Below, one piece after another: positions 1 to 64,000 of a stretch of DNA of 64,000 bases (its first letter is position 1; every line of letters begins with the position of its first letter). The position numbers and the translations under genes were made by a program. Origin of the DNA: Pseudomonas putida. GTDB taxonomy: Bacteria > Pseudomonadota > Gammaproteobacteria > Pseudomonadales > Pseudomonadaceae. The DNA is taken from the NCBI RefSeq assembly GCF_002741075.1, contig NZ_CP016634.1, positions 3,130,001 to 3,194,000 on the forward strand. Reading direction: 5' to 3'. Under the pieces are notes generated by a model. It searched no databases. It was not told the DNA's origin and saw nothing but the letters and a program-made list of their open reading frames with translations.

Positions 1-579
1 CTGGAGTTCACTGGCCCCCTGGCCGTGGCAATCCTCGCATCGCGCCGGGTCGTGGACTTTCTTTGGATTGGCCTGGCGGTCGTTGGTCTAATGCTGTTGA
101 TCCCTATAGGCCAATCCGGTAGCGCGATCGACCCGACAGGCGCAGCTTATGCCTTGGGAGCCGGGGTCTGCTGGGCCCTCTACATTCTTTATGGGCAGCG
201 CGCAGGAGCTGAACACGGCATTCAGACCGCCGCCCTTGGCGTGCTGGTCGCCGCACTGTTCGTCGCCCCTATCGGCATCGCCCATGCAGGCAGCGCCCTG
301 CTAAGCCCTGCTCTGCTCCCCGTGGCGCTGGGCGTTGCGATCCTCTCGACGGCCCTCCCCTACAGCCTTGAAATGATTGCCCTGACCAAAATGCCCGCCC
401 GGACCTTCGGCACCTTGATGAGCATAGAGCCTGTCATTGCGGCGCTTTCAGGCCTGTTATTCTTGGGTGAGGTTCTAACACTCGCGCAGTGGCTGGCGAT
501 TCTGGCGATTATCACCGCATCGGTGGGCGCTACATTGTCGATGCGCCGTGAAGCGCCCGCCACCGTAGCAGCAGACTGA
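1..579 (+). CDS. EamA/RhtA-type inner-membrane exporter, 5' end missing
   Basis: This is the C-terminal 192 residues of a drug/metabolite (EamA) transporter; the frame is open to the left edge, so the real start lies outside. It is a run of hydrophobic helices with typical EamA features: a W-A-L-Y helix followed by a polar loop, the stretch ILSTALPYSLEMIAL, then a glutamate-containing EPVIAALSGLLFLGE segment. That segment is the usual signature of the last EamA repeat, in which the protein is displayed as having a new energy-coupled exporter half. The pattern is closest to threonine/homoserine exporters of the RhtA kind, about 295 residues in E. coli. The substrate cannot be fixed from sequence. 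It ends in a charged tail and is followed by a 190-bp gap. Confidence 0.8.
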   Translation: MEFTGPLAVAILASRRVVDFLWIGLAVVGLMLLIPIGQSGSAIDPTGAAYALGAGVCWALYILYGQRAGAEHGIQTAALGVLVAALFVAPIGIAHAGSALLSPALLPVALGVAILSTALPYSLEMIALTKMPARTFGTLMSIEPVIAALSGLLFLGEVLTLAQWLAILAIITASVGATLSMRREAPATVAAD

Positions 580-769
580 CATGAGAAATATTTTCATTTG
601 ACACGATATTTGCCATTGTCGCACCCTGCTTGGCTAGCTAAGCTGTCATAAGAATTTGATCTTTACGCTATTTACTGTACAAAACAGGGATGTTGGAGAA
701 ACTTCAGGAAGAAAAGCGAGAAAACGACAGGGCCAGGCATGCTGGTCGGCTCTGCTTTTAAGGACAGGA

Positions 770-1051
770 ATGAAACGTATTTTTCTCATCCTGGCCATTT
801 TGGCCATAGCTGGATGCGCCGCCACCGCCAAAACGGAGGTGAAACGTGGGAAGAAGGGCTTGCACATCAACTGCTCAGGCCTCTCCTCCTCATGGGACAA
901 GTGCTACAGCAAGGCAGCCACTTCCTGTGGCAAACGTGGCTACAAAGTCATCGCCCGCTCCGGCGAGACCGACGAAGAACCGGGCGACTACCTGTTCGGC
1001 ATCAACCCTGCCGGCTATACCAGCCGCAGCATGATCGTCCTATGCAAATGA
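770..1051 (+). CDS. Small putative lipoprotein
   Basis: A 93-residue protein with a short basic N terminus, a hydrophobic core and the lipobox IAGCAA, so Cys15 is the likely lipidation site. The mature part is small and basic with four further cysteines, which suggests one or two disulfides in the periplasm. I chose the ATG at 770 because it is preceded by AGGACAGGA and because longer versions would bury the signal peptide. It stands alone, reads toward the aminopeptidase gene and ends just before a strong hairpin. No function is recognised; small conserved lipoproteins of this kind are common in Pseudomonas. Confidence 0.75.
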   Translation: MKRIFLILAILAIAGCAATAKTEVKRGKKGLHINCSGLSSSWDKCYSKAATSCGKRGYKVIARSGETDEEPGDYLFGINPAGYTSRSMIVLCK

Positions 1052-1054
1052 CAT

Positions 1055-1086
1055 GAAGAAGGGCAGCCAATCGGCTGCCCTTCTTC
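1055..1086. terminator. Bidirectional hairpin between convergent genes
   Basis: A perfect 14-bp stem (GAAGAAGGGCAGCC at 1055-1068 paired with 1073-1086) with a 4-nt loop lies between the lipoprotein gene and the convergent aminopeptidase gene. Because each arm supplies A-rich or T-rich ends, it can serve both strands. Confidence 0.85.
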
Positions 1087-1103
1087 GTTGTTGCACCGTC
1101 CCA

Positions 1104-2912
1104 TCAGAGAGGCGCTGTACGCGCCTGGAGCCAGTCCAAGGCTTCATCCTTGAGCAACGGAGCCAAACGCTCACGCACCGTCGCATGGTAGCGATTGAGC
1201 CACTCGATATCGTCCGCCCCAAGCATCTCGGGGATCAGGCACCGGGTATCGATCGGGCACAATGTCAAGGTCTCGAAACTCAGGAAGTCGCCAAACTCGC
1301 TCTTGCCCGCTTCGCGGTTCACGACGAGGTTCTCGATTCGCACTCCCCAGGCTCCCGGCCGGTAGGTGCCTGGCTCGATGGAGCTGATCATCCCCGCCTG
1401 CATGGCCGTCTGCGGCAGGGTCGGTGCCTGATAGGCAATCACCTGCGGGCCCTCATGGACATTCATGAAGTAGCCCACGCCATGGCCGGTGCCGTGTCCA
1501 TAATCGACCTGATCAGCCCAGATCGGCGCACGGGCAATGGCATCGAGCAATGGCGAGAGGATCCCGCGGGGGAAGCGTGCCCGCGACAAGGCGATCATGC
1601 CCTTGAGCACTCGGGTGCAATCCCGCTTCTGCTCAAGACTAGGACTGCCGATCGGCACCATTCGGGTAATATCGGTGGTGCCTCCCACGTACTGACCACC
1701 AGAGTCGATCAGCAGCAAGCCATCCCCTTCGATCAGCGCATGCGACTCCTCGGTCGCCCGGTAATGCGGCATGGCGCCATTGGCGTTGAACGCGGCGATG
1801 GTCGAGAAGCTCAACGACACGAACCCCGGCCGACGCCCACGCGCCGCACTCAGCCGCTCGTCGACGGTCAGCTCGGTAATGGCTTGCTTGCCCAGGTTGG
1901 CTTCGAACCAGGCGAAGAATTCGCACAACGCCGCGCCATCCTGCTCCATCACCTGACGGATATGCACCAAGTCTTCGTCACGCTTGCGCGACTTGCTCAA
2001 GGTGGTCGGGTTGATCCCCTCGAGCAATCGCACCTCGGCATCAAGATGCTCCAGCAAGCCAGAGGTGACACGGGCCGGGTCCACCAGCAGGCGGGCCTGC
2101 GGCGGGATCGCGGCCAGGGCCTGAGCGATCTCGGCATAATCGCGCACCGTGATCCCATCGACTGCGAGCACATGCCGCAGGTGATCGTCGATTTTGTCCG
2201 GGCCGACGAACAGCGCCGCTTGCTCCTGACTGATCAATGCGAAAGAAACGAACACCGGATTGTAGGACACATCGCTGCCGCGCAGATTGAACAGCCAGGC
2301 GATGTCATCGAGCGTTGCGATGAAGTGCCAATCGGCGCCGCGCTCAGTCAAGGTCCGACGCAGTTCGGCGAGTTTTTCCGCACGGCTAACAGTGGCATTA
2401 GGCGGCAGGTGCTGATAGACCGGATTGCCTGGCAGCGCCGGTCGCCCGTCCCAGACCTGCCCCAGCAAGTCCAGATGGGTCAGCAAGCGCACCTCCCGAG
2501 CCTTCAGTCGCTCCTGCAGTTGCCGGGCGGACGCCAGCGCCATGACTGCACCGTCCACAGCCACCGCCCCCTGTTGCCGCACATGCTCGCCAAGCCATTC
2601 CAGCGCCCCCGGTTGGCCAGGCAGCAATTTCATCAGCTCGATGCCACTGCCTGCCAGCTCATGCTGAGCCTGCTCCCAGTAACGACTATCGACCCATAGC
2701 CCGGCAAAGTCCGCCGTGACGACCAGGGTTCCCACCGAGCCATGAAAGCCAGACAGCCACTGCCGGCCCTGCCAGTGGCCTGGCAGATACTCGGACAGAT
2801 GGGGGTCGGCCGAAGGCACCAGCAGGGCATCCACACCTTCACCGGCCATCACTTCGCGCATACGCGCCAACCGGGCCGGAACGCTTTGCTGAATCGGGGA
2901 CTGAATATTCAT
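1104..2912 (-). CDS. Xaa-Pro aminopeptidase, M24B family
   Basis: A 602-residue cytoplasmic metallopeptidase that removes the N-terminal residue from peptides with proline in second position. It has two creatinase-like N-terminal domains (about residues 10-310) and a C-terminal pita-bread domain. The M24 metal ligands are visible in order: LLIDSGGQY with a later TTDITR (two Asp), GHGTGHGVG (His), SSIEPG (Glu) and RIENL (Glu). The length of about 600 fits the long, eukaryote-type aminopeptidase P rather than the 440-residue PepP. I took the ATG at 2912; an upstream in-frame start at 2933 would add seven residues. It is monocistronic and converges on the lipoprotein gene. Confidence 0.88.
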   Translation of the reverse strand: MNIQSPIQQSVPARLARMREVMAGEGVDALLVPSADPHLSEYLPGHWQGRQWLSGFHGSVGTLVVTADFAGLWVDSRYWEQAQHELAGSGIELMKLLPGQPGALEWLGEHVRQQGAVAVDGAVMALASARQLQERLKAREVRLLTHLDLLGQVWDGRPALPGNPVYQHLPPNATVSRAEKLAELRRTLTERGADWHFIATLDDIAWLFNLRGSDVSYNPVFVSFALISQEQAALFVGPDKIDDHLRHVLAVDGITVRDYAEIAQALAAIPPQARLLVDPARVTSGLLEHLDAEVRLLEGINPTTLSKSRKRDEDLVHIRQVMEQDGAALCEFFAWFEANLGKQAITELTVDERLSAARGRRPGFVSLSFSTIAAFNANGAMPHYRATEESHALIEGDGLLLIDSGGQYVGGTTDITRMVPIGSPSLEQKRDCTRVLKGMIALSRARFPRGILSPLLDAIARAPIWADQVDYGHGTGHGVGYFMNVHEGPQVIAYQAPTLPQTAMQAGMISSIEPGTYRPGAWGVRIENLVVNREAGKSEFGDFLSFETLTLCPIDTRCLIPEMLGADDIEWLNRYHATVRERLAPLLKDEALDWLQARTAPL

Positions 2913-3088
2913 TCGCACTCCTGCGGGATACATCGTCGGCTATTCCAAGCCATCGATAATGGAGCAGCCAGCCATGGCCCGCAATCACTGCTCTGCTTCA
3001 GCATGCGACGGCCATTGATCATGTCAGCTGAACTTTGCCCGTCCAAGTGCCTTCAGACTCCATACCCCCCAGCGGACAGACATCGCCT

Positions 3089-4201
3089 ATGCCCCCGTCC
3101 AGCGATCCGAAAACCGCCGTTGTCCTGCTCGATACCCGGGAGCGTACCCCCGAGCACGAGCACGCGGTCCATCTCAAAGTCGCCGATTACCTGGCGCGCC
3201 TGCTGGGCATCGAGCGCGTGGAGCCCCTCCCGCCGTCACCCAGCACCGGCGCCTACTATTACCTGCCCACCGAAACCCTGGTTGATCCACAACGCTACCG
3301 CGCCATCGGTATCTTCGACGAGGACGATCTGTTCGGTGGTGTGGTGCCCTTCCCGTTCGTGGCGACCAAGGCGATCTCCCACCCTCTGCCGGCCAACGCC
3401 AACTTCCCGCCAGGATGGAGCGACGCCTTCGCCCAAGACGCGTGCGATGCGCTCCTGCGCGGCTACACCGTCTTCAGCAAGGCCGACGCACGACAGGCCG
3501 CGCGCTTGCTGCTACGCGAGGGTCCACTGCGGGTCAAGCCAGTACTGGCCTGCGCCGGACGAGGACAAGCTGTGATCGAAGACGTTCAGGACCTGGAGCC
3601 GATGCTTGTGCCGATGGACGATAAAACCTTGGCGCTCGTCGGCCTCGTGCTCGAGGAGCACCTGGAACAGGTGCAAACCTTCAGCGTCGGTCAAGTGCAC
3701 GTGGGGCAACTGCGCTGCAGCTATTACGGCACCCAGCGCCTGACTCACGATCACCAAGGCACCGAAATCTATGGCGGTTCCGACCTGATCGTGGTCCGAG
3801 GGGGCTATGAGGCACTGTTGCAACTGCCGCTGGAAGATCATCTACGCCTGGCGGTCATCCAGGCGATGACCTATGAACGCGCTGCACAGCAGCACTTTCC
3901 AGGATTCATCGCTTCGCGCCGCAACTACGATATCGCCCGAGGACTGGACGCTCGCCAGCACCTGCGTTGCGGCGTGCTGGAACAATCCTGGCGCCTGGGT
4001 GGAGCCAGCAGCGCCGAGGTCCTGGCGCTTCAGGCCTTCGCCGACGACCCGGCCCTGCAACAGGTGCGCGCTTCGAGCCATGAAGTCTTCGGCACCGCCA
4101 GGCTGCCCGCCGACGCCACACTTTTCTACCAGGGAAACGACAGTGAACTTGGACAACTCAGCAAGTATGCGCGGATACGCCACCATGACCATTCAAAGTG
4201 A
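3089..4201 (+). CDS. DUF3182 family protein, possible ATP-grasp enzyme
   Basis: A 370-residue protein that I recognise as DUF3182, a family of unknown function found mainly in Pseudomonas and relatives. Two stretches look like ATP-grasp elements: LRVKPVLACAGRGQ (the usual K-P before a glycine-rich loop) and GLVLEEHLEQVQTFSVGQV (the usual E-E followed by a phosphate-binding strand). The assignment to that fold is my inference. The stop overlaps the start of the downstream alpha/beta hydrolase by 17 nt, so the two are translated together and probably act on the same small molecule. The ATG at 3089 was chosen; an in-frame TTG at 3035 would add 18 residues. Confidence 0.75.
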   Translation: MPPSSDPKTAVVLLDTRERTPEHEHAVHLKVADYLARLLGIERVEPLPPSPSTGAYYYLPTETLVDPQRYRAIGIFDEDDLFGGVVPFPFVATKAISHPLPANANFPPGWSDAFAQDACDALLRGYTVFSKADARQAARLLLREGPLRVKPVLACAGRGQAVIEDVQDLEPMLVPMDDKTLALVGLVLEEHLEQVQTFSVGQVHVGQLRCSYYGTQRLTHDHQGTEIYGGSDLIVVRGGYEALLQLPLEDHLRLAVIQAMTYERAAQQHFPGFIASRRNYDIARGLDARQHLRCGVLEQSWRLGGASSAEVLALQAFADDPALQQVRASSHEVFGTARLPADATLFYQGNDSELGQLSKYARIRHHDHSK

Positions 4202-4955
4202 AACCGTGGAGCTGCAGGTCGAGGACGGTCACATCGCCGGCACGGTGGTCAGCCCCGGGTGCAAGATGCCGGCCATTCTCTTTGTCCATGGCTGGGGCGG
4301 CAGCCAACAGCGCGACTTGGCCCGAGCCCGGCAGATCACCGGCCTGGGCTGCGTGTGCATGACCTTCGATCTGCGCGGCCACGAGAAAACCGAAAGCCAG
4401 CGCCTGACCGTCACCCGCCAACAGAACCTCGACGACCTGCTGGCCGCCTATGACCACCTGGCCAGCCACCCGGCAGTGGACCCGAGCGCCATCGCCCTGA
4501 TCGGCAGCAGCTATGGTGGCTACCTGGCGACCCTGCTGACCACCCAGCGGCCAGTCAAATGGCTGGCCTTACGGGTTCCGGCATTGTATTGGGACGAAGA
4601 TTGGGGCACCCCCAAGCAAGCCTTGGACCGCCAGCGCCTGAACAACTATCGTCAGCGGATTCTGGGCTCGGCCGACAATCGCGCCCTGGCTGCCTGCGCC
4701 GAGTTCGGCGGGGATGTGCTGCTGGTGGAGTCGGAGCACGATGACTATGTGCCGCACAACACGCTGATGAGCTACCGTTCGGCGTTCGTTGCCGCCCACT
4801 CCCTGACCCATCGCATCGTCGACGGGGCCGACCATGCGCTGTCCAGCGAAGAAAGTCAGAAAGGCTACAGCTCGATCCTGGCGTCATGGATCGCAGAGAT
4901 GGTCATCGGCGCACGTCTGGATCGTTATCCGCACTACGCCCCATGGTACGCCTGA
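4185..4955 (+). CDS. Alpha/beta hydrolase (dienelactone-hydrolase/prolyl-oligopeptidase-like)
   Basis: A 256-residue cytoplasmic hydrolase. The nucleophile elbow G-S-S-Y-G-G places the catalytic serine at 109. The likely acid is Asp185 or Asp186 (ESEHDDYVP) and the base His216 (GADHALS). The oxyanion-hole strand is ILFVHGWGGS. There is no signal peptide. It begins inside the end of the DUF3182 gene, so the two form one operon, and its last 22 nt overlap the end of the convergent monooxygenase-like gene. The substrate is unknown; an ester, thioester or amide made or modified by the DUF3182 partner is an inference only. Confidence 0.82.
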   Translation: MTIQSETVELQVEDGHIAGTVVSPGCKMPAILFVHGWGGSQQRDLARARQITGLGCVCMTFDLRGHEKTESQRLTVTRQQNLDDLLAAYDHLASHPAVDPSAIALIGSSYGGYLATLLTTQRPVKWLALRVPALYWDEDWGTPKQALDRQRLNNYRQRILGSADNRALAACAEFGGDVLLVESEHDDYVPHNTLMSYRSAFVAAHSLTHRIVDGADHALSSEESQKGYSSILASWIAEMVIGARLDRYPHYAPWYA

Positions 4956-5314
4956 GGTTCACCGACCTGGCAATGCAGGCCACCGTCCTTGCCTCGTACC
5001 AGGCTGCGCAAGGTCTGGAAGGCAGCGAAGTTCACGCCCCGCGCCTGGTGCATGCACAACAGGTCGAGAAAAGGCTCCTCGACGAAGAAACTGGCGGCGG
5101 CCGCCCATTCCTGGCGTGATTGCCACTGCAGATACTGGAGCACCCGACTGCCGTCATCGCTGGCTTGAATACTGACGCCCAGCAACCCCTCGCAGCGCGC
5201 GGCCAGTTCCTCGCTGCGCAGCACCAAGGCATCGGCCAAAGCATGCTGGCAGGCTGCCGGCACTTCATATTCAATCATCTGAGTGAACCATAAAGAATGG
5301 GGCTGAGCCGCCAT
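4934..5314 (-). CDS. Antibiotic-biosynthesis-monooxygenase-like (ABM) domain protein
   Basis: A 126-residue protein with the ferredoxin-like ABM/heme-monooxygenase dimer fold as judged by pattern: a first strand (MIEYEVPAACQ), a central segment giving LLGVSIQASDDGSRVLQYLQW, and a helix ending EWAAAASFF. Such small proteins act as cofactor-free quinol or heme-type monooxygenases or as detoxification enzymes. A good ribosome site (AAGGAGA) precedes the ATG at 5314. It is divergent from soxR and its promoter carries a SoxR-type operator with a 19-bp spacer, so it is almost certainly induced by redox-cycling compounds. That suggests a role in quinone or phenazine detoxification (inference). Confidence 0.75.
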   Translation of the reverse strand: MAAQPHSLWFTQMIEYEVPAACQHALADALVLRSEELAARCEGLLGVSIQASDDGSRVLQYLQWQSRQEWAAAASFFVEEPFLDLLCMHQARGVNFAAFQTLRSLVRGKDGGLHCQVGEPQAYHGA

Positions 5315-5358
5315 GGACAGTCTCCTTGTTCCGGATGCTTGCTGCACGATAGCTAACA

Positions 5359-5389
5359 AGGGTAAAACCTCCAGTTAACTCAAGGTCAA
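5359..5389 (-). promoter_or_regulatory. SoxR-type operator/promoter for the ABM gene
   Basis: The 18-bp sequence CCTCCAGTTAACTCAAGG (5368-5385) is an imperfect palindrome centred on GTTAAC, matching the SoxR consensus CCTCAAGTTAACTTGAGG at most positions. Read on the minus strand it sits between a -35 TTGACC (5384-5389) and a -10 TACCCT (5359-5364) separated by 19 bp. That overlong spacer is the hallmark of MerR-family activated promoters. It points to the ABM gene starting at 5314. Confidence 0.82.
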
Positions 5390-5399
5390 GGGGTTTTTC

Positions 5400-5840
5400 A
5401 TGCCTGGCACCCATCAGATGATGCTGAGCGTCGGCCAGTTGGCGGCCCGCAGCGGCGTGGCGGTCACCGCACTGCACTTCTATGAAACCAAAGGGCTGAT
5501 CCATAGCACGCGTAACGCGGGCAACCAACGCCGCTACCCGCGCTCGATGCTTCGAAGGGTCGCCGTGATCAAGATGGCCCAACGACTGGGCATCGCCCTT
5601 GCCGACATTGCCAAGGCCCTCGACAGCCTGCCCGATGACCACGTCCCGACCGCGGAGGATTGGAGCCGACTCTCGGCTCGCTGGCGCGAAGACCTCAATC
5701 GCCGCATCGACGAACTGACTCTGCTGCGCGACCAGCTGGACGGCTGCATCGGTTGTGGTTGCCTGTCACTCAAGGAATGCCCGCTGCGCAATCATCAGGA
5801 CCGCCTGGCCGAGGAAGGTCCGGGGCCACATCCACAATGA
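5400..5840 (+). CDS. soxR: Redox-sensitive transcriptional activator SoxR
   Basis: A 146-residue MerR-family dimeric regulator. The N-terminal winged helix is [20 protein letters not shown] followed by the basic R-N-x-x-N-Q-R-R-Y-P element typical of SoxR. A dimerisation helix leads to the [2Fe-2S] cluster loop with cysteines 116, 119, 121 and 127 in the C-x2-C-x-C-x5-C spacing. Oxidation of the cluster by redox-cycling agents activates transcription. In pseudomonads SoxR controls a few transporter and monooxygenase genes rather than soxS, which fits the divergent ABM gene here. The gene converges with the GlxA-type regulator, 13 bp away. Confidence 0.93.
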
Positions 5841-5853
5841 TGGCCACGGTCTC

Positions 5854-6837
5854 TCATACCTGGGCGACGAAGCGCCGACGGTAGTCGCTGGGCGTCGATC
5901 CGGTGATGCGTTGAAAGACCTTGCGAAATGCTCCTGGATCCTGATAACCCACGCCCCAGGCGATCTGATCCACACTGCGCCGCGTGAACTCCAGAAGCCG
6001 GCACGCCCTCACCACCCGCACCTGCTGGCAATACTCGGTCGGCCGCATGCCCGTCGCCGCCCGGAAACGGCGCAGGAAGGTACGCGGCTCAAGCCCTGCG
6101 CACAACGCCATGGTCGCAAGGTCCGCCTCCTGCGCACCACTGCCCTGCAACCAGTGCTGGACCTTGAGCACCGCTTCGTCGCCATGGTCCAGGCGGGGGC
6201 TGAAACGTGCGCCGGGCGATGTCGTCGCAAGCGGCTCGACCGCCAGATAACGCGCGGTCTCGCGGGCCAAGGTCGCCCCGAGAAAGCGCTCCAGCAAGCG
6301 AAGCCCCAGGTCGGTCCAGGCCATCAGGCCTGCCGAGGTCATGATGTCGCCATCATCGAGCAATGGCTGGCTGGCCGCCACCTCGATCAGGGGAAAGCGC
6401 TCGGCCAGGGCCTGCGCGTAATTCCAGTGAGTACTGGCCTGACGACCATCGAGCAAACCACTGGCGGCGATGAAAAACACGCCGATGCACACCGAGGCGA
6501 GCACCGTGCCCTGCCCATGCCACCGGCACAGGGCGGCGCGATGATGCTCGAGCACCGCAGGTGCGGGCGCCGAGGCCAGGCTTGGCGGAATCACCAGCGC
6601 ACGAACGTCGTGCGAGGGGTGCGCCAAGCTGTCATGGATCACCCGCATCTGCCCATCACCCTCGACCTGCCAGTGGCTGACGCGCAACGTCGGCAGCTCG
6701 CCCCCACCGAGTTCCGCGGCAACCCGGTTGGCGACCGCGAACAGGTCGGTCAGGCCCATCACCGCGGCGTTTTGGGCCCCTGGGTAGACCAGTACGCCAA
6801 TCTCCAGGGTGCCGGGGCTGTCAGTTTTTGCCGTCAT
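5854..6837 (-). CDS. GlxA family transcriptional regulator (PfpI-like domain plus AraC HTH)
   Basis: A 327-residue regulator. Residues about 10-195 form a DJ-1/PfpI-like class-I-amidotransferase fold (IGVLVYPGAQNAAVMG at the start and SVCIGVFFIAASGLLDG, which keeps the cysteine of the nucleophile elbow). Residues about 225-325 are two AraC helix-turn-helix units ending in WGVGYQDPGAFRKVFQRITG and a DYRRRF tail. Relatives sense arginine, carnitine or betaine-type metabolites. It is divergent, with an 82-bp gap, from an isochorismatase-family hydrolase that is its likely target. Confidence 0.87.
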   Translation of the reverse strand: MTAKTDSPGTLEIGVLVYPGAQNAAVMGLTDLFAVANRVAAELGGGELPTLRVSHWQVEGDGQMRVIHDSLAHPSHDVRALVIPPSLASAPAPAVLEHHRAALCRWHGQGTVLASVCIGVFFIAASGLLDGRQASTHWNYAQALAERFPLIEVAASQPLLDDGDIMTSAGLMAWTDLGLRLLERFLGATLARETARYLAVEPLATTSPGARFSPRLDHGDEAVLKVQHWLQGSGAQEADLATMALCAGLEPRTFLRRFRAATGMRPTEYCQQVRVVRACRLLEFTRRSVDQIAWGVGYQDPGAFRKVFQRITGSTPSDYRRRFVAQV

Positions 6838-6919
6838 TGTGTCGATCGCGCCAATGCCAAAGGTAATCGCCCAAGCCTATAACTATCCTCATCCAACCAC
6901 TACTGCCATAGGAGGCAGC

Positions 6920-7477
6920 ATGAGCAAGCAGGCCCTGATCATCATCGACATCCAGAACGACTATTTCCCCGGCGGCAAATGGACCCTCGACGGTGCCGAG
7001 GCGGCCGCCGACAACGCCGCGCGCCTGCTCGACGCCGCGCGTGAACGGGGTGATCTGGTGGTGCATGTTCGCCATGAGTTCGACAGCGCAGACGCGCCGT
7101 TCTTCGCCCCGGCTTCCGAAGGTGCTCAGATCCATGCCAAGGTCGCACCGAAGCCCGGGGAACCGGTGGTGCTCAAGCATCAGGTCAATGCGTTTCGCGA
7201 CACCAACCTCAAGTCCCTGCTGGATCAGCATGAGGTCAAGGCCCTGACCATCGTCGGCAGCATGAGCCATATGTGCATCGATGCCGCGACCCGCGCCGCC
7301 GCCGATCAGGGCTACCAAGTCGCGGTGGCCCATGACGCCTGCGCCACCCTGCCCCTGGACTTTGCCGGCAAGCAGGTCCCTGCCGCCCACGTCCAGGCCG
7401 CATCCATGGCTGCCTTGGCGTTCGCCTATGCCCGGGTTGAATCCACCGAGCAACTGCTTGGCGAATACGAAGCCTGA
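6920..7477 (+). CDS. Isochorismatase-family cysteine hydrolase
   Basis: A 185-residue cytoplasmic enzyme with the family triad Asp10 (IIIDIQNDY), Lys86 (VVLKHQ) and Cys119 (SHMCIDAATRAA). The cis-peptide before the cysteine is indicated by GSMSHMC. Members cleave amides or ethers such as nicotinamide, carbamoylsarcosine or isochorismate; the sequence does not say which. The ATG at 6920 follows a strong GGAGG. It is divergent from the GlxA-type regulator, an arrangement I have seen often in Pseudomonas, so regulation by that protein is likely. Confidence 0.85.
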   Translation: MSKQALIIIDIQNDYFPGGKWTLDGAEAAADNAARLLDAARERGDLVVHVRHEFDSADAPFFAPASEGAQIHAKVAPKPGEPVVLKHQVNAFRDTNLKSLLDQHEVKALTIVGSMSHMCIDAATRAAADQGYQVAVAHDACATLPLDFAGKQVPAAHVQAASMAALAFAYARVESTEQLLGEYEA

Positions 7478-7481
7478 AGGG

Positions 7482-8057
7482 TCAGATCACCACGTTGCGC
7501 ACGAACCGCGTGGGCTCGCTGCCGTCGTTGCGATAGGCGTACCGGCAATTACTGGGAAACACGTGGAACTCGCCGACCTGCAAACGCAGCTCGCGCGCTT
7601 CGATCAGTAGCGTCAGGCAGCCTGCGACCACGTAGATCTGCTCGCTCCACCCCTCGGCGTCAGCGTCGCTGACATAGCACTCGCCTGGCGCCAGGGTCCA
7701 CTCCCACAGTTCGACTTCACGCAAGGCGGGGCTGCTACCCAGCAAAACCGCCTTGCTCAGGGGATGCTCGCCTGCCCAGGCAAGCTCGTTGATTCGACTT
7801 GGATCGCGCTGTCCAGGCGCCTGGATCAGTGTACTGAAGACCACGCCCAGCGCTTCGGCGATCAGGTCGAGCGTCGTGAGGCTGACGTTCTTCTCGCCGG
7901 CCTCGATGGCGACCAGCATGCGCCGGCTGACCCCGGAACGTTCGGCCAGGGCCGTCTGGCTCATCCCTGCGGCATGACGCAGTTGGCGGATATTCTGGCT
8001 GACATGTTGCAGCACCGAGGCACGGTGCGAGGAATCTTTGTGCACTATATTGCTCAC
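7482..8057 (-). CDS. XRE-family regulator with C-terminal cupin domain
   Basis: About 191 residues. The N-terminal helix-turn-helix reads NIRQLRHAAGMSQTALAERSGVSRRML, followed by EAGEKNVSLTTLDLIAEALG; the C-terminal half is a cupin sensor (GECYVSDADAEGWSEQIYVVAG). No ATG lies at the expected place. I chose a GTG at 8057; a GTG at 8045 is an alternative, and neither has a strong ribosome site. The gene is divergent from an EamA transporter, and a 12-bp perfect palindrome lies between them, so repression or activation of that transporter is the simplest role. The ligand is unknown, possibly an amino acid derivative. Confidence 0.8.
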   Translation of the reverse strand: MSNIVHKDSSHRASVLQHVSQNIRQLRHAAGMSQTALAERSGVSRRMLVAIEAGEKNVSLTTLDLIAEALGVVFSTLIQAPGQRDPSRINELAWAGEHPLSKAVLLGSSPALREVELWEWTLAPGECYVSDADAEGWSEQIYVVAGCLTLLIEARELRLQVGEFHVFPSNCRYAYRNDGSEPTRFVRNVVI

Positions 8058-8070
8058 AGGTAAAGGTTGC

Positions 8071-8082
8071 GCAGTATACTGC
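8071..8082. promoter_or_regulatory. Palindromic operator candidate between XRE-cupin gene and EamA gene
   Basis: GCAGTATACTGC is a perfect 12-bp palindrome containing the -10-like TATACT of a promoter reading toward the EamA gene at 8129. A site that overlaps a -10 is well placed for repression by the neighbouring HTH protein. No footprint or consensus is known to me. Confidence 0.45.
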
Positions 8083-8128
8083 CCACTTTGCGGCGATTGT
8101 GCGCCGCCCTCTATGAGCGCGCAAGACC

Positions 8129-9079
8129 ATGAGCCCATCCTCCACTTCATCGAAGCCCCTCGTATCCCTGCGCTTGAGCAAGGCGGAACTGGTGCTGGTA
8201 TTCATTACCATGCTCTGGGGGGGCACCTTCCTGTTGGTGCATAACGTCATGACGGTCAGCGGCCCGATGTTTTTTGTCGGTCTGCGTTTTGCCGCCGCAG
8301 CGCTGTTCGTGGGCCTGGTGTCGGCGCGGTCGCTACCGGGGCTGACCCTGACTGAACTCAAGGCCGGCATGCTCATCGGCGTGTCGATCATGCTCGGGTA
8401 TGGCTTGCAGACCATGGGCCTGCAGACCATCAGCAGCAGCCAATCGGCGTTCATCACCGCCCTTTATGTGCCCTTCGTGCCTTTGCTGCAGTGGCTGGTG
8501 CTTGGCCGCCGCCCAGGACTGATGCCAAGCCTCGGGATCTGCCTGGCCTTCATCGGCCTGATCCTGGTAGCAGGCCCTGACAGCGGAACCCTGAACCTCA
8601 GCGAAGGCGAGCTGCTGACCCTGGTCAGCGCCGTGGCCATCGCGGCCGAGATCATCCTGATCAGCCGCTATGCCGGCCAGGTCGATGTGCGTCGTGTCAC
8701 GGTGGTTCAACTGCTGACCGCTTCGGTCCTGGCGTTTCTGATGATTGTCCCGACCCAGGAGCGCATCCCGGGCTTCTCTTGGCTGCTTCTATGCAGCGCC
8801 ATCGGCCTGGGCGCCATGAGCGCGGTGATCCAGGTGGCGATGAACTGGGCACAGAAGTCCGTGTCACCCACCCGCGCCACCCTCATCTATGCCGGCGAGC
8901 CGGTGTGGGCCGGCATCGTCGGGCGCATCGCCGGGGAGCGCCTGCCAGGCCTGGCACTGCTTGGGGGCTTGCTGATCGTGATCGCCGTGGTGGTCAGCGA
9001 ACTGAAGATCCGACGCACCGACGAGCGCCCGGCCACGCAAGAAAGCCGCGACGTCCACGAGCACGAACCGGGCCTGTGA
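8129..9079 (+). CDS. EamA/DMT family transporter
   Basis: A 316-residue inner-membrane protein with ten predicted helices in two EamA repeats: the first begins ELVLVFITMLWGGTFLLVHN and the second ELLTLVSAVAIAAEIILISRY. It ends with a hydrophilic, charged cytoplasmic tail of about 30 residues. The helix SPTRATLIYAGEPVWAGIVGR carries the glutamate-proline pair typical of the last repeat. It probably exports an amino acid or another small metabolite. The neighbouring XRE-cupin regulator, divergent and separated by about 70 bp, probably controls it. Confidence 0.85.
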   Translation: MSPSSTSSKPLVSLRLSKAELVLVFITMLWGGTFLLVHNVMTVSGPMFFVGLRFAAAALFVGLVSARSLPGLTLTELKAGMLIGVSIMLGYGLQTMGLQTISSSQSAFITALYVPFVPLLQWLVLGRRPGLMPSLGICLAFIGLILVAGPDSGTLNLSEGELLTLVSAVAIAAEIILISRYAGQVDVRRVTVVQLLTASVLAFLMIVPTQERIPGFSWLLLCSAIGLGAMSAVIQVAMNWAQKSVSPTRATLIYAGEPVWAGIVGRIAGERLPGLALLGGLLIVIAVVVSELKIRRTDERPATQESRDVHEHEPGL

Positions 9080-9106
9080 AGTCCTGCTCAGCAGCTATGC
9101 TTTGAA

Positions 9107-9133
9107 AAAAACTGTTATAAAAAAACAGCTTTT
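9107..9133 (+). terminator. Terminator-like hairpin after the EamA gene
   Basis: The arms AAAAACTGTT (9107-9116) and AACAGCTTTT (9124-9133) pair with one G-T wobble around a 7-nt A-rich loop and finish in a T run. It lies 28 bp after the EamA stop codon and before the Mrp promoter. Confidence 0.6.
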
Positions 9134-9170
9134 CACACCCCATATGTAGGAATGTTCAACCGCTTGCGTG

Positions 9171-9199
9171 TTGGTGATCAACTCCTCGGCACGTATGAT
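9171..9199 (+). promoter_or_regulatory. Sigma-70-type promoter for the mrp operon
   Basis: TTGGTG (9171-9176) and TATGAT (9194-9199) are separated by 17 bp and lie 31 bp before the ATG of mrpA. This is the best match in the 150-bp gap. Confidence 0.55.
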
Positions 9200-9229
9200 C
9201 CTTGGCAAACTCCTCCAGATTAGAACGCT

Positions 9230-12145
9230 ATGTCATTGATAGTGCTATTGCTTCTGCCGTTCGTGGGCAGTTGCCTGGCAGCCTTGCTGCCGCACAACGC
9301 ACGCAACGCAGAGTCCATTCTCGCCGGGCTCGTCGCCCTGGCGGGCACCATCCAGGTAGCTTTGATGTACCCGCAGATCGCCCATGGCGGCGTCATCCGC
9401 GAGGAGTTCCTTTGGTTGCCCAGCCTTGGCTTGAACCTGGTCTTGCGCATGGACGGCTTCGCCTGGCTGTTCTCCCTGCTGGTGCTCGGCATCGGCACAC
9501 TGGTGTCGCTGTACGCACGCTACTACATGTCGCCGCAGGACCCGGTGCCCCGTTTCTTTGCCTTCTTCCTGGCATTCATGGGCGCCATGCTCGGCCTGGT
9601 CATCTCCGGCAGTCTGATCCAGCTGGTGTTCTTCTGGGAGTTGACCAGCCTGTTCTCCTTCCTGCTGATCGGCTATTGGCACCACCGAAGCGATGCCCGC
9701 CGAGGCGCTTACATGGCGCTGATGGTCACAGGCGCTGGCGGTTTGTGCATGCTGGTCGGGGTGCTGCTGCTCGGCCATGTGGTCGGCAGCTACGACCTGG
9801 ACAAGGTCTTGGCTGCCGGCGAACTGATTCGCCAACATGCGCTATACCCCGTCCTGCTTCCATTGATCCTGATCGGCGCGCTGAGTAAAAGCGCCCAATT
9901 CCCCTTCCAGTTCTGGCTGCCCCATGCGATGGCAGCGCCAACTCCCGTCTCCGCGTACCTGCACTCAGCGACCATGGTCAAGGCTGGGGTATTCCTGCTG
10001 GCCCGGCTGTGGCCGGTGCTTTCCGGCAGCGAGGAGTGGTTCTGGATCGTCGGCGGCGCCGGTGCCATGACCCTGCTGCTCGGCGCTTTCTGCGCCATGT
10101 TCCAGAATGACCTCAAGGGCCTGCTGGCCTACTCGACCATCAGCCATCTGGGCCTGATCACCCTGCTGCTGGGCCTTAACAGCCCGCTGGCTGCCGTGGC
10201 CGCGGTGTTCCACATCCTCAACCACGCCACCTTCAAGGCCTCGCTGTTCATGGCCGCCGGCATCATCGATCACGAAAGCGGCACCCGTGACATTCGCCGC
10301 CTCAGTGGGCTGTTCCGCCTGATTCCGTTCACCGCCACCCTGGCCATGGTGGCCAGTGCTTCGATGGCGGGCGTTCCTCTGATGAACGGTTTCCTGTCCA
10401 AGGAAATGTTCTTCGCCGAGACAGTCTTCATCAGCTCCACGGCCTGGGTCGAGGCCGCCTTGCCGGTGATCGCCACCCTGGCGGGGACCTTCAGCGTGGC
10501 ATACGCGCTGCGCTTTACTGTCGACGTCTTCTTCGGCCCCACCGCCCAGGACCTGCCGCACACCCCCCACGAGCCGCCGCGCTGGATGCGCGCGCCGGTA
10601 GAACTGCTGGTGCTGACGTGCCTGGTGGTAGGCATCTTCCCCGCCCAGTCGGTCGGCCCGTTGCTGGCCGCGGCCGCACTGCCGGTGGTCGGCGGAACCT
10701 TGCCTGAATACAGCCTGGCCATCTGGCACGGCTGGAACGCTCCGCTGATCATGAGCCTGATCGCCATGTGCGGCGGTGTGGTGCTCTACCTGCTGCTGCG
10801 CGAACAACTGCGTCGAGGTCGCTTCCCTCACCCCCCGTTGATCGAACGCTTCAACGGCAAACGCCTGTTCGAACGTGGCTTGGTGCGCCTGATGCTGCTG
10901 GCCCGCCGCCTTGAAGGGCTTCTGACCACCCGCCGCCTGCAGAAACAATTGTTCATGCTGGCCTTGGCGGCCTTCCTCGCCGGGTTGCTGCCGATACTGC
11001 ACGGCGGCTTGACCTGGGGTGACCGGCCGAAAATCCCAGGGTCCGGGGTATTCGTCGCGCTCTGGCTGATTGCCATCGCCTGCGCCATAGGCGCCGCCTG
11101 GCAAGCCAAGTACCACCGTCTGGCGGCGCTGATCATGGTCAGCGTCTGCGGCCTGATGACCTGCATCACGTTCGTCTGGTTCTCCGCCCCTGACCTGGCG
11201 CTGACACAGCTGGTGGTCGAGGTGGTGACCACCGTGCTGATCCTGCTTGGCCTGCGCTGGCTGCCACGACGCATCGAGGGTGTCTCGGCGCTGGGCGGAA
11301 CCCAGGAGCGTGCACGCCTGCGTCGCCTGCGCGACCTGCTGCTCGCCATGCTGGTCGGCGGTGGCATGGCGCTCTTGTCCTACGCCATGCTGACCCGTCC
11401 TACGCCCAACGACATTTCCTCGTTCTACCTGAGCCGTGCCCTGCCCCAGGGCGGCGGTACCAACGTGGTCAACGTGATGCTGGTGGACTTCCGCGGCTTC
11501 GATACCCTCGGCGAAATCACCGTCCTGGTGGCCGTGGCCCTGACCGTCTTCGCCCTCCTGCGGCGCTTCCGCCCACCGAAGGAAAGCATGCAGTTGCCGG
11601 CCCAGCAACGCTCGCTGGCCCCGGATGTGGTCACGGATCTGATCAACCCGCGCCATGCCACCGACACCGCCCTGGGCTTCATGATGGTGCCGGCCGCGCT
11701 GGTTCGTCTGCTGTTGCCGATTGCATTGGTGGTGTCGATGTACCTGTTCATGCGCGGCCACAACCAGCCAGGTGGCGGGTTCGTCGCTGGCCTGGTGATG
11801 TCGGTGGCGTTCATCCTCCAGTACATGGTCGCCGGCACCCAATGGGTCGAGGCGCAGATGAGCCTGCGCCCCCTGCGCTGGATGGGCACGGGCCTGCTGT
11901 GTGCCACCCTGACCGGCGCCGGGGCCATGCTTCTGGGCTACCCGTTCCTGACCACCCACACCGCCCACCTGCACCTACCGGTGCTGGGTGACGTGCATGT
12001 GGCCAGCGCGTTGTTCTTCGACATCGGCGTCTATACCGTCGTGGTCGGCTCCACGCTGTTGATCCTCACTGCCCTGGCGCACCAGTCGGTACGCGCCTAT
12101 CGCCCGGGCACGCCCACCAAATCCAGCCAAGCAGGAGCCGCCTGA
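9230..12145 (+). CDS. mrpA: Mrp/Sha Na+(K+)/H+ antiporter subunit A, fused to subunit B
   Basis: A 971-residue membrane protein, the largest subunit of the multi-gene Mrp antiporter that exports Na+ or K+ in exchange for protons and supports salt and alkali tolerance. The N-terminal part is homologous to complex I NuoL, with the conserved glutamate of FFWELTS at 137 and the lysine-containing SKSAQFPFQFWLP helix. The C-terminal third holds the MrpB-type signature RGHNQPGGGFVAGL, so A and B are fused, as in the pha/sha operons of Pseudomonas and rhizobia. It is the first of six genes, and its TGA overlaps the next ATG by one base. Confidence 0.93.
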   Translation: MSLIVLLLLPFVGSCLAALLPHNARNAESILAGLVALAGTIQVALMYPQIAHGGVIREEFLWLPSLGLNLVLRMDGFAWLFSLLVLGIGTLVSLYARYYMSPQDPVPRFFAFFLAFMGAMLGLVISGSLIQLVFFWELTSLFSFLLIGYWHHRSDARRGAYMALMVTGAGGLCMLVGVLLLGHVVGSYDLDKVLAAGELIRQHALYPVLLPLILIGALSKSAQFPFQFWLPHAMAAPTPVSAYLHSATMVKAGVFLLARLWPVLSGSEEWFWIVGGAGAMTLLLGAFCAMFQNDLKGLLAYSTISHLGLITLLLGLNSPLAAVAAVFHILNHATFKASLFMAAGIIDHESGTRDIRRLSGLFRLIPFTATLAMVASASMAGVPLMNGFLSKEMFFAETVFISSTAWVEAALPVIATLAGTFSVAYALRFTVDVFFGPTAQDLPHTPHEPPRWMRAPVELLVLTCLVVGIFPAQSVGPLLAAAALPVVGGTLPEYSLAIWHGWNAPLIMSLIAMCGGVVLYLLLREQLRRGRFPHPPLIERFNGKRLFERGLVRLMLLARRLEGLLTTRRLQKQLFMLALAAFLAGLLPILHGGLTWGDRPKIPGSGVFVALWLIAIACAIGAAWQAKYHRLAALIMVSVCGLMTCITFVWFSAPDLALTQLVVEVVTTVLILLGLRWLPRRIEGVSALGGTQERARLRRLRDLLLAMLVGGGMALLSYAMLTRPTPNDISSFYLSRALPQGGGTNVVNVMLVDFRGFDTLGEITVLVAVALTVFALLRRFRPPKESMQLPAQQRSLAPDVVTDLINPRHATDTALGFMMVPAALVRLLLPIALVVSMYLFMRGHNQPGGGFVAGLVMSVAFILQYMVAGTQWVEAQMSLRPLRWMGTGLLCATLTGAGAMLLGYPFLTTHTAHLHLPVLGDVHVASALFFDIGVYTVVVGSTLLILTALAHQSVRAYRPGTPTKSSQAGAA

Positions 12146-12489
12146 TGGAAGAAGTCATTGCCGTGGCCATTGGCGTGCTCGCCGCCTCCGGGGTCTGGCT
12201 GATCCTGCGGCCCCGTACCTACCAGGTCATCATGGGCCTGTGCCTGCTGTCCTATGGTGTCAACCTGTTCATCTTCAGCATGGGCAGCCTGTTCATCGGC
12301 AAGGAGCCGATCATCAAGGAGGGAGTGACGCAGGATCTGCTGCACTACACCGACCCACTGCCCCAGGCCCTGGTACTCACTGCGATCGTCATCAGCTTCG
12401 CCATGACCGCGCTGTTTTTGGTGGTGTTGCTGGCCTCGCGCGGCCTGACCGGCACCGACCATGTCGATGGCCGGGAGCGTGAAGAATGA
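12145..12489 (+). CDS. mrpC: Mrp antiporter subunit C
   Basis: 114 residues with three transmembrane helices, homologous to NuoK of complex I. The pattern ASGVWLILRPRTYQVIMGLCLLSYGVNLFIF and the D-P-L-P-Q-A-L-V-L-T-A-I-V-I motif before the last helix are diagnostic for MrpC/MnhC. It is required in the hetero-oligomer beside subunit D. It is translationally coupled on both sides: TGATG with mrpA and ATGA with mrpD. Confidence 0.93.
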   Translation: MEEVIAVAIGVLAASGVWLILRPRTYQVIMGLCLLSYGVNLFIFSMGSLFIGKEPIIKEGVTQDLLHYTDPLPQALVLTAIVISFAMTALFLVVLLASRGLTGTDHVDGREREE

Positions 12490-14165
12490 GCCTGATGAAC
12501 CAACTGATCATCGCCCCCATCTTGCTGCCGCTGTTGACCGCAGCCGTGATGCTGTTACTGGGCGAAAAGCGGCGCCCGCTCAAGGGGCGCCTGAACCTTC
12601 TGTCCACCCTGATTGGCCTAGGCATCGCCATTACCTTGCTCAGCTGGGTGCGCAGCCAGGGGCAGGCCGAATCGATCGGCGTCTACCTGCCGGGCAACTG
12701 GCCCGCGCCATTCGGCATCGTCCTGGTGGTAGACCACCTGTCCGCGCTGCTGTTGACCCTCACCGGCATTATCGGCGTCAGTGCCCTGCTCTTTGCCAGA
12801 GCCCGCTGGGATGGCGCCGGTGCCAGCTTCCATGCCTTGTTCCAGATCCAGCTCATGGGCCTGTATGGCGCCTTCCTGACGGCGGACCTGTTCAACCTGT
12901 TCGTGTTCTTCGAAGTGCTGCTGGCCGCGTCCTACGGCTTGCTGCTGCATGGCTCGGGACGAGCCCGGGTCAAGGCTGGCTTGCACTACATCGCCATCAA
13001 TCTGTTCGCCTCATCGCTGTTCCTGGTGGGCGCGGCGATGCTCTACGGAGTGACCGGCACCCTGAACATGGCCGACCTGGCGCTGAAAATTCCGCTGGTG
13101 CCGGAGGCCGATCGCGGCCTGTTGCACGCCGGAGCGGCAATCCTGGCTATGGCCTTCCTGGTCAAGGCCGGTATCTGGCCGCTGAACTTCTGGCTGGTGC
13201 CGGCCTATGCTTCGGCCAGCGCGCCGGTTGCGGCACTGTTCGCGATCATGACCAAGGTTGGGCTGTATGCGGTGCTGCGCCTGTGGACCTTGCTGTTCTC
13301 CAGCCAAGCCGGCGCTTCAGCGCACTTCGGCGGGCAATGGCTGGTCTATGGCGGCCTGGCCACTTTGGCCGTGGCGGCACTCTCGATTCTTGCCGCCCAG
13401 CGCCTGGAGCGCTTGGCCGGCCTGAGCATCCTGGTCTCCGCCGGCACCCTCCTGGGAGCCATCGGTTTCGGCCAGCCGATTCTCACGGGCAGTGCGCTGT
13501 TCTACCTGGTGAGCTCGACCCTGGCCCTGTGCGCGCTGTTCCTGCTTGCCGAACTGGTAGAGCGCTCACGCTCGGCCAACGAGGCGCCACTGGATGAAGA
13601 GGACGATGGGATCCCCTCGCCGCTGGAGTCGCTGCACCCACCCAAAGGCATCAACCTGGACGACGAACAAAAGGCGGTGATCGGCCAGATCATTCCCTGG
13701 ACCATGGCCTTCCTGGGCCTGAGCTTCATCGCCTGCGCCTTGCTGATCATCGGCATGCCACCGCTGTCGGGCTTCATCGGCAAACTGAGCCTGATCAGCG
13801 CGCTGTTCAATCCCCAAGGCTTAGGCATGCCGACCGAGCAGCCGCTGTCCGCCTCCGCCTGGTGCCTTGTGGCGCTGCTGATCCTCTCGGGCATGGCCTC
13901 GCTGATCGCCTTCGGCCGTGTGGGCATCCAGCGTTTCTGGAAGCCAGAAGAGCGTCCTTCTCCCCTGCTGCGCCGCTATGAATGCCTGCCCATCGTCATC
14001 CTGTTGGGCCTGTGCATTCTGCTCAGCGTCCAGGCAGAACCCTTGCTGCGCTACACCCAGGACACCGCCGCCAGCCTGCAGACGCCCGATACCTACATCC
14101 AGGCCGTGATGGCGACACGTCCGGTCCCTGGCCCGACCACCGCCGACATACAGGTGCAGCCATGA
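12486..14165 (+). CDS. mrpD: Mrp antiporter subunit D
   Basis: A 559-residue NuoN/NuoM-like proton-translocating subunit with about 14 helices. The essential glutamate is in LFVFFEVLLAASYG at position 143, and the conserved lysine is in AFLVKAGIWPLNFWLVPAY. A charged insertion of about 50 residues (roughly 360-410, ELVERSRSANEAPLDEEDDG onward) sits between helices on the cytoplasmic or periplasmic side and is longer than in Bacillus MrpD. It starts by ATGA overlap with mrpC and ends by ATGA overlap with mrpE. Confidence 0.93.
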   Translation: MSLMNQLIIAPILLPLLTAAVMLLLGEKRRPLKGRLNLLSTLIGLGIAITLLSWVRSQGQAESIGVYLPGNWPAPFGIVLVVDHLSALLLTLTGIIGVSALLFARARWDGAGASFHALFQIQLMGLYGAFLTADLFNLFVFFEVLLAASYGLLLHGSGRARVKAGLHYIAINLFASSLFLVGAAMLYGVTGTLNMADLALKIPLVPEADRGLLHAGAAILAMAFLVKAGIWPLNFWLVPAYASASAPVAALFAIMTKVGLYAVLRLWTLLFSSQAGASAHFGGQWLVYGGLATLAVAALSILAAQRLERLAGLSILVSAGTLLGAIGFGQPILTGSALFYLVSSTLALCALFLLAELVERSRSANEAPLDEEDDGIPSPLESLHPPKGINLDDEQKAVIGQIIPWTMAFLGLSFIACALLIIGMPPLSGFIGKLSLISALFNPQGLGMPTEQPLSASAWCLVALLILSGMASLIAFGRVGIQRFWKPEERPSPLLRRYECLPIVILLGLCILLSVQAEPLLRYTQDTAASLQTPDTYIQAVMATRPVPGPTTADIQVQP

Positions 14166-14650
14166 GACGACTGATTCCCGCCCCGCTGTTGTCGTTGTCG
14201 CTGTTTGGCCTGTGGCTGCTGCTCAACCTGTCGGTCAGCCCCGGCAACCTGTTGCTTGGCGCAGCCCTGGGTATCCTTGCGCCGCTGCTGATGGCGCCGC
14301 TGCGTCCTCAGCATGCCCATGTCCGGCGCCCATGGGCTGTCGTGCGGCTGATCTGCCGTGTCGGCCTGGATGTCATCCATTCCAACCTGCTGGTGGCCCG
14401 TGGCGTGCTACGCGCCGGCCATCGGCCTCCGCGCTCGGCGTTCGTTCACATTCCCCTGGCGCTGCGCGATGCCCATGGGCTGGCGGCGTTGTCCATGATC
14501 ACGACCGTGGTGCCGGGCACCGTCTGGTCGGAGCTGGCACTGGACCGTAGCGTCTTGCTGCTGCACGTGTTCGATCTGGAGGACGAAGCGGCTTTCATCG
14601 AGCACTTCAAGCACACCTACGAGCGCCCGCTGATGGAGATTTTCGAATGA
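14162..14650 (+). CDS. mrpE: Mrp antiporter subunit E
   Basis: 162 residues. A short N-terminal pair of helices (LLSLSLFGLWLLLNLSVSPGNLLLGAALGILAP) is followed by a soluble domain containing TTVVPGTVWSEL and HVFDLEDE, the usual features of MrpE/MnhE. It has no homologue in complex I and stabilises the Mrp complex. It overlaps mrpD and mrpF by 4 nt each (ATGA), so the start at 14162 is fixed by context. Confidence 0.92.
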   Translation: MRRLIPAPLLSLSLFGLWLLLNLSVSPGNLLLGAALGILAPLLMAPLRPQHAHVRRPWAVVRLICRVGLDVIHSNLLVARGVLRAGHRPPRSAFVHIPLALRDAHGLAALSMITTVVPGTVWSELALDRSVLLLHVFDLEDEAAFIEHFKHTYERPLMEIFE

Positions 14651-14925
14651 CAGGCCTGCTTGCCAACGCCGTCCTCGCCAGCCTGTTCATCTTCGCCATC
14701 GCCATGGCATTGGCACTGGTCAGGCTGTTCCGTGGCCCCTCTGCCCAGGACCGGGTCCTGGCACTGGACTACCTCTACATCCTGGGCATGCTGATGATGT
14801 TGGTCCTGGGTATCCGCTATGCCAGCGACACCTATTTCGAAGGCGCCTTGCTGATTGCGCTGTTCGGCTTCGTCGGGTCCTTCGCCCTGGCCAAATTCCT
14901 TCTGCGCGGTGAGGTGATCGAATGA
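14647..14925 (+). CDS. mrpF: Mrp antiporter subunit F
   Basis: A 92-residue protein with three helices. The GPSAQDRVLALDYL motif after the first helix, with its conserved aspartate, is the MrpF/MnhF (bile-acid-resistance family) signature. It couples by ATGA overlap to both neighbours. Confidence 0.92.
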   Translation: MTGLLANAVLASLFIFAIAMALALVRLFRGPSAQDRVLALDYLYILGMLMMLVLGIRYASDTYFEGALLIALFGFVGSFALAKFLLRGEVIE

Positions 14926-15287
14926 ATGAAGCCCTGGAACTGCCGTTCTGGTTGGAGCTTGTCACCGCCCTGCTGCTGCTCGCGGGCAGCCTGTTCGCCC
15001 TGATCGGCGCCCTGGGCCTGCTGCGGCTGAAAGACTACTTCCAGCGTATGCACCCTCCGGCGCTGGCCTCGACCCTGGGCGCCTGGTGCGTGTGCCTGGC
15101 CTCGATCCTGTATTTCTCCTGGCTCAAGCAAGGCCCGGTCCTGCACGCGTGGCTGATACCGGTGCTGCTGTCGATCACCGTGCCGGTGACCACACTGTTG
15201 CTGGCCAGGGCGGCGTTGTTCCGCAAGCGCACCTCTGGAGAGAGCGTGCCGGAAGAAGTCAGCAGCGGGCGGGGCGGCGGGAACTGA
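14922..15287 (+). CDS. mrpG: Mrp antiporter subunit G
   Basis: A 121-residue, three-helix subunit; LLAGSLFALIGALGLLRLKDYFQRMHPP is the MrpG/MnhG signature, with the R-L-x-D-x-x-x-R-M-H segment. A basic and acidic C-terminal tail follows. It is the last gene of the operon and converges with a two-gene minus-strand unit 27 bp away. No clear terminator is visible between them. Confidence 0.92.
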   Translation: MNEALELPFWLELVTALLLLAGSLFALIGALGLLRLKDYFQRMHPPALASTLGAWCVCLASILYFSWLKQGPVLHAWLIPVLLSITVPVTTLLLARAALFRKRTSGESVPEEVSSGRGGGN

Positions 15288-15314
15288 CGCCCGTATCAAG
15301 ACACGTGAGCTGCC

Positions 15315-15521
15315 TCAACCCTGACTCAGGCGTTGCAGCTCCCGACGTACCATCGCGGCGAACTCAGGCGGGCTGAGCTGGTACAGCTGGCCCGCGACCC
15401 AAGCCAGCCAGGCGCTGCCCAACGCCTCGCGTTGCGCCAGCAGACGTTCGGCCTGCTCTACGGCCTGCGCCTGGTGCTCTCGATGAAACTGCGCCCTTCC
15501 CGTGGGCGCCTTGTCGCTCAT
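15315..15521 (-). CDS. Conserved small protein of unknown function
   Basis: A 68-residue, soluble, glutamine- and glutamate-rich protein that looks mostly helical (HREHQAQAVEQAERLLAQREALG). I do not recognise a family. The ATG at 15521 overlaps the stop of the upstream 156-residue gene (ATGA), so the two are translationally coupled and probably act together. Confidence 0.6.
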   Translation of the reverse strand: MSDKAPTGRAQFHREHQAQAVEQAERLLAQREALGSAWLAWVAGQLYQLSPPEFAAMVRRELQRLSQG

Positions 15522-15988
15522 TCGCTGGCCTTGAAGGTGGTCAGCTCGCCCTTGCGCCATTTGGCGACCTTGCCGGTCACGGCCTTGAGCAGCTTGCCCA
15601 GGCCTTCCTGCACCTGTTGCTGCGCTGCGAACACCAACATCACGCCATGCCCTTCACGAAAGACGATGCCTTCACCTTCCGGCACCGAGACAAAGGCATA
15701 GTCGCCAATGCCATAGACATTCATCTTGATTTCACGAAAACGCAGCTCCAGCTTGCCCCCCTCACGACTGGGCAGTACCGCCGCGCGGAAGTGGTCACCC
15801 ACTTTCAATTCAAGGTGCTGCTTGTTGTCGACCACCAGAGCGTCATCGGTATCGATCTCAGCCATGTACAGGCCATCGGGGCTCTGCTCGGTGACATAGA
15901 TGAAACGCCCGTGGAACAGCTTGGCCAACTTGGCCCGCAAATCGCCCAAGGCGAACAACGCGTGGGTATCCAGTGTACTGACTGCCAA
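15518..15988 (-). CDS. Conserved hypothetical protein, possible beta-barrel-like cytoplasmic protein
   Basis: 156 residues with no signal peptide or membrane helix. Alternating strands such as GRFIYVTEQSPDGLYMAEID and KLELRFREIKMNVYGIGDY suggest a beta-rich N-terminal half, followed by an amphipathic C-terminal helix (QEGLGKLLKAVTGKVAKWRKG). The start is a TTG at 15988 preceded by GAGGAAT at good spacing; no ATG fits. It leads a two-gene unit with the 68-residue gene. Function unknown. Confidence 0.65.
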   Translation of the reverse strand: MAVSTLDTHALFALGDLRAKLAKLFHGRFIYVTEQSPDGLYMAEIDTDDALVVDNKQHLELKVGDHFRAAVLPSREGGKLELRFREIKMNVYGIGDYAFVSVPEGEGIVFREGHGVMLVFAAQQQVQEGLGKLLKAVTGKVAKWRKGELTTFKASE

Positions 15989-16291
15989 TGAAGAATTCCT
16001 CGAACCGGTTACAGGCGCCCACCGAAAGCGCGGGGGGCGCGGTCATTTCAAGTTGATGTCATGAAAGACTAATGAAGCGATGCACGAAACGTCTGTGCAG
16101 GCATGCGATGCGGCAGGCAGGAATCGTTACTCTAGCGTGCCAGCCAAGACCCCAAGACGGCTTTTCGGCAGTTTCCTCGATAGGAAACGTAATGTTCTGA
16201 CAATAAATTTGCAGGAAAAGATGCAATAGATAATGTCAGGCCCTTCGAAGAACAGGCCCGGTATCCATCAGCGCATTACAGGGGAAAGAAT
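15989..16291. other. Intergenic region, no gene seen
   Basis: About 300 bp between the divergently arranged TTG-started gene and the 63-residue gene. It should contain both promoters, but I see no convincing -35/-10 pair, repeat or hairpin. Confidence 0.5.
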
Positions 16292-16483
16292 ATGCACGAA
16301 AACACCGAAATCCGTCGAGAGGTCCAGCGCATTTCTTGCCTTGGCAAATGCAATCCCAGGTTCATCGTCATTCCCGCAGGCGTCGATTTCTTTCATGTCG
16401 CCGAACGCACCACCGGTCGCATCAAAGGTTTTCGGCGCCGCCATCAGGACGCCTGTGACCTGGCACGCCAGCTTGAGCGATAG
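16292..16483 (+). CDS. Small basic conserved protein
   Basis: A 63-residue protein, MHENTEIRREV at the start, with a strong ribosome site (AGGGGAAA) before the ATG. The C-terminal part TTGRIKGFRRRHQDACDLAR is basic and reads like a strand-turn-helix. Two cysteines near the N terminus (ISCLGKCNP) form a C-x3-C pair. A reading frame on the same strand (16233-16709) is longer but has no ribosome site and looks like a shadow. No family recognised. Confidence 0.55.
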   Translation: MHENTEIRREVQRISCLGKCNPRFIVIPAGVDFFHVAERTTGRIKGFRRRHQDACDLARQLER

Positions 16484-16495
16484 CCCTCCCAACGC

Positions 16496-16690
16496 TCAGG
16501 CGGCCTTGCCCTTTTGCAGTTGCGCCACCCAGGCCGCCTGGCATTCGACTGCCTCCTTGCGACTGCCAAAGGCTGTACCGCGGCGTTCACCATTGACCAA
16601 CACCACCCAACAGACACGGCGGCCCATGGCCTGCAGTGTCGCAGGCACACCTGAACCAATCATGACGGCGACATCGACTCGGCTAGTCAT
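16496..16690 (-). CDS. Small conserved protein
   Basis: A 64-residue protein starting MTSRVDVAVMIG. Two adjacent ATGs (16693 and 16690) follow GGAGGGG; the second has the better spacing. It consists of short strands (CWVVLVNGERRGTAFG) followed by a helix (RKEAVECQAAWVAQLQ). That layout resembles the end of the convergent 63-residue protein 12 bp away. It probably is a real gene, but its function is unknown. Confidence 0.55.
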   Translation of the reverse strand: MTSRVDVAVMIGSGVPATLQAMGRRVCWVVLVNGERRGTAFGSRKEAVECQAAWVAQLQKGKAA

Positions 16691-16822
16691 CATCCCCTCC
16701 GGAACTTAATTAGCAACCTAACGATATAGCCATCATACGCCCGCCAAGCAGGTGGAAAAAGCGCATGCCAGTACAGCTGTATTGCACCCACAGCAACAAA
16801 TGCGCCCAACAGGCGAAAACGC

Positions 16823-16851
16823 AAAAAGCCCCATGAATCGCTTCATGGGGC
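16823..16851 (-). terminator. Rho-independent terminator of the DksA-like gene
   Basis: GCCCCATGAA pairs with TTCATGGGGC (16828-16851) around a 4-nt loop. On the minus strand the stem is followed by a run of T (complement of AAAAA at 16823-16827). It is 19 bp past the stop of the DksA-like gene. Confidence 0.85.
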
Positions 16852-16869
16852 CTTTGCTGGACGTGACGA

Positions 16870-17274
16870 TCAGATCTGGCGCTGGTGGCGGTCGAGCTGT
16901 TCGTGGCGTTCCTGAGCTTCGATGCAGTACTTGGTGGTCGGGCTGATCAGCAGACGCTGCAGGCCGATGGGCTCACCGCTGTCGTCACACCAGCCGAAGC
17001 TTTCGTCAGCGATGCGGCCCAGGGCCATTTCCAGCTGTGGCAGCAGGCGCTGGTCACGCTCGATGGCGTTGACCAGCCAGTGACGCTCTTCTTCCACCGA
17101 GGCCACGTCGGCCGGATCAGAAGGTGTGTCCAGGCTTTCGATGGTGGCGCGGCTCAGCTCGATGCGCTCGTGGGTTTCGACTTTCATCGCTTGCAGCAGG
17201 CCAGTGAAGAAAGCCAACTGTTCGGCGTTCATGTAGTCATCGGCCGACATAGCCAGCAACTGTTCCTTGGTCAT
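16870..17274 (-). CDS. DksA/TraR-family RNA polymerase-binding protein, incomplete zinc finger
   Basis: 134 residues. A coiled-coil N-terminal part contains the D-P-A-D tip (residues 53-56) that in DksA reaches the polymerase secondary channel. The C-terminal finger has C96-x-x-S99 and C117-x-x-A120, so two of the four zinc-binding cysteines are replaced. This is the pattern of the zinc-independent DksA paralogues of pseudomonads, which can stand in for DksA when zinc is scarce or act under stress. It is not DksA2 for certain, because several paralogues exist. The start at 17274 begins the helix MTKEQLLAMS. Confidence 0.8.
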   Translation of the reverse strand: MTKEQLLAMSADDYMNAEQLAFFTGLLQAMKVETHERIELSRATIESLDTPSDPADVASVEEERHWLVNAIERDQRLLPQLEMALGRIADESFGWCDDSGEPIGLQRLLISPTTKYCIEAQERHEQLDRHQRQI

Positions 17275-17601
17275 CGATTTCTCTATGAAAATATAGGCAT
17301 TTGGGCGATTCGGGTGTCGCCAACGACAGTTCGTGGGCAACGAAATTCTTAAAGCGCCAACCGGCTCTGTTTTACAGGGGGCGGCAGTCTAAGGCGGCGG
17401 GCCGTATGGGGCAACACCATTGATCCGTGAATTTACCCGAAATGCAGCCAATTGCGCCCTGCGCCACGGCAACAGTTCGTCGGTTTCGCGCTGCAACGCG
17501 CAACAGTCAGGCAAGACCCTGTAACACGTAGTAGCCGGCTACCGACCGCGACCTCACGAAGGCGGCTTTGCTAATGGACCGTTCAGTTTCGGAGCCATCC
17601 C
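17275..17601. other. Intergenic region between DksA-like gene and giant toxin-like gene
   Basis: About 330 bp that must hold two divergent promoters. I find no clear consensus elements, repeats or hairpins apart from a CGGAGCC ribosome site near 17590. Confidence 0.5.
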
Positions 17602-20600
17602 ATGAGCAATACCTCCCAACGCCCCGCAAGCCCAAACCTCGAGTGCCAGGTAGCGATCCGCTTCAATACCCGCCCTGGCCTGTTCGACATTGCCGACCAA
17701 GTGCTGGCCGAACAATGGCTGACACGCCGCCTACCGTCTGACGCGGACCCTCAGGAGCTGTTTCTGGTCAGCCTCGGGCCGGACTCGGCGCCGCCCTTCA
17801 TCCGTCCGCTGAGTCACGTGCTGGTCGAGCGCTTTTGCTTACGCCGCACGCTGAACCTGACACCCCACGAGCACTACGTTACCCCCGTGCAAGAACATGA
17901 CCCAGGCAAGGCGCTGACACTTGATCTGTATCCGCTGGCGCTCATGATCAACGAATGCGGCCCGTTCATGCTGGAGGCGTATCAACAGGCCCTGATCGCC
18001 TTCTGGGGCGACACCGATGACAAAGGACAGACCCCCTGGCAGTGGTACAGCGATTACCTGCAGCAACAGTTCACCCAGGCCGTGCAGGACAGCCAACGTG
18101 ACGCGACGCTGTCTACCGAAGCGCTGAGCGCGGCGCAATGGGTGCAATCGCATCCTGCCCCCACCACGCAAGCCAGCCTCGACGCCTCCCCCATCCAGGT
18201 CAACAACTTGCGCATGGACTTCGTGAACAACTGGCAACTGGATCCTTCGCTTTCCAGCGCCTTGTTGATCGAGCGCGCGAGCGAGCGCTCCGAGCCGCGC
18301 ACGACACTGCTCTACACGCCCACTGGCAAACTGATGTCCTTTCCTTCACGCCAGGCACTGCTGAGCCATGCCGCAAGGCCCTGGCCAGCATTACCTGGTG
18401 TATCCGGGCCAGATGTGCACCTGGTGCCCCCAACCCTGCCGTACTTCCAAAGCCAGGCACTTGGCGTGCTGTGCCAGCAGTTGCACGGATCACAACTGAG
18501 CGCCTGGCTGGAGGACGATCTGGTCCGCGCGACCGATCTGTCGACCGCCCTCGACCGCCTGACATCGATGTTCGGCCTGTGCAGCCCGGCCGAGGCCAGC
18601 TTGCACGAGCGTCTGGCGAGCCATTTGCCCGCATGGCTGAAGGACGCTCCCCCGAAAAAACTGTTTCGTTACAGCACAATGCTGACCCAAATTGCCCAGG
18701 GCTACCATGACGCCCAGTACACCTCCTGGCTCGATGGTGTAGACGATGCCCAGAGCTTCGCCACGCAAAAGCTCCAGGCTCGCATCCTGAAGGACCACCC
18801 CGAGGCTGACCTGGACCTCTCCATGCTCAGGGTCGTCAACGCTCAAACCACCGTCGCCGCACTGCCCGTCCAGGAAATCATCGCCACGGACATCACACCA
18901 CACACTCAAATGTTCACCCTGCCCCAATTGGCAATCAGCAACCTGGGGCTGCTGCGTCCAGGGAAGGTCACGCTCCAGGCACTCGACGGCAAGCCTGTGC
19001 CCGCATGGTTCGATGAGTCCTATTTACGCAACCTGATCACGCAGGTGGATGTCGCCCAGCACTACCCTGCGATGTTGCGCGCCACGCTGCTGGATGATCC
19101 TTCGCAGCGGTCACGTCGCGAGTCGTTGCTAAGACAGCAATTGCATACCCAACTACCCGCCCTTGCGATGGCGCTGAACCTGCAGGGCGAACCGATAGAC
19201 TTCGACGTGATCAAGGGTATCGGCGAGGTGTTCAGCGATGCCTCGCAACGCAGTACTTCGTGGCAATTGCGCCCGTTCGGCTTGCTGAGAAGCCTCGATG
19301 CCAGCCCTGACCATCCGCTCAACACCTGGCTGATCGAAGCGCAAGCTGCCACCCCACAGCCGTGCCTGCTCTACCGCCCGCTGCACCGCGAGCCGTTACT
19401 GGCCTTCGACGACAGACAAGCGTTGCTTGACGCGATCGCAGCCCCCGGCGCATTGCAAGACGACCTGCTCGATCGCTTACCCGAAGAGGACCGCAAGGTC
19501 TATGCCCATGGCGGTTTCCTCGAACCCCACCTGTTCCACCCCCTGGAGGACGACTGGGCCGTTCCGTTCGGTACTCCCGCGCCGGTGACCCTGGCGCTGG
19601 AACCACCGCTGGCTGACCCTGCGCAGGCCATTTACCAAGGGTGCATCGAGGAAACCATCCGCCAGTTCCAAGTCAAGGCCCAGACCAGCGCCCAGGCCCG
19701 TTGGGAGCGTTGGAAATCCCTGGGCTGGCTGCTCCTGAACACCGCATTGCCCTTTGTGGCCGAACCCTTGGCCGCGCCGCTCTGGACAGTCCAGCTGGAA
19801 ACCGCCTTCCTCGAACTGGTGGGCGAGCACCAGAACCAGAGCCCCGGCGAGCGCATCGCCGCGCTGGTGGAGTTTCTCTTCAACCTGGCATTGTTGCTGC
19901 TCAACCATGCCTTCAAGCGCATCGAGGTACTGCGTAAAACCGCCTCGCAGCGCTTCCAATCCGACCCTGCCACAGCCATGCTGCCGGCCCTGCCCACACT
20001 GGCCGTATCGCCACGCGAGGAGGTGCTCGACTTCTCTTGGGCAAACCCTAAGCGCACGCTCGATCCCTCACAACGAAAAGCCCTGGAGGCACTCGGCGCG
20101 GACACCCCTCTGGCCCAGTTGGGCAAGCCCATCCCCAGCGGCCCGTTGAAGGGCCTGTATCTATACAGAGACCGAAGCTGGGCCGCACTCGGTGACAAGG
20201 TCTACCAAGTCGAATTCGACGCCCACCAACAGTGCCCACGTATCGTCGACAGCAAAGACGAACTCATCAAAGGCCCCTGGCTGCTGCGAGATGCGGCCGG
20301 TCGCTGGCTGCTGGACCTGGGGCTGCGCCTGCGTGCAGGCATGCCGCTTCATAGCCGGGTCGAGCAGTTGCGCATCGCCAACCAGCAAGAGCTGGAAACC
20401 CTGCAGACCCAGATCCAGGAGGATGTGACCTACCAGAAGACCCAACGCGAATACCTCGACAAGGTCGCGAAGCTGGCCCACCGCAAGGCGCCTGAAGGCA
20501 TCCTGCGCAACTACCTGGCAAAGCTTCAGGACTTCGTGACGTTCTGGCAAAAGCACTTGATGCGCATTAGTCAGCTCAATGCGCTCAAACCGCTGCGTGA

Positions 20601-22146
20601 GTACAAGATCAAACGCGCCTACGCCCTGTCCCAGCAGCTGCAATACGCAAAGAAGATCGATGAAACCCTGTCTTGGCTGCACGCGCCCATCCACGAGCAG
20701 CTCGATGGGATGATCAAAATGCAGCAAAGGGGCTATGAGCTGACCGAGGCGGACAAGCGCACCCTGAACCGGCGCATCGATACCTTGTTGCCCTTGCTGA
20801 ACACCTTGCTGGACAACAGCCAGAGCCTGGTCGATGGCATGGCGCAACTCGAACGTCTGGCCAGCCTCTCCCAACCGAAGATCACCGAGTACCTCGCAGC
20901 TGCCTCGCTCGATTGGGAAAACGTCAGGTCGCCACTGGCGTGGCGTTGGTCCCGCATCGAGGCCTGCTTCAATCGCTTGTCACTGCTCGAAGCGCTCGAC
21001 GATGACAGCGAGTATTGGCTGCAGCACTGCGGCGAAAGTCTCGACCTGGCGTTTGCCCAGCGCCAGCAACTGCTGGCGCTCGATCAGCCCAATGACGATG
21101 TGGTCAGTCGGCTGGCCGCCAGCATCGACCGTCACTTCAAGGCGGCACGTCGCCAATTGGGCAATTTCAAGTCCCATTTGAACCTGGACACTGCCCAGCC
21201 AGCGCTGACTCGCCTGCAGGAAGACATCGACAGCGCCGCCAAGGAACTGCAACCCACCCTCGACGAGTACGCGGCAACGCTCCCCAGCAACACCGTCAAC
21301 CAACTGCGCGAGCAAGTGCCAGGCTTGATCGAAACCCAGGAAGGCGACGTGCTGTTGGGCAATGTCCGCCCGGACGACGATACCGTCGTCGATGTCCCCA
21401 TCGCGCCGCACAATGCCAGTTCACGCGCCTACAAACTGGACAACGATCGTTGGGTGGCGCTTGCGGAGCAAGCACCTGCCAAACCTGCGACCGTGCGCAA
21501 GCTCAAGCACCTACTCAAGGACAGCCAAGCGCGTCTGCAGACCGCGCGCAAAGAACTGCAGCGCCTGGAAGGCGGTACATTCAGCCAGTACCTGCCCATC
21601 GAGATAGAAGAACTGCTGCACCACCAGCGTGACCGCCTGCGTACCTTGCGCGAAGCGATCGAAAAGCACCTGACGGCGGACAACCAGACGGACGAGGTCC
21701 GTGGCAACCGCGATGCAGCCGGGACGATCAAAGCGCTTGAAGACCTGGACGCTCAGCTGACCAGCAAGGCGATCGAACTGCGCACCAAGGCGGCGCTGGC
21801 GCAAAAACCGCGAATGGCCGAGCTGCGTTTTCTCATCGATCAGGGTGCCGTGACAGTGCGCGTGGAGAACCCGCGCAAGCTGCTCGCCCGAGTCAAGGGC
21901 AGGCCTGCGGACTACCTCGACGACTATGGGATCTACAAGGACGAATCCTTGCTGTGGGTCGCGCATTTTCACTACCGCACGCTCGAGGCCGGCAAGCACG
22001 CCTTCGTCGCGGGTCACCTCAAGCCCGCAGCGCAGCGATACGCCCAGGGCGCGCAGGTCAGCCGACCGGAAACAGGGCAGACCGAGGAGGTCTACCGCAG
22101 CCCAATTTCCCTGGCCGATGCGCAGCAGTATTTCTTCAACGTCTGA
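17602..22146 (+). CDS. Giant toxin-like protein, dermonecrotic-toxin-N-terminal (DUF6543-type) architecture
   Basis: A 1514-residue protein with no signal peptide. I place it in the Pseudomonas family annotated as DUF6543 or dermonecrotic-toxin-domain proteins. The basis is its size, an amphipathic N-terminal domain, a paired hydrophobic segment at about 702-770 (WLLLNTALPFVAEPLAAPLW and LVEFLFNLALLLLNHAFKR), and a following block (about 850-900) with YLYRDRSWAALGDKVYQVEF and GPWLLRDAAGRWLLDLG. The 1495-residue ligase downstream has a comparable hydrophobic pair and block. After this come long coiled coils (about 930-1300). No catalytic motif, leucine-rich repeat or NEL domain is visible, so the effector activity is unknown. 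A function in host or competitor attack is inferred. Confidence 0.65.
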   Translation: MSNTSQRPASPNLECQVAIRFNTRPGLFDIADQVLAEQWLTRRLPSDADPQELFLVSLGPDSAPPFIRPLSHVLVERFCLRRTLNLTPHEHYVTPVQEHDPGKALTLDLYPLALMINECGPFMLEAYQQALIAFWGDTDDKGQTPWQWYSDYLQQQFTQAVQDSQRDATLSTEALSAAQWVQSHPAPTTQASLDASPIQVNNLRMDFVNNWQLDPSLSSALLIERASERSEPRTTLLYTPTGKLMSFPSRQALLSHAARPWPALPGVSGPDVHLVPPTLPYFQSQALGVLCQQLHGSQLSAWLEDDLVRATDLSTALDRLTSMFGLCSPAEASLHERLASHLPAWLKDAPPKKLFRYSTMLTQIAQGYHDAQYTSWLDGVDDAQSFATQKLQARILKDHPEADLDLSMLRVVNAQTTVAALPVQEIIATDITPHTQMFTLPQLAISNLGLLRPGKVTLQALDGKPVPAWFDESYLRNLITQVDVAQHYPAMLRATLLDDPSQRSRRESLLRQQLHTQLPALAMALNLQGEPIDFDVIKGIGEVFSDASQRSTSWQLRPFGLLRSLDASPDHPLNTWLIEAQAATPQPCLLYRPLHREPLLAFDDRQALLDAIAAPGALQDDLLDRLPEEDRKVYAHGGFLEPHLFHPLEDDWAVPFGTPAPVTLALEPPLADPAQAIYQGCIEETIRQFQVKAQTSAQARWERWKSLGWLLLNTALPFVAEPLAAPLWTVQLETAFLELVGEHQNQSPGERIAALVEFLFNLALLLLNHAFKRIEVLRKTASQRFQSDPATAMLPALPTLAVSPREEVLDFSWANPKRTLDPSQRKALEALGADTPLAQLGKPIPSGPLKGLYLYRDRSWAALGDKVYQVEFDAHQQCPRIVDSKDELIKGPWLLRDAAGRWLLDLGLRLRAGMPLHSRVEQLRIANQQELETLQTQIQEDVTYQKTQREYLDKVAKLAHRKAPEGILRNYLAKLQDFVTFWQKHLMRISQLNALKPLREYKIKRAYALSQQLQYAKKIDETLSWLHAPIHEQLDGMIKMQQRGYELTEADKRTLNRRIDTLLPLLNTLLDNSQSLVDGMAQLERLASLSQPKITEYLAAASLDWENVRSPLAWRWSRIEACFNRLSLLEALDDDSEYWLQHCGESLDLAFAQRQQLLALDQPNDDVVSRLAASIDRHFKAARRQLGNFKSHLNLDTAQPALTRLQEDIDSAAKELQPTLDEYAATLPSNTVNQLREQVPGLIETQEGDVLLGNVRPDDDTVVDVPIAPHNASSRAYKLDNDRWVALAEQAPAKPATVRKLKHLLKDSQARLQTARKELQRLEGGTFSQYLPIEIEELLHHQRDRLRTLREAIEKHLTADNQTDEVRGNRDAAGTIKALEDLDAQLTSKAIELRTKAALAQKPRMAELRFLIDQGAVTVRVENPRKLLARVKGRPADYLDDYGIYKDESLLWVAHFHYRTLEAGKHAFVAGHLKPAAQRYAQGAQVSRPETGQTEEVYRSPISLADAQQYFFNV

Positions 22147-22152
22147 AACGAC

Positions 22153-22174
22153 CGGGGCGCCTTGAGGCGCCCCG
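22153..22174. terminator. Hairpin between convergent toxin-like gene and enoyl-CoA hydratase gene
   Basis: A perfect 10-bp stem, CGGGGCGCCT paired with AGGCGCCCCG, with a very short loop lies in the 35-bp gap between the two stops. It probably serves both strands. Confidence 0.75.
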
Positions 22175-22181
22175 ACTGCTC

Positions 22182-22955
22182 TTAACGATCTTTGAACTGC
22201 GCCTCGCGCTTGGCGATGAAGGCAGCCATGCCTTCCTTCTGGTCCTCGGTGGCGAAGGCTGCATGGAACACCCGACGCTCGAAGCGTACACCTTCGCTCA
22301 GCGTGACTTCGAAGGCGCGGTTGACGCTTTCCTTGACCATCATGCTCACCGGGATCGATTTGCTGGCGATGGTCGCGGCGACCTTCAGGGCCTCCTCGAG
22401 CAGCTCGGCCTGCGGCACCACACGGGCCACCAGGCCGGCGCGTTCGGCCTCTTCGGCGCCCATCAGGCGCCCGGTCAGGCACAGTTCCATGGCCTTGGCC
22501 TTGCCCACCGCGCGGGTCAGACGCTGGGTGCCGCCCATGCCCGGCAGCACGCCCAGGTTGATCTCCGGCTGACCAAACTTGGCGTTGTCGGCGGCCAGGA
22601 TGAAGTCACACATCATCGCCAGCTCGCAACCACCGCCCAAAGCAAAGCCGGACACCGCAGCGATGATCGGCTTGCGGCGGTTGGCGATGCGATCGGCGTC
22701 GCTGAACAGGTCTTCGACATAGATCTGCGGGTACTTGAGCTCGGCCATTTCCTTGATGTCGGCGCCAGCGGCAAAGGCCTTGGCGGAGCCGGTCAGCACC
22801 ACGCAGCCAATGTTCGGGTCACGCTCTAGCTGGTCCAGGGCCTGGTTGATTTCGCCGACGATCTGCGCGTTCAGGGCATTGAGCGCCTGCGGCCGGTTAA
22901 GGGTGATCAGGCCGACCTTGCCGTGGATGTCCAACAGGATGGTTTCGAATGCCAT
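22182..22955 (-). CDS. Enoyl-CoA hydratase/isomerase family
   Basis: A 257-residue crotonase. It hydrates trans-2-enoyl-CoA to 3-hydroxyacyl-CoA. The oxyanion-hole segments are [11 protein letters not shown] and [21 protein letters not shown]; the two catalytic glutamates are the E of GGCE and the E of FGQPEINLG, as in classical EchA hydratases. The start at 22955 was chosen for the [20 protein letters not shown] beginning. It is last in the five-gene acyl-CoA operon, 13 bp after the dehydrogenase gene. The orthologous P. putida unit is written fadDx-fadB2x-fadAx-dehydrogenase-hydratase. Confidence 0.92.
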
Positions 22956-22968
22956 GCAGACTGCTCCT

Positions 22969-24096
22969 TCAAAGATTGCGCGCAATGACCATGCGCTGAA
23001 TGTCGCTGGTGCCTTCGTAGATCTGGCAGACCCGAACGTCACGGTAGATCCGCTCCAGCGGGAAGTCGCTCAGATAGCCATATCCGCCGAGCGTCTGCAA
23101 GGCATCCGAACAGACCTTTTCTGCCATTTCCGAGGCAAAAAGCTTCGCCATGGACGCTTCCACCAACGCCGGACGGCCTGCGTCACGCAGCGCCGCGGCA
23201 TGCAGCACCATCTGCCGGGCCACCGCGATGCGCGTGGCCATGTCGGCCAGGCGGAACGCCACGGCCTGGTGTTCGATCAGTGGCTTGCCGAAGCTCTGGC
23301 GCTCGTTGGCGTAGTCGCGAGCTACCTCGAACGCCGCGCGGGCCATGCCCACCGATTGCGAGGCGATGCCGATCCGTCCACCTTCAAGGTTGGCCAAGGC
23401 GATCTTGTAGCCCTCACCCTCTTCGCCCAGGCGATTGGCCACCGGCACACGCACCTCGTCGAACACGATCTGGCAGGTATCGGATGCATGCTGGCCCAGC
23501 TTGTCCTCGACCCGCGCCACCTGGTAGCCCGGTGAATCGGTGGGCACGATGAAGGCGCTGATGCCACGCTTGCCGGCCTCGGGGTCGGTCACGGCAAAGA
23601 CGATCACCACACCGGCGTTCTGCCCGGAGGTGATGAACTGCTTGCTGCCGCTGAGCACGTAGTGATCGCCATCGCGACGCGCCCGGGTCTTCAGGCTGCT
23701 GGCGTCGGAGCCGGCCTGAGGTTCGGTCAGGGCAAAGGCGCCAAGCATCTGGCCGTTGGCCAGCGGGGTGAGGAACTGCGCCTTCTGTTGCTCGTTGCCA
23801 AAGCGCAGGATCGGCACGCAGCCCACCGAGTTGTGCACGCTCATGATGGTCGAGCAGGCGCCATCGCCTGCGGCGATCTCCTCCAGGGCCATGGCGTAGG
23901 CCACATAACCGGTATCGCTGCCGCCCCACTGCTCCGGCACCAACATGCCGAACAGGCCCAGATCAGCCATTTCGGCGATGGCCTCGCGGGGAAAGCGGTG
24001 CTCCTTGTCCCACTGTTCGGCGAACGGCTTCAGACGCTCCTGTGCGAAAGCGCGAACAGCGTCGGCGATCTGTTGTTGCTCGTCAGTTACCAGCAT
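22969..24096 (-). CDS. Acyl-CoA dehydrogenase (short/medium chain)
   Basis: A 375-residue FAD enzyme that oxidises acyl-CoA to trans-2-enoyl-CoA and passes electrons to ETF. The acyl-CoA dehydrogenase signatures are present: [19 protein letters not shown] (FAD contacts) and the C-terminal [22 protein letters not shown]. The catalytic glutamate is in [18 protein letters not shown], the short/medium-chain position. A good GAGGTG ribosome site precedes the ATG. It overlaps neither neighbour but lies 8-13 bp from each, so it is co-transcribed with the thiolase and hydratase genes. Confidence 0.93.
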
Positions 24097-24104
24097 GGTT
24101 CACC

Positions 24105-25298
24105 TCAGTACAGACACTCGACGGCCATGGCCGTGGCCTCGCCACCACCGATGCAGATGGCTGCCACGCCGCGGCGCAGGTTGTTCTGGCGCAAGGCCGA
24201 CAGCAGGGTCACCAGAATGCGCGCACCGGAGGCACCGATCGGATGGCCCAGGGCGCAGGCGCCGCCATGGATGTTGACCTTCTCGTGCGGCAGGTCCAGG
24301 TGCTTCATGGCCGCCAGGGTGACCACGGCAAAGGCCTCGTTGATCTCGAACAGGTCCACCTCGGCCAGGTTCCAGCCGGTGCGTTTGATCAGTTTGTCGA
24401 TGGCGCCGATGGGCGCGGTGGGGAACAGTGCCGGAGTATCGGCAAAGGCCGCGTGGCCATGGATCACCGCCAAGGGCTTGAGCCCTCGCTTTTGGGCCTC
24501 GGATCTGCGCATCAACACCAGCGCGGCGGCGCCGTCGGAGATGGAGCTGGAGTTAGCCGCCGTCACGGTGCCGCCGTCGCGGAAGGCCGGACGCAGTTGC
24601 GGGATCTTGTCCAGGCGCGCCTTGGGGGGCTGCTCGTCGTCACTGATAGTGCGCGTCTGCTTGCCCTCGGTGATCTCGACCGGAACGATCTCGGCAGCAA
24701 AGCGGCCATTCTTGATCGCGTCCTGGGCGCGGGTCAGCGAGGTAATGGCGAACTGGTCCTGAGCCTCGCGGCTGAACCCATTGGCCTGAGCGCAATCCTC
24801 AGCGAAGGTGCCCATCAGGCGCCCCTTGTCGTAGGCGTCTTCCAGACCGTCCATGAACATGTGGTCGATGATCTTGCCATGGCCCATGCGGTAACCGCCG
24901 CGGGCTTTGTCCAGCAGGTATGGGGCATTGGTCATGCTTTCCATGCCGCCGGCCACCACCACATCGGCGCTGCCGGCCAGCAGCAGATCATGGGCCATGA
25001 TCGCCGCCTGCATGCCCGAGCCGCACATCTTGTTCAGCGTGGTGCAGGTGGTGTGCTTGTTGAGTCCCGCGCCGAGCGCGGCCTGGCGTGCCGGCGCCTG
25101 GCCGAGACCTGCCGACAGGACGCAACCGAACAGTACCTGCTCGACGCTGTCGCCCTGGATGCCGGCGCGCTCGACCGCGGCCCGGATGGCGGCCGCGCCC
25201 AACTGTGGCGCGGTCAGGCTCTTGAGGTCGCCCTGCAGGCCGCCCATGGGCGTGCGCACGGCGCTGACGATGACGATCGGGTCGTTGGCGAGAGTCAT
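24105..25298 (-). CDS. fadAx: Acetyl-CoA acetyltransferase (thiolase), FadAx-like
   Basis: A 397-residue thiolase that cleaves 3-ketoacyl-CoA to acetyl-CoA and a shortened acyl-CoA. The nucleophilic cysteine is in TTCTTLNKMCGSGMQAA; the second active-site pair is in GGACALGHPIGASGARI (Cys and His). The NEAFAV motif carries the catalytic histidine-region asparagine. The gene lies between the short-chain dehydrogenase and acyl-CoA dehydrogenase genes, in the order of the fadDx operon of P. putida, from which the symbol is taken. The substrate is likely a branched or short-chain acyl-CoA rather than standard fatty acids. Confidence 0.9.
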   Translation of the reverse strand: MTLANDPIVIVSAVRTPMGGLQGDLKSLTAPQLGAAAIRAAVERAGIQGDSVEQVLFGCVLSAGLGQAPARQAALGAGLNKHTTCTTLNKMCGSGMQAAIMAHDLLLAGSADVVVAGGMESMTNAPYLLDKARGGYRMGHGKIIDHMFMDGLEDAYDKGRLMGTFAEDCAQANGFSREAQDQFAITSLTRAQDAIKNGRFAAEIVPVEITEGKQTRTISDDEQPPKARLDKIPQLRPAFRDGGTVTAANSSSISDGAAALVLMRRSEAQKRGLKPLAVIHGHAAFADTPALFPTAPIGAIDKLIKRTGWNLAEVDLFEINEAFAVVTLAAMKHLDLPHEKVNIHGGACALGHPIGASGARILVTLLSALRQNNLRRGVAAICIGGGEATAMAVECLY

Positions 25299-25310
25299 GT
25301 ACGGATCTCC

Positions 25311-26078
25311 TTACTTGGCAGCCATGCGCAGGGCACCGTCGAGGCGGATCACCTCGCCGTTGAGCATGCTGTTCTCGATGATATGACGGGCCAGCGCTGC
25401 ATACTCCTGCGGGCGTCCCAGGCGCGGCGGGAACGGCACGCCAGCGGCCAGGGAATCACGAACTTCCTGGGTCATGCTGGCCATCATGGGCGTCTCGAAA
25501 ATGCCGGGGGCGATGGTCATCACGCGGATGCCGAAGCGCGCCAACTCACGGGCCACCGGCAAGGTCAGGCTGGCGATGGCGCCCTTGGAGGCGGCATAGG
25601 CGGCCTGGCCGATCTGGCCGTCGTAGGCGGCGATCGAGGCGGTGTTGATGATCACCCCGCGCTCACCACCGTCGTCCGCCGCCCCTTCGGCCATGGCTGC
25701 CGCCGCCAGGCGCAGCAGGTTGAAGCTGCCGATCACGTTGACGTTGATCACCTTGGTGAAGCTGGCCAGGCCATGTGGACCTTGTTTGCCCAGGACTTTC
25801 TCTGCGCCGACGATACCGGCGCAGTTGACCAGCCCCTGCAGGCTGCCGAAGGCGCTGACCGCAGCATCGACCGCTGCCTGGGCCGCCTGCTCGTCGCTGA
25901 TGTCGGCGACCGCGAAGCGCGCCTGTTCGCCCAGTTCACGGGCCTTGGCCGCGACCGCGTCAGCGTTGAGGTCGACCAGCATGACCTTGGCGCCGGCGTC
26001 GACCAGCATCTGCGCGGTGGCGGCACCGAGCCCGGAAGCTGCGCCACTGACGATGAAATGCTTGTTGGCTATCTGCAT
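25311..26078 (-). CDS. fadB2x: 3-Hydroxyacyl-CoA dehydrogenase, SDR type (FadB2x-like)
   Basis: A 255-residue short-chain dehydrogenase related to type-2 (17-beta-HSD10-like) 3-hydroxyacyl-CoA dehydrogenases. The NAD-binding glycine motif is [13 protein letters not shown], and the catalytic residues are S ([11 protein letters not shown]), Y and K ([11 protein letters not shown]). It lacks the two-domain structure of FadB. Its place between fadDx and fadAx genes shows it supplies the 3-ketoacyl-CoA for the thiolase. It starts at 26078, 12 bp after the ligase stop. Confidence 0.9.
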
Positions 26079-26090
26079 GATGTGCTTCCT

Positions 26091-27737
26091 TCAGGCGCTG
26101 GCATGAGAAGCCTGCGCGGCTTGTTGTAGGGCGATTTCCTGATTACGCAGGATGAAGCGTTGCAGCTTGCCGCTCGGGGTCTTGGGCAGCTCGCTGACGA
26201 ATTCGATTTCCCTGGGGTAGGCATGGGCATACAGACGCTGCCGCACATGCTGGCGCAGGGTTTCTTCCAGTTCGGCGCTGCCTTCGAACCCTTTGGTTAG
26301 CACCACGAATGCCTTGATCAGTTCGGTACGCTCCGGGTCGGGTTTGCCGATCACCGCCGCTTCGATCACTGCCGGGTGTTCGATCAGCGCGCTTTCTACG
26401 TCGAACGGCCCGACCCGGTAGCCGGAGGTGGTTATCACATCGTCGCTGCGTCCGACAAAACTGATGCTGCCGTCGGCATTGAGCTCGACCGTGTCACCGC
26501 TGAGGTAGTACTTGCCGATGAAGGCCTTGGTCGGCAACCCGTGGTAGCCACCAAACCAGCATAGCGGTGACTGCTCACGGTCGACGGCGAGGATGCCCGG
26601 CTGTCCGGCGGGCAGCTCGTTGCCCTGCTCATCCAGCACCACGATGCGATGGCCGGGGATGGCGAAGCCGGCCGAGCCCAGGTGGACCGGGTGTTCCAGT
26701 GCATGGTGATTACACAGCACCATGCCCAGCTCGGTCTGGCCGTAATGGTCGTGGATGGTCACGTTCAGTTCATCGGCAAACCAGCGGATCACCTCCGGGT
26801 TGAGCGGCTCGCCGGCACTGCTGACCACCCGCAGGCGGCCCTTGATCGGCGACGAGAATTCACGGCCTGCGGCGATCAACAAGCGGTAGGCCGTGGGCGA
26901 TCCGGCCAGGTTGCTGATGCTGTGCTTGTCGATCATCCGCGCACAGCTCTCGACACTGAACGGGCCGTCGTAGAACGTGGTGGCGTGGCCCAGGGCCAGC
27001 GGGCCGGTGACGGCGTAGTACAGGCCATAGGCCCAGCCCGGGTCGGCCAGGTTCCAGAAGTTGTCTTCCGGGCGCAGGTCGATGGCATCGCGCATGTAGC
27101 CTTGGAAGGCGATGATGGCTCGCAGCGGCACTTCCAGCGGCTTGGCCGGCCCGGTAGTACCGGAGGTGAACATCAGCAGGAAGGGATCGTTGCCGCTACG
27201 CAGTACAGGCTCGCATTCACTGGCGGCGGCATTCAATTCGGTATGGAAATCCAGCTCACCGGCCACCGCGCCTACCGTGATGATCGTCGGGCAATCGGCA
27301 ACATCGTTGAGCTTGGGTCGGTTGTTGCGCTCGGTGACCACCACTCGGGCGTGGGACTGCTCCAGGCGATGCTCGATCGCCTTGGGGCCAAAGGCGGTGA
27401 ACAGCGGCTGGTAGACCGCGCCCAGGCGCCAGGTGGCAAGAATGGTCACCAACAGCTCAGGGGTGCGTGGCATCAGGCCGGCGACCCGGTCACCAGCACC
27501 GACGCCTTGAGCCTTCAGGACATTGGCAAAGCGCTTGGCCAGTGCCTGGAGCTGATCGAAGCTGTAGACCGCACCATTGCCGTCGCGATCCTCCCAGATC
27601 AACGCAGGTCGGTTGTTGCCTACATGGCGGTCGCAGCATTCGACACAGGCATTCATGGCCTGCAGGTTGCCCCGCAGTGCGTCCTGCGTGGCCTGGATGT
27701 AATCGAACGAACGGGCGGCTTCGGCGTAGTCACGCAT
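26091..27737 (-). CDS. fadDx: Acyl-CoA synthetase (AMP-forming), FadDx-like
   Basis: A 548-residue adenylate-forming enzyme that activates a carboxylic acid to its CoA thioester. The P-loop-like motif is MFTSGTTGPAKP. Further family motifs are HYGQTELG, YLSGDTVE and RSDDVITTSGYRVGP, and the C-terminal lysine is in LPKTPSGKLQRF. Length and motifs fit the medium-chain acyl-CoA synthetase branch. It is the first gene of the operon; a CAGGAG ribosome site precedes the ATG. The 120-bp upstream gap holds TTGACA-like hexamers but no convincing full promoter. Confidence 0.9.
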   Translation of the reverse strand: MRDYAEAARSFDYIQATQDALRGNLQAMNACVECCDRHVGNNRPALIWEDRDGNGAVYSFDQLQALAKRFANVLKAQGVGAGDRVAGLMPRTPELLVTILATWRLGAVYQPLFTAFGPKAIEHRLEQSHARVVVTERNNRPKLNDVADCPTIITVGAVAGELDFHTELNAAASECEPVLRSGNDPFLLMFTSGTTGPAKPLEVPLRAIIAFQGYMRDAIDLRPEDNFWNLADPGWAYGLYYAVTGPLALGHATTFYDGPFSVESCARMIDKHSISNLAGSPTAYRLLIAAGREFSSPIKGRLRVVSSAGEPLNPEVIRWFADELNVTIHDHYGQTELGMVLCNHHALEHPVHLGSAGFAIPGHRIVVLDEQGNELPAGQPGILAVDREQSPLCWFGGYHGLPTKAFIGKYYLSGDTVELNADGSISFVGRSDDVITTSGYRVGPFDVESALIEHPAVIEAAVIGKPDPERTELIKAFVVLTKGFEGSAELEETLRQHVRQRLYAHAYPREIEFVSELPKTPSGKLQRFILRNQEIALQQAAQASHASA

Positions 27738-27858
27738 CGTCAGACTCCTGGTTATTGTTGTTGGAGTGGACCCTTTGTCTGACGATGTTCGCGCCGGTCA
27801 CCCAGCCCGGCAATGGCCAAAGCTGTCAATCTGGATGACCGGTTTGGCCGTTGCGTCC

Positions 27859-30800
27859 TCAGGCCTGATCGAGGGCCTGCGACTCGAGGATTTCAAGGGT
27901 CAACTGCTCGATCCTCTCCTGCACCGCCGCCTCCCGTGCGCTCTGCAAACGCCCCCATCGGTCGGTGTATTCCTGGCTGGACAGCCCCGCACGCGCTTCG
28001 TCGAGTTCAGTGCCCTGCGCCTCGAAGGTCGCCTTCAGGCTGGCAAAAACCGCCGGATGACGGGCTTGCACGTAGTCACGCCAGAAGCGCCGCCCGCCCA
28101 GGCTCTCGACCAGTGCCTCGTTGGTTTCCGCGGCCTGGACAGCGCGTAAGGCCTCCAGCAACTGCGCTTCGCTGACGCTGGCCAGGTTCAAGAAGCGCAT
28201 CGAACGCGGCTGGAAAGGCAATTCCAGCGCCTGGGCCAGGCGCACCCGATAGAACAGGCTGATCTCGATGGCATCGACGGTCCGGCCGGCCGCCACTCGC
28301 TGGGCGATGTCCTGGGAGGCGACTCGTTCCACTTGGTCCAGCCGGAACAGCTGACGGCCCAGCTTCAGCAGCTCCTCGCCCGCATCCTCACTAGCGGTGC
28401 GATTTTCCACCTCGACCACCTGCCGGAGGACCAGCAGGTCACTGAACTGACGGGCAACGCTGTCACTGCAACTGCGCGGCTGATTGGCCCAACCATATAG
28501 ACGGTCGCGCAAGGCCTGGTTGTCCGCCAGAAAGCCGATGAGATCCCAGACCTGCTCGGCCAGGTTCGCGGGTGCGCTTTGGTAGTCCGTTGTACGTCGC
28601 AGTTCGCCCAGCAGTTCGAGCAAGCCGCTGCTGTCGGGGTCGGTGCCAAGGCTGTCCCATTGCGCCTGACGGGTCGCGCGCAGGTCGGGCTCGCCATCTT
28701 GCAGCCAGCGATCACGGGTAGTGGTCGCCACCGACACCCCGGTATCCAGGGGATCGTGGGGCAAATGGTTGATGTCCAGGGCGACCAGGCGCGCCAGCTC
28801 CCAGGCCGGCAGCGGATTGCCGTCGACGATGAAGGCCGTCCGGTGCGCAAGAGGCATCTGCAGGGTTTCGGTCGGAACGCTGGCAATCTGGTTGTCACGC
28901 AAGTCCACGTAGGTGAGCCGCTCGCACAACTCAAGCCCCGACGGCCAGGCCGCCAGGCTGCACCGGCGCAGGCGTAGCAGATCCAGCTCGGATAGATGGT
29001 TCCAGCGCATCTGTGGCGCACCCAGCGGGTTGAAACTCAGGTCCAGTTCATGCAGCTCTGGCAACGCCGTGAGGATAGCGATGCCGGCGGGATCGAGCCG
29101 GATGGCATTGCGCGCCAATTGCAGGCTGCGCAGGTCCGTCAGATAGCCCAAGCCATCGGGCAGACGGCGCAGACGGTTGTCCGCCAGGTTCAATCGTCGT
29201 ACGGAACCGAAGCAGCGCAGGAATGGAGTGGACACCTGCCCAAGGTCCATGCCCGACAGCGTCAGCTCCGTCACATGCGAGAACTCGACCTCCGGGGGTA
29301 TCTCAGGCAATGCCTGCAACGCGAAACCGCTCAAGTCCAGGCGCATGCCTTGGGCCTGCCCGTCTTCCCCGGTCACCGCCTCCCCTTGCAAACGCCAGCA
29401 TTGACGCAACCGCCGCCCCAGATACTGACGCAGCGTGCGCCTGGACGCACTCGCTTCGGCCGACACCCATCGGTTGAGCGCCTCGTCGAGCTGGGCATAT
29501 TGGTTTTCCTGCACCAGCAACACCTCGAACGGCGAACCCGGTGCACTGAGCAACTGTTCAAGAAACGTTTCTACACGCTCGTCATCGAACTGCGGATACA
29601 GGTTGCGAATACGTACGCGCAGGGTGTCCTGCGCGCGCTGGCCTACCGCACCGCGGCCACTGAGCGGATACCCGAGCCGGCCATCTGCCAGACGCTGGGG
29701 AGGTTTGAACGACGCTGAAAGCTCCGACCAACTGAGCAGTTGCAGCAGCGCTTTGCGCGTGGTCGGCAGGCGCTGCTGCACCAGCAGGCGCAGGGCCTGC
29801 GGCGTATCCTCGGTTGCCAGGCCCAACCGAGTGACCTGCTCGGGCGTCAGCACGGCGGCGATCGCCTCGAAGATCCCGCATGGCTCGGCCACGTCCGTTT
29901 CCAGCTCGCGCCCGTGGTAGTCGTAGAGACGGAACCGGCCATTCTTGCGCACCAGCAACGTCCGAGCCTCATCACGCCTGGCAGTAGGCGCGATCACTGC
30001 CAGGCGGCGGCCGGTGTCCGACCCCTCACGCAGTTCCAGGTTCACGCCCTGCGGCCAGTTAGGCATGCGCGAAAGCACAGCCAACACCAGCTCACCGCAC
30101 AGATCACTGTCGGTATGGGTCAGGTAGACCCCTTCCAGGGCTCGTGCCAGTCGAGCTTGCTGGCTCAGCACACGCGCCTTGCGTGCCAGTGCGAGCGGCA
30201 CACGGGCCTCGGCCAGCGCCAGGCTACGCTGCACCGCAGACACAGCGCTGATCGCTTCCTGGGCATAGGCCTGCGGCAATCCGGGAAAGTCCCGCAGCAG
30301 CAAAGTGCGCAATGCATCGTCGGCCAGGGTCTCCTGGCTCAGGTGCTCGAGCAGTTGCTCGCGAAGCTGCGCCTGGTCATCCAGCAGCTTTTCACGTCGG
30401 GCCGCTGGGCTCGGCGCCTGCAGTTCAGGCCGAGCGTCGCACCACGCCTGAATCTTCGCCTCACCCTCGGTGCCAGCCTCCAGGTGGTCGAAGAACGCCT
30501 CGACTCGTCCATGGGCCTCGAAGCGCCGCAAGGTGCTGCGCAGTTGCACCGGCAGGGGACGATTGTCCACCAGCAGCGCCCGCAGTTCGGTCTGGTCCAT
30601 CCCGGCGATGCGCAAAATCTGCTCGGCGTGCTCGGCGTCCAGGCGCTCGGGCATCGGCCACAAGGTGTCGAGCATGCGCGCGCTGTCGCTCCACTCCAGC
30701 GGGTTGTCCTGACGTAGACGCCAGCATCGCTCGCCATTGGTCTCGATGATCGGGCCAAACGCGTCCTGGCGTTCAGGATGACGCAGCCGCCAGGGGCCAT

Positions 30801-32346
30801 CCGACACCGGCCGATGCACCTCGTAGAAGCGTTGCCCGCTGCGTAGCCAGCGCCGCTCGCCCGTGCCACACAGGCCGTCCGGCGCTGGCAGGGGATCGTC
30901 CGGCGTGCATTCATAGACACTCAGGTCGTTGTTCCAGAGACGCGCCTTGTCGCCATCGACAGTCACCGGCTCCAACGCATCGACGAAGGCGCTGCGTTCG
31001 AAGCCGCTGGCCACCGCCTGGGCACCGGCTGCCACCACACCGGCCACCGCCAGGTTCTGCGCAACACCCAGCATGTGCTCGAGCGCCTCGTGCTGGTGGC
31101 CGCGCTGCCAATCCACCGCCCCTTCGAACACGTGGGCCAATGTCTGCACGACGAACTGCCCCAGCAGTGCAGCACCGACAGCGGGCACGAACAACCCGGC
31201 CAGGTTGACCAGGCCAAGCCCCGCATCCTTCCAGTCCTGCAGCCTGGCCTTGCTGGCCTGATGGTCCACATCGGCGGTCGGCACCAGCAGCAAGCGGGCA
31301 TCGGCTTTCAAACGCTCGACCTGGCGCTGCACAAGGCCATCGAACACATCGCCTGTCACTGGCTCGCCTTCGATCTGCAGATCGGGCTCGGCATCGGCCA
31401 GGCGCAGTTTGAGCAGTGCAAGCCATTCGGGTCGCTGGCCGAGCTCGACCCGTTGGCTGAACGTTCGTTGATCGTCAGGCTGCTTGAGCGCCTTGGCCAG
31501 CGCCTGATTCAAGGCCGTACGGGATGGAAAATGACGCAGGCCCTTCTCCAGGTCACCGCCCAGGTAGAGCACCTCCCCCACATCCTCGCCCTGGCTGTTG
31601 CGCAACTGCACCAGCATCCCATCCACCAGCGGCTGCCCGAGCACCGTCAGCAAGCCGGGGTAAGCGAGCGTCTTCTCGCCCTGCTCGCTACCGGCGTCCA
31701 CCATCTGCTCCAAGGCCGCTTGAGTGGTGCTGTCCAGCTCGCCTTGCAGGACGGCGACAGCGGCCGCCAGCTTCAGGCCCGCGCGCTTTTCTGCAGCCAG
31801 GGCCGCGCAGGTGGCCGGGTCGAATACCTTTTTAAGCAACGCCTGGTAGCCTGCACCGGCGTCCAGTGTGCGGCATTGCCGGACCAGTGCGGGCAGGTCG
31901 GGGGTGAGCACGGTGTCTTTGCCATCGGCCACCAGACCACTACCGTCGAAAAACCGCGCACCCTCGGTGAAGTTCTGCATCAACCTCAGCAAGCCGTGAT
32001 GGCGACGTTCATCGGGCTTGTAATCCAGCCAACCAGTGCTCAACGGAACCTGCAGGCTGGGCAGGATCTCGCGCCATTGCAGCGTGTCGGGAGCCGGCGT
32101 GACGGGCAGCAAAGGGCGCAGCTTTTCCTTCGCATACGCCTCGAGCCCGACCAGCGTCTGCGTCGCCTTGCTCACCTTGGCCTGGCTTGCTTTCAGTGCC
32201 TTGTAATGCGTCCGTAGCGTGCCGATCTGTTCAGATGAGCCCTGCTTCAGCCATACCGGCAGCCGCTTGATGATGAAGTCATCGGTGGCGGTGTCCAGCT
32301 TTGCTTGTTTTGCCGCGTCCAAGGACGGTTTGTCGCGCTGTGTCAT
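27859..32346 (-). CDS. LRR-NEL E3 ubiquitin ligase, toxin-like (IpaH/SspH relative)
   Basis: A 1495-residue protein. The N-terminal half has the layout of dermonecrotic/DUF6543-type toxins with hydrophobic helices at about 372-445 (LAGLFVPAVGAALLGQFVVQ) and no signal peptide. About six leucine-rich repeats occupy 1020-1185, for example VRRLNLADNRLRRLPDGLG and LTYVDLRDNQIASVP. The last 285 residues are a NEL domain with the catalytic C-x-D motif C-S-D at Cys1293-Asp1295, as in the C-E-D of IpaH. NEL enzymes of Shigella and Salmonella transfer ubiquitin inside eukaryotic cells, so this protein should act in a host after secretion. The secretion route is not visible in the window. Confidence 0.85.
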   Translation of the reverse strand: MTQRDKPSLDAAKQAKLDTATDDFIIKRLPVWLKQGSSEQIGTLRTHYKALKASQAKVSKATQTLVGLEAYAKEKLRPLLPVTPAPDTLQWREILPSLQVPLSTGWLDYKPDERRHHGLLRLMQNFTEGARFFDGSGLVADGKDTVLTPDLPALVRQCRTLDAGAGYQALLKKVFDPATCAALAAEKRAGLKLAAAVAVLQGELDSTTQAALEQMVDAGSEQGEKTLAYPGLLTVLGQPLVDGMLVQLRNSQGEDVGEVLYLGGDLEKGLRHFPSRTALNQALAKALKQPDDQRTFSQRVELGQRPEWLALLKLRLADAEPDLQIEGEPVTGDVFDGLVQRQVERLKADARLLLVPTADVDHQASKARLQDWKDAGLGLVNLAGLFVPAVGAALLGQFVVQTLAHVFEGAVDWQRGHQHEALEHMLGVAQNLAVAGVVAAGAQAVASGFERSAFVDALEPVTVDGDKARLWNNDLSVYECTPDDPLPAPDGLCGTGERRWLRSGQRFYEVHRPVSDGPWRLRHPERQDAFGPIIETNGERCWRLRQDNPLEWSDSARMLDTLWPMPERLDAEHAEQILRIAGMDQTELRALLVDNRPLPVQLRSTLRRFEAHGRVEAFFDHLEAGTEGEAKIQAWCDARPELQAPSPAARREKLLDDQAQLREQLLEHLSQETLADDALRTLLLRDFPGLPQAYAQEAISAVSAVQRSLALAEARVPLALARKARVLSQQARLARALEGVYLTHTDSDLCGELVLAVLSRMPNWPQGVNLELREGSDTGRRLAVIAPTARRDEARTLLVRKNGRFRLYDYHGRELETDVAEPCGIFEAIAAVLTPEQVTRLGLATEDTPQALRLLVQQRLPTTRKALLQLLSWSELSASFKPPQRLADGRLGYPLSGRGAVGQRAQDTLRVRIRNLYPQFDDERVETFLEQLLSAPGSPFEVLLVQENQYAQLDEALNRWVSAEASASRRTLRQYLGRRLRQCWRLQGEAVTGEDGQAQGMRLDLSGFALQALPEIPPEVEFSHVTELTLSGMDLGQVSTPFLRCFGSVRRLNLADNRLRRLPDGLGYLTDLRSLQLARNAIRLDPAGIAILTALPELHELDLSFNPLGAPQMRWNHLSELDLLRLRRCSLAAWPSGLELCERLTYVDLRDNQIASVPTETLQMPLAHRTAFIVDGNPLPAWELARLVALDINHLPHDPLDTGVSVATTTRDRWLQDGEPDLRATRQAQWDSLGTDPDSSGLLELLGELRRTTDYQSAPANLAEQVWDLIGFLADNQALRDRLYGWANQPRSCSDSVARQFSDLLVLRQVVEVENRTASEDAGEELLKLGRQLFRLDQVERVASQDIAQRVAAGRTVDAIEISLFYRVRLAQALELPFQPRSMRFLNLASVSEAQLLEALRAVQAAETNEALVESLGGRRFWRDYVQARHPAVFASLKATFEAQGTELDEARAGLSSQEYTDRWGRLQSAREAAVQERIEQLTLEILESQALDQA

Positions 32347-32415
32347 GGTTAGCCCTTCGTGTTGAAAGGCGCCACATTGGCGACGGGCCGCCGCGCTCGT
32401 CAGACGGAAATCCGC

Positions 32416-33447
32416 CTAGGGCAAGGCCACGGCCGGGCCGGACGTTCCGATCAGCTCGCGGTAATGCCCCGGATTGCACCCAAACCATTTGCGAAACGCC
32501 TTGTAGAACGAACTGCTGTCGGCGAACCCCAGGCGCTCGGCGATGGTGCCCAGCCCCACCTCACAGTCGGCCAGCCATTGGATCGCCAATTGGCGCCGCA
32601 CGCTGTCCTTGAGGCCCTGATAGGTTTGCCCTTCCTCGGCCAGACGACGGCGCAGCGTCGAAGCAGACAGGCACAGCCGGCGTGCCAGCGTTTCGGCATC
32701 CGGCCAGGACGCAGGGTCCAGGGCGAGCAGGTCATGGCGAATGCGCCGTGCCAAGCTGGCCGGGTCACGGTACTTGACCAGGATGTTGCCTGGCGCCTCG
32801 GCCAGAAACCGCTGCAGCTCTTCGGGCGTACGTTTGAGCGGCACATCCAGACAGTCGGCGGCGATGATCATGCGCGTGCGGGGTCGGCCGAACTGCAGGT
32901 TTTCCGAGAACATCACGCGGTAGTCATCGCAAAACGGCGGCTCGGCGCAACGCAGGTCGATGGCCAGGATCGGAATGCGTCGCCCGGCCAGCCAGCAGGC
33001 CACGCCATGGACGATCATCCAGAAGGTGAAGTAGGTAAAAGCGCGGCGAGGTGTTTCCCGCGGTTCGTTGATGACAATCTCGGCCAGGCTCTGCTGGCGT
33101 ACCAAGCTCGGCTGAAGGTCCTCAAGCATCAACGACAAAAACGCCAGGGCGGTCTCCAAGCCTGCACCGAGGGTGGGCTGGGCCATACTGGCCCGGCACA
33201 GGAACGCCAGGCTGCCGCTGCGCAGGCCGCGAGGGTCCATGGCGAAGAACTCGTCGTTGCAGCGGCGCGCCAGCAGGCGCCAAAGCCGCGCATAGGCCTC
33301 GGCGCTCACCCGTGCCTGCGGCAGGTCGAGTTCGCTGGCATCGATACCGGCCCTGGCCAGCAACGGCGCATCGGCCTTCCCTGCCGGGCACGTCTGCAAC
33401 AACGCCTCGCGCACCAGCTGCATGGATATGGTGTCTTTGTCGCTCAT
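32416..33447 (-). CDS. AraC-family transcriptional regulator with arabinose-binding-type N-domain
   Basis: A 343-residue protein. The N-terminal 190 residues follow the AraC_binding_2 pattern seen in OruR/ArgR-like and VirS-like regulators. The C-terminal helix-turn-helix pair reads LARRLCLSASTLRRRLAEEG and TIAERLGFADSSSFYKAFRKWFGCNPG. It lies upstream of the LRR-NEL gene on the same strand with a 69-bp gap, so it may control that toxin gene, or the acyl-CoA operon beyond it. Neither link can be proven from sequence. Confidence 0.88.
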   Translation of the reverse strand: MSDKDTISMQLVREALLQTCPAGKADAPLLARAGIDASELDLPQARVSAEAYARLWRLLARRCNDEFFAMDPRGLRSGSLAFLCRASMAQPTLGAGLETALAFLSLMLEDLQPSLVRQQSLAEIVINEPRETPRRAFTYFTFWMIVHGVACWLAGRRIPILAIDLRCAEPPFCDDYRVMFSENLQFGRPRTRMIIAADCLDVPLKRTPEELQRFLAEAPGNILVKYRDPASLARRIRHDLLALDPASWPDAETLARRLCLSASTLRRRLAEEGQTYQGLKDSVRRQLAIQWLADCEVGLGTIAERLGFADSSSFYKAFRKWFGCNPGHYRELIGTSGPAVALP

Positions 33448-33548
33448 CGGCCTTTCAGCGCCTGTATTGTTTCAGCCGGCCATCTTAGGCCCGTGGTGGA
33501 AAAACGCCAGCACCGGGGAACTGTCTTGCTCCGGGGCGACTACTTCAT

Positions 33549-33567
33549 GGGTAAACCCGCGAATGCG
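33549..33567. repeat. REP-like fragment
   Basis: The stretch GGGTAAACCCGCGAATGCG resembles the core of P. putida REP sequences (hairpin around GGGTAAACCCGC). It lies in the 167-bp gap between the AraC and LysR genes and is probably a degenerate copy. Confidence 0.4.
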
Positions 33568-33614
33568 TCAGCGACGCCAACGAGCAGGCTTGGGCTGATC
33601 ATCTGGGTCAGCCG

Positions 33615-34478
33615 TCACAGGCTCGCCGCCAACCCCAGGAACGCCTGGATCAAGCGCAGTTCCCGGCGCCGCTCCAGGCAACCGATCATGTGCCGATTGA
33701 CCAGCCCCTGCCCGGCCAACGGCCTGGCCACCACCCGTGGATCATGGGCCACCTCCATCGACGAGACGATCCCAAAACCCAACTCGGCCGCCACCGCCTC
33801 GGTGACCGCCTCACGGCTGTCCAGCTCAAGCAGCACCCGCGGCTGCACCTGGGCATCGCTGCAGGCATGGTCGAAGGTGCGCCGGGTCATGGAGCTGGGC
33901 TCGCGCAGCACCATGATCTGACGGTCCAGCTCTGCCAGGGGCAGTTCACCCTCGCCCGCAGCCCAAGGATGACTGACCGGCAGCAGCACGCACAGCCGCG
34001 AATCCCCCAGGCTCTGCAGGTACAGGCCCTTGCGCGGTTCGACCTCGGTCAGCACCGCCACGTCGGCGTGCTCCGACAGCAGCGCCGCCAGGGTTTCCTG
34101 GGCGTTGCCCAGGCGCAGGTTGACGGTGATGCCCGGGTAACGCGCCCGCAGCATGCCGAGCATCGGCATCACCCGGTGCGGGCCGTCGGCCGCGACCTCC
34201 AGGCGCCCGGTGAGCAATTGCCGGTTGGCCTCAAGCATCGCCTGGGCTTCTTCGGCCAGGCTGAACATCGCCCGGGTGATGGCCGCCAGGCGCGTGCCCT
34301 CCTCGGTCAACTCCACGCGCCGCGCGGTCCGGCGCAACAACGTGATCTGGTAGTGCTCCTCCAATGCCTTGACGTGCCCGGTCACCGCCGGCTGGCTGAT
34401 GAACAGGCGCGCCGCAGCGCGGGTGAAGCTGCCTTCGCGGGCCACCGCGTCGAAGGCGCGCAATTGGAACAGATTCAT
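33615..34478 (-). CDS. LysR-family regulator of phosphonate catabolism
   Basis: A 287-residue LysR-type regulator. The N-terminal winged helix is LRAFDAVAREGSFTRAAARLFISQPAVTGHVKALEE; the remainder is the two-lobed ligand-binding domain. It is divergent from phnW with a 113-bp gap containing a 7-bp inverted repeat. This is the usual position of the PhnR/PhnA2-type LysR activator of 2-aminoethylphosphonate use. The likely coinducer is 2-aminoethylphosphonate or a relative, by analogy only. Confidence 0.85.
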   Translation of the reverse strand: MNLFQLRAFDAVAREGSFTRAAARLFISQPAVTGHVKALEEHYQITLLRRTARRVELTEEGTRLAAITRAMFSLAEEAQAMLEANRQLLTGRLEVAADGPHRVMPMLGMLRARYPGITVNLRLGNAQETLAALLSEHADVAVLTEVEPRKGLYLQSLGDSRLCVLLPVSHPWAAGEGELPLAELDRQIMVLREPSSMTRRTFDHACSDAQVQPRVLLELDSREAVTEAVAAELGFGIVSSMEVAHDPRVVARPLAGQGLVNRHMIGCLERRRELRLIQAFLGLAASL

Positions 34479-34515
34479 AGCTATCGGCCTTACTTATGGC
34501 TGGCATAACGACAAA

Positions 34516-34542
34516 CAATTTGATTGATAACTCGGCAAATTG
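34516..34542 (+). promoter_or_regulatory. LysR-type operator dyad upstream of phnW
   Basis: CAATTTG (34516-34522) and CAAATTG (34536-34542) are perfect inverted repeats with 13 bp between them and contain the T-N11-A-like arrangement expected for LysR proteins. The dyad sits between the two divergent starts at 34478 and 34592. Confidence 0.6.
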
Positions 34543-34591
34543 CAATTTAGGCCCCGTACGTTTCAGCCCACCGCTTGTGAGGAATAACGGA

Positions 34592-35698
34592 ATGAGCAAT
34601 GCCCCGATCCTGCTGACCCCTGGCCCACTGACCACCTCGTCCCGCACCCGCCAAGCCATGCTGGTGGACTGGGGTTCCTGGGACCGCGACTTCAACCAAC
34701 TGACCGCCAGTCTGTGCGAACAACTGCTGGCCATCGTCAACGGCACCGCCACCCACCACTGCGTCCCCCTGCAAGGCAGCGGCACCTTCGCCGTGGAAGC
34801 CGCCATCGGCACTCTGGTACCACGCAATGGCAAGGTGCTGGTCCTGATCAACGGTGCCTACGGCCAGCGCCTGGCCAAGATCTGCAAGGTCCTGGGCCGT
34901 GCCTACAGCACCTTCGAAACCGCCGAAGACCAACCCACCACCGCCGCCGATGTCGATCGCCTGCTGGCCGCCGACCCAGCCGTCACCCATGTGGCGCTGA
35001 TCCACTGCGAAACCAGCACCGGCATCCTCAACCCGTTGCCCGAGATCGCCCAGGTAGTCAAACGCCATGGCAAGCGCCTGATCATCGACGCCATGAGTTC
35101 CTTCGGTGCCCTGCCGATCGACGCCGCCCAAGTGCCGTTCGAAGCCCTGATCGCCGCCTCCGGCAAGTGCCTGGAAGGTGTACCGGGCATGGGCTTTGTC
35201 TTCGCCGAGAAAAATGCCCTGGCCGCCGCCGAAGGCAACTGCCACTCGCTGGCCATGGACTTGCAAGATCAGCACGCCTACATGGCCAAGACCGGCCAAT
35301 GGCGCTTCACCCCGCCGACCCACGTGGTCGCGGCGCTGCACGAAGCCCTGGTGCAATACAACGAGGAAGGCGGCCTGCCGGCCCGTCACCAGCGCTACTC
35401 CGACAACTGCAAGACCCTGCTCGAGGGCATGGCCAAGCTCGGCCTGCGCAGCTTCCTGCCCGCCGAGATCCAGGCGCCTATCATCGTCACCTTCCATGCC
35501 CCACGTGATGCACGCTACCAGTTCAAGGACTTCTACGAGCGCGTCAAGGCCAAGGGCTTCATCCTCTATCCAGGCAAGCTGACCCAGGTGGAAACCTTCC
35601 GCGTCGGCTGCATCGGCGTGGTGGGTGCAGAGGGCATGCAAGCCGCCGTCGATGCCGTGGCCCAAGTGCTGCGGGAAATGGAAGTGCTGGACATCTAA
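34592..35698 (+). CDS. phnW: 2-Aminoethylphosphonate:pyruvate transaminase
   Basis: A 368-residue PLP enzyme that converts 2-aminoethylphosphonate and pyruvate to phosphonoacetaldehyde and alanine. The start motif [11 protein letters not shown] is diagnostic. The PLP lysine is in [15 protein letters not shown] and the aspartate that contacts the pyridine nitrogen is in [12 protein letters not shown]. The ATG at 34592 follows TGAGGAA; a longer reading would start inside the control region. phnX follows after 34 bp, so the two-gene catabolic unit yields acetaldehyde, phosphate and alanine. Confidence 0.95.
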
Positions 35699-35732
35699 TT
35701 CGACCGACCCTTTTCTTCAGGAACTCGCGCAC

Positions 35733-36560
35733 ATGAACTACAGCAACCCCACCCAGCTGCAAGCCGCCATCCTCGACTGGGCCGGCACCGTGGTCGACTT
35801 TGGCTCCTTCGCCCCGACCCAGATCTTCGTCGAAGCCTTCGCCGAATTCGATGTCCAGGTGTCCATCGAAGAAGCCCGCGGCCCGATGGGCATGGGCAAG
35901 TGGGACCACATCCGCACCCTGTGCGATGTGCCCGAGATTGCCGAGCGCTACCGCAAGGTGTTCGGCCGCACCCCGACCGACGACGACGTCACTGCCATCT
36001 ACGAACGCTTCATGCCCCTGCAGATCGAGAAGATCGCCGTGCATTCGGCGCTGATCCCCGGCGCCCTGGACACCCTGACGGGCCTGCGCAAGGACGGCCT
36101 GAAGATCGGCTCCTGCTCCGGCTACCCGAAAGTGGTGATGGACAAGGTGGTGGAGCTTGCCAAGCAGAACGGCTATGTCGCCGACCACGTGGTGGCCACC
36201 GATGAAACCCCGAACGGTCGTCCGTGGCCGGCCCAGGCGCTGGCCAACGTGATCGCCCTGGGCATCGATGATGTCGCGGCCTGCGTCAAGGTCGACGACA
36301 CCGTGCCGGGCATTCTCGAAGGCCGCCGCGCCGGCATGTGGACCGTCGCCCTGGTGTGCTCGGGCAACGCCCTGGGCCTGACCTGGGAAGGCTATCGCGC
36401 CCTGAGCGCCGAGAAGCTCGAAAGCGAGCGCAAGCGCATCCATGCGATGTTCGAAAGCTCCCGCCCGCATTACCTGATCGACACCATCAACGAGTTGCCG
36501 GAAGTGATCGCCGACATCAACCGTCGCCTGGCCAAGGGCGAGATGCCGCAAGCGTCGTAA
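35733..36560 (+). CDS. phnX: Phosphonoacetaldehyde hydrolase (phosphonatase)
   Basis: A 275-residue HAD-superfamily enzyme that splits phosphonoacetaldehyde into acetaldehyde and phosphate. The nucleophile is Asp15 in [12 protein letters not shown], where an alanine follows as is usual for phosphonatase. The Schiff-base lysine is in the cap segment [12 protein letters not shown] (Lys56). Later HAD motifs are [10 protein letters not shown] and the acidic [11 protein letters not shown]. It completes the phnWX pathway and ends before a strong hairpin. Confidence 0.95.
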
Positions 36561-36570
36561 GCCTCCAGAT

Positions 36571-36597
36571 CGCCGGGGCTGCTATGCAGCCCCGGCG
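36571..36597. terminator. Bidirectional hairpin between phnX and the FMN reductase gene
   Basis: A perfect 12-bp stem, CGCCGGGGCTGC paired with GCAGCCCCGGCG, around a TAT loop lies between the two convergent stops. No long T run follows. Confidence 0.7.
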
Positions 36598-36606
36598 TAT
36601 TGCAGG

Positions 36607-37164
36607 TCAGACCGCGCGGTTGAGCTTCACCCAGGCCGCGAACTTGTCGATGAAGGCCTGCAGGAATGGCCGGGTCTTTTCGTTGAGCTTGCCCGAGTCA
36701 TCGAACAGGCTCGCCGCCCCGCCGAGATAGGCCTCCGGCATTTGCATGCAAGGCATGTCCAGGAACACCAACGACTGACGCACCGCATGGTTGGCCCCGA
36801 AACCGCCAATGGCGCCGGGCGACACGCTCACCACCGCCGCCGGCTTGCCGCTCCAGGCGCTTTGTCCATAGGGCCGCGAGCCTACGTCGATGGCGTTCTT
36901 CAGACCGCCAGGCACCGAGCGGTTGTATTCGGGGGTGACGAACAGCACCGCATCGCTGCGACGAATTTCGTCACGAAAGCGCTTCCACGCCTCGGGGGCG
37001 TCGGCTTCGACATCTTCGTTGTACAGCGGCAGGTCGCCGATTTCGACGACCTTCAGGGCAAGACTGGACGGTGCCAGTTCCCCCAGGGCCCGGGCTACCT
37101 TGCGGTTGTAGGAATCCTTACGCAAGCTGCCGACAACGACCGCTACCGAATAAACCTGGCTCAT
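36607..37164 (-). CDS. NADPH-dependent FMN reductase family (ChrR-like)
   Basis: A 185-residue flavodoxin-fold enzyme. The phosphate-binding loop is VVGSLRKDSYNRKVA and the isoalloxazine-contacting loop TPEYNRSVPGGLKNAID. Relatives are two-electron quinone, chromate or azo reductases that lower oxidative stress. The ATG at 37164 gives the usual MSQVYSVAVVVGS start. It stands alone and converges on phnX. The true substrate cannot be read from sequence. Confidence 0.85.
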   Translation of the reverse strand: MSQVYSVAVVVGSLRKDSYNRKVARALGELAPSSLALKVVEIGDLPLYNEDVEADAPEAWKRFRDEIRRSDAVLFVTPEYNRSVPGGLKNAIDVGSRPYGQSAWSGKPAAVVSVSPGAIGGFGANHAVRQSLVFLDMPCMQMPEAYLGGAASLFDDSGKLNEKTRPFLQAFIDKFAAWVKLNRAV

Positions 37165-37318
37165 GGTGGTGTGCAACCTCTATTGGTTGGGGAAGTTGTA
37201 GTTATAGATGACCGCTCCCTGTTCTCGGAGTTTTTTTCCCGCTCGCGGAAAACTTCCCCCCCGATTCACAGGTCTATGCCTGCAGATATTTCCGATAATT
37301 TCAGAGGTTTTCCCGCAC

Positions 37319-37537
37319 ATGGCAGCAATCCTGGTCGGCCAATTCCACGCACGTGACGCCGAAGGCCGCATCTATCCCGTGCACGAGTTCCAGGAGTCAA
37401 CGCTCCAGCCCGACGGCAGCACCCTCGGCGCGCCGGTCGTCACCTACCGCCTGCCTGTCGGCGACCGGGTCAATCACCTGGGCGAAGATCGCTTCGAACT
37501 GGCCCGCAGCGGTGTCGAGCTCATCCGCATTCCTTGA
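37319..37537 (+). CDS. Small conserved protein of unknown function
   Basis: A 72-residue soluble protein starting MAAILVGQFHARD. The ATG at 37319 has a good ribosome site (CAGAGG) and the upstream 37 codons of the open frame look like non-coding sequence. Its last 17 nt overlap the end of the convergent lysine decarboxylase gene. The composition is beta-rich. I do not recognise a family. Confidence 0.6.
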   Translation: MAAILVGQFHARDAEGRIYPVHEFQESTLQPDGSTLGAPVVTYRLPVGDRVNHLGEDRFELARSGVELIRIP

Positions 37538-39782
37538 GGCAATCGACGGTGTAGATCAGTCCCTGGCCATGGTCCTCGCATTGCAGGCCATGGACATCGG
37601 CGACAAAACCGGGGAATCCGCTATTGAACGCCCGGGCGAAGGCCAGGTAGTCGATGATCGCGCGGGTGGCCTCGGTGAAGCGCTCACCGGGCATGATCAA
37701 CGGTATACCAGGTGGATACGGCACCAGCATCACCGCCGCCACACGCCCCAGCAATGCCTCGATCGGCACGGCCTCCACCTCCCCGCGCACCAGTTGGTCA
37801 TAGGCCTGGGCCGGGCTGATGGCCATTTCCGGCAACCGTGTGAACAGGCGCTTGAGCTGCTTGGCGGTGGCGTTGGCCCGGTAGCAGTCGTGCAATTGCC
37901 CGCACAGATCGCGCAGGCCCAGCCCCTGGTAGCGTGACGGCGCCACGGCCATCACACTGGGCAGGCATTGCCCCAACGGCGTGTTGCCATCGTAGTGACG
38001 CTTGAACTCCAGAAGCTCGGTGAGCAAGGTGCTCCACTTGCCCTTGGTGATGCCCATGGAGAACAACACGAGAAAGCTGTACAGCCCGGTCTTCTCCACC
38101 ACCAGCCCACGCTCCCAGAGAAACTTGCTCACCACCGCCGCCGGGATGCCATGCTCGCCCAAGGCGCCGCCTGCCGTGAGCCCTGGCATCACCAAGGTGA
38201 CCTTGAGCGGGTCGAGCAGCACGTAGTCCTGCTCCACGTCGCCAAAGCCGTGCCATTCGGCGCCCGGTTGCAACAACCAGTCCTGCGCCGCCAGGCGATG
38301 GATCCCTTCGGCTACAGGCGGTTGCCAGATGCTGAACCACCAGTCATCGGCGGCGATGTGCTCACGCAGATTGGCCAAGGCACGGCGAAAACTCAGGGCC
38401 TCGTCGAACATCTCCTGCAACAGCGAGCGCCCTGCCGGGCCTTCCATCATGCTCGAGGCCACATCCAGGGACGCCAGGATGCTGTACTGCGGCGAGGTAG
38501 AGATGTGCATCATGAAGGCTTCATTGAAGCGGTCACGGTCCAGTTGCCGCTGGCTGCCGTCCTGCACATGGATCATCGACGCCTGACTGAACGCTGCAAG
38601 CAGCTTGTGGGTGGAATGGGTGCTGAACACCAGCGGGCTGTCATCGATGCGCGCAGTACCCATGGCGTAGCGCCCGGCAAAGAATTCATGGAAGGCGGCA
38701 TAGGCGAACCAGGCTTCGTCGAAGTGCAATACCTCGACGCTGGCGCCGAGCTCCTGCTTGATCAGCCCGGCGTGATAGCACAAGCCGTCGTAGGTGGAGT
38801 TGGTCACCACAGCCAGGCGAATGCGCGACGTCCGCCCACGGGCCAGGGGGTTGGCCTTGATCTTCGCCTGGATCGAAGCTGGGCTGAATTCGCTCAGCGG
38901 GATCGGGCCGATGATGCCCAGCTCGTTGCGTTCTGGGCACAGGTAGATCGGGATGGCGCCGGTCATGATGATGGCGTGAACCACCGATTTGTGGCAGTTG
39001 CGATCCACCAGGACCAGGTCGTCGCGACCGACCATGGCATGCCAGACGATCTTGTTGGCAGTGGAGGTGCCGTTGATCACGAAGAACGTATGGTCGGCGC
39101 CGAAATTGCGTGCCGCCCGGGCTTCGGCGTCGGCCAGGGGGCCTGTGTGGTCGAGCAGCGAGCCAAGCTCCGGCACTGAGACCGACAGGTCCGAGCGCAA
39201 GGTGTTTTCGCCAAAGAATTGATGGAACGCCTGCCCCACCGGGCTTTTGCGGTAGGCCACGCCACCGCCATGGCCAGGTGTGTGCCAGGAATAGTTCGAT
39301 TGCGCGGTGTGCTGCACCAGGGCCTTGAAGAACGGTGGCAGCAGGCCATCGAGGTAATTGTGGGCGGCGCGGGCGACCTGGCGGGCGAGAAAGGGGACGG
39401 TGTCTTCGAACAGGTAGAGGATGCCGCGCAGCTGATTGAGCTCGCTCATGGCTTCAGCCGGGGCATATTCGAGGGTGACCTGTTCACCGAGGGCGAAGAT
39501 CGGCAAGTCTGGCGCGCGCTGTCGCGCCAGGCGGATCAGCTCGGCCATGCTTTGCAACAGATGGGAGTCCTCGCCGACGCCTTCAGCGGCGATCAGCATG
39601 CAGGCCAGGCCGTGGTGGGTCGCCGCGACCAGCCTGGCTTCGGCCTGGTCGGCGGCGGCCAGGATGGCGAAACCGTCCTGGGCCAACTCTTCGGCAATGC
39701 CACGCACGCGCTCACCGGCGACGCTGTCGGCCTTGATCGCGCGATGGACGATGAGGATGGGGAACTTGAGGTCCTTGTACAT
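37521..39782 (-). CDS. ldcA: Lysine/ornithine/arginine decarboxylase, LdcA-like
   Basis: A 753-residue, PLP-dependent, fold-I decarboxylase. The N-terminal wing domain is followed by the catalytic domain; the PLP lysine is in FSTHSTHKLLAAF, and HFDEAWFAYAAFHEF contains the aspartate that holds the cofactor nitrogen. The sequence agrees at many stretches, from memory, with P. aeruginosa LdcA, which turns lysine into cadaverine and is the main lysine route there. I chose the ATG at 39782. The gene is monocistronic; the preceding dnaQ stop is 115 bp away. Confidence 0.88.
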   Translation of the reverse strand: MYKDLKFPILIVHRAIKADSVAGERVRGIAEELAQDGFAILAAADQAEARLVAATHHGLACMLIAAEGVGEDSHLLQSMAELIRLARQRAPDLPIFALGEQVTLEYAPAEAMSELNQLRGILYLFEDTVPFLARQVARAAHNYLDGLLPPFFKALVQHTAQSNYSWHTPGHGGGVAYRKSPVGQAFHQFFGENTLRSDLSVSVPELGSLLDHTGPLADAEARAARNFGADHTFFVINGTSTANKIVWHAMVGRDDLVLVDRNCHKSVVHAIIMTGAIPIYLCPERNELGIIGPIPLSEFSPASIQAKIKANPLARGRTSRIRLAVVTNSTYDGLCYHAGLIKQELGASVEVLHFDEAWFAYAAFHEFFAGRYAMGTARIDDSPLVFSTHSTHKLLAAFSQASMIHVQDGSQRQLDRDRFNEAFMMHISTSPQYSILASLDVASSMMEGPAGRSLLQEMFDEALSFRRALANLREHIAADDWWFSIWQPPVAEGIHRLAAQDWLLQPGAEWHGFGDVEQDYVLLDPLKVTLVMPGLTAGGALGEHGIPAAVVSKFLWERGLVVEKTGLYSFLVLFSMGITKGKWSTLLTELLEFKRHYDGNTPLGQCLPSVMAVAPSRYQGLGLRDLCGQLHDCYRANATAKQLKRLFTRLPEMAISPAQAYDQLVRGEVEAVPIEALLGRVAAVMLVPYPPGIPLIMPGERFTEATRAIIDYLAFARAFNSGFPGFVADVHGLQCEDHGQGLIYTVDCLKECG

Positions 39783-39897
39783 CGGCAACTACTCCCTTCT
39801 CAGGACGGGTCCGTCCTTTCAGGGTAGAAGCTGGCCGATCAGGGTGCGAGGCGGGTTGGGAACCCTGGGCTGCTCTGCAGCCCTGGCATGTGAAAAA

Positions 39898-40653
39898 TCA
39901 GCCCGCGGCCGGCTCGGTCAATGCCTGCCACATCGAAGGTGCCCCAGCCGACTTGGCGATCGCCGCAAGGCGCTCGGCATGGGCTTCGAGCTCTTCGGCG
40001 CTGGCCAAGATCACCCGCCCCGGCTGGCGCCCGGTGATGCGCCGGATCTCGCTGCCCGTGCCGCCCTCGCCCGACGCGTCGCCGTCAGCGCCGTGGGCCG
40101 CCAGCGACAGGCTGGTTTGGCCACCGGTCATCGCCAGGTAGACGTCGGCCAGCAGTTCCGAGTCGAGCAGTGCGCCGTGCAGTTCACGGCCGGAGTTGTC
40201 GATGCCGTAGCGTTTGCACAACGCGTCGAGGCTGTTGCGCTGGCCTGGGTGACGGGCCCGCGCCAGCATCAGGGTATCGATGACGGTGCAGTACTGGGAC
40301 ACATCGGTGCGGTCGTGCTGCCCCAACAAGGCGAATTCGTTGTTGATGAAGCCAACGTCGAACGCCGCATTGTGGATGACCAGGTGCGCGCCCTTGATGT
40401 ACTCGAAGAACTCCTCGGCGACATCGGCAAAACGCGGCTTGCCGATCAGGAAGGCATCGGTGATGCCGTGCACCCCGATCGCGCCTTCGTCACTCTCGCG
40501 GTCCGGTTGCAGATAGACGTGGAAGTTGCGCCCGGTCAGGCGACGGCCGATGACCTCGACGCACCCGATTTCGATGATTCGATGGCCTTCGGTGACCGGC
40601 ATGCCGGTGGTTTCAGTGTCGAGAACGACGTACCGGTTGACTTGCTGCTCCAC
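39898..40653 (-). CDS. dnaQ: DNA polymerase III epsilon subunit (3'-5' proofreading exonuclease)
   Basis: A 251-residue DEDDh exonuclease. The three motifs are VVLDTETTG (Asp and Glu), IHNAAFDVGF (Asp) and HGALLDSELLADV (His and Asp). A C-terminal extension contains the segment that binds the alpha subunit DnaE. It proofreads replication errors. The reading frame before MNRYVV-like sequence has no ATG, and I took a GTG at 40653 preceded by GGAG. It is the last of a minus-strand set methyltransferase, rnhA, dnaQ. Confidence 0.9.
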   Translation of the reverse strand: MEQQVNRYVVLDTETTGMPVTEGHRIIEIGCVEVIGRRLTGRNFHVYLQPDRESDEGAIGVHGITDAFLIGKPRFADVAEEFFEYIKGAHLVIHNAAFDVGFINNEFALLGQHDRTDVSQYCTVIDTLMLARARHPGQRNSLDALCKRYGIDNSGRELHGALLDSELLADVYLAMTGGQTSLSLAAHGADGDASGEGGTGSEIRRITGRQPGRVILASAEELEAHAERLAAIAKSAGAPSMWQALTEPAAG

Positions 40654-40737
40654 GCGGGGGCTCCAACTTGCATCACAAAACGAAGCCGGGGATTGTACCC
40701 CAAATGGCAATGACCTTGTGGAAGCGCTGCCAGATCG

Positions 40738-40849
40738 CCCCCGGGGCCGCTGCGCAGCCATCGCGGCACACGGCCTCGCCTACAGAAACAGCGCTGCCTT
40801 CACGTCCGCCGGTGTACCTGGGAGCGGGTTTAACCGCGAAGAATGCGGC
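40738..40849. repeat. Pair of REP-like sequences
   Basis: A stretch near 40738-40785 (CCCGGGGCCGCTGCGCAGCC to GCCTACAG) and another at 40821-40849 (GGAGCGGGTTTAACCGCG followed by AAGAATGCGGC) resemble the two arms of P. putida REP elements, here degenerate. They fill most of the 208-bp gap between dnaQ and rnhA. Confidence 0.55.
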
Positions 40850-40861
40850 ACAGTGCAGGGC

Positions 40862-41308
40862 TCAGCGCTTGGCCCGCACCTCGTCGACGCCGCGGTTGGC
40901 CAATTGGTCGGCACGCTCGTTGCCCGGATGGCCGATATGCCCGCGCACCCACTTCCAAGTCACCTTGTGGCGGTTGACCTGCTCGTCGAGCTGCTGCCAG
41001 AGGTCGGCGTTCTTTACCGGTTCCTTGGCCGCGGTCTTCCAGCCGCGCTTCTTCCAGTTGGCCATCCACTCGTTGATGCCTTTCATCACGTACTGCGAGT
41101 CGGTGGTCAGCACCACCTCGCATTCACGCTTGAGTGCCATCAGCCCCTGGATCGCCGCCATCAGTTCCATGCGGTTGTTGGTGGTTTCGCGCTCGCCGCC
41201 CCACAGTTCCTTCTCGACGCCTTTGTAAACCATCAGCACACCCCAGCCGCCAGGGCCAGGGTTGCCCTTGCAGGCACCATCGGTGTAGATCTCGACGCTC
41301 TCGCTCAT
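40862..41308 (-). CDS. rnhA: Ribonuclease HI
   Basis: A 148-residue enzyme that cuts the RNA strand of RNA/DNA hybrids. All four carboxylates occur at the E. coli positions: Asp10 (IYTDGACKG), Glu48 (NNRMELMA), Asp70 (LTTDSQYV) and Asp134 (NERADQLAN). The start at 41308 is the [10 protein letters not shown] beginning. It sits between the methyltransferase and dnaQ genes, which in pseudomonads is a stable order; rnhA and dnaQ often lie together. Confidence 0.95.
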
Positions 41309-41347
41309 GTACCGCCTTTTCACTCTGTGATATCGACCGCAGGCCCG

Positions 41348-42106
41348 TCAGGGCTCGCTGTGACGACGATTGACCTTGGCAAGCGGCAACGGCAGCAGCT
41401 TGCCCATGGGCTCGCGGCGCTCCAGACGCAGCGGCCGCAGGCCGACCACCATCTTGCGCGCCACCACCAGGTAGACCCCGCCGCCAGCAGTCTGCCAGCC
41501 ACCGGCCATGCGCTCCCAACCGGCCAGGCGCTGTTGCCAGGCCGGTGAGGCAAGCGGCGGACGATAGCACCCGAAGCGGCGTTTCTCCAGCGCGAAGCCG
41601 AGCAGGTTGAGCCAGTCGCCAAGACGCGACGGCGAGATGCAACGGGCCTTGCGCAAGGCGCCGTGGCTGAAGAAATGGCGCATGCCCCAACTGCTCCAGG
41701 GGTTGATCCCGACGATCAGCAGGTGCCCTCCCGGACGCACGGCGCTGGCGGCCTCGCGCAGCAGGCCATGGGGCGAAAGGCTGAAGTCCAGGCCATGCTG
41801 CAGCACCACCACGTCGGCGGCATGCTCGGACAGCGGCCAGGCCTGCTCTTCGCAGACGATCTCCACCCCAGGCAAGGGCGCACCCAGGCGCACGTTACGC
41901 TGCACCTGAGGCGCATTGGGCGGCGGCTCGGCACAAGGGCCGTAATGCACCAGAAAGCCGCCGAAGAAGCGGGCAAGCTCATCCTCGAGGAGTTTTTCCT
42001 CCTCGCGCAACATCAACTGCCCGAGCGGCCCGTTGAACCACTCACGGGCCAGGCTCATCAGCTCGATCCAGTCAGGATCGGCCTGGGCAAAGGCTTTGTC
42101 GGTCAT
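41348..42106 (-). CDS. Class I SAM-dependent methyltransferase
   Basis: 252 residues with a truncated Rossmann pattern: [15 protein letters not shown], then [12 protein letters not shown] (the usual motif II strand) and [13 protein letters not shown]. Motif I is not canonical, and the substrate is unknown. In other gamma-proteobacteria the gene next to rnhA/gloB is YafS-like; this is consistent with it. It is divergent from gloB with an 82-bp gap and upstream of rnhA with a 39-bp gap. Confidence 0.85.
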
Positions 42107-42188
42107 TGCGTTCTCCCTCGAAGGTTCTCCGTCCGCGCCATCGCGGCTAAGATGCCCTCATGTTCACGCCAGGCGATTCGGTACGCAC

Positions 42189-42956
42189 ATGATACAGATC
42201 GATGCTCTTCCCGCTTTCTCCGACAATTACATCTGGCTGTTACAGGATACTGCCAAACGCCGCTGCGCGGTGGTCGACCCCGGCGATGCCACCCCGGTGC
42301 AGGCCTGGCTGGCGGCCCACCCCGGCTGGGTGCTGGAGGACATCCTGATCACCCACCACCACCATGACCATGTCGGCGGCGTCGAGGCGCTCAAGCAGGC
42401 CACCGGCGCCCGTGTCTGCGGCCCGGCCAAGGAGCGCATCCCGGCCCGTGACGTGGCGCTGGGCGATGGCGACCAGGTGCAGGTGCTGGGCCTGGACTTC
42501 GAGATCATCGCCGTGCCCGGCCATACCCTGGGGCATATTGCCTATTACAGCGCGCCGCTGCTGTTCTGCGGCGATACCCTGTTCGCCGCCGGTTGCGGGC
42601 GCCTGTTCGAGGGTACTCCCGAACAGATGCACCAGTCCCTGTCGCGGCTGGCCGCACTGCCCGCCGAGACCCGTGTGTACTGCACCCACGAGTACACCTT
42701 GAGCAACCTGCGTTTCGCCACGGCCGTGGAGCCAGGAAACCCGCACGTAGCCCAACGATTCGCCGACGTTACCCAAATGCGGAGTGAAAATCGCATCAGC
42801 TTGCCCTCGACCATCGGTCTGGAGCTTCTTACCAACCCGTTTCTTCGTACCGCTGAAACATCAGTTAAACAAAAAGCAGACGAATGGAAGGGGCATTCCA
42901 ATGCAAGCCAAGCCTCTGTTTTTGCTGCCTTGAGGTCTTGGAAAGACACCTTCTGA
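42189..42956 (+). CDS. gloB: Hydroxyacylglutathione hydrolase (glyoxalase II)
   Basis: A 255-residue metallo-beta-lactamase-fold enzyme that turns S-D-lactoylglutathione into lactate and glutathione. The metal motif T-H-H-H-H-D-H lies at 55-61, with further ligands in [18 protein letters not shown] and CTHEYT. The C-terminal R-x-x-K-D-x-F-like tail is present as RSWKDTF. The start at 42189 is the [17 protein letters not shown] beginning. Confidence 0.95.
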
Positions 42957-43056
42957 TAACCTCAAGATATATCGCATCCCGTTGTCAACGGTTGACCCAG
43001 GGGGGACCGGTTTCTAGAATCGCCGAAATTTTTCGCCCGGAAACCTGTCCCAGCCG

Positions 43057-44484
43057 ATGTCTTCCCGTAGCCGCAGAACCTCTCATTCCGTCGCTCTGAC
43101 GCGTCTGGCCCAAATCAGCGCGCTGGCTCTGGCCGCCACTTTGGTGGGCTGCCAGAGCACCCGTCAGCTCGACGAATCCGACAGCGTTCGCGCAAGCTAC
43201 CAGGCGCGCGTCAAGCACAAGCCTGCCCCGCTGATGGTCAAGAAAGCCGAGCAAACGCCCCAGGATGTCTGGGAGCGCATGCGCCAGGGCTTCGCCTTGC
43301 AAGACAACATCGACGTCAATCCGCGCATCGAACAGCAACGCCTGTGGTTCGCCAGCAACCCGTCGTTCCTGGAGAACGCTGGCGAGCGTGGCAGCCTCTA
43401 TCTGCACTACATCGTCGAGCGCCTCGAAGAGCGCGACATGCCGCTGGAGCTGGCCCTGCTGCCGGCGATCGAAAGCGCCTACAACCCGATGGCCTACTCC
43501 CGCGCCCATGCGGTCGGCCTGTGGCAGTTCATCCCGTCGACCGGACGCCACTTCAACCTGCGTCAAACCAATTTCTACGATGGCCGACGCGACATCACCG
43601 CATCGACCAACGCCGCGCTCGACTACCTGGGCCGCCTGCACGACATGTTCAACGGCGACTGGCTGCTGGCCCTGGCCGCCTACAACGCCGGTGAGGGCAC
43701 CGTGAGCCGGGCCATCGAGCGCAACGAGCGCCTGGGCCTGCCCACCGACTACTGGAACCTGCCGCTCCCCCAGGAAACCCGCGACTACGTGCCCAAGCTG
43801 CTGGCCCTGTCGCAGGTGGTCATGACCCCGCAAGCCTACGGCGTCAGCCTCAGTCCCATCGCCAACGAGCCTTACTTCGAAGCCGTCGCCATCAACGACC
43901 GCCTTGACCTGTCGCGGGTCGCGGCGTTCGCCGACATCGACGAGGACGAGCTGATCCAGCTCAACCCAGCCTTCAAGAAGCGTATGACCGTGGACGGCCC
44001 CAAGCAGTTGCTGGTGCCCACCGCCAAGGCCCAATTGCTGACCGACAGCCTGTCCAACCTCAAGCCTGAGGAGCTGGTCAGCCTGCAACCGAACAAGGCC
44101 GTGTTCCAAGCCGCCCTGGCGGAAGCCAAAGCCCCTGCGGCGACCCGCAGCTACCGAGTCAAGCGTGGCGACAATTTGGGCGCCATCGCCAAGGCTCACC
44201 GCGTTTCGGTGAGCGACCTGCGGCGCTGGAACCGCCTCTCCGGCAATCACCTTAAAGCCGGCCAAGTACTCGCCCTGCGTGGTGGCAACGCCTCAAGTGG
44301 CGCAGCCAGCCGCGTCGCGGCCTCCAAGCAGCGCTCCACCCAGTACAAGGTCCGCAAGGGCGACTCCCTGTATGCGGTGGCCAAGCGCTTCAACGTCGAG
44401 ATGAAACACCTCAAGCGCTGGAACCCTCGTAGCGGCCACGCCCTCAAGCCTGGGCAGACCCTGACCGTCTACCTGTCGCACTGA
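43057..44484 (+). CDS. mltD: Membrane-bound lytic murein transglycosylase D
   Basis: A 475-residue lipoprotein. The lipobox is ATLVGCQS, with Cys32 as the lipidation site. The GH23 catalytic domain contains AIESAYNPMAYSRAHAVGLWQFIPSTG (catalytic glutamate first) and AYNAGEGTV. Two LysM peptidoglycan-binding modules follow (RSYRVKRGDNLGAIAK and TQYKVRKGDSLYAVAK). It cleaves glycan strands to 1,6-anhydro products at the outer membrane. It is downstream of gloB, as in E. coli. Confidence 0.95.
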   Translation: MSSRSRRTSHSVALTRLAQISALALAATLVGCQSTRQLDESDSVRASYQARVKHKPAPLMVKKAEQTPQDVWERMRQGFALQDNIDVNPRIEQQRLWFASNPSFLENAGERGSLYLHYIVERLEERDMPLELALLPAIESAYNPMAYSRAHAVGLWQFIPSTGRHFNLRQTNFYDGRRDITASTNAALDYLGRLHDMFNGDWLLALAAYNAGEGTVSRAIERNERLGLPTDYWNLPLPQETRDYVPKLLALSQVVMTPQAYGVSLSPIANEPYFEAVAINDRLDLSRVAAFADIDEDELIQLNPAFKKRMTVDGPKQLLVPTAKAQLLTDSLSNLKPEELVSLQPNKAVFQAALAEAKAPAATRSYRVKRGDNLGAIAKAHRVSVSDLRRWNRLSGNHLKAGQVLALRGGNASSGAASRVAASKQRSTQYKVRKGDSLYAVAKRFNVEMKHLKRWNPRSGHALKPGQTLTVYLSH

Positions 44485-44522
44485 CCTCATCGCCTCGGGG
44501 CCGCTGCGCCCCTCCGGGCTAT

Positions 44523-44594
44523 CGCCAGCTCACACAACGACGGCATCATCCTGCAGGAGCTGGCGTTAGCCTGCGATGGGCTGCACCGCAGCCC
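44523..44594. repeat. REP-like hairpins
   Basis: CGCCAGCTC (44523-44531) pairs with GAGCTGGCG (44557-44565), and GGGCTGC (44578-44584) pairs with GCAGCCC (44588-44594). The sequence GGAGCTGGCGTTAGCCTGC with GATGGGCTGC is a common intergenic repeat in the P. putida group. It lies in the 234-bp gap after mltD and could also end that transcript. Confidence 0.5.
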
Positions 44595-44718
44595 CCAGAG
44601 ACAAATCCAGTCACAAAGCCCCACGCCCAGACCCGCGCCAGACACCCTTTTTCCATCCCAGACAAGCTGTTACTGTACCCCGACCAACGCCCCACGCTGC
44701 CTGGATCGGATCACCGAC

Positions 44719-46551
44719 TTGATACGTCCCCTCCTGTTGCTTTCACTCAGCCTCGCCATGAGCCTTCCCGCTGCCGCAACGGTGAGTGAAAGCCATGGTT
44801 ATGCGCAGTTCGGCACCCTCAAGTACCCAGCCACCTTCACCCATTTCGACTGGGTCAACCCGCAAGCGCCCAAGGGCGGCACATTGCGGGCCATGGCGTT
44901 CGGCACCTTCGATACGCTCAATCCCTACACCTTCAAGGGCTCAAGCCCGGTCACCACGCCGAACTTCCTGCAGTACGGGGTCAATGAGCTGAACGAGCCG
45001 CTGATGGTCGGCACCGGCCAGTACGACCCTTCCGGCGATGAGCCCACCTCCAGCTACGGCCTGATCGCCCGCTCGGTGGAGTACAGCGAGGACCGTAGCT
45101 GGGTGGTGTTCAACCTTCGCCCCGAGGCGCGCTTCCACGATGGCCGCCCCATCACGTCGGCAGATGTAGCGTTCTCCTACCGCACCCTGCTCAAGGAAGG
45201 CCATCCGATCTACCGCACCAACCTGCAGGAAGTGCAGCGCGTGGACATCCTCGGCCCACTGCGTATCCGCTTCGTCTTCAAGCGCGCCGGCAACCCGCTT
45301 TTGATCCTGCGCCTGGGCGAGATGCCGGTGCTGCCCAAGCACTACTGGAAAGACCGCAACTTCAAGGCCACCACCTTCGAGCCGCCCCTGGGCAGCGGCC
45401 CCTATCGCATCACCGAAGTCCAGCCCGGCCGACGCCTGGTGTTCGAGCGGGTGAAGAACTACTGGGGCAAGCACCTCGCCGTCAATCGCGGCAAGTACAA
45501 CTTCGACCGCGTCGAGTATGAGTTCTACCGCGATGCCACGGTCGCCTTCGAAGCCTTCAAGGCCGGCGAATTCGACATCTATATCGAGCACCAGGCCAAG
45601 AACTGGGCCAACGGCTACACCTTCCCAGCGGTACGCCGCGGCCAGGTGATCAAGGCGCAGATCCCGCACCGCATCCCGACGCAAACCCAGGGCCTGTTCA
45701 TGAACAGCCGCCGGGCCAACTTCAGCGACGCTCGGGTGCGCCAGGCCCTGGGCCTGATGCTCGACTTCGAGTGGACAAACCGCGCCCTGTTCAGCAGCGC
45801 CTACCGCCGCTCGACCAGCTACTACCCCAACAGCGAGTTCGCCGCCACCGGCCTGCCCAAGGGCAAGGAGTGGCTGCTGCTGGCGCCGTTCCGTGACGAA
45901 CTGCCACCCAAGCTGTTCACCGAACCCTACACGGTCAGCCACACCGACGGGCGCGGCATCAGCCGCCAGACCCTGCGCCAGGCCTTGGCGCTATTCGCCC
46001 AGGCCGGCTGGAAACTCAACGGCCAGCGCCTGGTCAACGCCAAGGGCCAGCAGTTCCGTATGGAGCTGCTGCTGGTCAACCCGAACCTCGAACGCATCCT
46101 CCAACCCTACGTGGAGAACCTCGCCAGCATGGGCATCGACGCGCACCTGCGCACGGTCGATCGCGCCCAGTACAAGCAGCGCCTGGACCAGTTCGACTTC
46201 GACATGATCCTCATGACCCTCAACCAGACCCTGAGCCCGGGTCTGGAGCAATGGCTGTATTTCCACTCGAGCCAAGCCTCGGTCAAAGGCAGCAAGAACT
46301 ACGCTGGAGTGAAGGACCCGGTGGTCGACCACCTGCTCGACACCCTGCTCGCCGCCCGCACCCGCGCCGACCAGGTCGCCGCCGCCCGCGCCCTGGACCG
46401 GGTGCTGTCGTGGCAGTACTACATGATTCCCAACTGGTATCTCGACAATCACCGCTTGGCCTACCGCAACCGGTTCGCCTTCGTCACCACACCGCCCTAC
46501 ACCCTGGGCCTGAACAGTTGGTGGCTCAAGACTTCGGAGAAAGCCCAATGA
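44719..46551 (+). CDS. Extracellular solute-binding protein, family 5 (YejA-like), first copy
   Basis: A 610-residue periplasmic binding protein that delivers peptide-type ligands to the YejBEF importer. A TTG at 44719 gives a full signal peptide with cleavage near LPAAATVSES; later ATGs would cut into it. The family signature RFHDGRPITSADVAFSYRTLL is present. It starts a tightly coupled operon: its TGA overlaps the ATG of the second binding protein. Confidence 0.88.
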   Translation: MIRPLLLLSLSLAMSLPAAATVSESHGYAQFGTLKYPATFTHFDWVNPQAPKGGTLRAMAFGTFDTLNPYTFKGSSPVTTPNFLQYGVNELNEPLMVGTGQYDPSGDEPTSSYGLIARSVEYSEDRSWVVFNLRPEARFHDGRPITSADVAFSYRTLLKEGHPIYRTNLQEVQRVDILGPLRIRFVFKRAGNPLLILRLGEMPVLPKHYWKDRNFKATTFEPPLGSGPYRITEVQPGRRLVFERVKNYWGKHLAVNRGKYNFDRVEYEFYRDATVAFEAFKAGEFDIYIEHQAKNWANGYTFPAVRRGQVIKAQIPHRIPTQTQGLFMNSRRANFSDARVRQALGLMLDFEWTNRALFSSAYRRSTSYYPNSEFAATGLPKGKEWLLLAPFRDELPPKLFTEPYTVSHTDGRGISRQTLRQALALFAQAGWKLNGQRLVNAKGQQFRMELLLVNPNLERILQPYVENLASMGIDAHLRTVDRAQYKQRLDQFDFDMILMTLNQTLSPGLEQWLYFHSSQASVKGSKNYAGVKDPVVDHLLDTLLAARTRADQVAAARALDRVLSWQYYMIPNWYLDNHRLAYRNRFAFVTTPPYTLGLNSWWLKTSEKAQ

Positions 46552-48395
46552 TGCCAACGCCCCCCTTGCGCCTGCTGGCCGGCAGCCTGTTGCTGGCCTG
46601 CCTGAGCCTCCCCGCGATGGCCGCGCCGCAACACGCCCTGACCCTGTACGATGAGCCGCCCAAGTACCCGGCGGACTTCAAGCACTTCGCCTACGTCAAC
46701 CCCGATGCGCCCAAGGGCGGCACCTTCCGCCAGTCCAGCTTCGGCGGCTTCGACAGCCTCAACCCGTTCATCAACAAAGGTGTGCCAGCCGATGATGTGG
46801 GCCTGATCTACGACACCCTGATGCGCCAGAGCCTGGACGAGCCCTTCACCGAGTACGGCCTGGTGGCCGAGAAGATAGAAAAGGCGCCCGACAACGGCTG
46901 GGTGCGTTTCTACCTGCGCCCCGAGGCGCGCTTCCACGACGGCCACCCAATGCGCGCCGACGACGTGGTGTTCACCTTCAATACGCTGATGAGCAAGGGC
47001 GCACCGCTGTACCGCGGCTACTACGCCGACGTCGCCGAAGTGGTGGCCGAAGACCCGCTGCGGGTGCTGTTCAAGTTCAAGCACAAGAACAACCGCGAAC
47101 TGCCGCTGATCCTCGGCCAGCTGCCGGTGCTGCCCAAGCACTGGTGGGAGGGGCGCGACTTCGACCGTGGCAACTTGGAGATCCCGCTGGGCAGCGGCCC
47201 TTACAAGGTCGCCGAGGTCAAGGCTGGGCGCTCCATCCGCTATGAGCGGGTCAAGGACTACTGGGCCAAGGACCTGCCCATCAACCGCGGCTTCTATAAC
47301 TTCGACGCCATGACCTACGACGCCTATCGCGACAACACCGTCGCCCTCGAGGCGCTCAAGGCCGGGCAGTTCGACTATTGGCTGGAGACCAGCGCGAAGA
47401 ACTGGGCCACCGCCTACGACATCCCGGCGGTGCGCGAAGGCCGGCTGATCCGAGAGCAGCTGGCCAACGGCAACCCCACCGGCATGCAGGGCTTCATCTT
47501 CAACCTGCGCCGCCCGGTGTTCCAGGACATACGAGTGCGTGAGGCGCTGAGCCTGCTGCTGGACTACGAGTGGACCAACAAGCAGCTGTTCAACGGCGCC
47601 TACACCCGTACCGGCAGCTACTTCGAGAACTCCGAGATGGCCGCCAGCGGCCTACCGGGGCCCGATGAGCTGAAAATCCTCGAACCCCTGCGCGGCAAGA
47701 TCCCCGAGCAGGTGTTCACCCAACCCTTCCGCAACCCGGTCAGCGATGGCAGCGGCATGATCCGCGACCAGCAACGCAAGGCCTACAAACTGCTCCAGGA
47801 CGCCGGCTGGAAGATCGTCGACGACAAGATGGTCGACGCCCAGGGCAAACCGGTGTCGCTCGAGTTTCTGCTGGCCCAGACCGAGTTCGAGCGCATCCTG
47901 CTGCCGTTCAAGCGCAACCTCGCCGACCTCGGCATCGAGCTGAACATCCGACGCGTCGACGTCTCCCAATACATCAACCGACTGCGCTCGCGCGACTTCG
48001 ACATGATCGTCGGTGGCTACCCACAATCGAGCTCGCCGGGCAACGAGCAGCGCGAGTACTGGACCAGCGCCGCCGCCGATAACCCTGGCAGCCGCAATTT
48101 CATCGGCCTGCGCGACCCGGCCATCGACCAACTGGTCGAGCAATTGATCAACGCCGACTCGCGCCAGAGCCTGATCGCCCACACCCGCGCCCTGGACCGT
48201 GTGCTGCTGTGGGGCTACTACGTGATCCCCAACTGGCACATCAAGACCTGGCGCGTGGCTTACTGGAACAACATCGGCCACCCCAAGGTGTCCCCCAAGT
48301 ACGACATCGGCATCAACACCTGGTGGATCAAACCCGGCCTGAAGCCGGCCGAGGCCCAGGCCGAAGAAGCGGCAGCCACGCAAGAGGCGAACTGA
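46548..48395 (+). CDS. Extracellular solute-binding protein, family 5 (YejA-like), second copy
   Basis: A 615-residue periplasmic protein, clearly similar to the preceding gene product along its length ([22 protein letters not shown] against the same region there, and [21 protein letters not shown]). The signal peptide ends near LPAMAAPQ. Two paralogous binding proteins before one set of permeases suggest a widened peptide or microcin range. The C-terminal acidic tail ([14 protein letters not shown]) is unusual. The permease gene follows after 1 bp. Confidence 0.88.
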
Positions 48396-48396
48396 C

Positions 48397-49470
48397 ATGC
48401 TGGCCTACATCCTGCGTCGCCTGCTGCTGATCATCCCGACCCTGTTCGGCATCCTGATCATCAACTTCATCATCGTCCAGGCTGCCCCCGGCGGCCCGGT
48501 GGAACAGATGATCGCCAAGCTCGAAGGCTTCGAAGGCGCCACCAGCCGCATCGCCGGCGGCGGTGCCGAAGTCTCGGTGGCCGGCTCCAACTACCGCGGC
48601 GCCCAGGGCCTGGACCCAGCCCTGATCGCCGAGATCGAACGCATGTACGGCTTCGACAAGTCGGCGCCCGAGCGCCTGTGGATCATGATCAAGAACTACG
48701 CCAGGCTGGATTTTGGCGAGAGCTTCTTCCGCGACGCCAAGGTCATCGACCTGATCGCCGAGAAGATGCCCGTGTCCATCTCCCTGGGGCTATGGAGCAC
48801 GCTGATCATGTACCTGGTGTCGATCCCGCTGGGGATCGCCAAGGCCGTGCGCCATGGCAGCCACTTCGATGTCTGGACCAGCTCGGCGATCATCGTCGGC
48901 TACGCCATCCCCGCGTTCCTGTTCGCCATCCTGCTGATCGTGCTGTTCGCCGGCGGCAGCTACTTCGACTGGTTCCCCCTGCGCGGGCTGACCTCCAACA
49001 ACTTCGACGAGCTCTCCACCAGCGGCAAGATCCTCGACTACTTCTGGCACCTGGTGCTGCCGATCACCGCGCTGGTCATCGGCAACTTCGCCACCATGAC
49101 CCTGCTGACCAAGAACAGCTTCCTCGACGAGATCAACAAGCAATACGTGGTCACCGCCAAGGCCAAGGGCCTGAGCCGCTCGCGGGTGCTGTACGGGCAT
49201 GTGTTCCGCAACGCCATGCTGCTGGTGATCGCAGGCTTCCCCTCGGCGTTCATCGGCATCTTCTTCACAGGCTCCCTGCTCATCGAGGTGATCTTCTCCC
49301 TCGACGGCCTAGGCCTGATGAGCTTCGAGGCGGCGATCAACCGCGACTACCCGGTGGTCTTCGGCACCCTGTTCATCTTCACCCTGCTGGGGCTGGTGGT
49401 GAAGCTGATCGGCGACCTGACCTACACCCTGGTCGACCCCCGCATCGACTTCGCCAGCCGGGAGCATTGA
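48397..49470 (+). CDS. yejB: Peptide/microcin C-type ABC transporter permease YejB
   Basis: A 357-residue inner-membrane subunit with about six helices. The start [24 protein letters not shown] is typical of YejB, and the long periplasmic loop before the permease core (residues about 45-95) is specific to the Yej branch. The coupling EAA-like loop lies near [22 protein letters not shown]. It partners with YejE and the fused ATPase YejF. Confidence 0.93.
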
Positions 49471-49471
49471 C

Positions 49472-50491
49472 ATGGCACTCTCCCCCCTCAATCGTCGGCG
49501 CTTCGAGCGCTTCAAGGCCAACCGCCGCGGCTGGTGGTCGCTGTGGATATTCATCGTGCTGTTCGGGCTGAGCCTGGGCGCCGAGCTGATCGCCAACGAC
49601 AAACCCATCGCCGTGCGCTACGAAGGCCAGTGGTACTTCCCCGCCTTCAAGCGCTACCCGGAGACCACCTTCGGCGGCGAATTCCCCCTGGAAGCCAACT
49701 ACAAAAGCCCCTACATCCGCGAACTGCTCGCGGCCAAGGACAGCTGGGTGCTGTGGGCGCCGATCCCGTTCAGCTACCAGAGCATCAACTATGACCTCAA
49801 AGTCCCGGCCCCGGCACCACCCTCGGCGGACAACTGGTTGGGGACCGACGACCAGGGCCGCGATGTGATGGCCCGGGTCATCTACGGCTTCCGCGTCTCG
49901 GTGCTGTTCGCCCTGACCCTGACCGTGCTCAGTTCCATCGTCGGCGTCATCGCCGGCGCCCTGCAGGGTTTCTACGGCGGATGGGTGGACCTGGCCGGTC
50001 AGCGCTTCCTGGAGATCTGGTCGGGCCTGCCGGTGCTGTACCTGTTGATCATCCTCGCCAGTTTCGTGCAGCCCAACTTCTGGTGGCTGCTGGGCATCAT
50101 GTTGCTGTTCTCGTGGATGAGCCTGGTGGACGTGGTGCGCGCCGAGTTCCTGCGCGGGCGCAACCTCGAATACGTGCGCGCTGCCCGCGCCCTGGGCATG
50201 CGCGACGGCCCGATCATGTTCCGGCACATCCTGCCCAACGCCATGATCTCCACCATGACCTTCATGCCCTTCATCCTCACCGGCGCCATCGGCACCCTCA
50301 CCGCCCTGGACTTCCTCGGCTTCGGCCTGCCACCGGGCGCGCCGTCGCTCGGTGAGCTGGTGGCCCAGGGCAAGTCCAACCTGCAGGCGCCATGGCTCGG
50401 CATCAGTGCCTTCGCCGTGCTGGCGATCATGCTGAGCCTTCTGGTGTTCATCGGCGAATCCGCCCGCGATGCCTTCGACCCGAGGAAATGA
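49472..50491 (+). CDS. yejE: Peptide/microcin C-type ABC transporter permease YejE
   Basis: A 339-residue permease with an N-terminal cytoplasmic and transmembrane segment (NRRGWWSLWIFIVLFGLSLGAEL), then a large periplasmic region, LGTDDQGRDVMARVIYGFRVS, and five core helices. The EAA-type coupling loop is AARALGMRDGPIMFRHILPNAM. It is separated from yejB by one base and from yejF by one base. Confidence 0.93.
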   Translation: MALSPLNRRRFERFKANRRGWWSLWIFIVLFGLSLGAELIANDKPIAVRYEGQWYFPAFKRYPETTFGGEFPLEANYKSPYIRELLAAKDSWVLWAPIPFSYQSINYDLKVPAPAPPSADNWLGTDDQGRDVMARVIYGFRVSVLFALTLTVLSSIVGVIAGALQGFYGGWVDLAGQRFLEIWSGLPVLYLLIILASFVQPNFWWLLGIMLLFSWMSLVDVVRAEFLRGRNLEYVRAARALGMRDGPIMFRHILPNAMISTMTFMPFILTGAIGTLTALDFLGFGLPPGAPSLGELVAQGKSNLQAPWLGISAFAVLAIMLSLLVFIGESARDAFDPRK

Positions 50492-50492
50492 C

Positions 50493-52091
<1,599 letters not shown>

Positions 52092-52132
52092 CGGTTGTAC
52101 TGGGGCAGGAGGTGTCCCAGTTGTACAGGGTT

Positions 52133-52161
52133 TTGGTGCGTTTTACTGCAAGGTGTAAATT
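52133..52161 (+). promoter_or_regulatory. Candidate promoter for the DUF2846 lipoprotein
   Basis: TTGGTG (52133-52138) and TAAATT (52156-52161) are separated by 17 bp, 40 bp before the ATG at 52202. Confidence 0.45.
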
Positions 52162-52201
52162 AATAGCAAAACGCCACGTTACTGCATGTTAAGGACGACC
52201 C

Positions 52202-52708
52202 ATGCCGCGCTTGCCCATTGCCATTTTTGTCACCCTTTCGTTATTTCTGAGTGCATGTACCACCTTGCACAAAGGCGTAGAGTTTTCGGAGGTAGCCACT
52301 TCGAGAAATGACGCCGCACTGGTCTATCTCTACCGCTCCGGAGTTGCCCCCTTCTGGCGCAGTCCAACACTGGTCATCGACGGTACAGACATCAGCGAGG
52401 TGAAGAACACTTCCTTCACCTACTTCTACCTCACGGAAGGTAAGCACACGATCGCCACACGCTGGGCATTGGATCTGTACCCGCTGAATGTCGAAGGCAG
52501 TATGGAAGTTAAAAACGGGCAGACGTATTTTCTGAAACTGGGCGGGGGAATGTTGATGTCCCCAGGGCTAGGACAAGCTGCCCTCGTCACCAGTATTTCC
52601 TCCAACCTCGGCCAGGTCGACCGCCTGACGGCCCTTCGTGAAATGAAGAGCTGCATGTACATGCCCAACGCACTTGAGCAGCCTTCGCTGACGGCTTACA
52701 GCAATTAA
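52202..52708 (+). CDS. DUF2846-type putative lipoprotein
   Basis: A 168-residue protein with signal and lipobox LFLSACTT (Cys19). The mature part has the DUF2846 pattern: AALVYLYRSG, then TLVIDGTDISEVKNTSFTYFYLTEGKHTIATRW, then NGQTYFLKLGGG. Such proteins are periplasmic or outer-membrane lipoproteins of unknown role in stress responses. It is alone and read away from yejF. Confidence 0.75.
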   Translation: MPRLPIAIFVTLSLFLSACTTLHKGVEFSEVATSRNDAALVYLYRSGVAPFWRSPTLVIDGTDISEVKNTSFTYFYLTEGKHTIATRWALDLYPLNVEGSMEVKNGQTYFLKLGGGMLMSPGLGQAALVTSISSNLGQVDRLTALREMKSCMYMPNALEQPSLTAYSN

Positions 52709-52751
52709 TTTTATATAAACCGGATCAATCCGAGATGAGGGCGCAACGCAT

Positions 52752-52961
52752 CTGTGAATGGCCGCTTTGGATCGATAGCTGCCGGTTGCGAGTGGCTGCA
52801 ACCGACCCAAAGCAGACCCTCGTCTACGTCTTAAAAGTGGGAGAGCAAACGGCTGGCCACCAAAAGAAGGAGTCAAACCGGCCGTAGGCAACCGGCTGAA
52901 ATCGGCCAGAAGCCTGAATCGCCCGTAGTTTCGTAGGCACCTAGGGATGTCCATTCACAGC
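52752..52961. repeat. 210-bp palindromic element with terminal inverted repeats
   Basis: CTGTGAATGG at 52752-52761 is the exact inverted copy of CCATTCACAG at 52952-52961, and the next two bases match in one of two. Inside, GCCGGTTGC and GCAACCGGC form further inverted pairs, and the region has short local stems. It carries no open frame of note. It could be a miniature inverted-repeat element or a structured intergenic relic; the terminal match is only about 11 bp, so both remain open. Confidence 0.5.
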
Positions 52962-53080
52962 CTTTTGAACACGTTCGCCGAGGTGTCGTGTAACAGCACA
53001 GGACGGTAGATGGGGTGGGTTCCAGGTCCTACACAACACCTTTAAGTTACATCCCCAAAAATTTGTGCGCACGATAGTAG

Positions 53081-53095
53081 TGTTACGTTATCACA
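53081..53095 (+). promoter_or_regulatory. Zur-box-like site before the TonB receptor gene
   Basis: TGTTACGTTATCACA agrees at 11 of 15 positions with the gamma-proteobacterial Zur pattern TGTTATAATATAACA as I remember it. It lies 220 bp before the receptor start. A weaker related sequence (TGCAACGTTATAGCG, 53282-53296) sits just before the gene. This is a reading of pattern, not a measured site. Confidence 0.45.
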
Positions 53096-53315
53096 TTCGA
53101 TACCATGCGTAGCCGTTTGATGAAACTCTCTTCATCAAGATTCAGTCAGGTCTGACGCGAGCTAGGCCGCTTGCATCGGGCGTCTGCGTAAACAGTGCGG
53201 CCTGTGTCGCTTGGTTCAGACAGCACAGGCCAATCAACTCACGGATGGGCAGGTAAGTACCCAGGTCAGGATGGGCATAAATGCAACGTTATAGCGTGAT
53301 AGATGGAGACTTTAC

Positions 53316-55406
53316 GTGAACCCTCGTGCCCCACTTCTGGCAGGCCTGACCTTAGGCTTGTTCGGCCAGCCGATTTCAGCGGCGGAACCCTTGTTGCTGA
53401 ACGAAACCTCGATCACCGATGCCTACCTCGAAGAGCGCGCCGACGGGCCGGTGCAAGGCTATCGTGCCAACCGCTCGGCCACGGCGACCCGAACCGATAC
53501 CGACATTCGCGACACGCCGCAGAGCATCGACGTGGTGCCTGCGCAGGTAATCAAGGACCTCAACACCACCCGCATCGACCGCGCCTTGGACTTTGCCGGT
53601 GGGGTATCGCGGCAGAACAACTTCGGCGGCCTGACCTTCCTCAACTACAGCGTGCGCGGTTTTACCACCGGCGAGCTGTACAAGAACGGTTTCGCCATCA
53701 ACCGCGGCAGCTACAGCGCGCCCGACACCTCCAACATCGAGCGCATCGAAGTGCTCAAAGGCCCTGCTGCCAGCCTCTACGGCCGTGGCGACCCTGGCGG
53801 GCTGGTCAACATCGTTACCAAGCGCCCTCAGGCTGAAGCCTTCAGCACCCTTACCCTCAGCGCAGGCAGCTGGGACCGCTACCGCACTGCCCTGGATGCC
53901 AACTCGCCGCTGGACAGCGAAGGCAATCTGCTGGGTCGGATCAACCTGGCGGTCGAGGACAACGACAGCTTCCGTGATTATGTCGGCAGCGAACGCCGTA
54001 TCGTCAGTCCCTCCCTGACCTGGCAACTGTCGCCCGACACCCGGCTGATGATCGACACCGAGTTTTCCCGCACTGAGTCGGTGTTCGACCGCGGCATTCC
54101 GGCAGTTAATGGCGAAATGGGCTCGGTCAAGCGCTCGACCTTCCTTGGCGAGCCGAATGACGGCGAGATCCGCAACGACAATCAGACCCTCGACGTCGCA
54201 CTGGAACACGTGCTCAACGACAACTGGAAGTTGCGTCTGGCCAACCACTACACCCAGGGGACACTCAAGGGCAACAGCTCCGAACCCCAGGCCCTGTTCG
54301 GCACCACAATCACGCGTTTCTATCGTGAACGCGACTTCGAATGGAACGACAGCATCACCCAAGCCGAGCTGCACGGCCTGTTTGAGTTGGGCGGCTGGCA
54401 GCATCAGACCCTGGTCGGGCTGGAGTACGAAAACTACCGCAACAGCCAGAAGTACCCACAGAGTGCCACCTCCGCAGGGTATGGGCTGGACATCTACAAC
54501 CCGATCTACGGCAAGCCGAAGCCAGCCATCACCCGACCCAACGACTTCTTCGAGCACACCGAAAGCTATGCGCTCAACCTGCAAGACCAGATCGCATTCA
54601 CCGAGCGCCTTCGCGGGTTGCTGGGCGTTCGCCTGGAGCGCTTCGAACAGACCTCGCAAAACCGCGCCACCGGCGTCAGCAACAGCCAGGAAAAGGACGT
54701 CGCCACACCGCGCATTGGGATTTTGTACCAACTAACCCCGCAAGTCGGTGTGTTCGCCAACGCATCCACCTCGTTCAAACCCAACACCATCGGCACCCAG
54801 GGCCAGGTGTACAAACCTGAAAAAGGTCTGGGTTACGAGACCGGGATCAAGCTCGACCTGCTCGATAGCCGCGTGGGTGCAACCCTCGCCCTGTTCCACA
54901 TCGATAAGGAGAACGTCATCACCACCGATGCCCTTGGCGAGAGCGTGGCGGCCGGCGAGGCGCGCAGCCAAGGCCTGGACCTGCAGCTAAGCGGCCAGCT
55001 CACCGACGCGCTGCGGGTGATCGGCGCCTATGCCTATATCGACGCCGAGGTCACCAAGGGTGACGCGACCCTACCCAAGGGTAGCGACCTGCTGGGCATC
55101 GCCCGCAACAGCGGCAGCCTGATGGGCGTTTATGAATTCCAGGACGGCGCCTTGCGCGGCTCGGACGTGGGCGCTGCGGTGAACTACGTCGGCGAGCGCT
55201 CCGGCCAGGCCGGCAGCGAATTCACCCTGGACGCCTACAGCACGGTCGACCTGCTAGCGCACTACAAGGCCAGCGAACAGGTCACCGTCGGCCTGAACCT
55301 CAACAACCTGTTCGACCGCAAGTACTACGAACGCTCGTACAACAGCTCCTGGGTGCTACCCGGTGAGCCGCGCAACTTCAGTGTGAGCCTGACCCTGAGT
55401 CTTTGA
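53316..55406 (+). CDS. TonB-dependent outer-membrane receptor
   Basis: A 696-residue protein. The signal peptide ends near FGQPISAAEP. A TonB-box-like segment (ETSITDAYL) precedes the plug domain, which contains the typical DTPQSIDVVPAQVIKDL and IERIEVLKGPAASLYGRGDPGG. The 22-strand barrel ends in the aromatic-rich FSVSLTLSL. It starts with a GTG preceded by GGAGA. Its overall family is that of ferric-siderophore receptors. Here a metal or metallophore other than iron is likely, because it sits with the zinc-type genes behind a Zur-like box. Confidence 0.88.
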   Translation: MNPRAPLLAGLTLGLFGQPISAAEPLLLNETSITDAYLEERADGPVQGYRANRSATATRTDTDIRDTPQSIDVVPAQVIKDLNTTRIDRALDFAGGVSRQNNFGGLTFLNYSVRGFTTGELYKNGFAINRGSYSAPDTSNIERIEVLKGPAASLYGRGDPGGLVNIVTKRPQAEAFSTLTLSAGSWDRYRTALDANSPLDSEGNLLGRINLAVEDNDSFRDYVGSERRIVSPSLTWQLSPDTRLMIDTEFSRTESVFDRGIPAVNGEMGSVKRSTFLGEPNDGEIRNDNQTLDVALEHVLNDNWKLRLANHYTQGTLKGNSSEPQALFGTTITRFYRERDFEWNDSITQAELHGLFELGGWQHQTLVGLEYENYRNSQKYPQSATSAGYGLDIYNPIYGKPKPAITRPNDFFEHTESYALNLQDQIAFTERLRGLLGVRLERFEQTSQNRATGVSNSQEKDVATPRIGILYQLTPQVGVFANASTSFKPNTIGTQGQVYKPEKGLGYETGIKLDLLDSRVGATLALFHIDKENVITTDALGESVAAGEARSQGLDLQLSGQLTDALRVIGAYAYIDAEVTKGDATLPKGSDLLGIARNSGSLMGVYEFQDGALRGSDVGAAVNYVGERSGQAGSEFTLDAYSTVDLLAHYKASEQVTVGLNLNNLFDRKYYERSYNSSWVLPGEPRNFSVSLTLSL

Positions 55407-55420
55407 GCTGAGGAACTATT

Positions 55421-56143
55421 ATGCATCCATCGTTGAAAGTGGCCACTCTGGTGGCCATGGTGATCAGCACCAACGCCAGTGCCCACGGCCTGTGGACCGA
55501 GGAGCGACGCGGCAACATCGAGGCCGTGTACGGCCACGGTGCCGAGGACAGCGCCTACAAGGCGGAGAAGATCAAGCGCGCCTGGGCATTCGACGCAGCC
55601 GGGGAAATGGTCCCGGTCACCGTCGAACGCCTGGCGGATCATGCGGTCCTGCAACCGCTCACCCCACCTGCGGCACTTGCAGTGCTGCTGGACAACGGGC
55701 CTTGGTCGCAGCGCCCGAACAAGCAATGGGTCAATCAGGACCGCACCCAGGTCAAGGATGCGATCGCCTCCACCCACAGCTTCAAATACAGCCTGGCCAT
55801 TTACCAGAGCGGTGCCCGCCTGCCAAAACTGGACATGCTGCGTTTGGCGATCGTCCCCCTGAGCGACCCGCTGCAAGTTGGGCCAGGCAAGACACTGGAA
55901 GTGCAGGTGCTGCTCGACGGCAAACCGGCTGCGAATATACCGTTGCAAGGGGATTACCGAGGCTCGCCTCACCAGGTCAGCGCCACCACCGACAAGCAAG
56001 GCAAGGCACGCATCACCGTACGCAACGAGGGCCTCAACATCATCGCGGCGCAGGCCACCCTGCCACTGGCAGAAGGCGGACCTGTAGCCCAGCAGAGTCT
56101 GTTCAGTTCGCTCACATTCCTGGGTGAGCCGCACCACGAGTAA
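55421..56143 (+). CDS. DUF4198-type periplasmic metal-related protein
   Basis: A 240-residue secreted protein with signal peptide ending near NASAHGLW. The sequence keeps the DUF4198 (NikM-like) features AHxxW at the mature start, a repeated beta sandwich and the C-terminal GKARITVRNEGLNIIAA. Such proteins occur with TonB receptors and metal importers, where they may receive metal in the periplasm. It lies 14 bp after the receptor gene and so belongs to the same transcript. Confidence 0.78.
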   Translation: MHPSLKVATLVAMVISTNASAHGLWTEERRGNIEAVYGHGAEDSAYKAEKIKRAWAFDAAGEMVPVTVERLADHAVLQPLTPPAALAVLLDNGPWSQRPNKQWVNQDRTQVKDAIASTHSFKYSLAIYQSGARLPKLDMLRLAIVPLSDPLQVGPGKTLEVQVLLDGKPAANIPLQGDYRGSPHQVSATTDKQGKARITVRNEGLNIIAAQATLPLAEGGPVAQQSLFSSLTFLGEPHHE

Positions 56144-56153
56144 CTTTTGCGTC

Positions 56154-56179
56154 GTGCCTCGGCATGTCGGCCGAGGCAC
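56154..56179 (+). terminator. Hairpin after the DUF4198 gene
   Basis: GTGCCTCGGC (56154-56163) pairs perfectly with GCCGAGGCAC (56170-56179) around a 6-nt loop. No T run follows, so it may attenuate rather than end the transcript. Confidence 0.5.
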
Positions 56180-56283
56180 GGCAGACACTTCCCGCCAGAA
56201 GACCAACGGTCGACCCAGCCGTTAGACGCCGCCTCGCTCGGCAACTACCCTGAATTCCTCGGCATTCCTTAAAGGAGTACGGA

Positions 56284-56634
56284 ATGGGTACCTGCAACCA
56301 GCATCCACACCATGACCATCAGCACAAGCCGGGCTGCGGCCATACGGCAATCGAACACAATGGACATGTCGATTATCTGCATGATGGGCACTTGCATCAC
56401 GTGCATGGCGATCATGTCGACGAACACATACTGGAAGCCAACGGCCAAAACCCCGAGCGCTGCACACCCGGCCACCAGTGTGGCGGCCATGCCGCCGACC
56501 ACGTTCATGGCCCGGGTTGCGGCCATGAGGCGGTTCCCCACGGCGACCATGTCGATTACCTGGTCAACGGCCACCTGCACCACCCGCATGGCGATCACTG
56601 CGACGACCACGGCCCGGTGACGATGGTCAAATGA
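56284..56634 (+). CDS. Two-repeat histidine-rich metal-binding protein
   Basis: A 116-residue protein with 28 histidines and no signal peptide. It consists of two repeats of about 33 residues (16-48 and 77-109, 23 of 33 identical) built on P-G-C-G-H, H-V-D-Y-L, N/D-G-H-L-H-H and H-G-D-H. Each unit offers cysteine and histidine ligands, so the protein should bind several zinc or similar ions. A strong AAGGAG precedes the ATG. It may store or deliver metal in the cytoplasm. I do not know a characterised homologue. Confidence 0.75.
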   Translation: MGTCNQHPHHDHQHKPGCGHTAIEHNGHVDYLHDGHLHHVHGDHVDEHILEANGQNPERCTPGHQCGGHAADHVHGPGCGHEAVPHGDHVDYLVNGHLHHPHGDHCDDHGPVTMVK

Positions 56635-56643
56635 CCCTTGCCC

Positions 56644-56669
56644 GCCTCCAGCCAGCAAGGGCTGGAGGC
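56644..56669. terminator. Hairpin between convergent genes
   Basis: GCCTCCAGCC pairs with GGCTGGAGGC in a perfect 10-bp stem with a 6-nt loop, between the histidine-rich gene and the convergent binding-protein gene. Confidence 0.7.
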
Positions 56670-56676
56670 GCTAACC

Positions 56677-57552
56677 TCACTGGCCGCCCAAGGCCTGGGT
56701 GAGGGTTTGCACATTCTGCTGGTACATGCCCAGGTAGGTACTGGCGGGGCCCTGGGCGGCTAGTGCATCGGAATACAGCGTCCCACCTACCTTCGCCCCG
56801 GTATCGTCGGCAATCTGCTGCAGCAGACGGGAATCCTTGATGTTCTCGATGAACACGGCCTTGATCTTGTCGCGCTTGATCATCGTGATGATGTTAGCGA
56901 CATCTTTGGCGGTCGGCTCCTGTTCGGTGGAAAGGCCTTGAGGTGCCAGGAACTCGATGCCATAAGCCTGCCCCAGGTAACCGAAGGCGTCATGCGAGGT
57001 CACGATACGGCGGCTGTTGGCCGGCAACGCGGCGAAGCGTTTCTTCACCTCGGTCAGCAAGGCGTCGATCTGCTGCTGATAGGCTGCCAGATGGCTGCGA
57101 TACGCCTGCGCATTGCCTGGGTCCACGGCTTCCAGCGCCTTGGCGATGTTGGCCGCGTAGATCTTGGCGTTGGCCAAGCTGTTCCAGGCATGGGGGTCGG
57201 GGATAGTCTGCCCCTCCTCTTGCAGGGTCCGCGCAAGGATACCCTGGCTGGCCCGAACGACGTGAGCCTGGCTGCCAGTGGTCTTGATCAGACGGTCCAA
57301 CCAAGGTTCGAAGTTAAGCCCATTCTCCACCACCAGGTGCGCCTGCAGCACATGTCTGGCATCGTCCGGCGTGGTCTCGTAGACATGCGCATCGCTGTCG
57401 GGGCCGACGATGTTGATGACCTGCACCTGATCGCTACCGATTTGTCGGGTGATATCGGCCAGAATACTGAAGCTGGTCACCACCTTGATGCGTTCTGCGG
57501 CGGACAGAAACGGTGACAGCAACAGCATGAACACAACGATCAACAGGCGCAT
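56677..57552 (-). CDS. Metal ABC importer substrate-binding protein (zinc type)
   Basis: A 291-residue cluster-9 periplasmic binding protein with signal peptide ending SPFLSAAERI. The metal ligands fall at His56 (DAHVYETTP), His121 (DPHAWNSL), His187 (TSHDAFGYL) and Asp262 (LYSDALA). The third ligand is histidine rather than the glutamate of manganese binders, so zinc is the likely metal. It lacks the histidine-rich loop of ZnuA, and the symbol znuA is therefore withheld. It is third in the ABC operon, 9 bp after the permease stop. Confidence 0.87.
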   Translation of the reverse strand: MRLLIVVFMLLLSPFLSAAERIKVVTSFSILADITRQIGSDQVQVINIVGPDSDAHVYETTPDDARHVLQAHLVVENGLNFEPWLDRLIKTTGSQAHVVRASQGILARTLQEEGQTIPDPHAWNSLANAKIYAANIAKALEAVDPGNAQAYRSHLAAYQQQIDALLTEVKKRFAALPANSRRIVTSHDAFGYLGQAYGIEFLAPQGLSTEQEPTAKDVANIITMIKRDKIKAVFIENIKDSRLLQQIADDTGAKVGGTLYSDALAAQGPASTYLGMYQQNVQTLTQALGGQ

Positions 57553-57561
57553 AGCGGCTCC

Positions 57562-58422
57562 TCAATGAGTGACAGGGGTATAGTGACGACGCAACAGACC
57601 ACGCACCGGCCCCACCATCACCGAGAGCAGGTAGGCACTGCCAGCCACGACGACGATGGCCGGGCCACAGGGCAGCGAGGCGTAATAGGACAACAGCAGC
57701 CCCAGCCAGACCGAGCCCATGCCGATCAGCGCCGAGATGGCCATCAACCAGGGCAGGCGCTGGCTCCAGAAGCGTGCGGCAATGGCCGGCAGCATCATCA
57801 AGCCGACCACCATCAAGGCGCCGATGGCCTGGAAACCGACCACCAGGTTGATCACCACCAGCCCCAGGAACACGCCATGGGCGATGGGCCCGCAGCGGCT
57901 GACGCTACGCAGGAACAGCGGGTCGAGGCTATCGAGCAGCAAGGCACGGTAAATCAGGGCGAAGGTCAGCAGGCTGCCTGTGGCGACCCATACCATGGTG
58001 CGCAAGGTCGCCTGGTCGACCGCCAGGGCCGAGCCGAACAACAACCCCAGCAAGTCCAGGCGCTTGCCCGCAAGCCCAAGCAGCAGAACACCCGAAGCCA
58101 GTGAAATCGGGTAGACCGCCGCCAGGCTTGCGTCCTCGCGCAAGCCGGTGTGACGGCTTACCAATGCCGAGAAGCCTGCCACCAGCAAGCCCGCCAACAG
58201 GCCGCCAAGCGTCATAGCCACCACAGACAGCCCTGCCAGCCAGAAGCCCAACGCCGCGCCCGGCAAGATGCCATGGGAAATGGCATCGCCGATCAGGCTC
58301 ATGCGCCGCACCACCAGGAACACCCCCAACGGCGCGACACTCAGCGCCAGGGTGAGCCCCCCAAACAGCGCACGGCGCATGAAGGCGAATTCGACGAAGG
58401 GTGCCCATGCCGGATCGAACAT
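57562..58422 (-). CDS. Metal ABC importer permease
   Basis: A 286-residue ZnuB/MntB-family inner-membrane protein with about eight helices. Family stretches are VRRMSLIGDAISHGILPGAALGFWL and VVGFQAIGALMVVGLMMLPAIAARFW. The ATG at 58422 overlaps the ATPase TGA by one base and follows GGGGGAGG. It carries the metal released by the binding protein encoded next. Confidence 0.9.
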   Translation of the reverse strand: MFDPAWAPFVEFAFMRRALFGGLTLALSVAPLGVFLVVRRMSLIGDAISHGILPGAALGFWLAGLSVVAMTLGGLLAGLLVAGFSALVSRHTGLREDASLAAVYPISLASGVLLLGLAGKRLDLLGLLFGSALAVDQATLRTMVWVATGSLLTFALIYRALLLDSLDPLFLRSVSRCGPIAHGVFLGLVVINLVVGFQAIGALMVVGLMMLPAIAARFWSQRLPWLMAISALIGMGSVWLGLLLSYYASLPCGPAIVVVAGSAYLLSVMVGPVRGLLRRHYTPVTH

Positions 58423-59087
58423 CACTGCACCTCCCCCAGGCTGGCTTGACCGATCACGCTATGACTGGGCCCGTATTGGCAACCCTCGCTGTCGACCAGC
58501 AGGCAGTACTCGGCCATCTCGCGCACTCGCGACAGGTCATGGCTGACCACCACTACCGTGTGGCCAGTTTTGTGCCAGGCATCGATATGCCGCCAGAGCA
58601 ACGCCTGCCCGGCCTTGTCCAGCGCCGAATCGGGCTCGTCGAGCAGCAGCAGGTTGGCATCGGTCAGGCTCAAGCGTGCCAGCAGCGCACGTTGCAACTC
58701 GCCGCCGGAAAGCGCCTCGAGCGTGTGGGCTTCGAGTTTGTCGATATCCCAGGCTCGCAGCGCCTGGCGCAGGCGCTGTCTGCGCTCTCGGCGGCTCAGG
58801 TGTTGGCCCCAGAAGCCGCCGCTGACCAATTCGCCCAGGCTAATGGGAAATTGCCGGTCTATGGCTGAACGCTGGTTCAGATAGCCGACTTTCGTACCTT
58901 CGGCACCGATGCGAAAGCGCCCGGACAACGGCTTCTGCAAGCCGGCAAGCACTTTCAAGAGGCTGCTTTTGCCAGCGCCATTGGCCCCCACCACTGCAGT
59001 CAGACTGCCAGCCGGCAGCTGGATATTCAGATGCGGGGTCAACGGGCTGTTGGCGGCCCCCCACAAAAGGTCTTGGCACAGAATCAC
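58422..59087 (-). CDS. Metal ABC importer ATP-binding protein
   Basis: A 221-residue nucleotide-binding domain. Walker A is VVGANGAGKSSLLK, the signature motif LSGGELQRALLARLS, Walker B LLLLDEPDSAL, and the switch histidine is in VVVVSHDLSR. I took a GTG at 59087; a TTG at 59126 would place 13 residues before the usual start. It is the first gene of the unit and lies directly behind a Zur-like box, so it should be induced by zinc shortage. Confidence 0.88.
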   Translation of the reverse strand: MILCQDLLWGAANSPLTPHLNIQLPAGSLTAVVGANGAGKSSLLKVLAGLQKPLSGRFRIGAEGTKVGYLNQRSAIDRQFPISLGELVSGGFWGQHLSRRERRQRLRQALRAWDIDKLEAHTLEALSGGELQRALLARLSLTDANLLLLDEPDSALDKAGQALLWRHIDAWHKTGHTVVVVSHDLSRVREMAEYCLLVDSEGCQYGPSHSVIGQASLGEVQ

Positions 59088-59146
59088 GGGTGAGTTCCAA
59101 AACGAAAGACAAGGAAGTGGCCGCAAACGCTGGCCTCACCACGCAA

Positions 59147-59174
59147 ATGATATGTTATAACAAATCTAATGCAA
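59147..59174 (-). promoter_or_regulatory. Promoter of the metal ABC operon overlapped by a Zur-like box
   Basis: Read on the minus strand, -35 TTGCAT (59169-59174) and -10 TATCAT (59147-59152) are 16 bp apart. The box TGATATGTTATAACA (59148-59162) matches the remembered Zur pattern at 12 of 15 positions, contains the palindrome TGTTATAACA and covers the spacer and the -10. Repression by Zur under zinc-replete conditions is the natural reading. Confidence 0.68.
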
Positions 59175-59185
59175 CGCTTTTCTAT

Positions 59186-59587
59186 TCAGTCACAGCCTTT
59201 CAGACGATTGCAGCTGAGACGTCCTTGGCCACCGCTGGAGGTGGAAAAGCGCGTGATGACATCCCAGCCGAATGGCCGTGCCAGGCCGGACCAGACGTTG
59301 CCATCGCTGCTCAGCCCCGTGAAGAAATGCAAGCGCCCATGACGCGTGGTGGTCTGCGCCCAGGTCAGGCCAGAGCCCGCGTCGAAACCACGCAGGAACA
59401 GGTCGTTGCCGCGTTGTGCCATACCGTAGTAGCCGCCCTGGCTGTCGGTACAGCGCAGCAAGGTAGCACTGCGTACGCAATGCAGGGTGGCACCGCCGAT
59501 CATCGGCAGTTCGGCATGTGCCAGGGGAACACCTGTCAACGGCAGCCACAGCAGCAGTTTCGCGATGCACGCAGTGAATTGTTTCAT
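59186..59587 (-). CDS. Small secreted protein linked to the P-type ATPase
   Basis: A 133-residue protein with signal peptide ending VPLAHAELP. The mature part has four cysteines (ATLHCVRSATLLRCTDS and LSCNRLKGC), which could form two disulfides. Its ATG overlaps the ATPase stop (ATGA), so it is made with that protein. A gene in this place next to hmtA is what I recall from P. aeruginosa. A periplasmic partner of the ATPase is a reasonable guess; the sequence gives no further clue. Confidence 0.65.
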   Translation of the reverse strand: MKQFTACIAKLLLWLPLTGVPLAHAELPMIGGATLHCVRSATLLRCTDSQGGYYGMAQRGNDLFLRGFDAGSGLTWAQTTTRHGRLHFFTGLSSDGNVWSGLARPFGWDVITRFSTSSGGQGRLSCNRLKGCD

Positions 59588-61524
59588 GACAGCGGTACTT
59601 CGTCCCTTTCATCGTAGCGCAGCAGCCGCCCGGCATTGCCGAGCACCAGCAAGGTACTGAGGTTGTGCAGCAGCGCCGCGATCATCGCGCCGGCCGCACC
59701 CAACAGCCCGAACGCCGCAGCCAGCATGATCCCCACCGTCCAGCCGAGCCCGATCAGCACGTTCCATTGCAGGGTACGCCGGCACAGGCGACTGAGGCGT
59801 ACACCGGTGGCCAGGCGGCGCAGGTCACCATTGATCAGTACGATGTCCGCCGCGGCCATGGCGATGTCGGTTCCGCCCGCACCCATGGCGATACCCACGA
59901 CGCCTGCTTTGAGCGCCAGCGAGTCGTTGATGCCGTCGCCGACCACCATCGGTCTGAAACCAGCCTGGATTTCTTGATTGACCTGCTTGAGCTTGTCTTC
60001 TGGCAACGCCTGGGCGACCACATTGGCGATGCCCACCTGGCTCGCCACCAACTGCGCCACGCTGTGGCGATCGCCGGTCAGCAGCAACTGCCGGCGTAAC
60101 CCAAGCTCGCGCAATTGCGCCAACGCTTCAGGCGCTTCTCGTCGTACGTTGTCGGCCAGCAGCAGCCAGGCCAGAAAACGCCCGTGCAGCGCCAGGCCAA
60201 CGATCGGACCATCGTGCTCCGGCACCGCCGGCAACGCGATGCCCAGTTTCTGGAACAGCTCCGCACGCCCCAGCGCGGCCTGGCCCTGGTCGGTCGACGC
60301 TACCACGCCGAAACCTTGCATCTCGTGTAATTCGTCGAGCGCAAGGTGCTGCTCGTGAGGAACGGACTTGGCCAAGGCACGGCTGACGGGGTGACTGCTC
60401 GCCGTGCCCAGGCTGGCAGCCAGGCGCAGCACCTGCTGCTCCGCCACCTCGGTTTGGCTGCTCACGACCTGCTGCAGATGCAATGCCCCTTTGGTCAAGG
60501 TGCCGGTCTTGTCGATCACTAGCGACGACAGGTCGGCAAGTTCTTCGAGAAACGCAGAGCTACGAATCAGAATGCCATGCCGCGCCGCAACGGCGACCCC
60601 AGCAATGGCCGTGGCCGGGGCCGACAGCACCAGTGCACATGGGCAAGCCGCCACCAACACGGCCAGCATGGCCTGGGCATCGCCGGTGATGAACCAGGTG
60701 GCCGCCGCGATCATCAGCACCAGCAGCAGGTAACGCCCAGCATAGCGTTCGAGCAACCGGGTGATGGGTGGCTTGGCCTGCTCTGCGCGGCGCATCAGGG
60801 CAATCACCTTGCCCAGGGTGGAGTCCTCGCCGGTGGCTGTCACCTCGATGCGTAGCAAACCATCGAGGTTGATCGCGCCGGCATGCACATGCGCACCCGC
60901 CGCGACCTCCTGTGGCAAGGACTCGCCGGTGATGGGCGCGGTATCGAGGCTGGCCTGGCCCTCGAGCACGCGCCCATCGGCCGGTACCCGGTCACCGGCT
61001 CGCACTTCTACCCGATCCCCCGCCTTGAGGCTGGCATTGTCGACCTCGCTCACCTCGCCGTTGGCGCCGATCAGCCGCGCCTGGCTGCGCGTCAGGCGGC
61101 CCAGGGCATCGATGGCTTCCTGCGAGCCCAGCACGCTGCGCTCTTCGAGCACGTGCCCGAAGATCATGATGATCGGCAACAAGGCAGCGGTGGTCAGGTC
61201 GCCAATGGCCCAGGCGCCAAGCATGGCCAACGCGATCAACTGGTCGGTGACGCCATGCAGGCTCGGCTGTTTGAGGCTGTGCCACGCCGAGCCCAGCACC
61301 GGCACGGCCACCAGTAACGACGCAGCGCCCAGCAGTAACTGCGCAACGCCCTCCTGGCCTGAAGCCAAGCCGTGCCAGGCCAATCCCAGCGCCAGCAGCC
61401 CGAGGGCGACCATAGCCAAGGTCAACTGGCGTGCGGCCTGCCGGCGCTCGTCCCCAGACAGCAGCCCCGAGGTGAGGTGGACATGGCCATGATGGTGGTG
61501 GCCGTGGTGATGGTGGGCGCTCAT
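59584..61524 (-). CDS. hmtA: Heavy-metal P1B-type ATPase, HmtA-like (putative zinc/copper importer)
   Basis: A 646-residue ATPase. The N terminus carries ten histidines within residues 4-16 instead of a soluble metal-binding domain. Motifs: CPC in helix 6 (294-296), D338-KTGTLT (phosphorylated aspartate), SHPVSR (His378), VVGDGINDS. In the last helix an HN-x-ST (His620) replaces the D-x-G of zinc-exporting P1B-2 pumps, and the matching lysine of helix 7 is absent. P. aeruginosa HmtA was reported to import zinc and copper; the context of Zur-like control and three SPFH genes agrees with that type, but transport direction here is inferred. Confidence 0.72.
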   Translation of the reverse strand: MSAHHHHGHHHHGHVHLTSGLLSGDERRQAARQLTLAMVALGLLALGLAWHGLASGQEGVAQLLLGAASLLVAVPVLGSAWHSLKQPSLHGVTDQLIALAMLGAWAIGDLTTAALLPIIMIFGHVLEERSVLGSQEAIDALGRLTRSQARLIGANGEVSEVDNASLKAGDRVEVRAGDRVPADGRVLEGQASLDTAPITGESLPQEVAAGAHVHAGAINLDGLLRIEVTATGEDSTLGKVIALMRRAEQAKPPITRLLERYAGRYLLLVLMIAAATWFITGDAQAMLAVLVAACPCALVLSAPATAIAGVAVAARHGILIRSSAFLEELADLSSLVIDKTGTLTKGALHLQQVVSSQTEVAEQQVLRLAASLGTASSHPVSRALAKSVPHEQHLALDELHEMQGFGVVASTDQGQAALGRAELFQKLGIALPAVPEHDGPIVGLALHGRFLAWLLLADNVRREAPEALAQLRELGLRRQLLLTGDRHSVAQLVASQVGIANVVAQALPEDKLKQVNQEIQAGFRPMVVGDGINDSLALKAGVVGIAMGAGGTDIAMAAADIVLINGDLRRLATGVRLSRLCRRTLQWNVLIGLGWTVGIMLAAAFGLLGAAGAMIAALLHNLSTLLVLGNAGRLLRYDERDEVPLS

Positions 61525-61561
61525 CGGCTGGGGTTCCAAATGCAGGGGCCAGAATAAGTGT

Positions 61562-62587
61562 TCATTGTTGGGGGCCTTGCAGGATCAAGCGCCCACTGTA
61601 CTCGGGGCTGACCGTGGTGACGGAGCCCGCGCGGGACAGGATGGCAGGCACCCGCTCACGATACAGGCGCAGCATCAGGCCCGGGTCCTGCTGCTGCGCC
61701 AAGCCGACGATGGTGCTGGTGTCGGCACTCGCCTGCGCCAGCCGCTCACGCGCCTGGGCCTGGGCAACCTGCACGGTCCGGTCGGCACTCTGGGTTGCCT
61801 GCTGCAGGCGCTGCGCTGCTTCGTTGCGGGCGCTCGCCACCGCTTGCTCAGCGCGTTGGCTGGCGGTGAGCACGGCATTGAAGGCGCTCACCGCCGAGGG
61901 CGGGAGCGAAGACTGCACATCCACCCGCACCACCGTGATGCCCAGGTCGGCGCCCGCCGCCTTGAGCGCCGCCAGGCTGCGGTTGATGCCCTGTTGCAAG
62001 TCACCGCGTAGACGCTCACGGCGCTCGGCAACCTGCGCATCGGCGCCCACCAATTCAGGCCGCGCGACCAGAATCGCATCCATGTCTCGGGATGCGCAGA
62101 CCTGAACGGCATTGCGCTCCACCAGCCGATCCAGGGCCGGCTCCACATGAACGCCCTGACGGGCAAAGGCAAACGGCTCGACAACCTGATAGAACACCCG
62201 CACTTCAAGCTGCACGATGCCTGCATCGGCAGTGAGCAGGTAACCTGACCCGGCCGTCGCGTCGCTGGCCGGCGCGAGCCCCCGGTCCGCTTTACGTGCG
62301 AAGTCCGAGCGCAGCAACAACTCCACTTTGCGCTCAGTCACCCGCCCGTCCGAAGGCAGCATCACCACTTGCTCGAACGGACGCGGCCAGGCCAGCAGCA
62401 GGCCAGCATTCTGGATACGGTGCTCGGCCCCCAGCCTGAGCACCACGGCCCGGCTTTCCGGCCCCACTGAACGAACATTGCCGAACAGCCAGCCCAGCGC
62501 GGCGAGCACGGTCACCGCGTACAGGGCGATAAAACCAATACGCGCCGACTGCAACCAGGGCCCGCCAGGCTGGCGCGGGCTAGTCAT
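61562..62587 (-). CDS. SPFH-domain membrane protein (HflK/HflC-like) adjacent to the ATPase
   Basis: A 341-residue protein with one N-terminal helix (IGFIALYAVTVLAALGWLFG), then an SPFH domain (about 40-230) with GPESRAVVLRLGAEHRI and FYQVVEPFAFAR. The C-terminal part is a long alanine- and glutamine-rich coiled coil (ASARNEAAQRLQQATQSADR). SPFH proteins form membrane-bound rings that organise partners. It lies 37 bp before the ATPase gene and overlaps the next SPFH gene by 8 nt, so it is not the normal hflKC pair that sits with hfq and purA. Confidence 0.85.
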   Translation of the reverse strand: MTSPRQPGGPWLQSARIGFIALYAVTVLAALGWLFGNVRSVGPESRAVVLRLGAEHRIQNAGLLLAWPRPFEQVVMLPSDGRVTERKVELLLRSDFARKADRGLAPASDATAGSGYLLTADAGIVQLEVRVFYQVVEPFAFARQGVHVEPALDRLVERNAVQVCASRDMDAILVARPELVGADAQVAERRERLRGDLQQGINRSLAALKAAGADLGITVVRVDVQSSLPPSAVSAFNAVLTASQRAEQAVASARNEAAQRLQQATQSADRTVQVAQAQARERLAQASADTSTIVGLAQQQDPGLMLRLYRERVPAILSRAGSVTTVSPEYSGRLILQGPQQ

Positions 62588-63620
62588 GGCCTTGCCCTGC
62601 CTGGCGGGTCAGCGAAGCCGGCGGGTTGGGTCCGTCGATCAGCGCCCGGAACGGTGCCGCGTCGGTGCGCAGCACCAGGCGTGTGTCGGGCGTCACGATA
62701 GTGCCCAAGGTGTCCAGCGAGCGCAGCAGCTTGTACAGCTCCGGCGCGCTGGCGTAGGCCTTGCCGTAAATCTGTGCCGCCTCGACCTGTGACTGCGCCT
62801 GGATCTGCGCCGCCTTCACATTGGCGTCAGCCTCCAGGATTCGGGCATCCCGCTCAGCCGCCGAGCGGATTTCTGCCGCCTTGCGCTTGCCTTCGGCCGT
62901 ACGCTCGGTAGCGATCGTCTCGCGCTCGGCGCGCATGCGGTCTACGGTAGCTTCCAAGGTCACCTTGGGCAGGGTGAGGCGTTCGACCCCGACCTGGACC
63001 ACCTTGATGCCATAGGTCTGGGCCAGCTGATCGGCAATATGCGCCTGCAACCGCTGCTCGAAGGTCTCGATGCGTACTCGCCCAGGGTCGACATTGACCA
63101 GATCCGCCAGTTCGAAGCCGCTGGTGGTGGTTTCCAGCGCCGAGCCCACCAGCGTACGGATCTGCCGCGCTGCTTCGTCCGGCTGGTTCTGCACCGCGCG
63201 CATGAAGCGCTGGATATCCTGCGGGTCCGGTGACACCTGCCAGGCGATATAAGCCTGCACGATGATGCGCAGGCCGTCGCGGGTACCGACATCGTGCAAA
63301 CCACTGGAGGTGGTGCGCAGGCGCAGGTCGACCGGCACCGCCACCTCGAACGGTTGCGGCCAGCGCCAGGCCAGGCCAGGCTCTACCAGCACCCGTGTCG
63401 GGTTGCCGAAGCGGGTGATGACCGTCGCCTCGCCCACACGCACCTGGACGAAGCAGGCCACTACCGCCAATAGCAGCACCAGCAGTACCGCCCCTAGGAT
63501 TCGTGGCCAGGCCGGCCGCGCCGGCCCGTCGTGTTCGGCGCTGTGATGGTCGTGATCATGGCCATGCGCGCAGCCATGGGCAGCATGATCATCGTGAGCG
63601 TGAGAAGCGTGAGGACTCAA
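62580..63620 (-). CDS. SPFH-domain protein (HflC-like) with histidine-rich N terminus
   Basis: A 346-residue protein. The first 32 residues hold eleven histidines and one cysteine, a likely metal-binding tail on the cytoplasmic side. One helix follows (ILGAVLLVLLLAVVACFVQV), then an SPFH domain with GEATVITRFGNPTRVL, and a long helix ending in RAERETIATERTAEGKRKAAEIRSAAE, which is the HflC signature. The start is a TTG overlapping the previous stop and preceded by AGGAGCG. The histidine tail ties this ring protein to metal transport. Confidence 0.85.
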   Translation of the reverse strand: MSPHASHAHDDHAAHGCAHGHDHDHHSAEHDGPARPAWPRILGAVLLVLLLAVVACFVQVRVGEATVITRFGNPTRVLVEPGLAWRWPQPFEVAVPVDLRLRTTSSGLHDVGTRDGLRIIVQAYIAWQVSPDPQDIQRFMRAVQNQPDEAARQIRTLVGSALETTTSGFELADLVNVDPGRVRIETFEQRLQAHIADQLAQTYGIKVVQVGVERLTLPKVTLEATVDRMRAERETIATERTAEGKRKAAEIRSAAERDARILEADANVKAAQIQAQSQVEAAQIYGKAYASAPELYKLLRSLDTLGTIVTPDTRLVLRTDAAPFRALIDGPNPPASLTRQAGQGHD

Positions 63621-64000
63621 GGGGTGCGCTCCTGGTTCGGTTTCGAGGTGGCCGGATCAACCGGCGCGGCGAAGGTACGCAAATCAAGGGTTGGGGCCTG
63701 ACCCGCACTGATGCGGTGGTCGATGATCAACGCCTTACTGTCGCGCAGGCCTTCTCGCAACCGCGCTAGGTACTGTTCCAGCACGAACGCTGCACCAGCC
63801 TGTCGCCAGGCCGCCCGCTCGGCGTCGAAGCCAAGTTCTGCGGCCTGGGCCTTGGCGTTTGTTTCGTGGGCGCTTGCAGCGGCCTGGTCGACCAGCAGCG
63901 CGGCATTCTGGCGGGCCTGGCCGGTCTGCTCAGCGGCCTGACCGCGATCACGGGCGATCAGTGCCTGCGCAGCGATCTGCGCCGCCTGCACGCCATGATA
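63617..64000 (-). CDS. SPFH-domain protein, C-terminal part only
   Basis: The last 127 residues of a third SPFH protein; the start lies to the right of the window. What is visible is the coiled-coil region (AQALIARDRGQAAEQTGQAR) and the tail LRDSKALIIDHRISAGQAP, as in HflK C termini. Its stop overlaps the TTG of the HflC-like gene, so the three SPFH genes are co-translated. Confidence 0.7.
   Translation of the reverse strand, partial: YHGVQAAQIAAQALIARDRGQAAEQTGQARQNAALLVDQAAASAHETNAKAQAAELGFDAERAAWRQAGAAFVLEQYLARLREGLRDSKALIIDHRISAGQAPTLDLRTFAAPVDPATSKPNQERTP

Follow-up and report, generated by a model that had tools for sequence, protein, structure and literature searches.

Several described SPFH systems invite comparison with the locus analyzed here. 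The HflK/HflC cage around FtsH (7vhp, 7wi3, 9cz2) shares with it the SPFH fold, HflK-like and HflC-like members and long C-terminal helices, whereas our locus encodes three members, one of them with a six-TM domain and another with a His head, is linked to a P-type ATPase and scores under the equivalog cut-offs. SPFH-NfeD operons (QmcA-YbbJ, 8z5g) likewise encode an SPFH protein together with a fixed membrane partner, but the partner here is a metal ATPase. The stomatin dome around aquaporin-1 and UT-B is an SPFH cage that encloses a transporter, and the genes described below may work alike; the dome (PMC12407830) differs in being eukaryotic, in not being an operon product and in a client that is not an ATPase.

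The cassette itself, which consists of three SPFH genes and the gene of an HmtA-like P1B ATPase, has been known from P. aeruginosa under the locus tags PA2439-PA2435, and PA2434-PA2439 appear in zinc papers with the SPFH proteins annotated as HflK/HflC or as modulators of FtsH. In this organism Zur binds the cassette promoter in vitro and the cassette rises under zinc starvation. One P. aeruginosa study found low HmtA mRNA that did not fall after zinc addition, and hmtA has been named in review as an exception among the genes with Zur-bound promoters. According to review, HmtA overexpression raises cell metal; the case for Cu/Zn import by HmtA is built on such overexpression and still needs confirmation. 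A proteome study lists positive fold changes with p-values mostly >0.05 (PA2438 0.011 and 0.053; PA2439 0.184 and 0.065; PA2435 0.052 and 0.121; PA2437 0.423), and deletion of paFlo5-7, which correspond to SPFH1-3, gave only slight phenotypes in an analysis that, in the part of the report available, was carried out without zinc limitation (PMC13086221).

The window, i.e., the whole stretch of DNA that was analyzed, comprises 64,000 nt of Pseudomonas putida (GCF_002741075.1, NZ_CP016634.1, 3,130,001-3,194,000), and coordinates below are window positions. All genes named in the preliminary description were recovered at their positions by the ORF list and domain searches:

53081..53095, + strand: Zur-like palindromic box preceding the TonB receptor gene; the strand that fits better has 2 mismatches (53081 is the first base of the region in the preliminary description)
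53316..55406, + strand: TonB-dependent receptor, siderophore class (TIGR01783, 368.7 bits)
55421..56143, + strand: DUF4198 protein (E 3.8e-18)
56284..56634, + strand: His-rich protein with two copies of the repeat GHVDYL..GHLHH.HGDH (ORF list)
56677..57552, - strand: AztC-like zinc-binding protein (ZnuA family E 2.3e-84; AztC model 275 bits, cut-off 350)
57562..58425, - strand: AztB-like permease (232.6 bits, cut-off 280)
58422..59126, - strand: AztA-like ABC ATPase (174.5 bits, cut-off 220)
59148..59162, - strand: Zur-like box TGTTATAACATATCA ahead of the azt-like genes, 1 mismatch
59186..59587, - strand: 133-aa protein between the P1B ATPase and ABC genes, overlapping the ATPase stop
59584..61524 (ATG) or 61539 (TTG), - strand: HmtA-like P1B ATPase (ORF list, domain searches)
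61562..62587, - strand: SPFH3, HflK-like (Band_7 E 5.4e-17; TIGR01933 87.3 bits, cut-off 159.4)
62580..63620, - strand: SPFH2, HflC-like (Band_7 E 7.6e-32; TIGR01932 111 bits, cut-off 134.4)
63617..64000, - strand: C-terminal 127 aa of SPFH1, HflK-like (Band_7 E 1.2e-20)

These genes had been described as one zinc island. Judged from strand and Zur-like boxes, they rather appear to form at least three transcription units, namely the SPFH1-3 and ATPase cassette, an AztABC-like importer (56677-59126, - strand) and a TonB/DUF4198/His-repeat unit. Which of the azt-like, TonB receptor, DUF4198 and His-repeat genes adjoin the cassette varies from locus to locus, and all of them are absent from the fetched 22 kb of the closest relative found (L093). 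We therefore regard the importer and the TonB receptor unit as separate zinc-type genes beside the cassette, each with its own Zur-like box. AztABC gave the best NCBIfam matches for all three ABC genes, yet all three stay below the equivalog cut-offs. One relative of the His-repeat protein is located on a Paraburkholderia plasmid beside ZnuABC-like genes and zigA. The 133-aa protein, for which the domain searches returned no family match and which has relatives in 4 other loci, is probably secreted, as we read its signal-like N-terminus. Inside the cassette, the frames of SPFH1/SPFH2 (63620/63617) and SPFH2/SPFH3 (62587/62580) overlap in the ORF list, which fits the earlier suggestion of co-translation, and the SPFH3 stop lies ~37 bp ahead of the ATPase ATG. 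In printed gene order and annotations, the locus resembles P. aeruginosa PA2439-PA2434 (PaFlo5-7 = PA14_33070/33080/33110; hmtA) with its Zur link and zinc-starvation induction, which points to orthology and to HmtA (PA2435) as the identity of the ATPase. It differs in that SPFH1 is not preceded by a Zur-like box, SPFH3 and HmtA are direct neighbors, and the AztABC-like and TonB units stand next to the cassette.

All three SPFH proteins belong to Band 7 (74.7, 111.2 and 62.8 bits, Pfam cut-off 23.6), and the predicted SPFH plus long-helix fold resembles that of HflK, but they are not HflC or HflK equivalogs (TIGR01932 111 against 134.4; TIGR01933 54.5 and 87.3 against 159.4). SPFH2 carries 11 His in a head ahead of its single TM. 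The two His stretches of the locus had been called tails; both are N-terminal heads, the second one with 10 His belonging to the ATPase. The SPFH2 head is kept in 119/122 loci and missing in three cassettes (L173, L206 and L207). One SPFH frame is short in 2/122 loci, i.e., SPFH2 in L191 and SPFH3 in L168.

SPFH1 is truncated by the window end, and its multi-TM N-terminal part lay outside the sequence on which the preliminary description was based. The whole gene extends to window-equivalent 65581 and encodes ~654 aa (L009 11617-13581) with 7 predicted TM, six in an N-terminal domain and one ahead of the SPFH domain. A confident structure model of the N-domain resembles CDF zinc transporters (YiiP, ZnT1/3/7/10) across all six helices, a match that stands among the solved families listed in the structure comparison; helical bundles may score high through arrangement alone. 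At the sequence level, neither PF01545 nor any other CDF family was among 25 listed of 31 Pfam families (E up to 10; none for the first member), hhalign against a thin 5-sequence profile made from CDF proteins of this genome yielded a probability of 0.2, and D/H/ExxxD/H/E ligand pairs were not found in TM2 or TM5 in 31/31 sequences. CDF homology by sequence was therefore rejected and only a likeness of the predicted fold is claimed.

A tight coupling of the SPFH genes to the ATPase gene had already been noticed from this one locus, and it is present in all loci with enough sequence. Linkage was found in 27/27 family loci, 84/85 contig and plasmid loci and 10/11 further loci, both exceptions being contig ends, and the gene order is kept in 122/124 loci, again with the two contig ends as the remainder. 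Counts per 122 loci leave out these two (L127 and L205), and 110/122 remain after dereplication, since some loci are one contig fetched twice (e.g., L041 and L095). SPFH1 and the ATPase both occur in the same 28/198 genomes of the Pseudomonas family and on the same 10/72,556 plasmids, and neither was found without the other in these two sets at cut-offs of our choice (SPFH1 1e-20 and ATPase 1e-120 for family genomes, 1e-10 and 1e-100 for plasmids). The ATPase was searched separately in the Pseudomonas family, a class sample and plasmids; a first class-wide search at the strict cut-off of 1e-100 returned the own genome alone among 274. SPFH1 was detected in 3/145 genomes order-wide, in 11/398 phylum-wide and in 10/198 and 1/199 in two family searches, and altogether the cassette occurs in three classes of proteobacteria, plasmids included. 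The contig scan covered the best 80 of 394 relatives, 78 of them named Pseudomonas and two Pantoea, and is therefore biased to close kin, so that related loci are not independent. What is new here is that the SPFH-ATPase linkage is absolute in the samples searched. The coupling was said to lack a described mechanism, and indeed no paper proposing one was found among open-licence papers; the cluster as such had already been in the zinc literature.

Such a fixed four-gene unit suggests housing of the pump as the purpose of the ring, and we give an even chance to the reading that the SPFH proteins of this mobile cassette surround a metal pump as its dedicated scaffold, with the P1B ATPase and not FtsH as client. 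It might be argued that the genes travel as a mobile block without joint function, as their patchy distribution and plasmid carriage would allow. In view of the overlapping frames, the single gene order across 110 dereplicated loci and the similar protein distances, we regard this as most improbable. The published reading takes the SPFH proteins for variants of HflK/HflC that serve during zinc starvation and act as modulators of the zinc metalloprotease FtsH, with HmtA as no more than a co-regulated neighbor. Their resemblance to HflK/HflC and their annotation in the zinc papers agree with this, and FtsH, being a zinc enzyme, could conceivably be linked to a shortage of the metal. However, within the two sets in which both were searched, SPFH1 and HmtA always occurred together, as they did in all loci with enough sequence; the two FtsH-type genes of this genome are remote (5.03 and 1.08 Mb, cassette at 3.19 Mb); a separate HflK/HflC-type pair is located at 4.56 Mb; and the scores fall short of both equivalog cut-offs. 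Neither ftsH nor NfeD is among the features listed beside four annotated plasmid cassettes, whose gene tables are incomplete. Modulation of FtsH thus seems unlikely to us.

The ATPase has a His-rich head (present in just 35/122 loci, counted with re-chosen ATPase starts), CPC in the ion-site helix and LHNLST in the last helix; CPC is conserved in 122/122 loci and LHNx[S/G]T likewise in 122/122, obtained in two counts (107+13, then 2). P1B-2 (ZntA) ATPases are characterized by CPC together with Lys in TM7 and Asp in TM8, and P1B-4 (CoaT/CzcP) ATPases by SPC and HEGGT-type motifs. The protein fits neither type, because in the alignment H625 takes the place of the ZntA Asp and Val that of the ZntA Lys (ZntA model 285.1 bits, cut-off 1240), and CPC and LHNx[S/G]T stand in place of the P1B-4 motifs. 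Its nearest solved structure by sequence is 7qbz. Export is the usual direction of P1B ATPases.

This polarity, the motifs unlike both types and the provisional status of import by HmtA are in line with a different reading, in which HmtA exports metal and the SPFH cage is a periplasmic compartment that hands it to periplasmic or membrane metalloproteins. Import is better in line with the Zur binding in P. aeruginosa and with Zur-like boxes, which we found at the cassette start in 105/124 loci, and with the raised cell metal reported by review upon HmtA overexpression; we consider export doubtful. In 19 loci no box was found with 3 mismatches allowed; several of these show one once a fourth is allowed. 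The window contains 8 Zur-like matches at <=3 mismatches (both strands of one place counted) to the consensus used in the search, compared to a chance mean of 1.22. Boxes precede the azt-like and TonB genes, but neither the pattern scan nor a matrix built from the relatives' boxes found one before the cassette of this genome, and none was found before the cassette of L093, the 93% relative, or in the five plasmid cassettes read. The zinc link of the preliminary description holds for the family, as judged from the P. aeruginosa data and the boxes of 105/124 cassettes. Zinc-starvation-type genes are present in the fetched flank of just 71/124 loci, and for this reason we do not use a general zinc neighborhood as proof; near one Rhizobium cassette, genes for cytochrome bd and phosphoketolase lie <=12 kb away and no zinc gene is annotated.

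Of the 124 loci, 74 have a cyclopropane fatty acid synthase gene in the vicinity of the cassette, 73 a gene for a PLD-family (cardiolipin synthase-like) protein and 73 one for a DUF3617 protein, which could indicate a membrane-microdomain organizer with lipid genes, the ATPase being one of several clients. However, all 74 loci are Pseudomonas and fall into one large group of the ATPase tree, whereas the ATPase is present in all 122 loci with enough sequence, and the lipid genes may belong to an adjoining zinc-starvation locus. We therefore think this very unlikely.

The analysis establishes the genes, their linkage, order and occurrence, the conserved SPFH2 His head, the ATPase motifs, the predicted folds and the Zur-like boxes in most relatives; that a ring assembles, that it cages the ATPase, how the proteins lie in the membrane, that the heads bind zinc and which way metal moves are our inferences. 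In the proposed scheme, the three SPFH proteins would assemble in the inner membrane into a hetero-oligomeric ring or cage of the HflKC type, in which the CDF-shaped six-helix domain of SPFH1 may be part of the ring wall or the docking site of the pump. SPFH2 would place many His-rich heads on the cytosolic face, where they could bind zinc beside the pump, and the HflK/HflC-like SPFH domains with their long C-terminal helices would enclose a vestibule on the periplasmic side, above the pump. When zinc runs short, with release of Zur in most hosts, the caged HmtA would move the metal, most likely inward, the direction proposed for HmtA of P. aeruginosa, where the His heads would receive it. Against a caged pump speak the cassettes without a Zur-like box (this genome, L093, five plasmids), the low HmtA mRNA, the exception made for hmtA in review, the weak proteome p-values and the slight paFlo5-7 phenotypes in what was accessible of that report. 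The same applies to the three headless SPFH2, the two short SPFH frames, zinc genes in only 71/124 loci, the Rhizobium context, a CDF likeness without sequence support and the mostly exporting P1B ATPases.

It is possible, at less than even chances, that a bacterial P-type ATPase works inside its own dedicated SPFH cage, in which a CDF-shaped/SPFH fusion and a ring of zinc-binding His heads create a metal-loading nano-compartment, the whole having passed from one class of proteobacteria to another as a single mobile cassette. To our knowledge, this would be the first bacterial SPFH ring with a primary transporter as fixed client. The proposal departs from the printed reading of the three SPFH proteins as tuning FtsH and bears on whether HmtA is indeed a P-type ATPase that imports, as has been claimed; a scaffold or vestibule could explain the unusual behavior reported for HmtA on overexpression. 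A strain of P. aeruginosa PA14 lacking all three SPFH genes has already been made (PMC13086221) and, in the accessible part of the report, was examined without zinc limitation. Clients are known for few bacterial SPFH rings, and the invariant, horizontally spread link to the ATPase names one that can be tested.

ORF calls and domain searches of the window (G000:C2:3130001-3194000 of the 5.8 Mb genome) recovered every gene named in the preliminary description, but the single island proposed there is too broad, as strand and Zur-like boxes (palindromes matched to a consensus pattern) divide the region into three or more units:

Cassette SPFH1-SPFH2-SPFH3-ATPase, with a gene for a 133-aa protein behind it; minus strand; one unit by strand and boxes
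ABC importer; minus strand; own Zur-like box at 59148-59162
TonB receptor-DUF4198-His-repeat group; plus strand; preceded by a Zur-like box at 53081-53095

Upstream of the cassette, beyond the window, translations read as KdpE-, KdpD-, KdpC- and KdpB-like genes. Judged by sequence, AztABC-like is the most fitting label for the importer, with AztA, AztB and AztC as top NCBIfam matches of its three genes, each under its equivalog cut-off. The nearest solved chains of its binding protein are 8svc and 5kzj, and the ZnuA family has three more matches elsewhere in the genome. The TonB receptor belongs to the siderophore class (nearest PDB entries: enantio-pyochelin receptor and FoxA/CntO). Apart from their location, no oddity was detected in these two units. 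Ordinary-looking genes for a peptide-type ABC transporter (by reading) and a DUF2846 protein lie ahead of the receptor unit at 49472-52708.

The coupling of the SPFH genes to the HmtA-like ATPase, already claimed in the preliminary description, is borne out by shared occurrence and synteny. Separate searches with SPFH1, whose closest named relative is found in an uncultured Pseudomonas (93%), and with the ATPase returned the identical set of 28 among 198 family genomes, own genome included. Near-relative loci are non-independent evidence, and linkage is tested better by the plasmid set: among 72,556 plasmid records both genes occurred in the same ten (Rhizobium 7, Klebsiella, Paraburkholderia and Burkholderia 1 each). 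Synteny was kept in 27/27 family loci, in 84 of 85 further loci (80 contig loci and five of the ten plasmids; in the exception, L127, the contig ends just past SPFH1) and in 10/11 loci from other families (the contig of L205 ends within SPFH2); the non-Pseudomonas genome families appear to be enterobacterial and rhizobial. With the own locus the total is 124, of which 122 contain each of the four genes and 110 are left after removal of near-copies. Frames overlap between SPFH1 and SPFH2 in 88/122 loci and between SPFH2 and SPFH3 in 118/122. In the 110 dereplicated loci the pairwise correlation of the four protein distance matrices ranges from 0.94 to 0.98. Each comparison has 44 to 66 well-supported splits, and 1 to 8 of these, including some deep ones, contradict a split that is well supported for the other protein. 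Shared occurrence, synteny and correlated distances thus indicate that the four genes for the most part travel and evolve together as a unit. Two of the 122 loci carry a short SPFH frame (SPFH2 of L191, 12212-12697; SPFH3 of L168, 12972-13634), reflecting decay or a sequencing fault. A 150-aa protein, probably secreted and without a match in the Pfam search, lies between SPFH3 and HmtA in L045 (11208-11660) and 11 more loci, at the position of PA2436.

At least one zinc-type neighbour gene was found in 71/124 loci. In many Pseudomonas loci azt-like, gamma-carbonic anhydrase-like, amidohydrolase (dihydroorotase-like) and FolE2 genes lie a few kb away, the last three being kinds of zinc-starvation genes in P. 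aeruginosa according to the literature. Genes for cyclopropane fatty acid synthase (74/124), a PLD-family, cardiolipin synthase-like protein (73/124) and DUF3617 (73/124) are also close; a link between SPFH ring and lipids is possible. The lipid-gene loci (L050-L061, L064 and 61 contig loci between L108 and L172) form one large Pseudomonas group. On the Paraburkholderia plasmid (L174, 1145-8515) a Fur-family regulator, zigA, a zinc ABC transporter and a relative of the two-repeat His protein accompany the cassette. In Klebsiella (L173) the plasmid carrying it is conjugative; a DUF4198 gene precedes the cassette and a Tn3-family transposase gene lies nearby. On a Rhizobium plasmid (L176) cytochrome bd, phosphoketolase and acetate kinase genes lie within 12 kb, and the annotations of this interval contain no zinc gene.

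In 105/124 loci the 620 bp surrounding the estimated start of SPFH1 contain a TGTTATANNATAACA-like palindrome (up to 3 mismatches), compared with 62/3875 control stretches of the same loci, which may themselves contain real boxes. Unlike most other Pseudomonas cassettes, those of the own genome and its 93% relative L093 lack a Zur-like box upstream of SPFH1 (L009 13582-14700 in the own genome), and the cassette may be under different control here; the box is likewise absent from the five plasmid cassettes read. Two rhizobial-type loci (L177, L189) share a palindrome-like stretch, GATACGTAATAACGTATC, about 60-110 bp ahead of the estimated SPFH1 start, perhaps the box of another regulator.

The cluster itself is already described, since PA2434-PA2439 of P. 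aeruginosa appear in zinc papers. In a znuA mutant PA2434, PA2435 (hmtA) and PA2437-PA2439 are increased 5.6- to 14.4-fold. One study found that Zur shifts the PA2439 promoter, and reports hmtA mRNA that stayed low, with no repressing effect of zinc. A review excepts hmtA from the Zur-bound promoters, at odds with this shift. Cluster proteins are more abundant in zinc-poor cells; the authors term PA2438 and PA2439 significant, and the only listed p-value below 0.05 is one for PA2438 (0.011). NAC-induced zinc starvation raises PA2437-PA2439, labelled there as FtsH modulators. We regard a role of the SPFH proteins in FtsH modulation as rather improbable; the label favors it, and against it, in the family genomes and plasmids searched with both, neither SPFH1 nor the ATPase occurred alone. 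Export by the ATPase appears similarly doubtful; a review states that import by HmtA awaits confirmation, and Zur binding in P. aeruginosa together with the Zur-like boxes of most loci fits import better. Deletion of the SPFH trio as paFlo5-7 in PA14 had slight effects (PMC13086221, 2026), and the words hmtA, ATPase, transporter and P-type do not occur in the main text. Stomatin is reported to enclose transporters (PMC12407830), and a proposal of an SPFH ring for HmtA was not found in the open-licence papers searched. The simplest reading is a ring that houses the pump; it ranks above FtsH modulation and export, with its chances close to balanced. Zinc is likely the metal handled, and the SPFH trio and the ATPase very probably constitute a functional unit, which is strongly supported.
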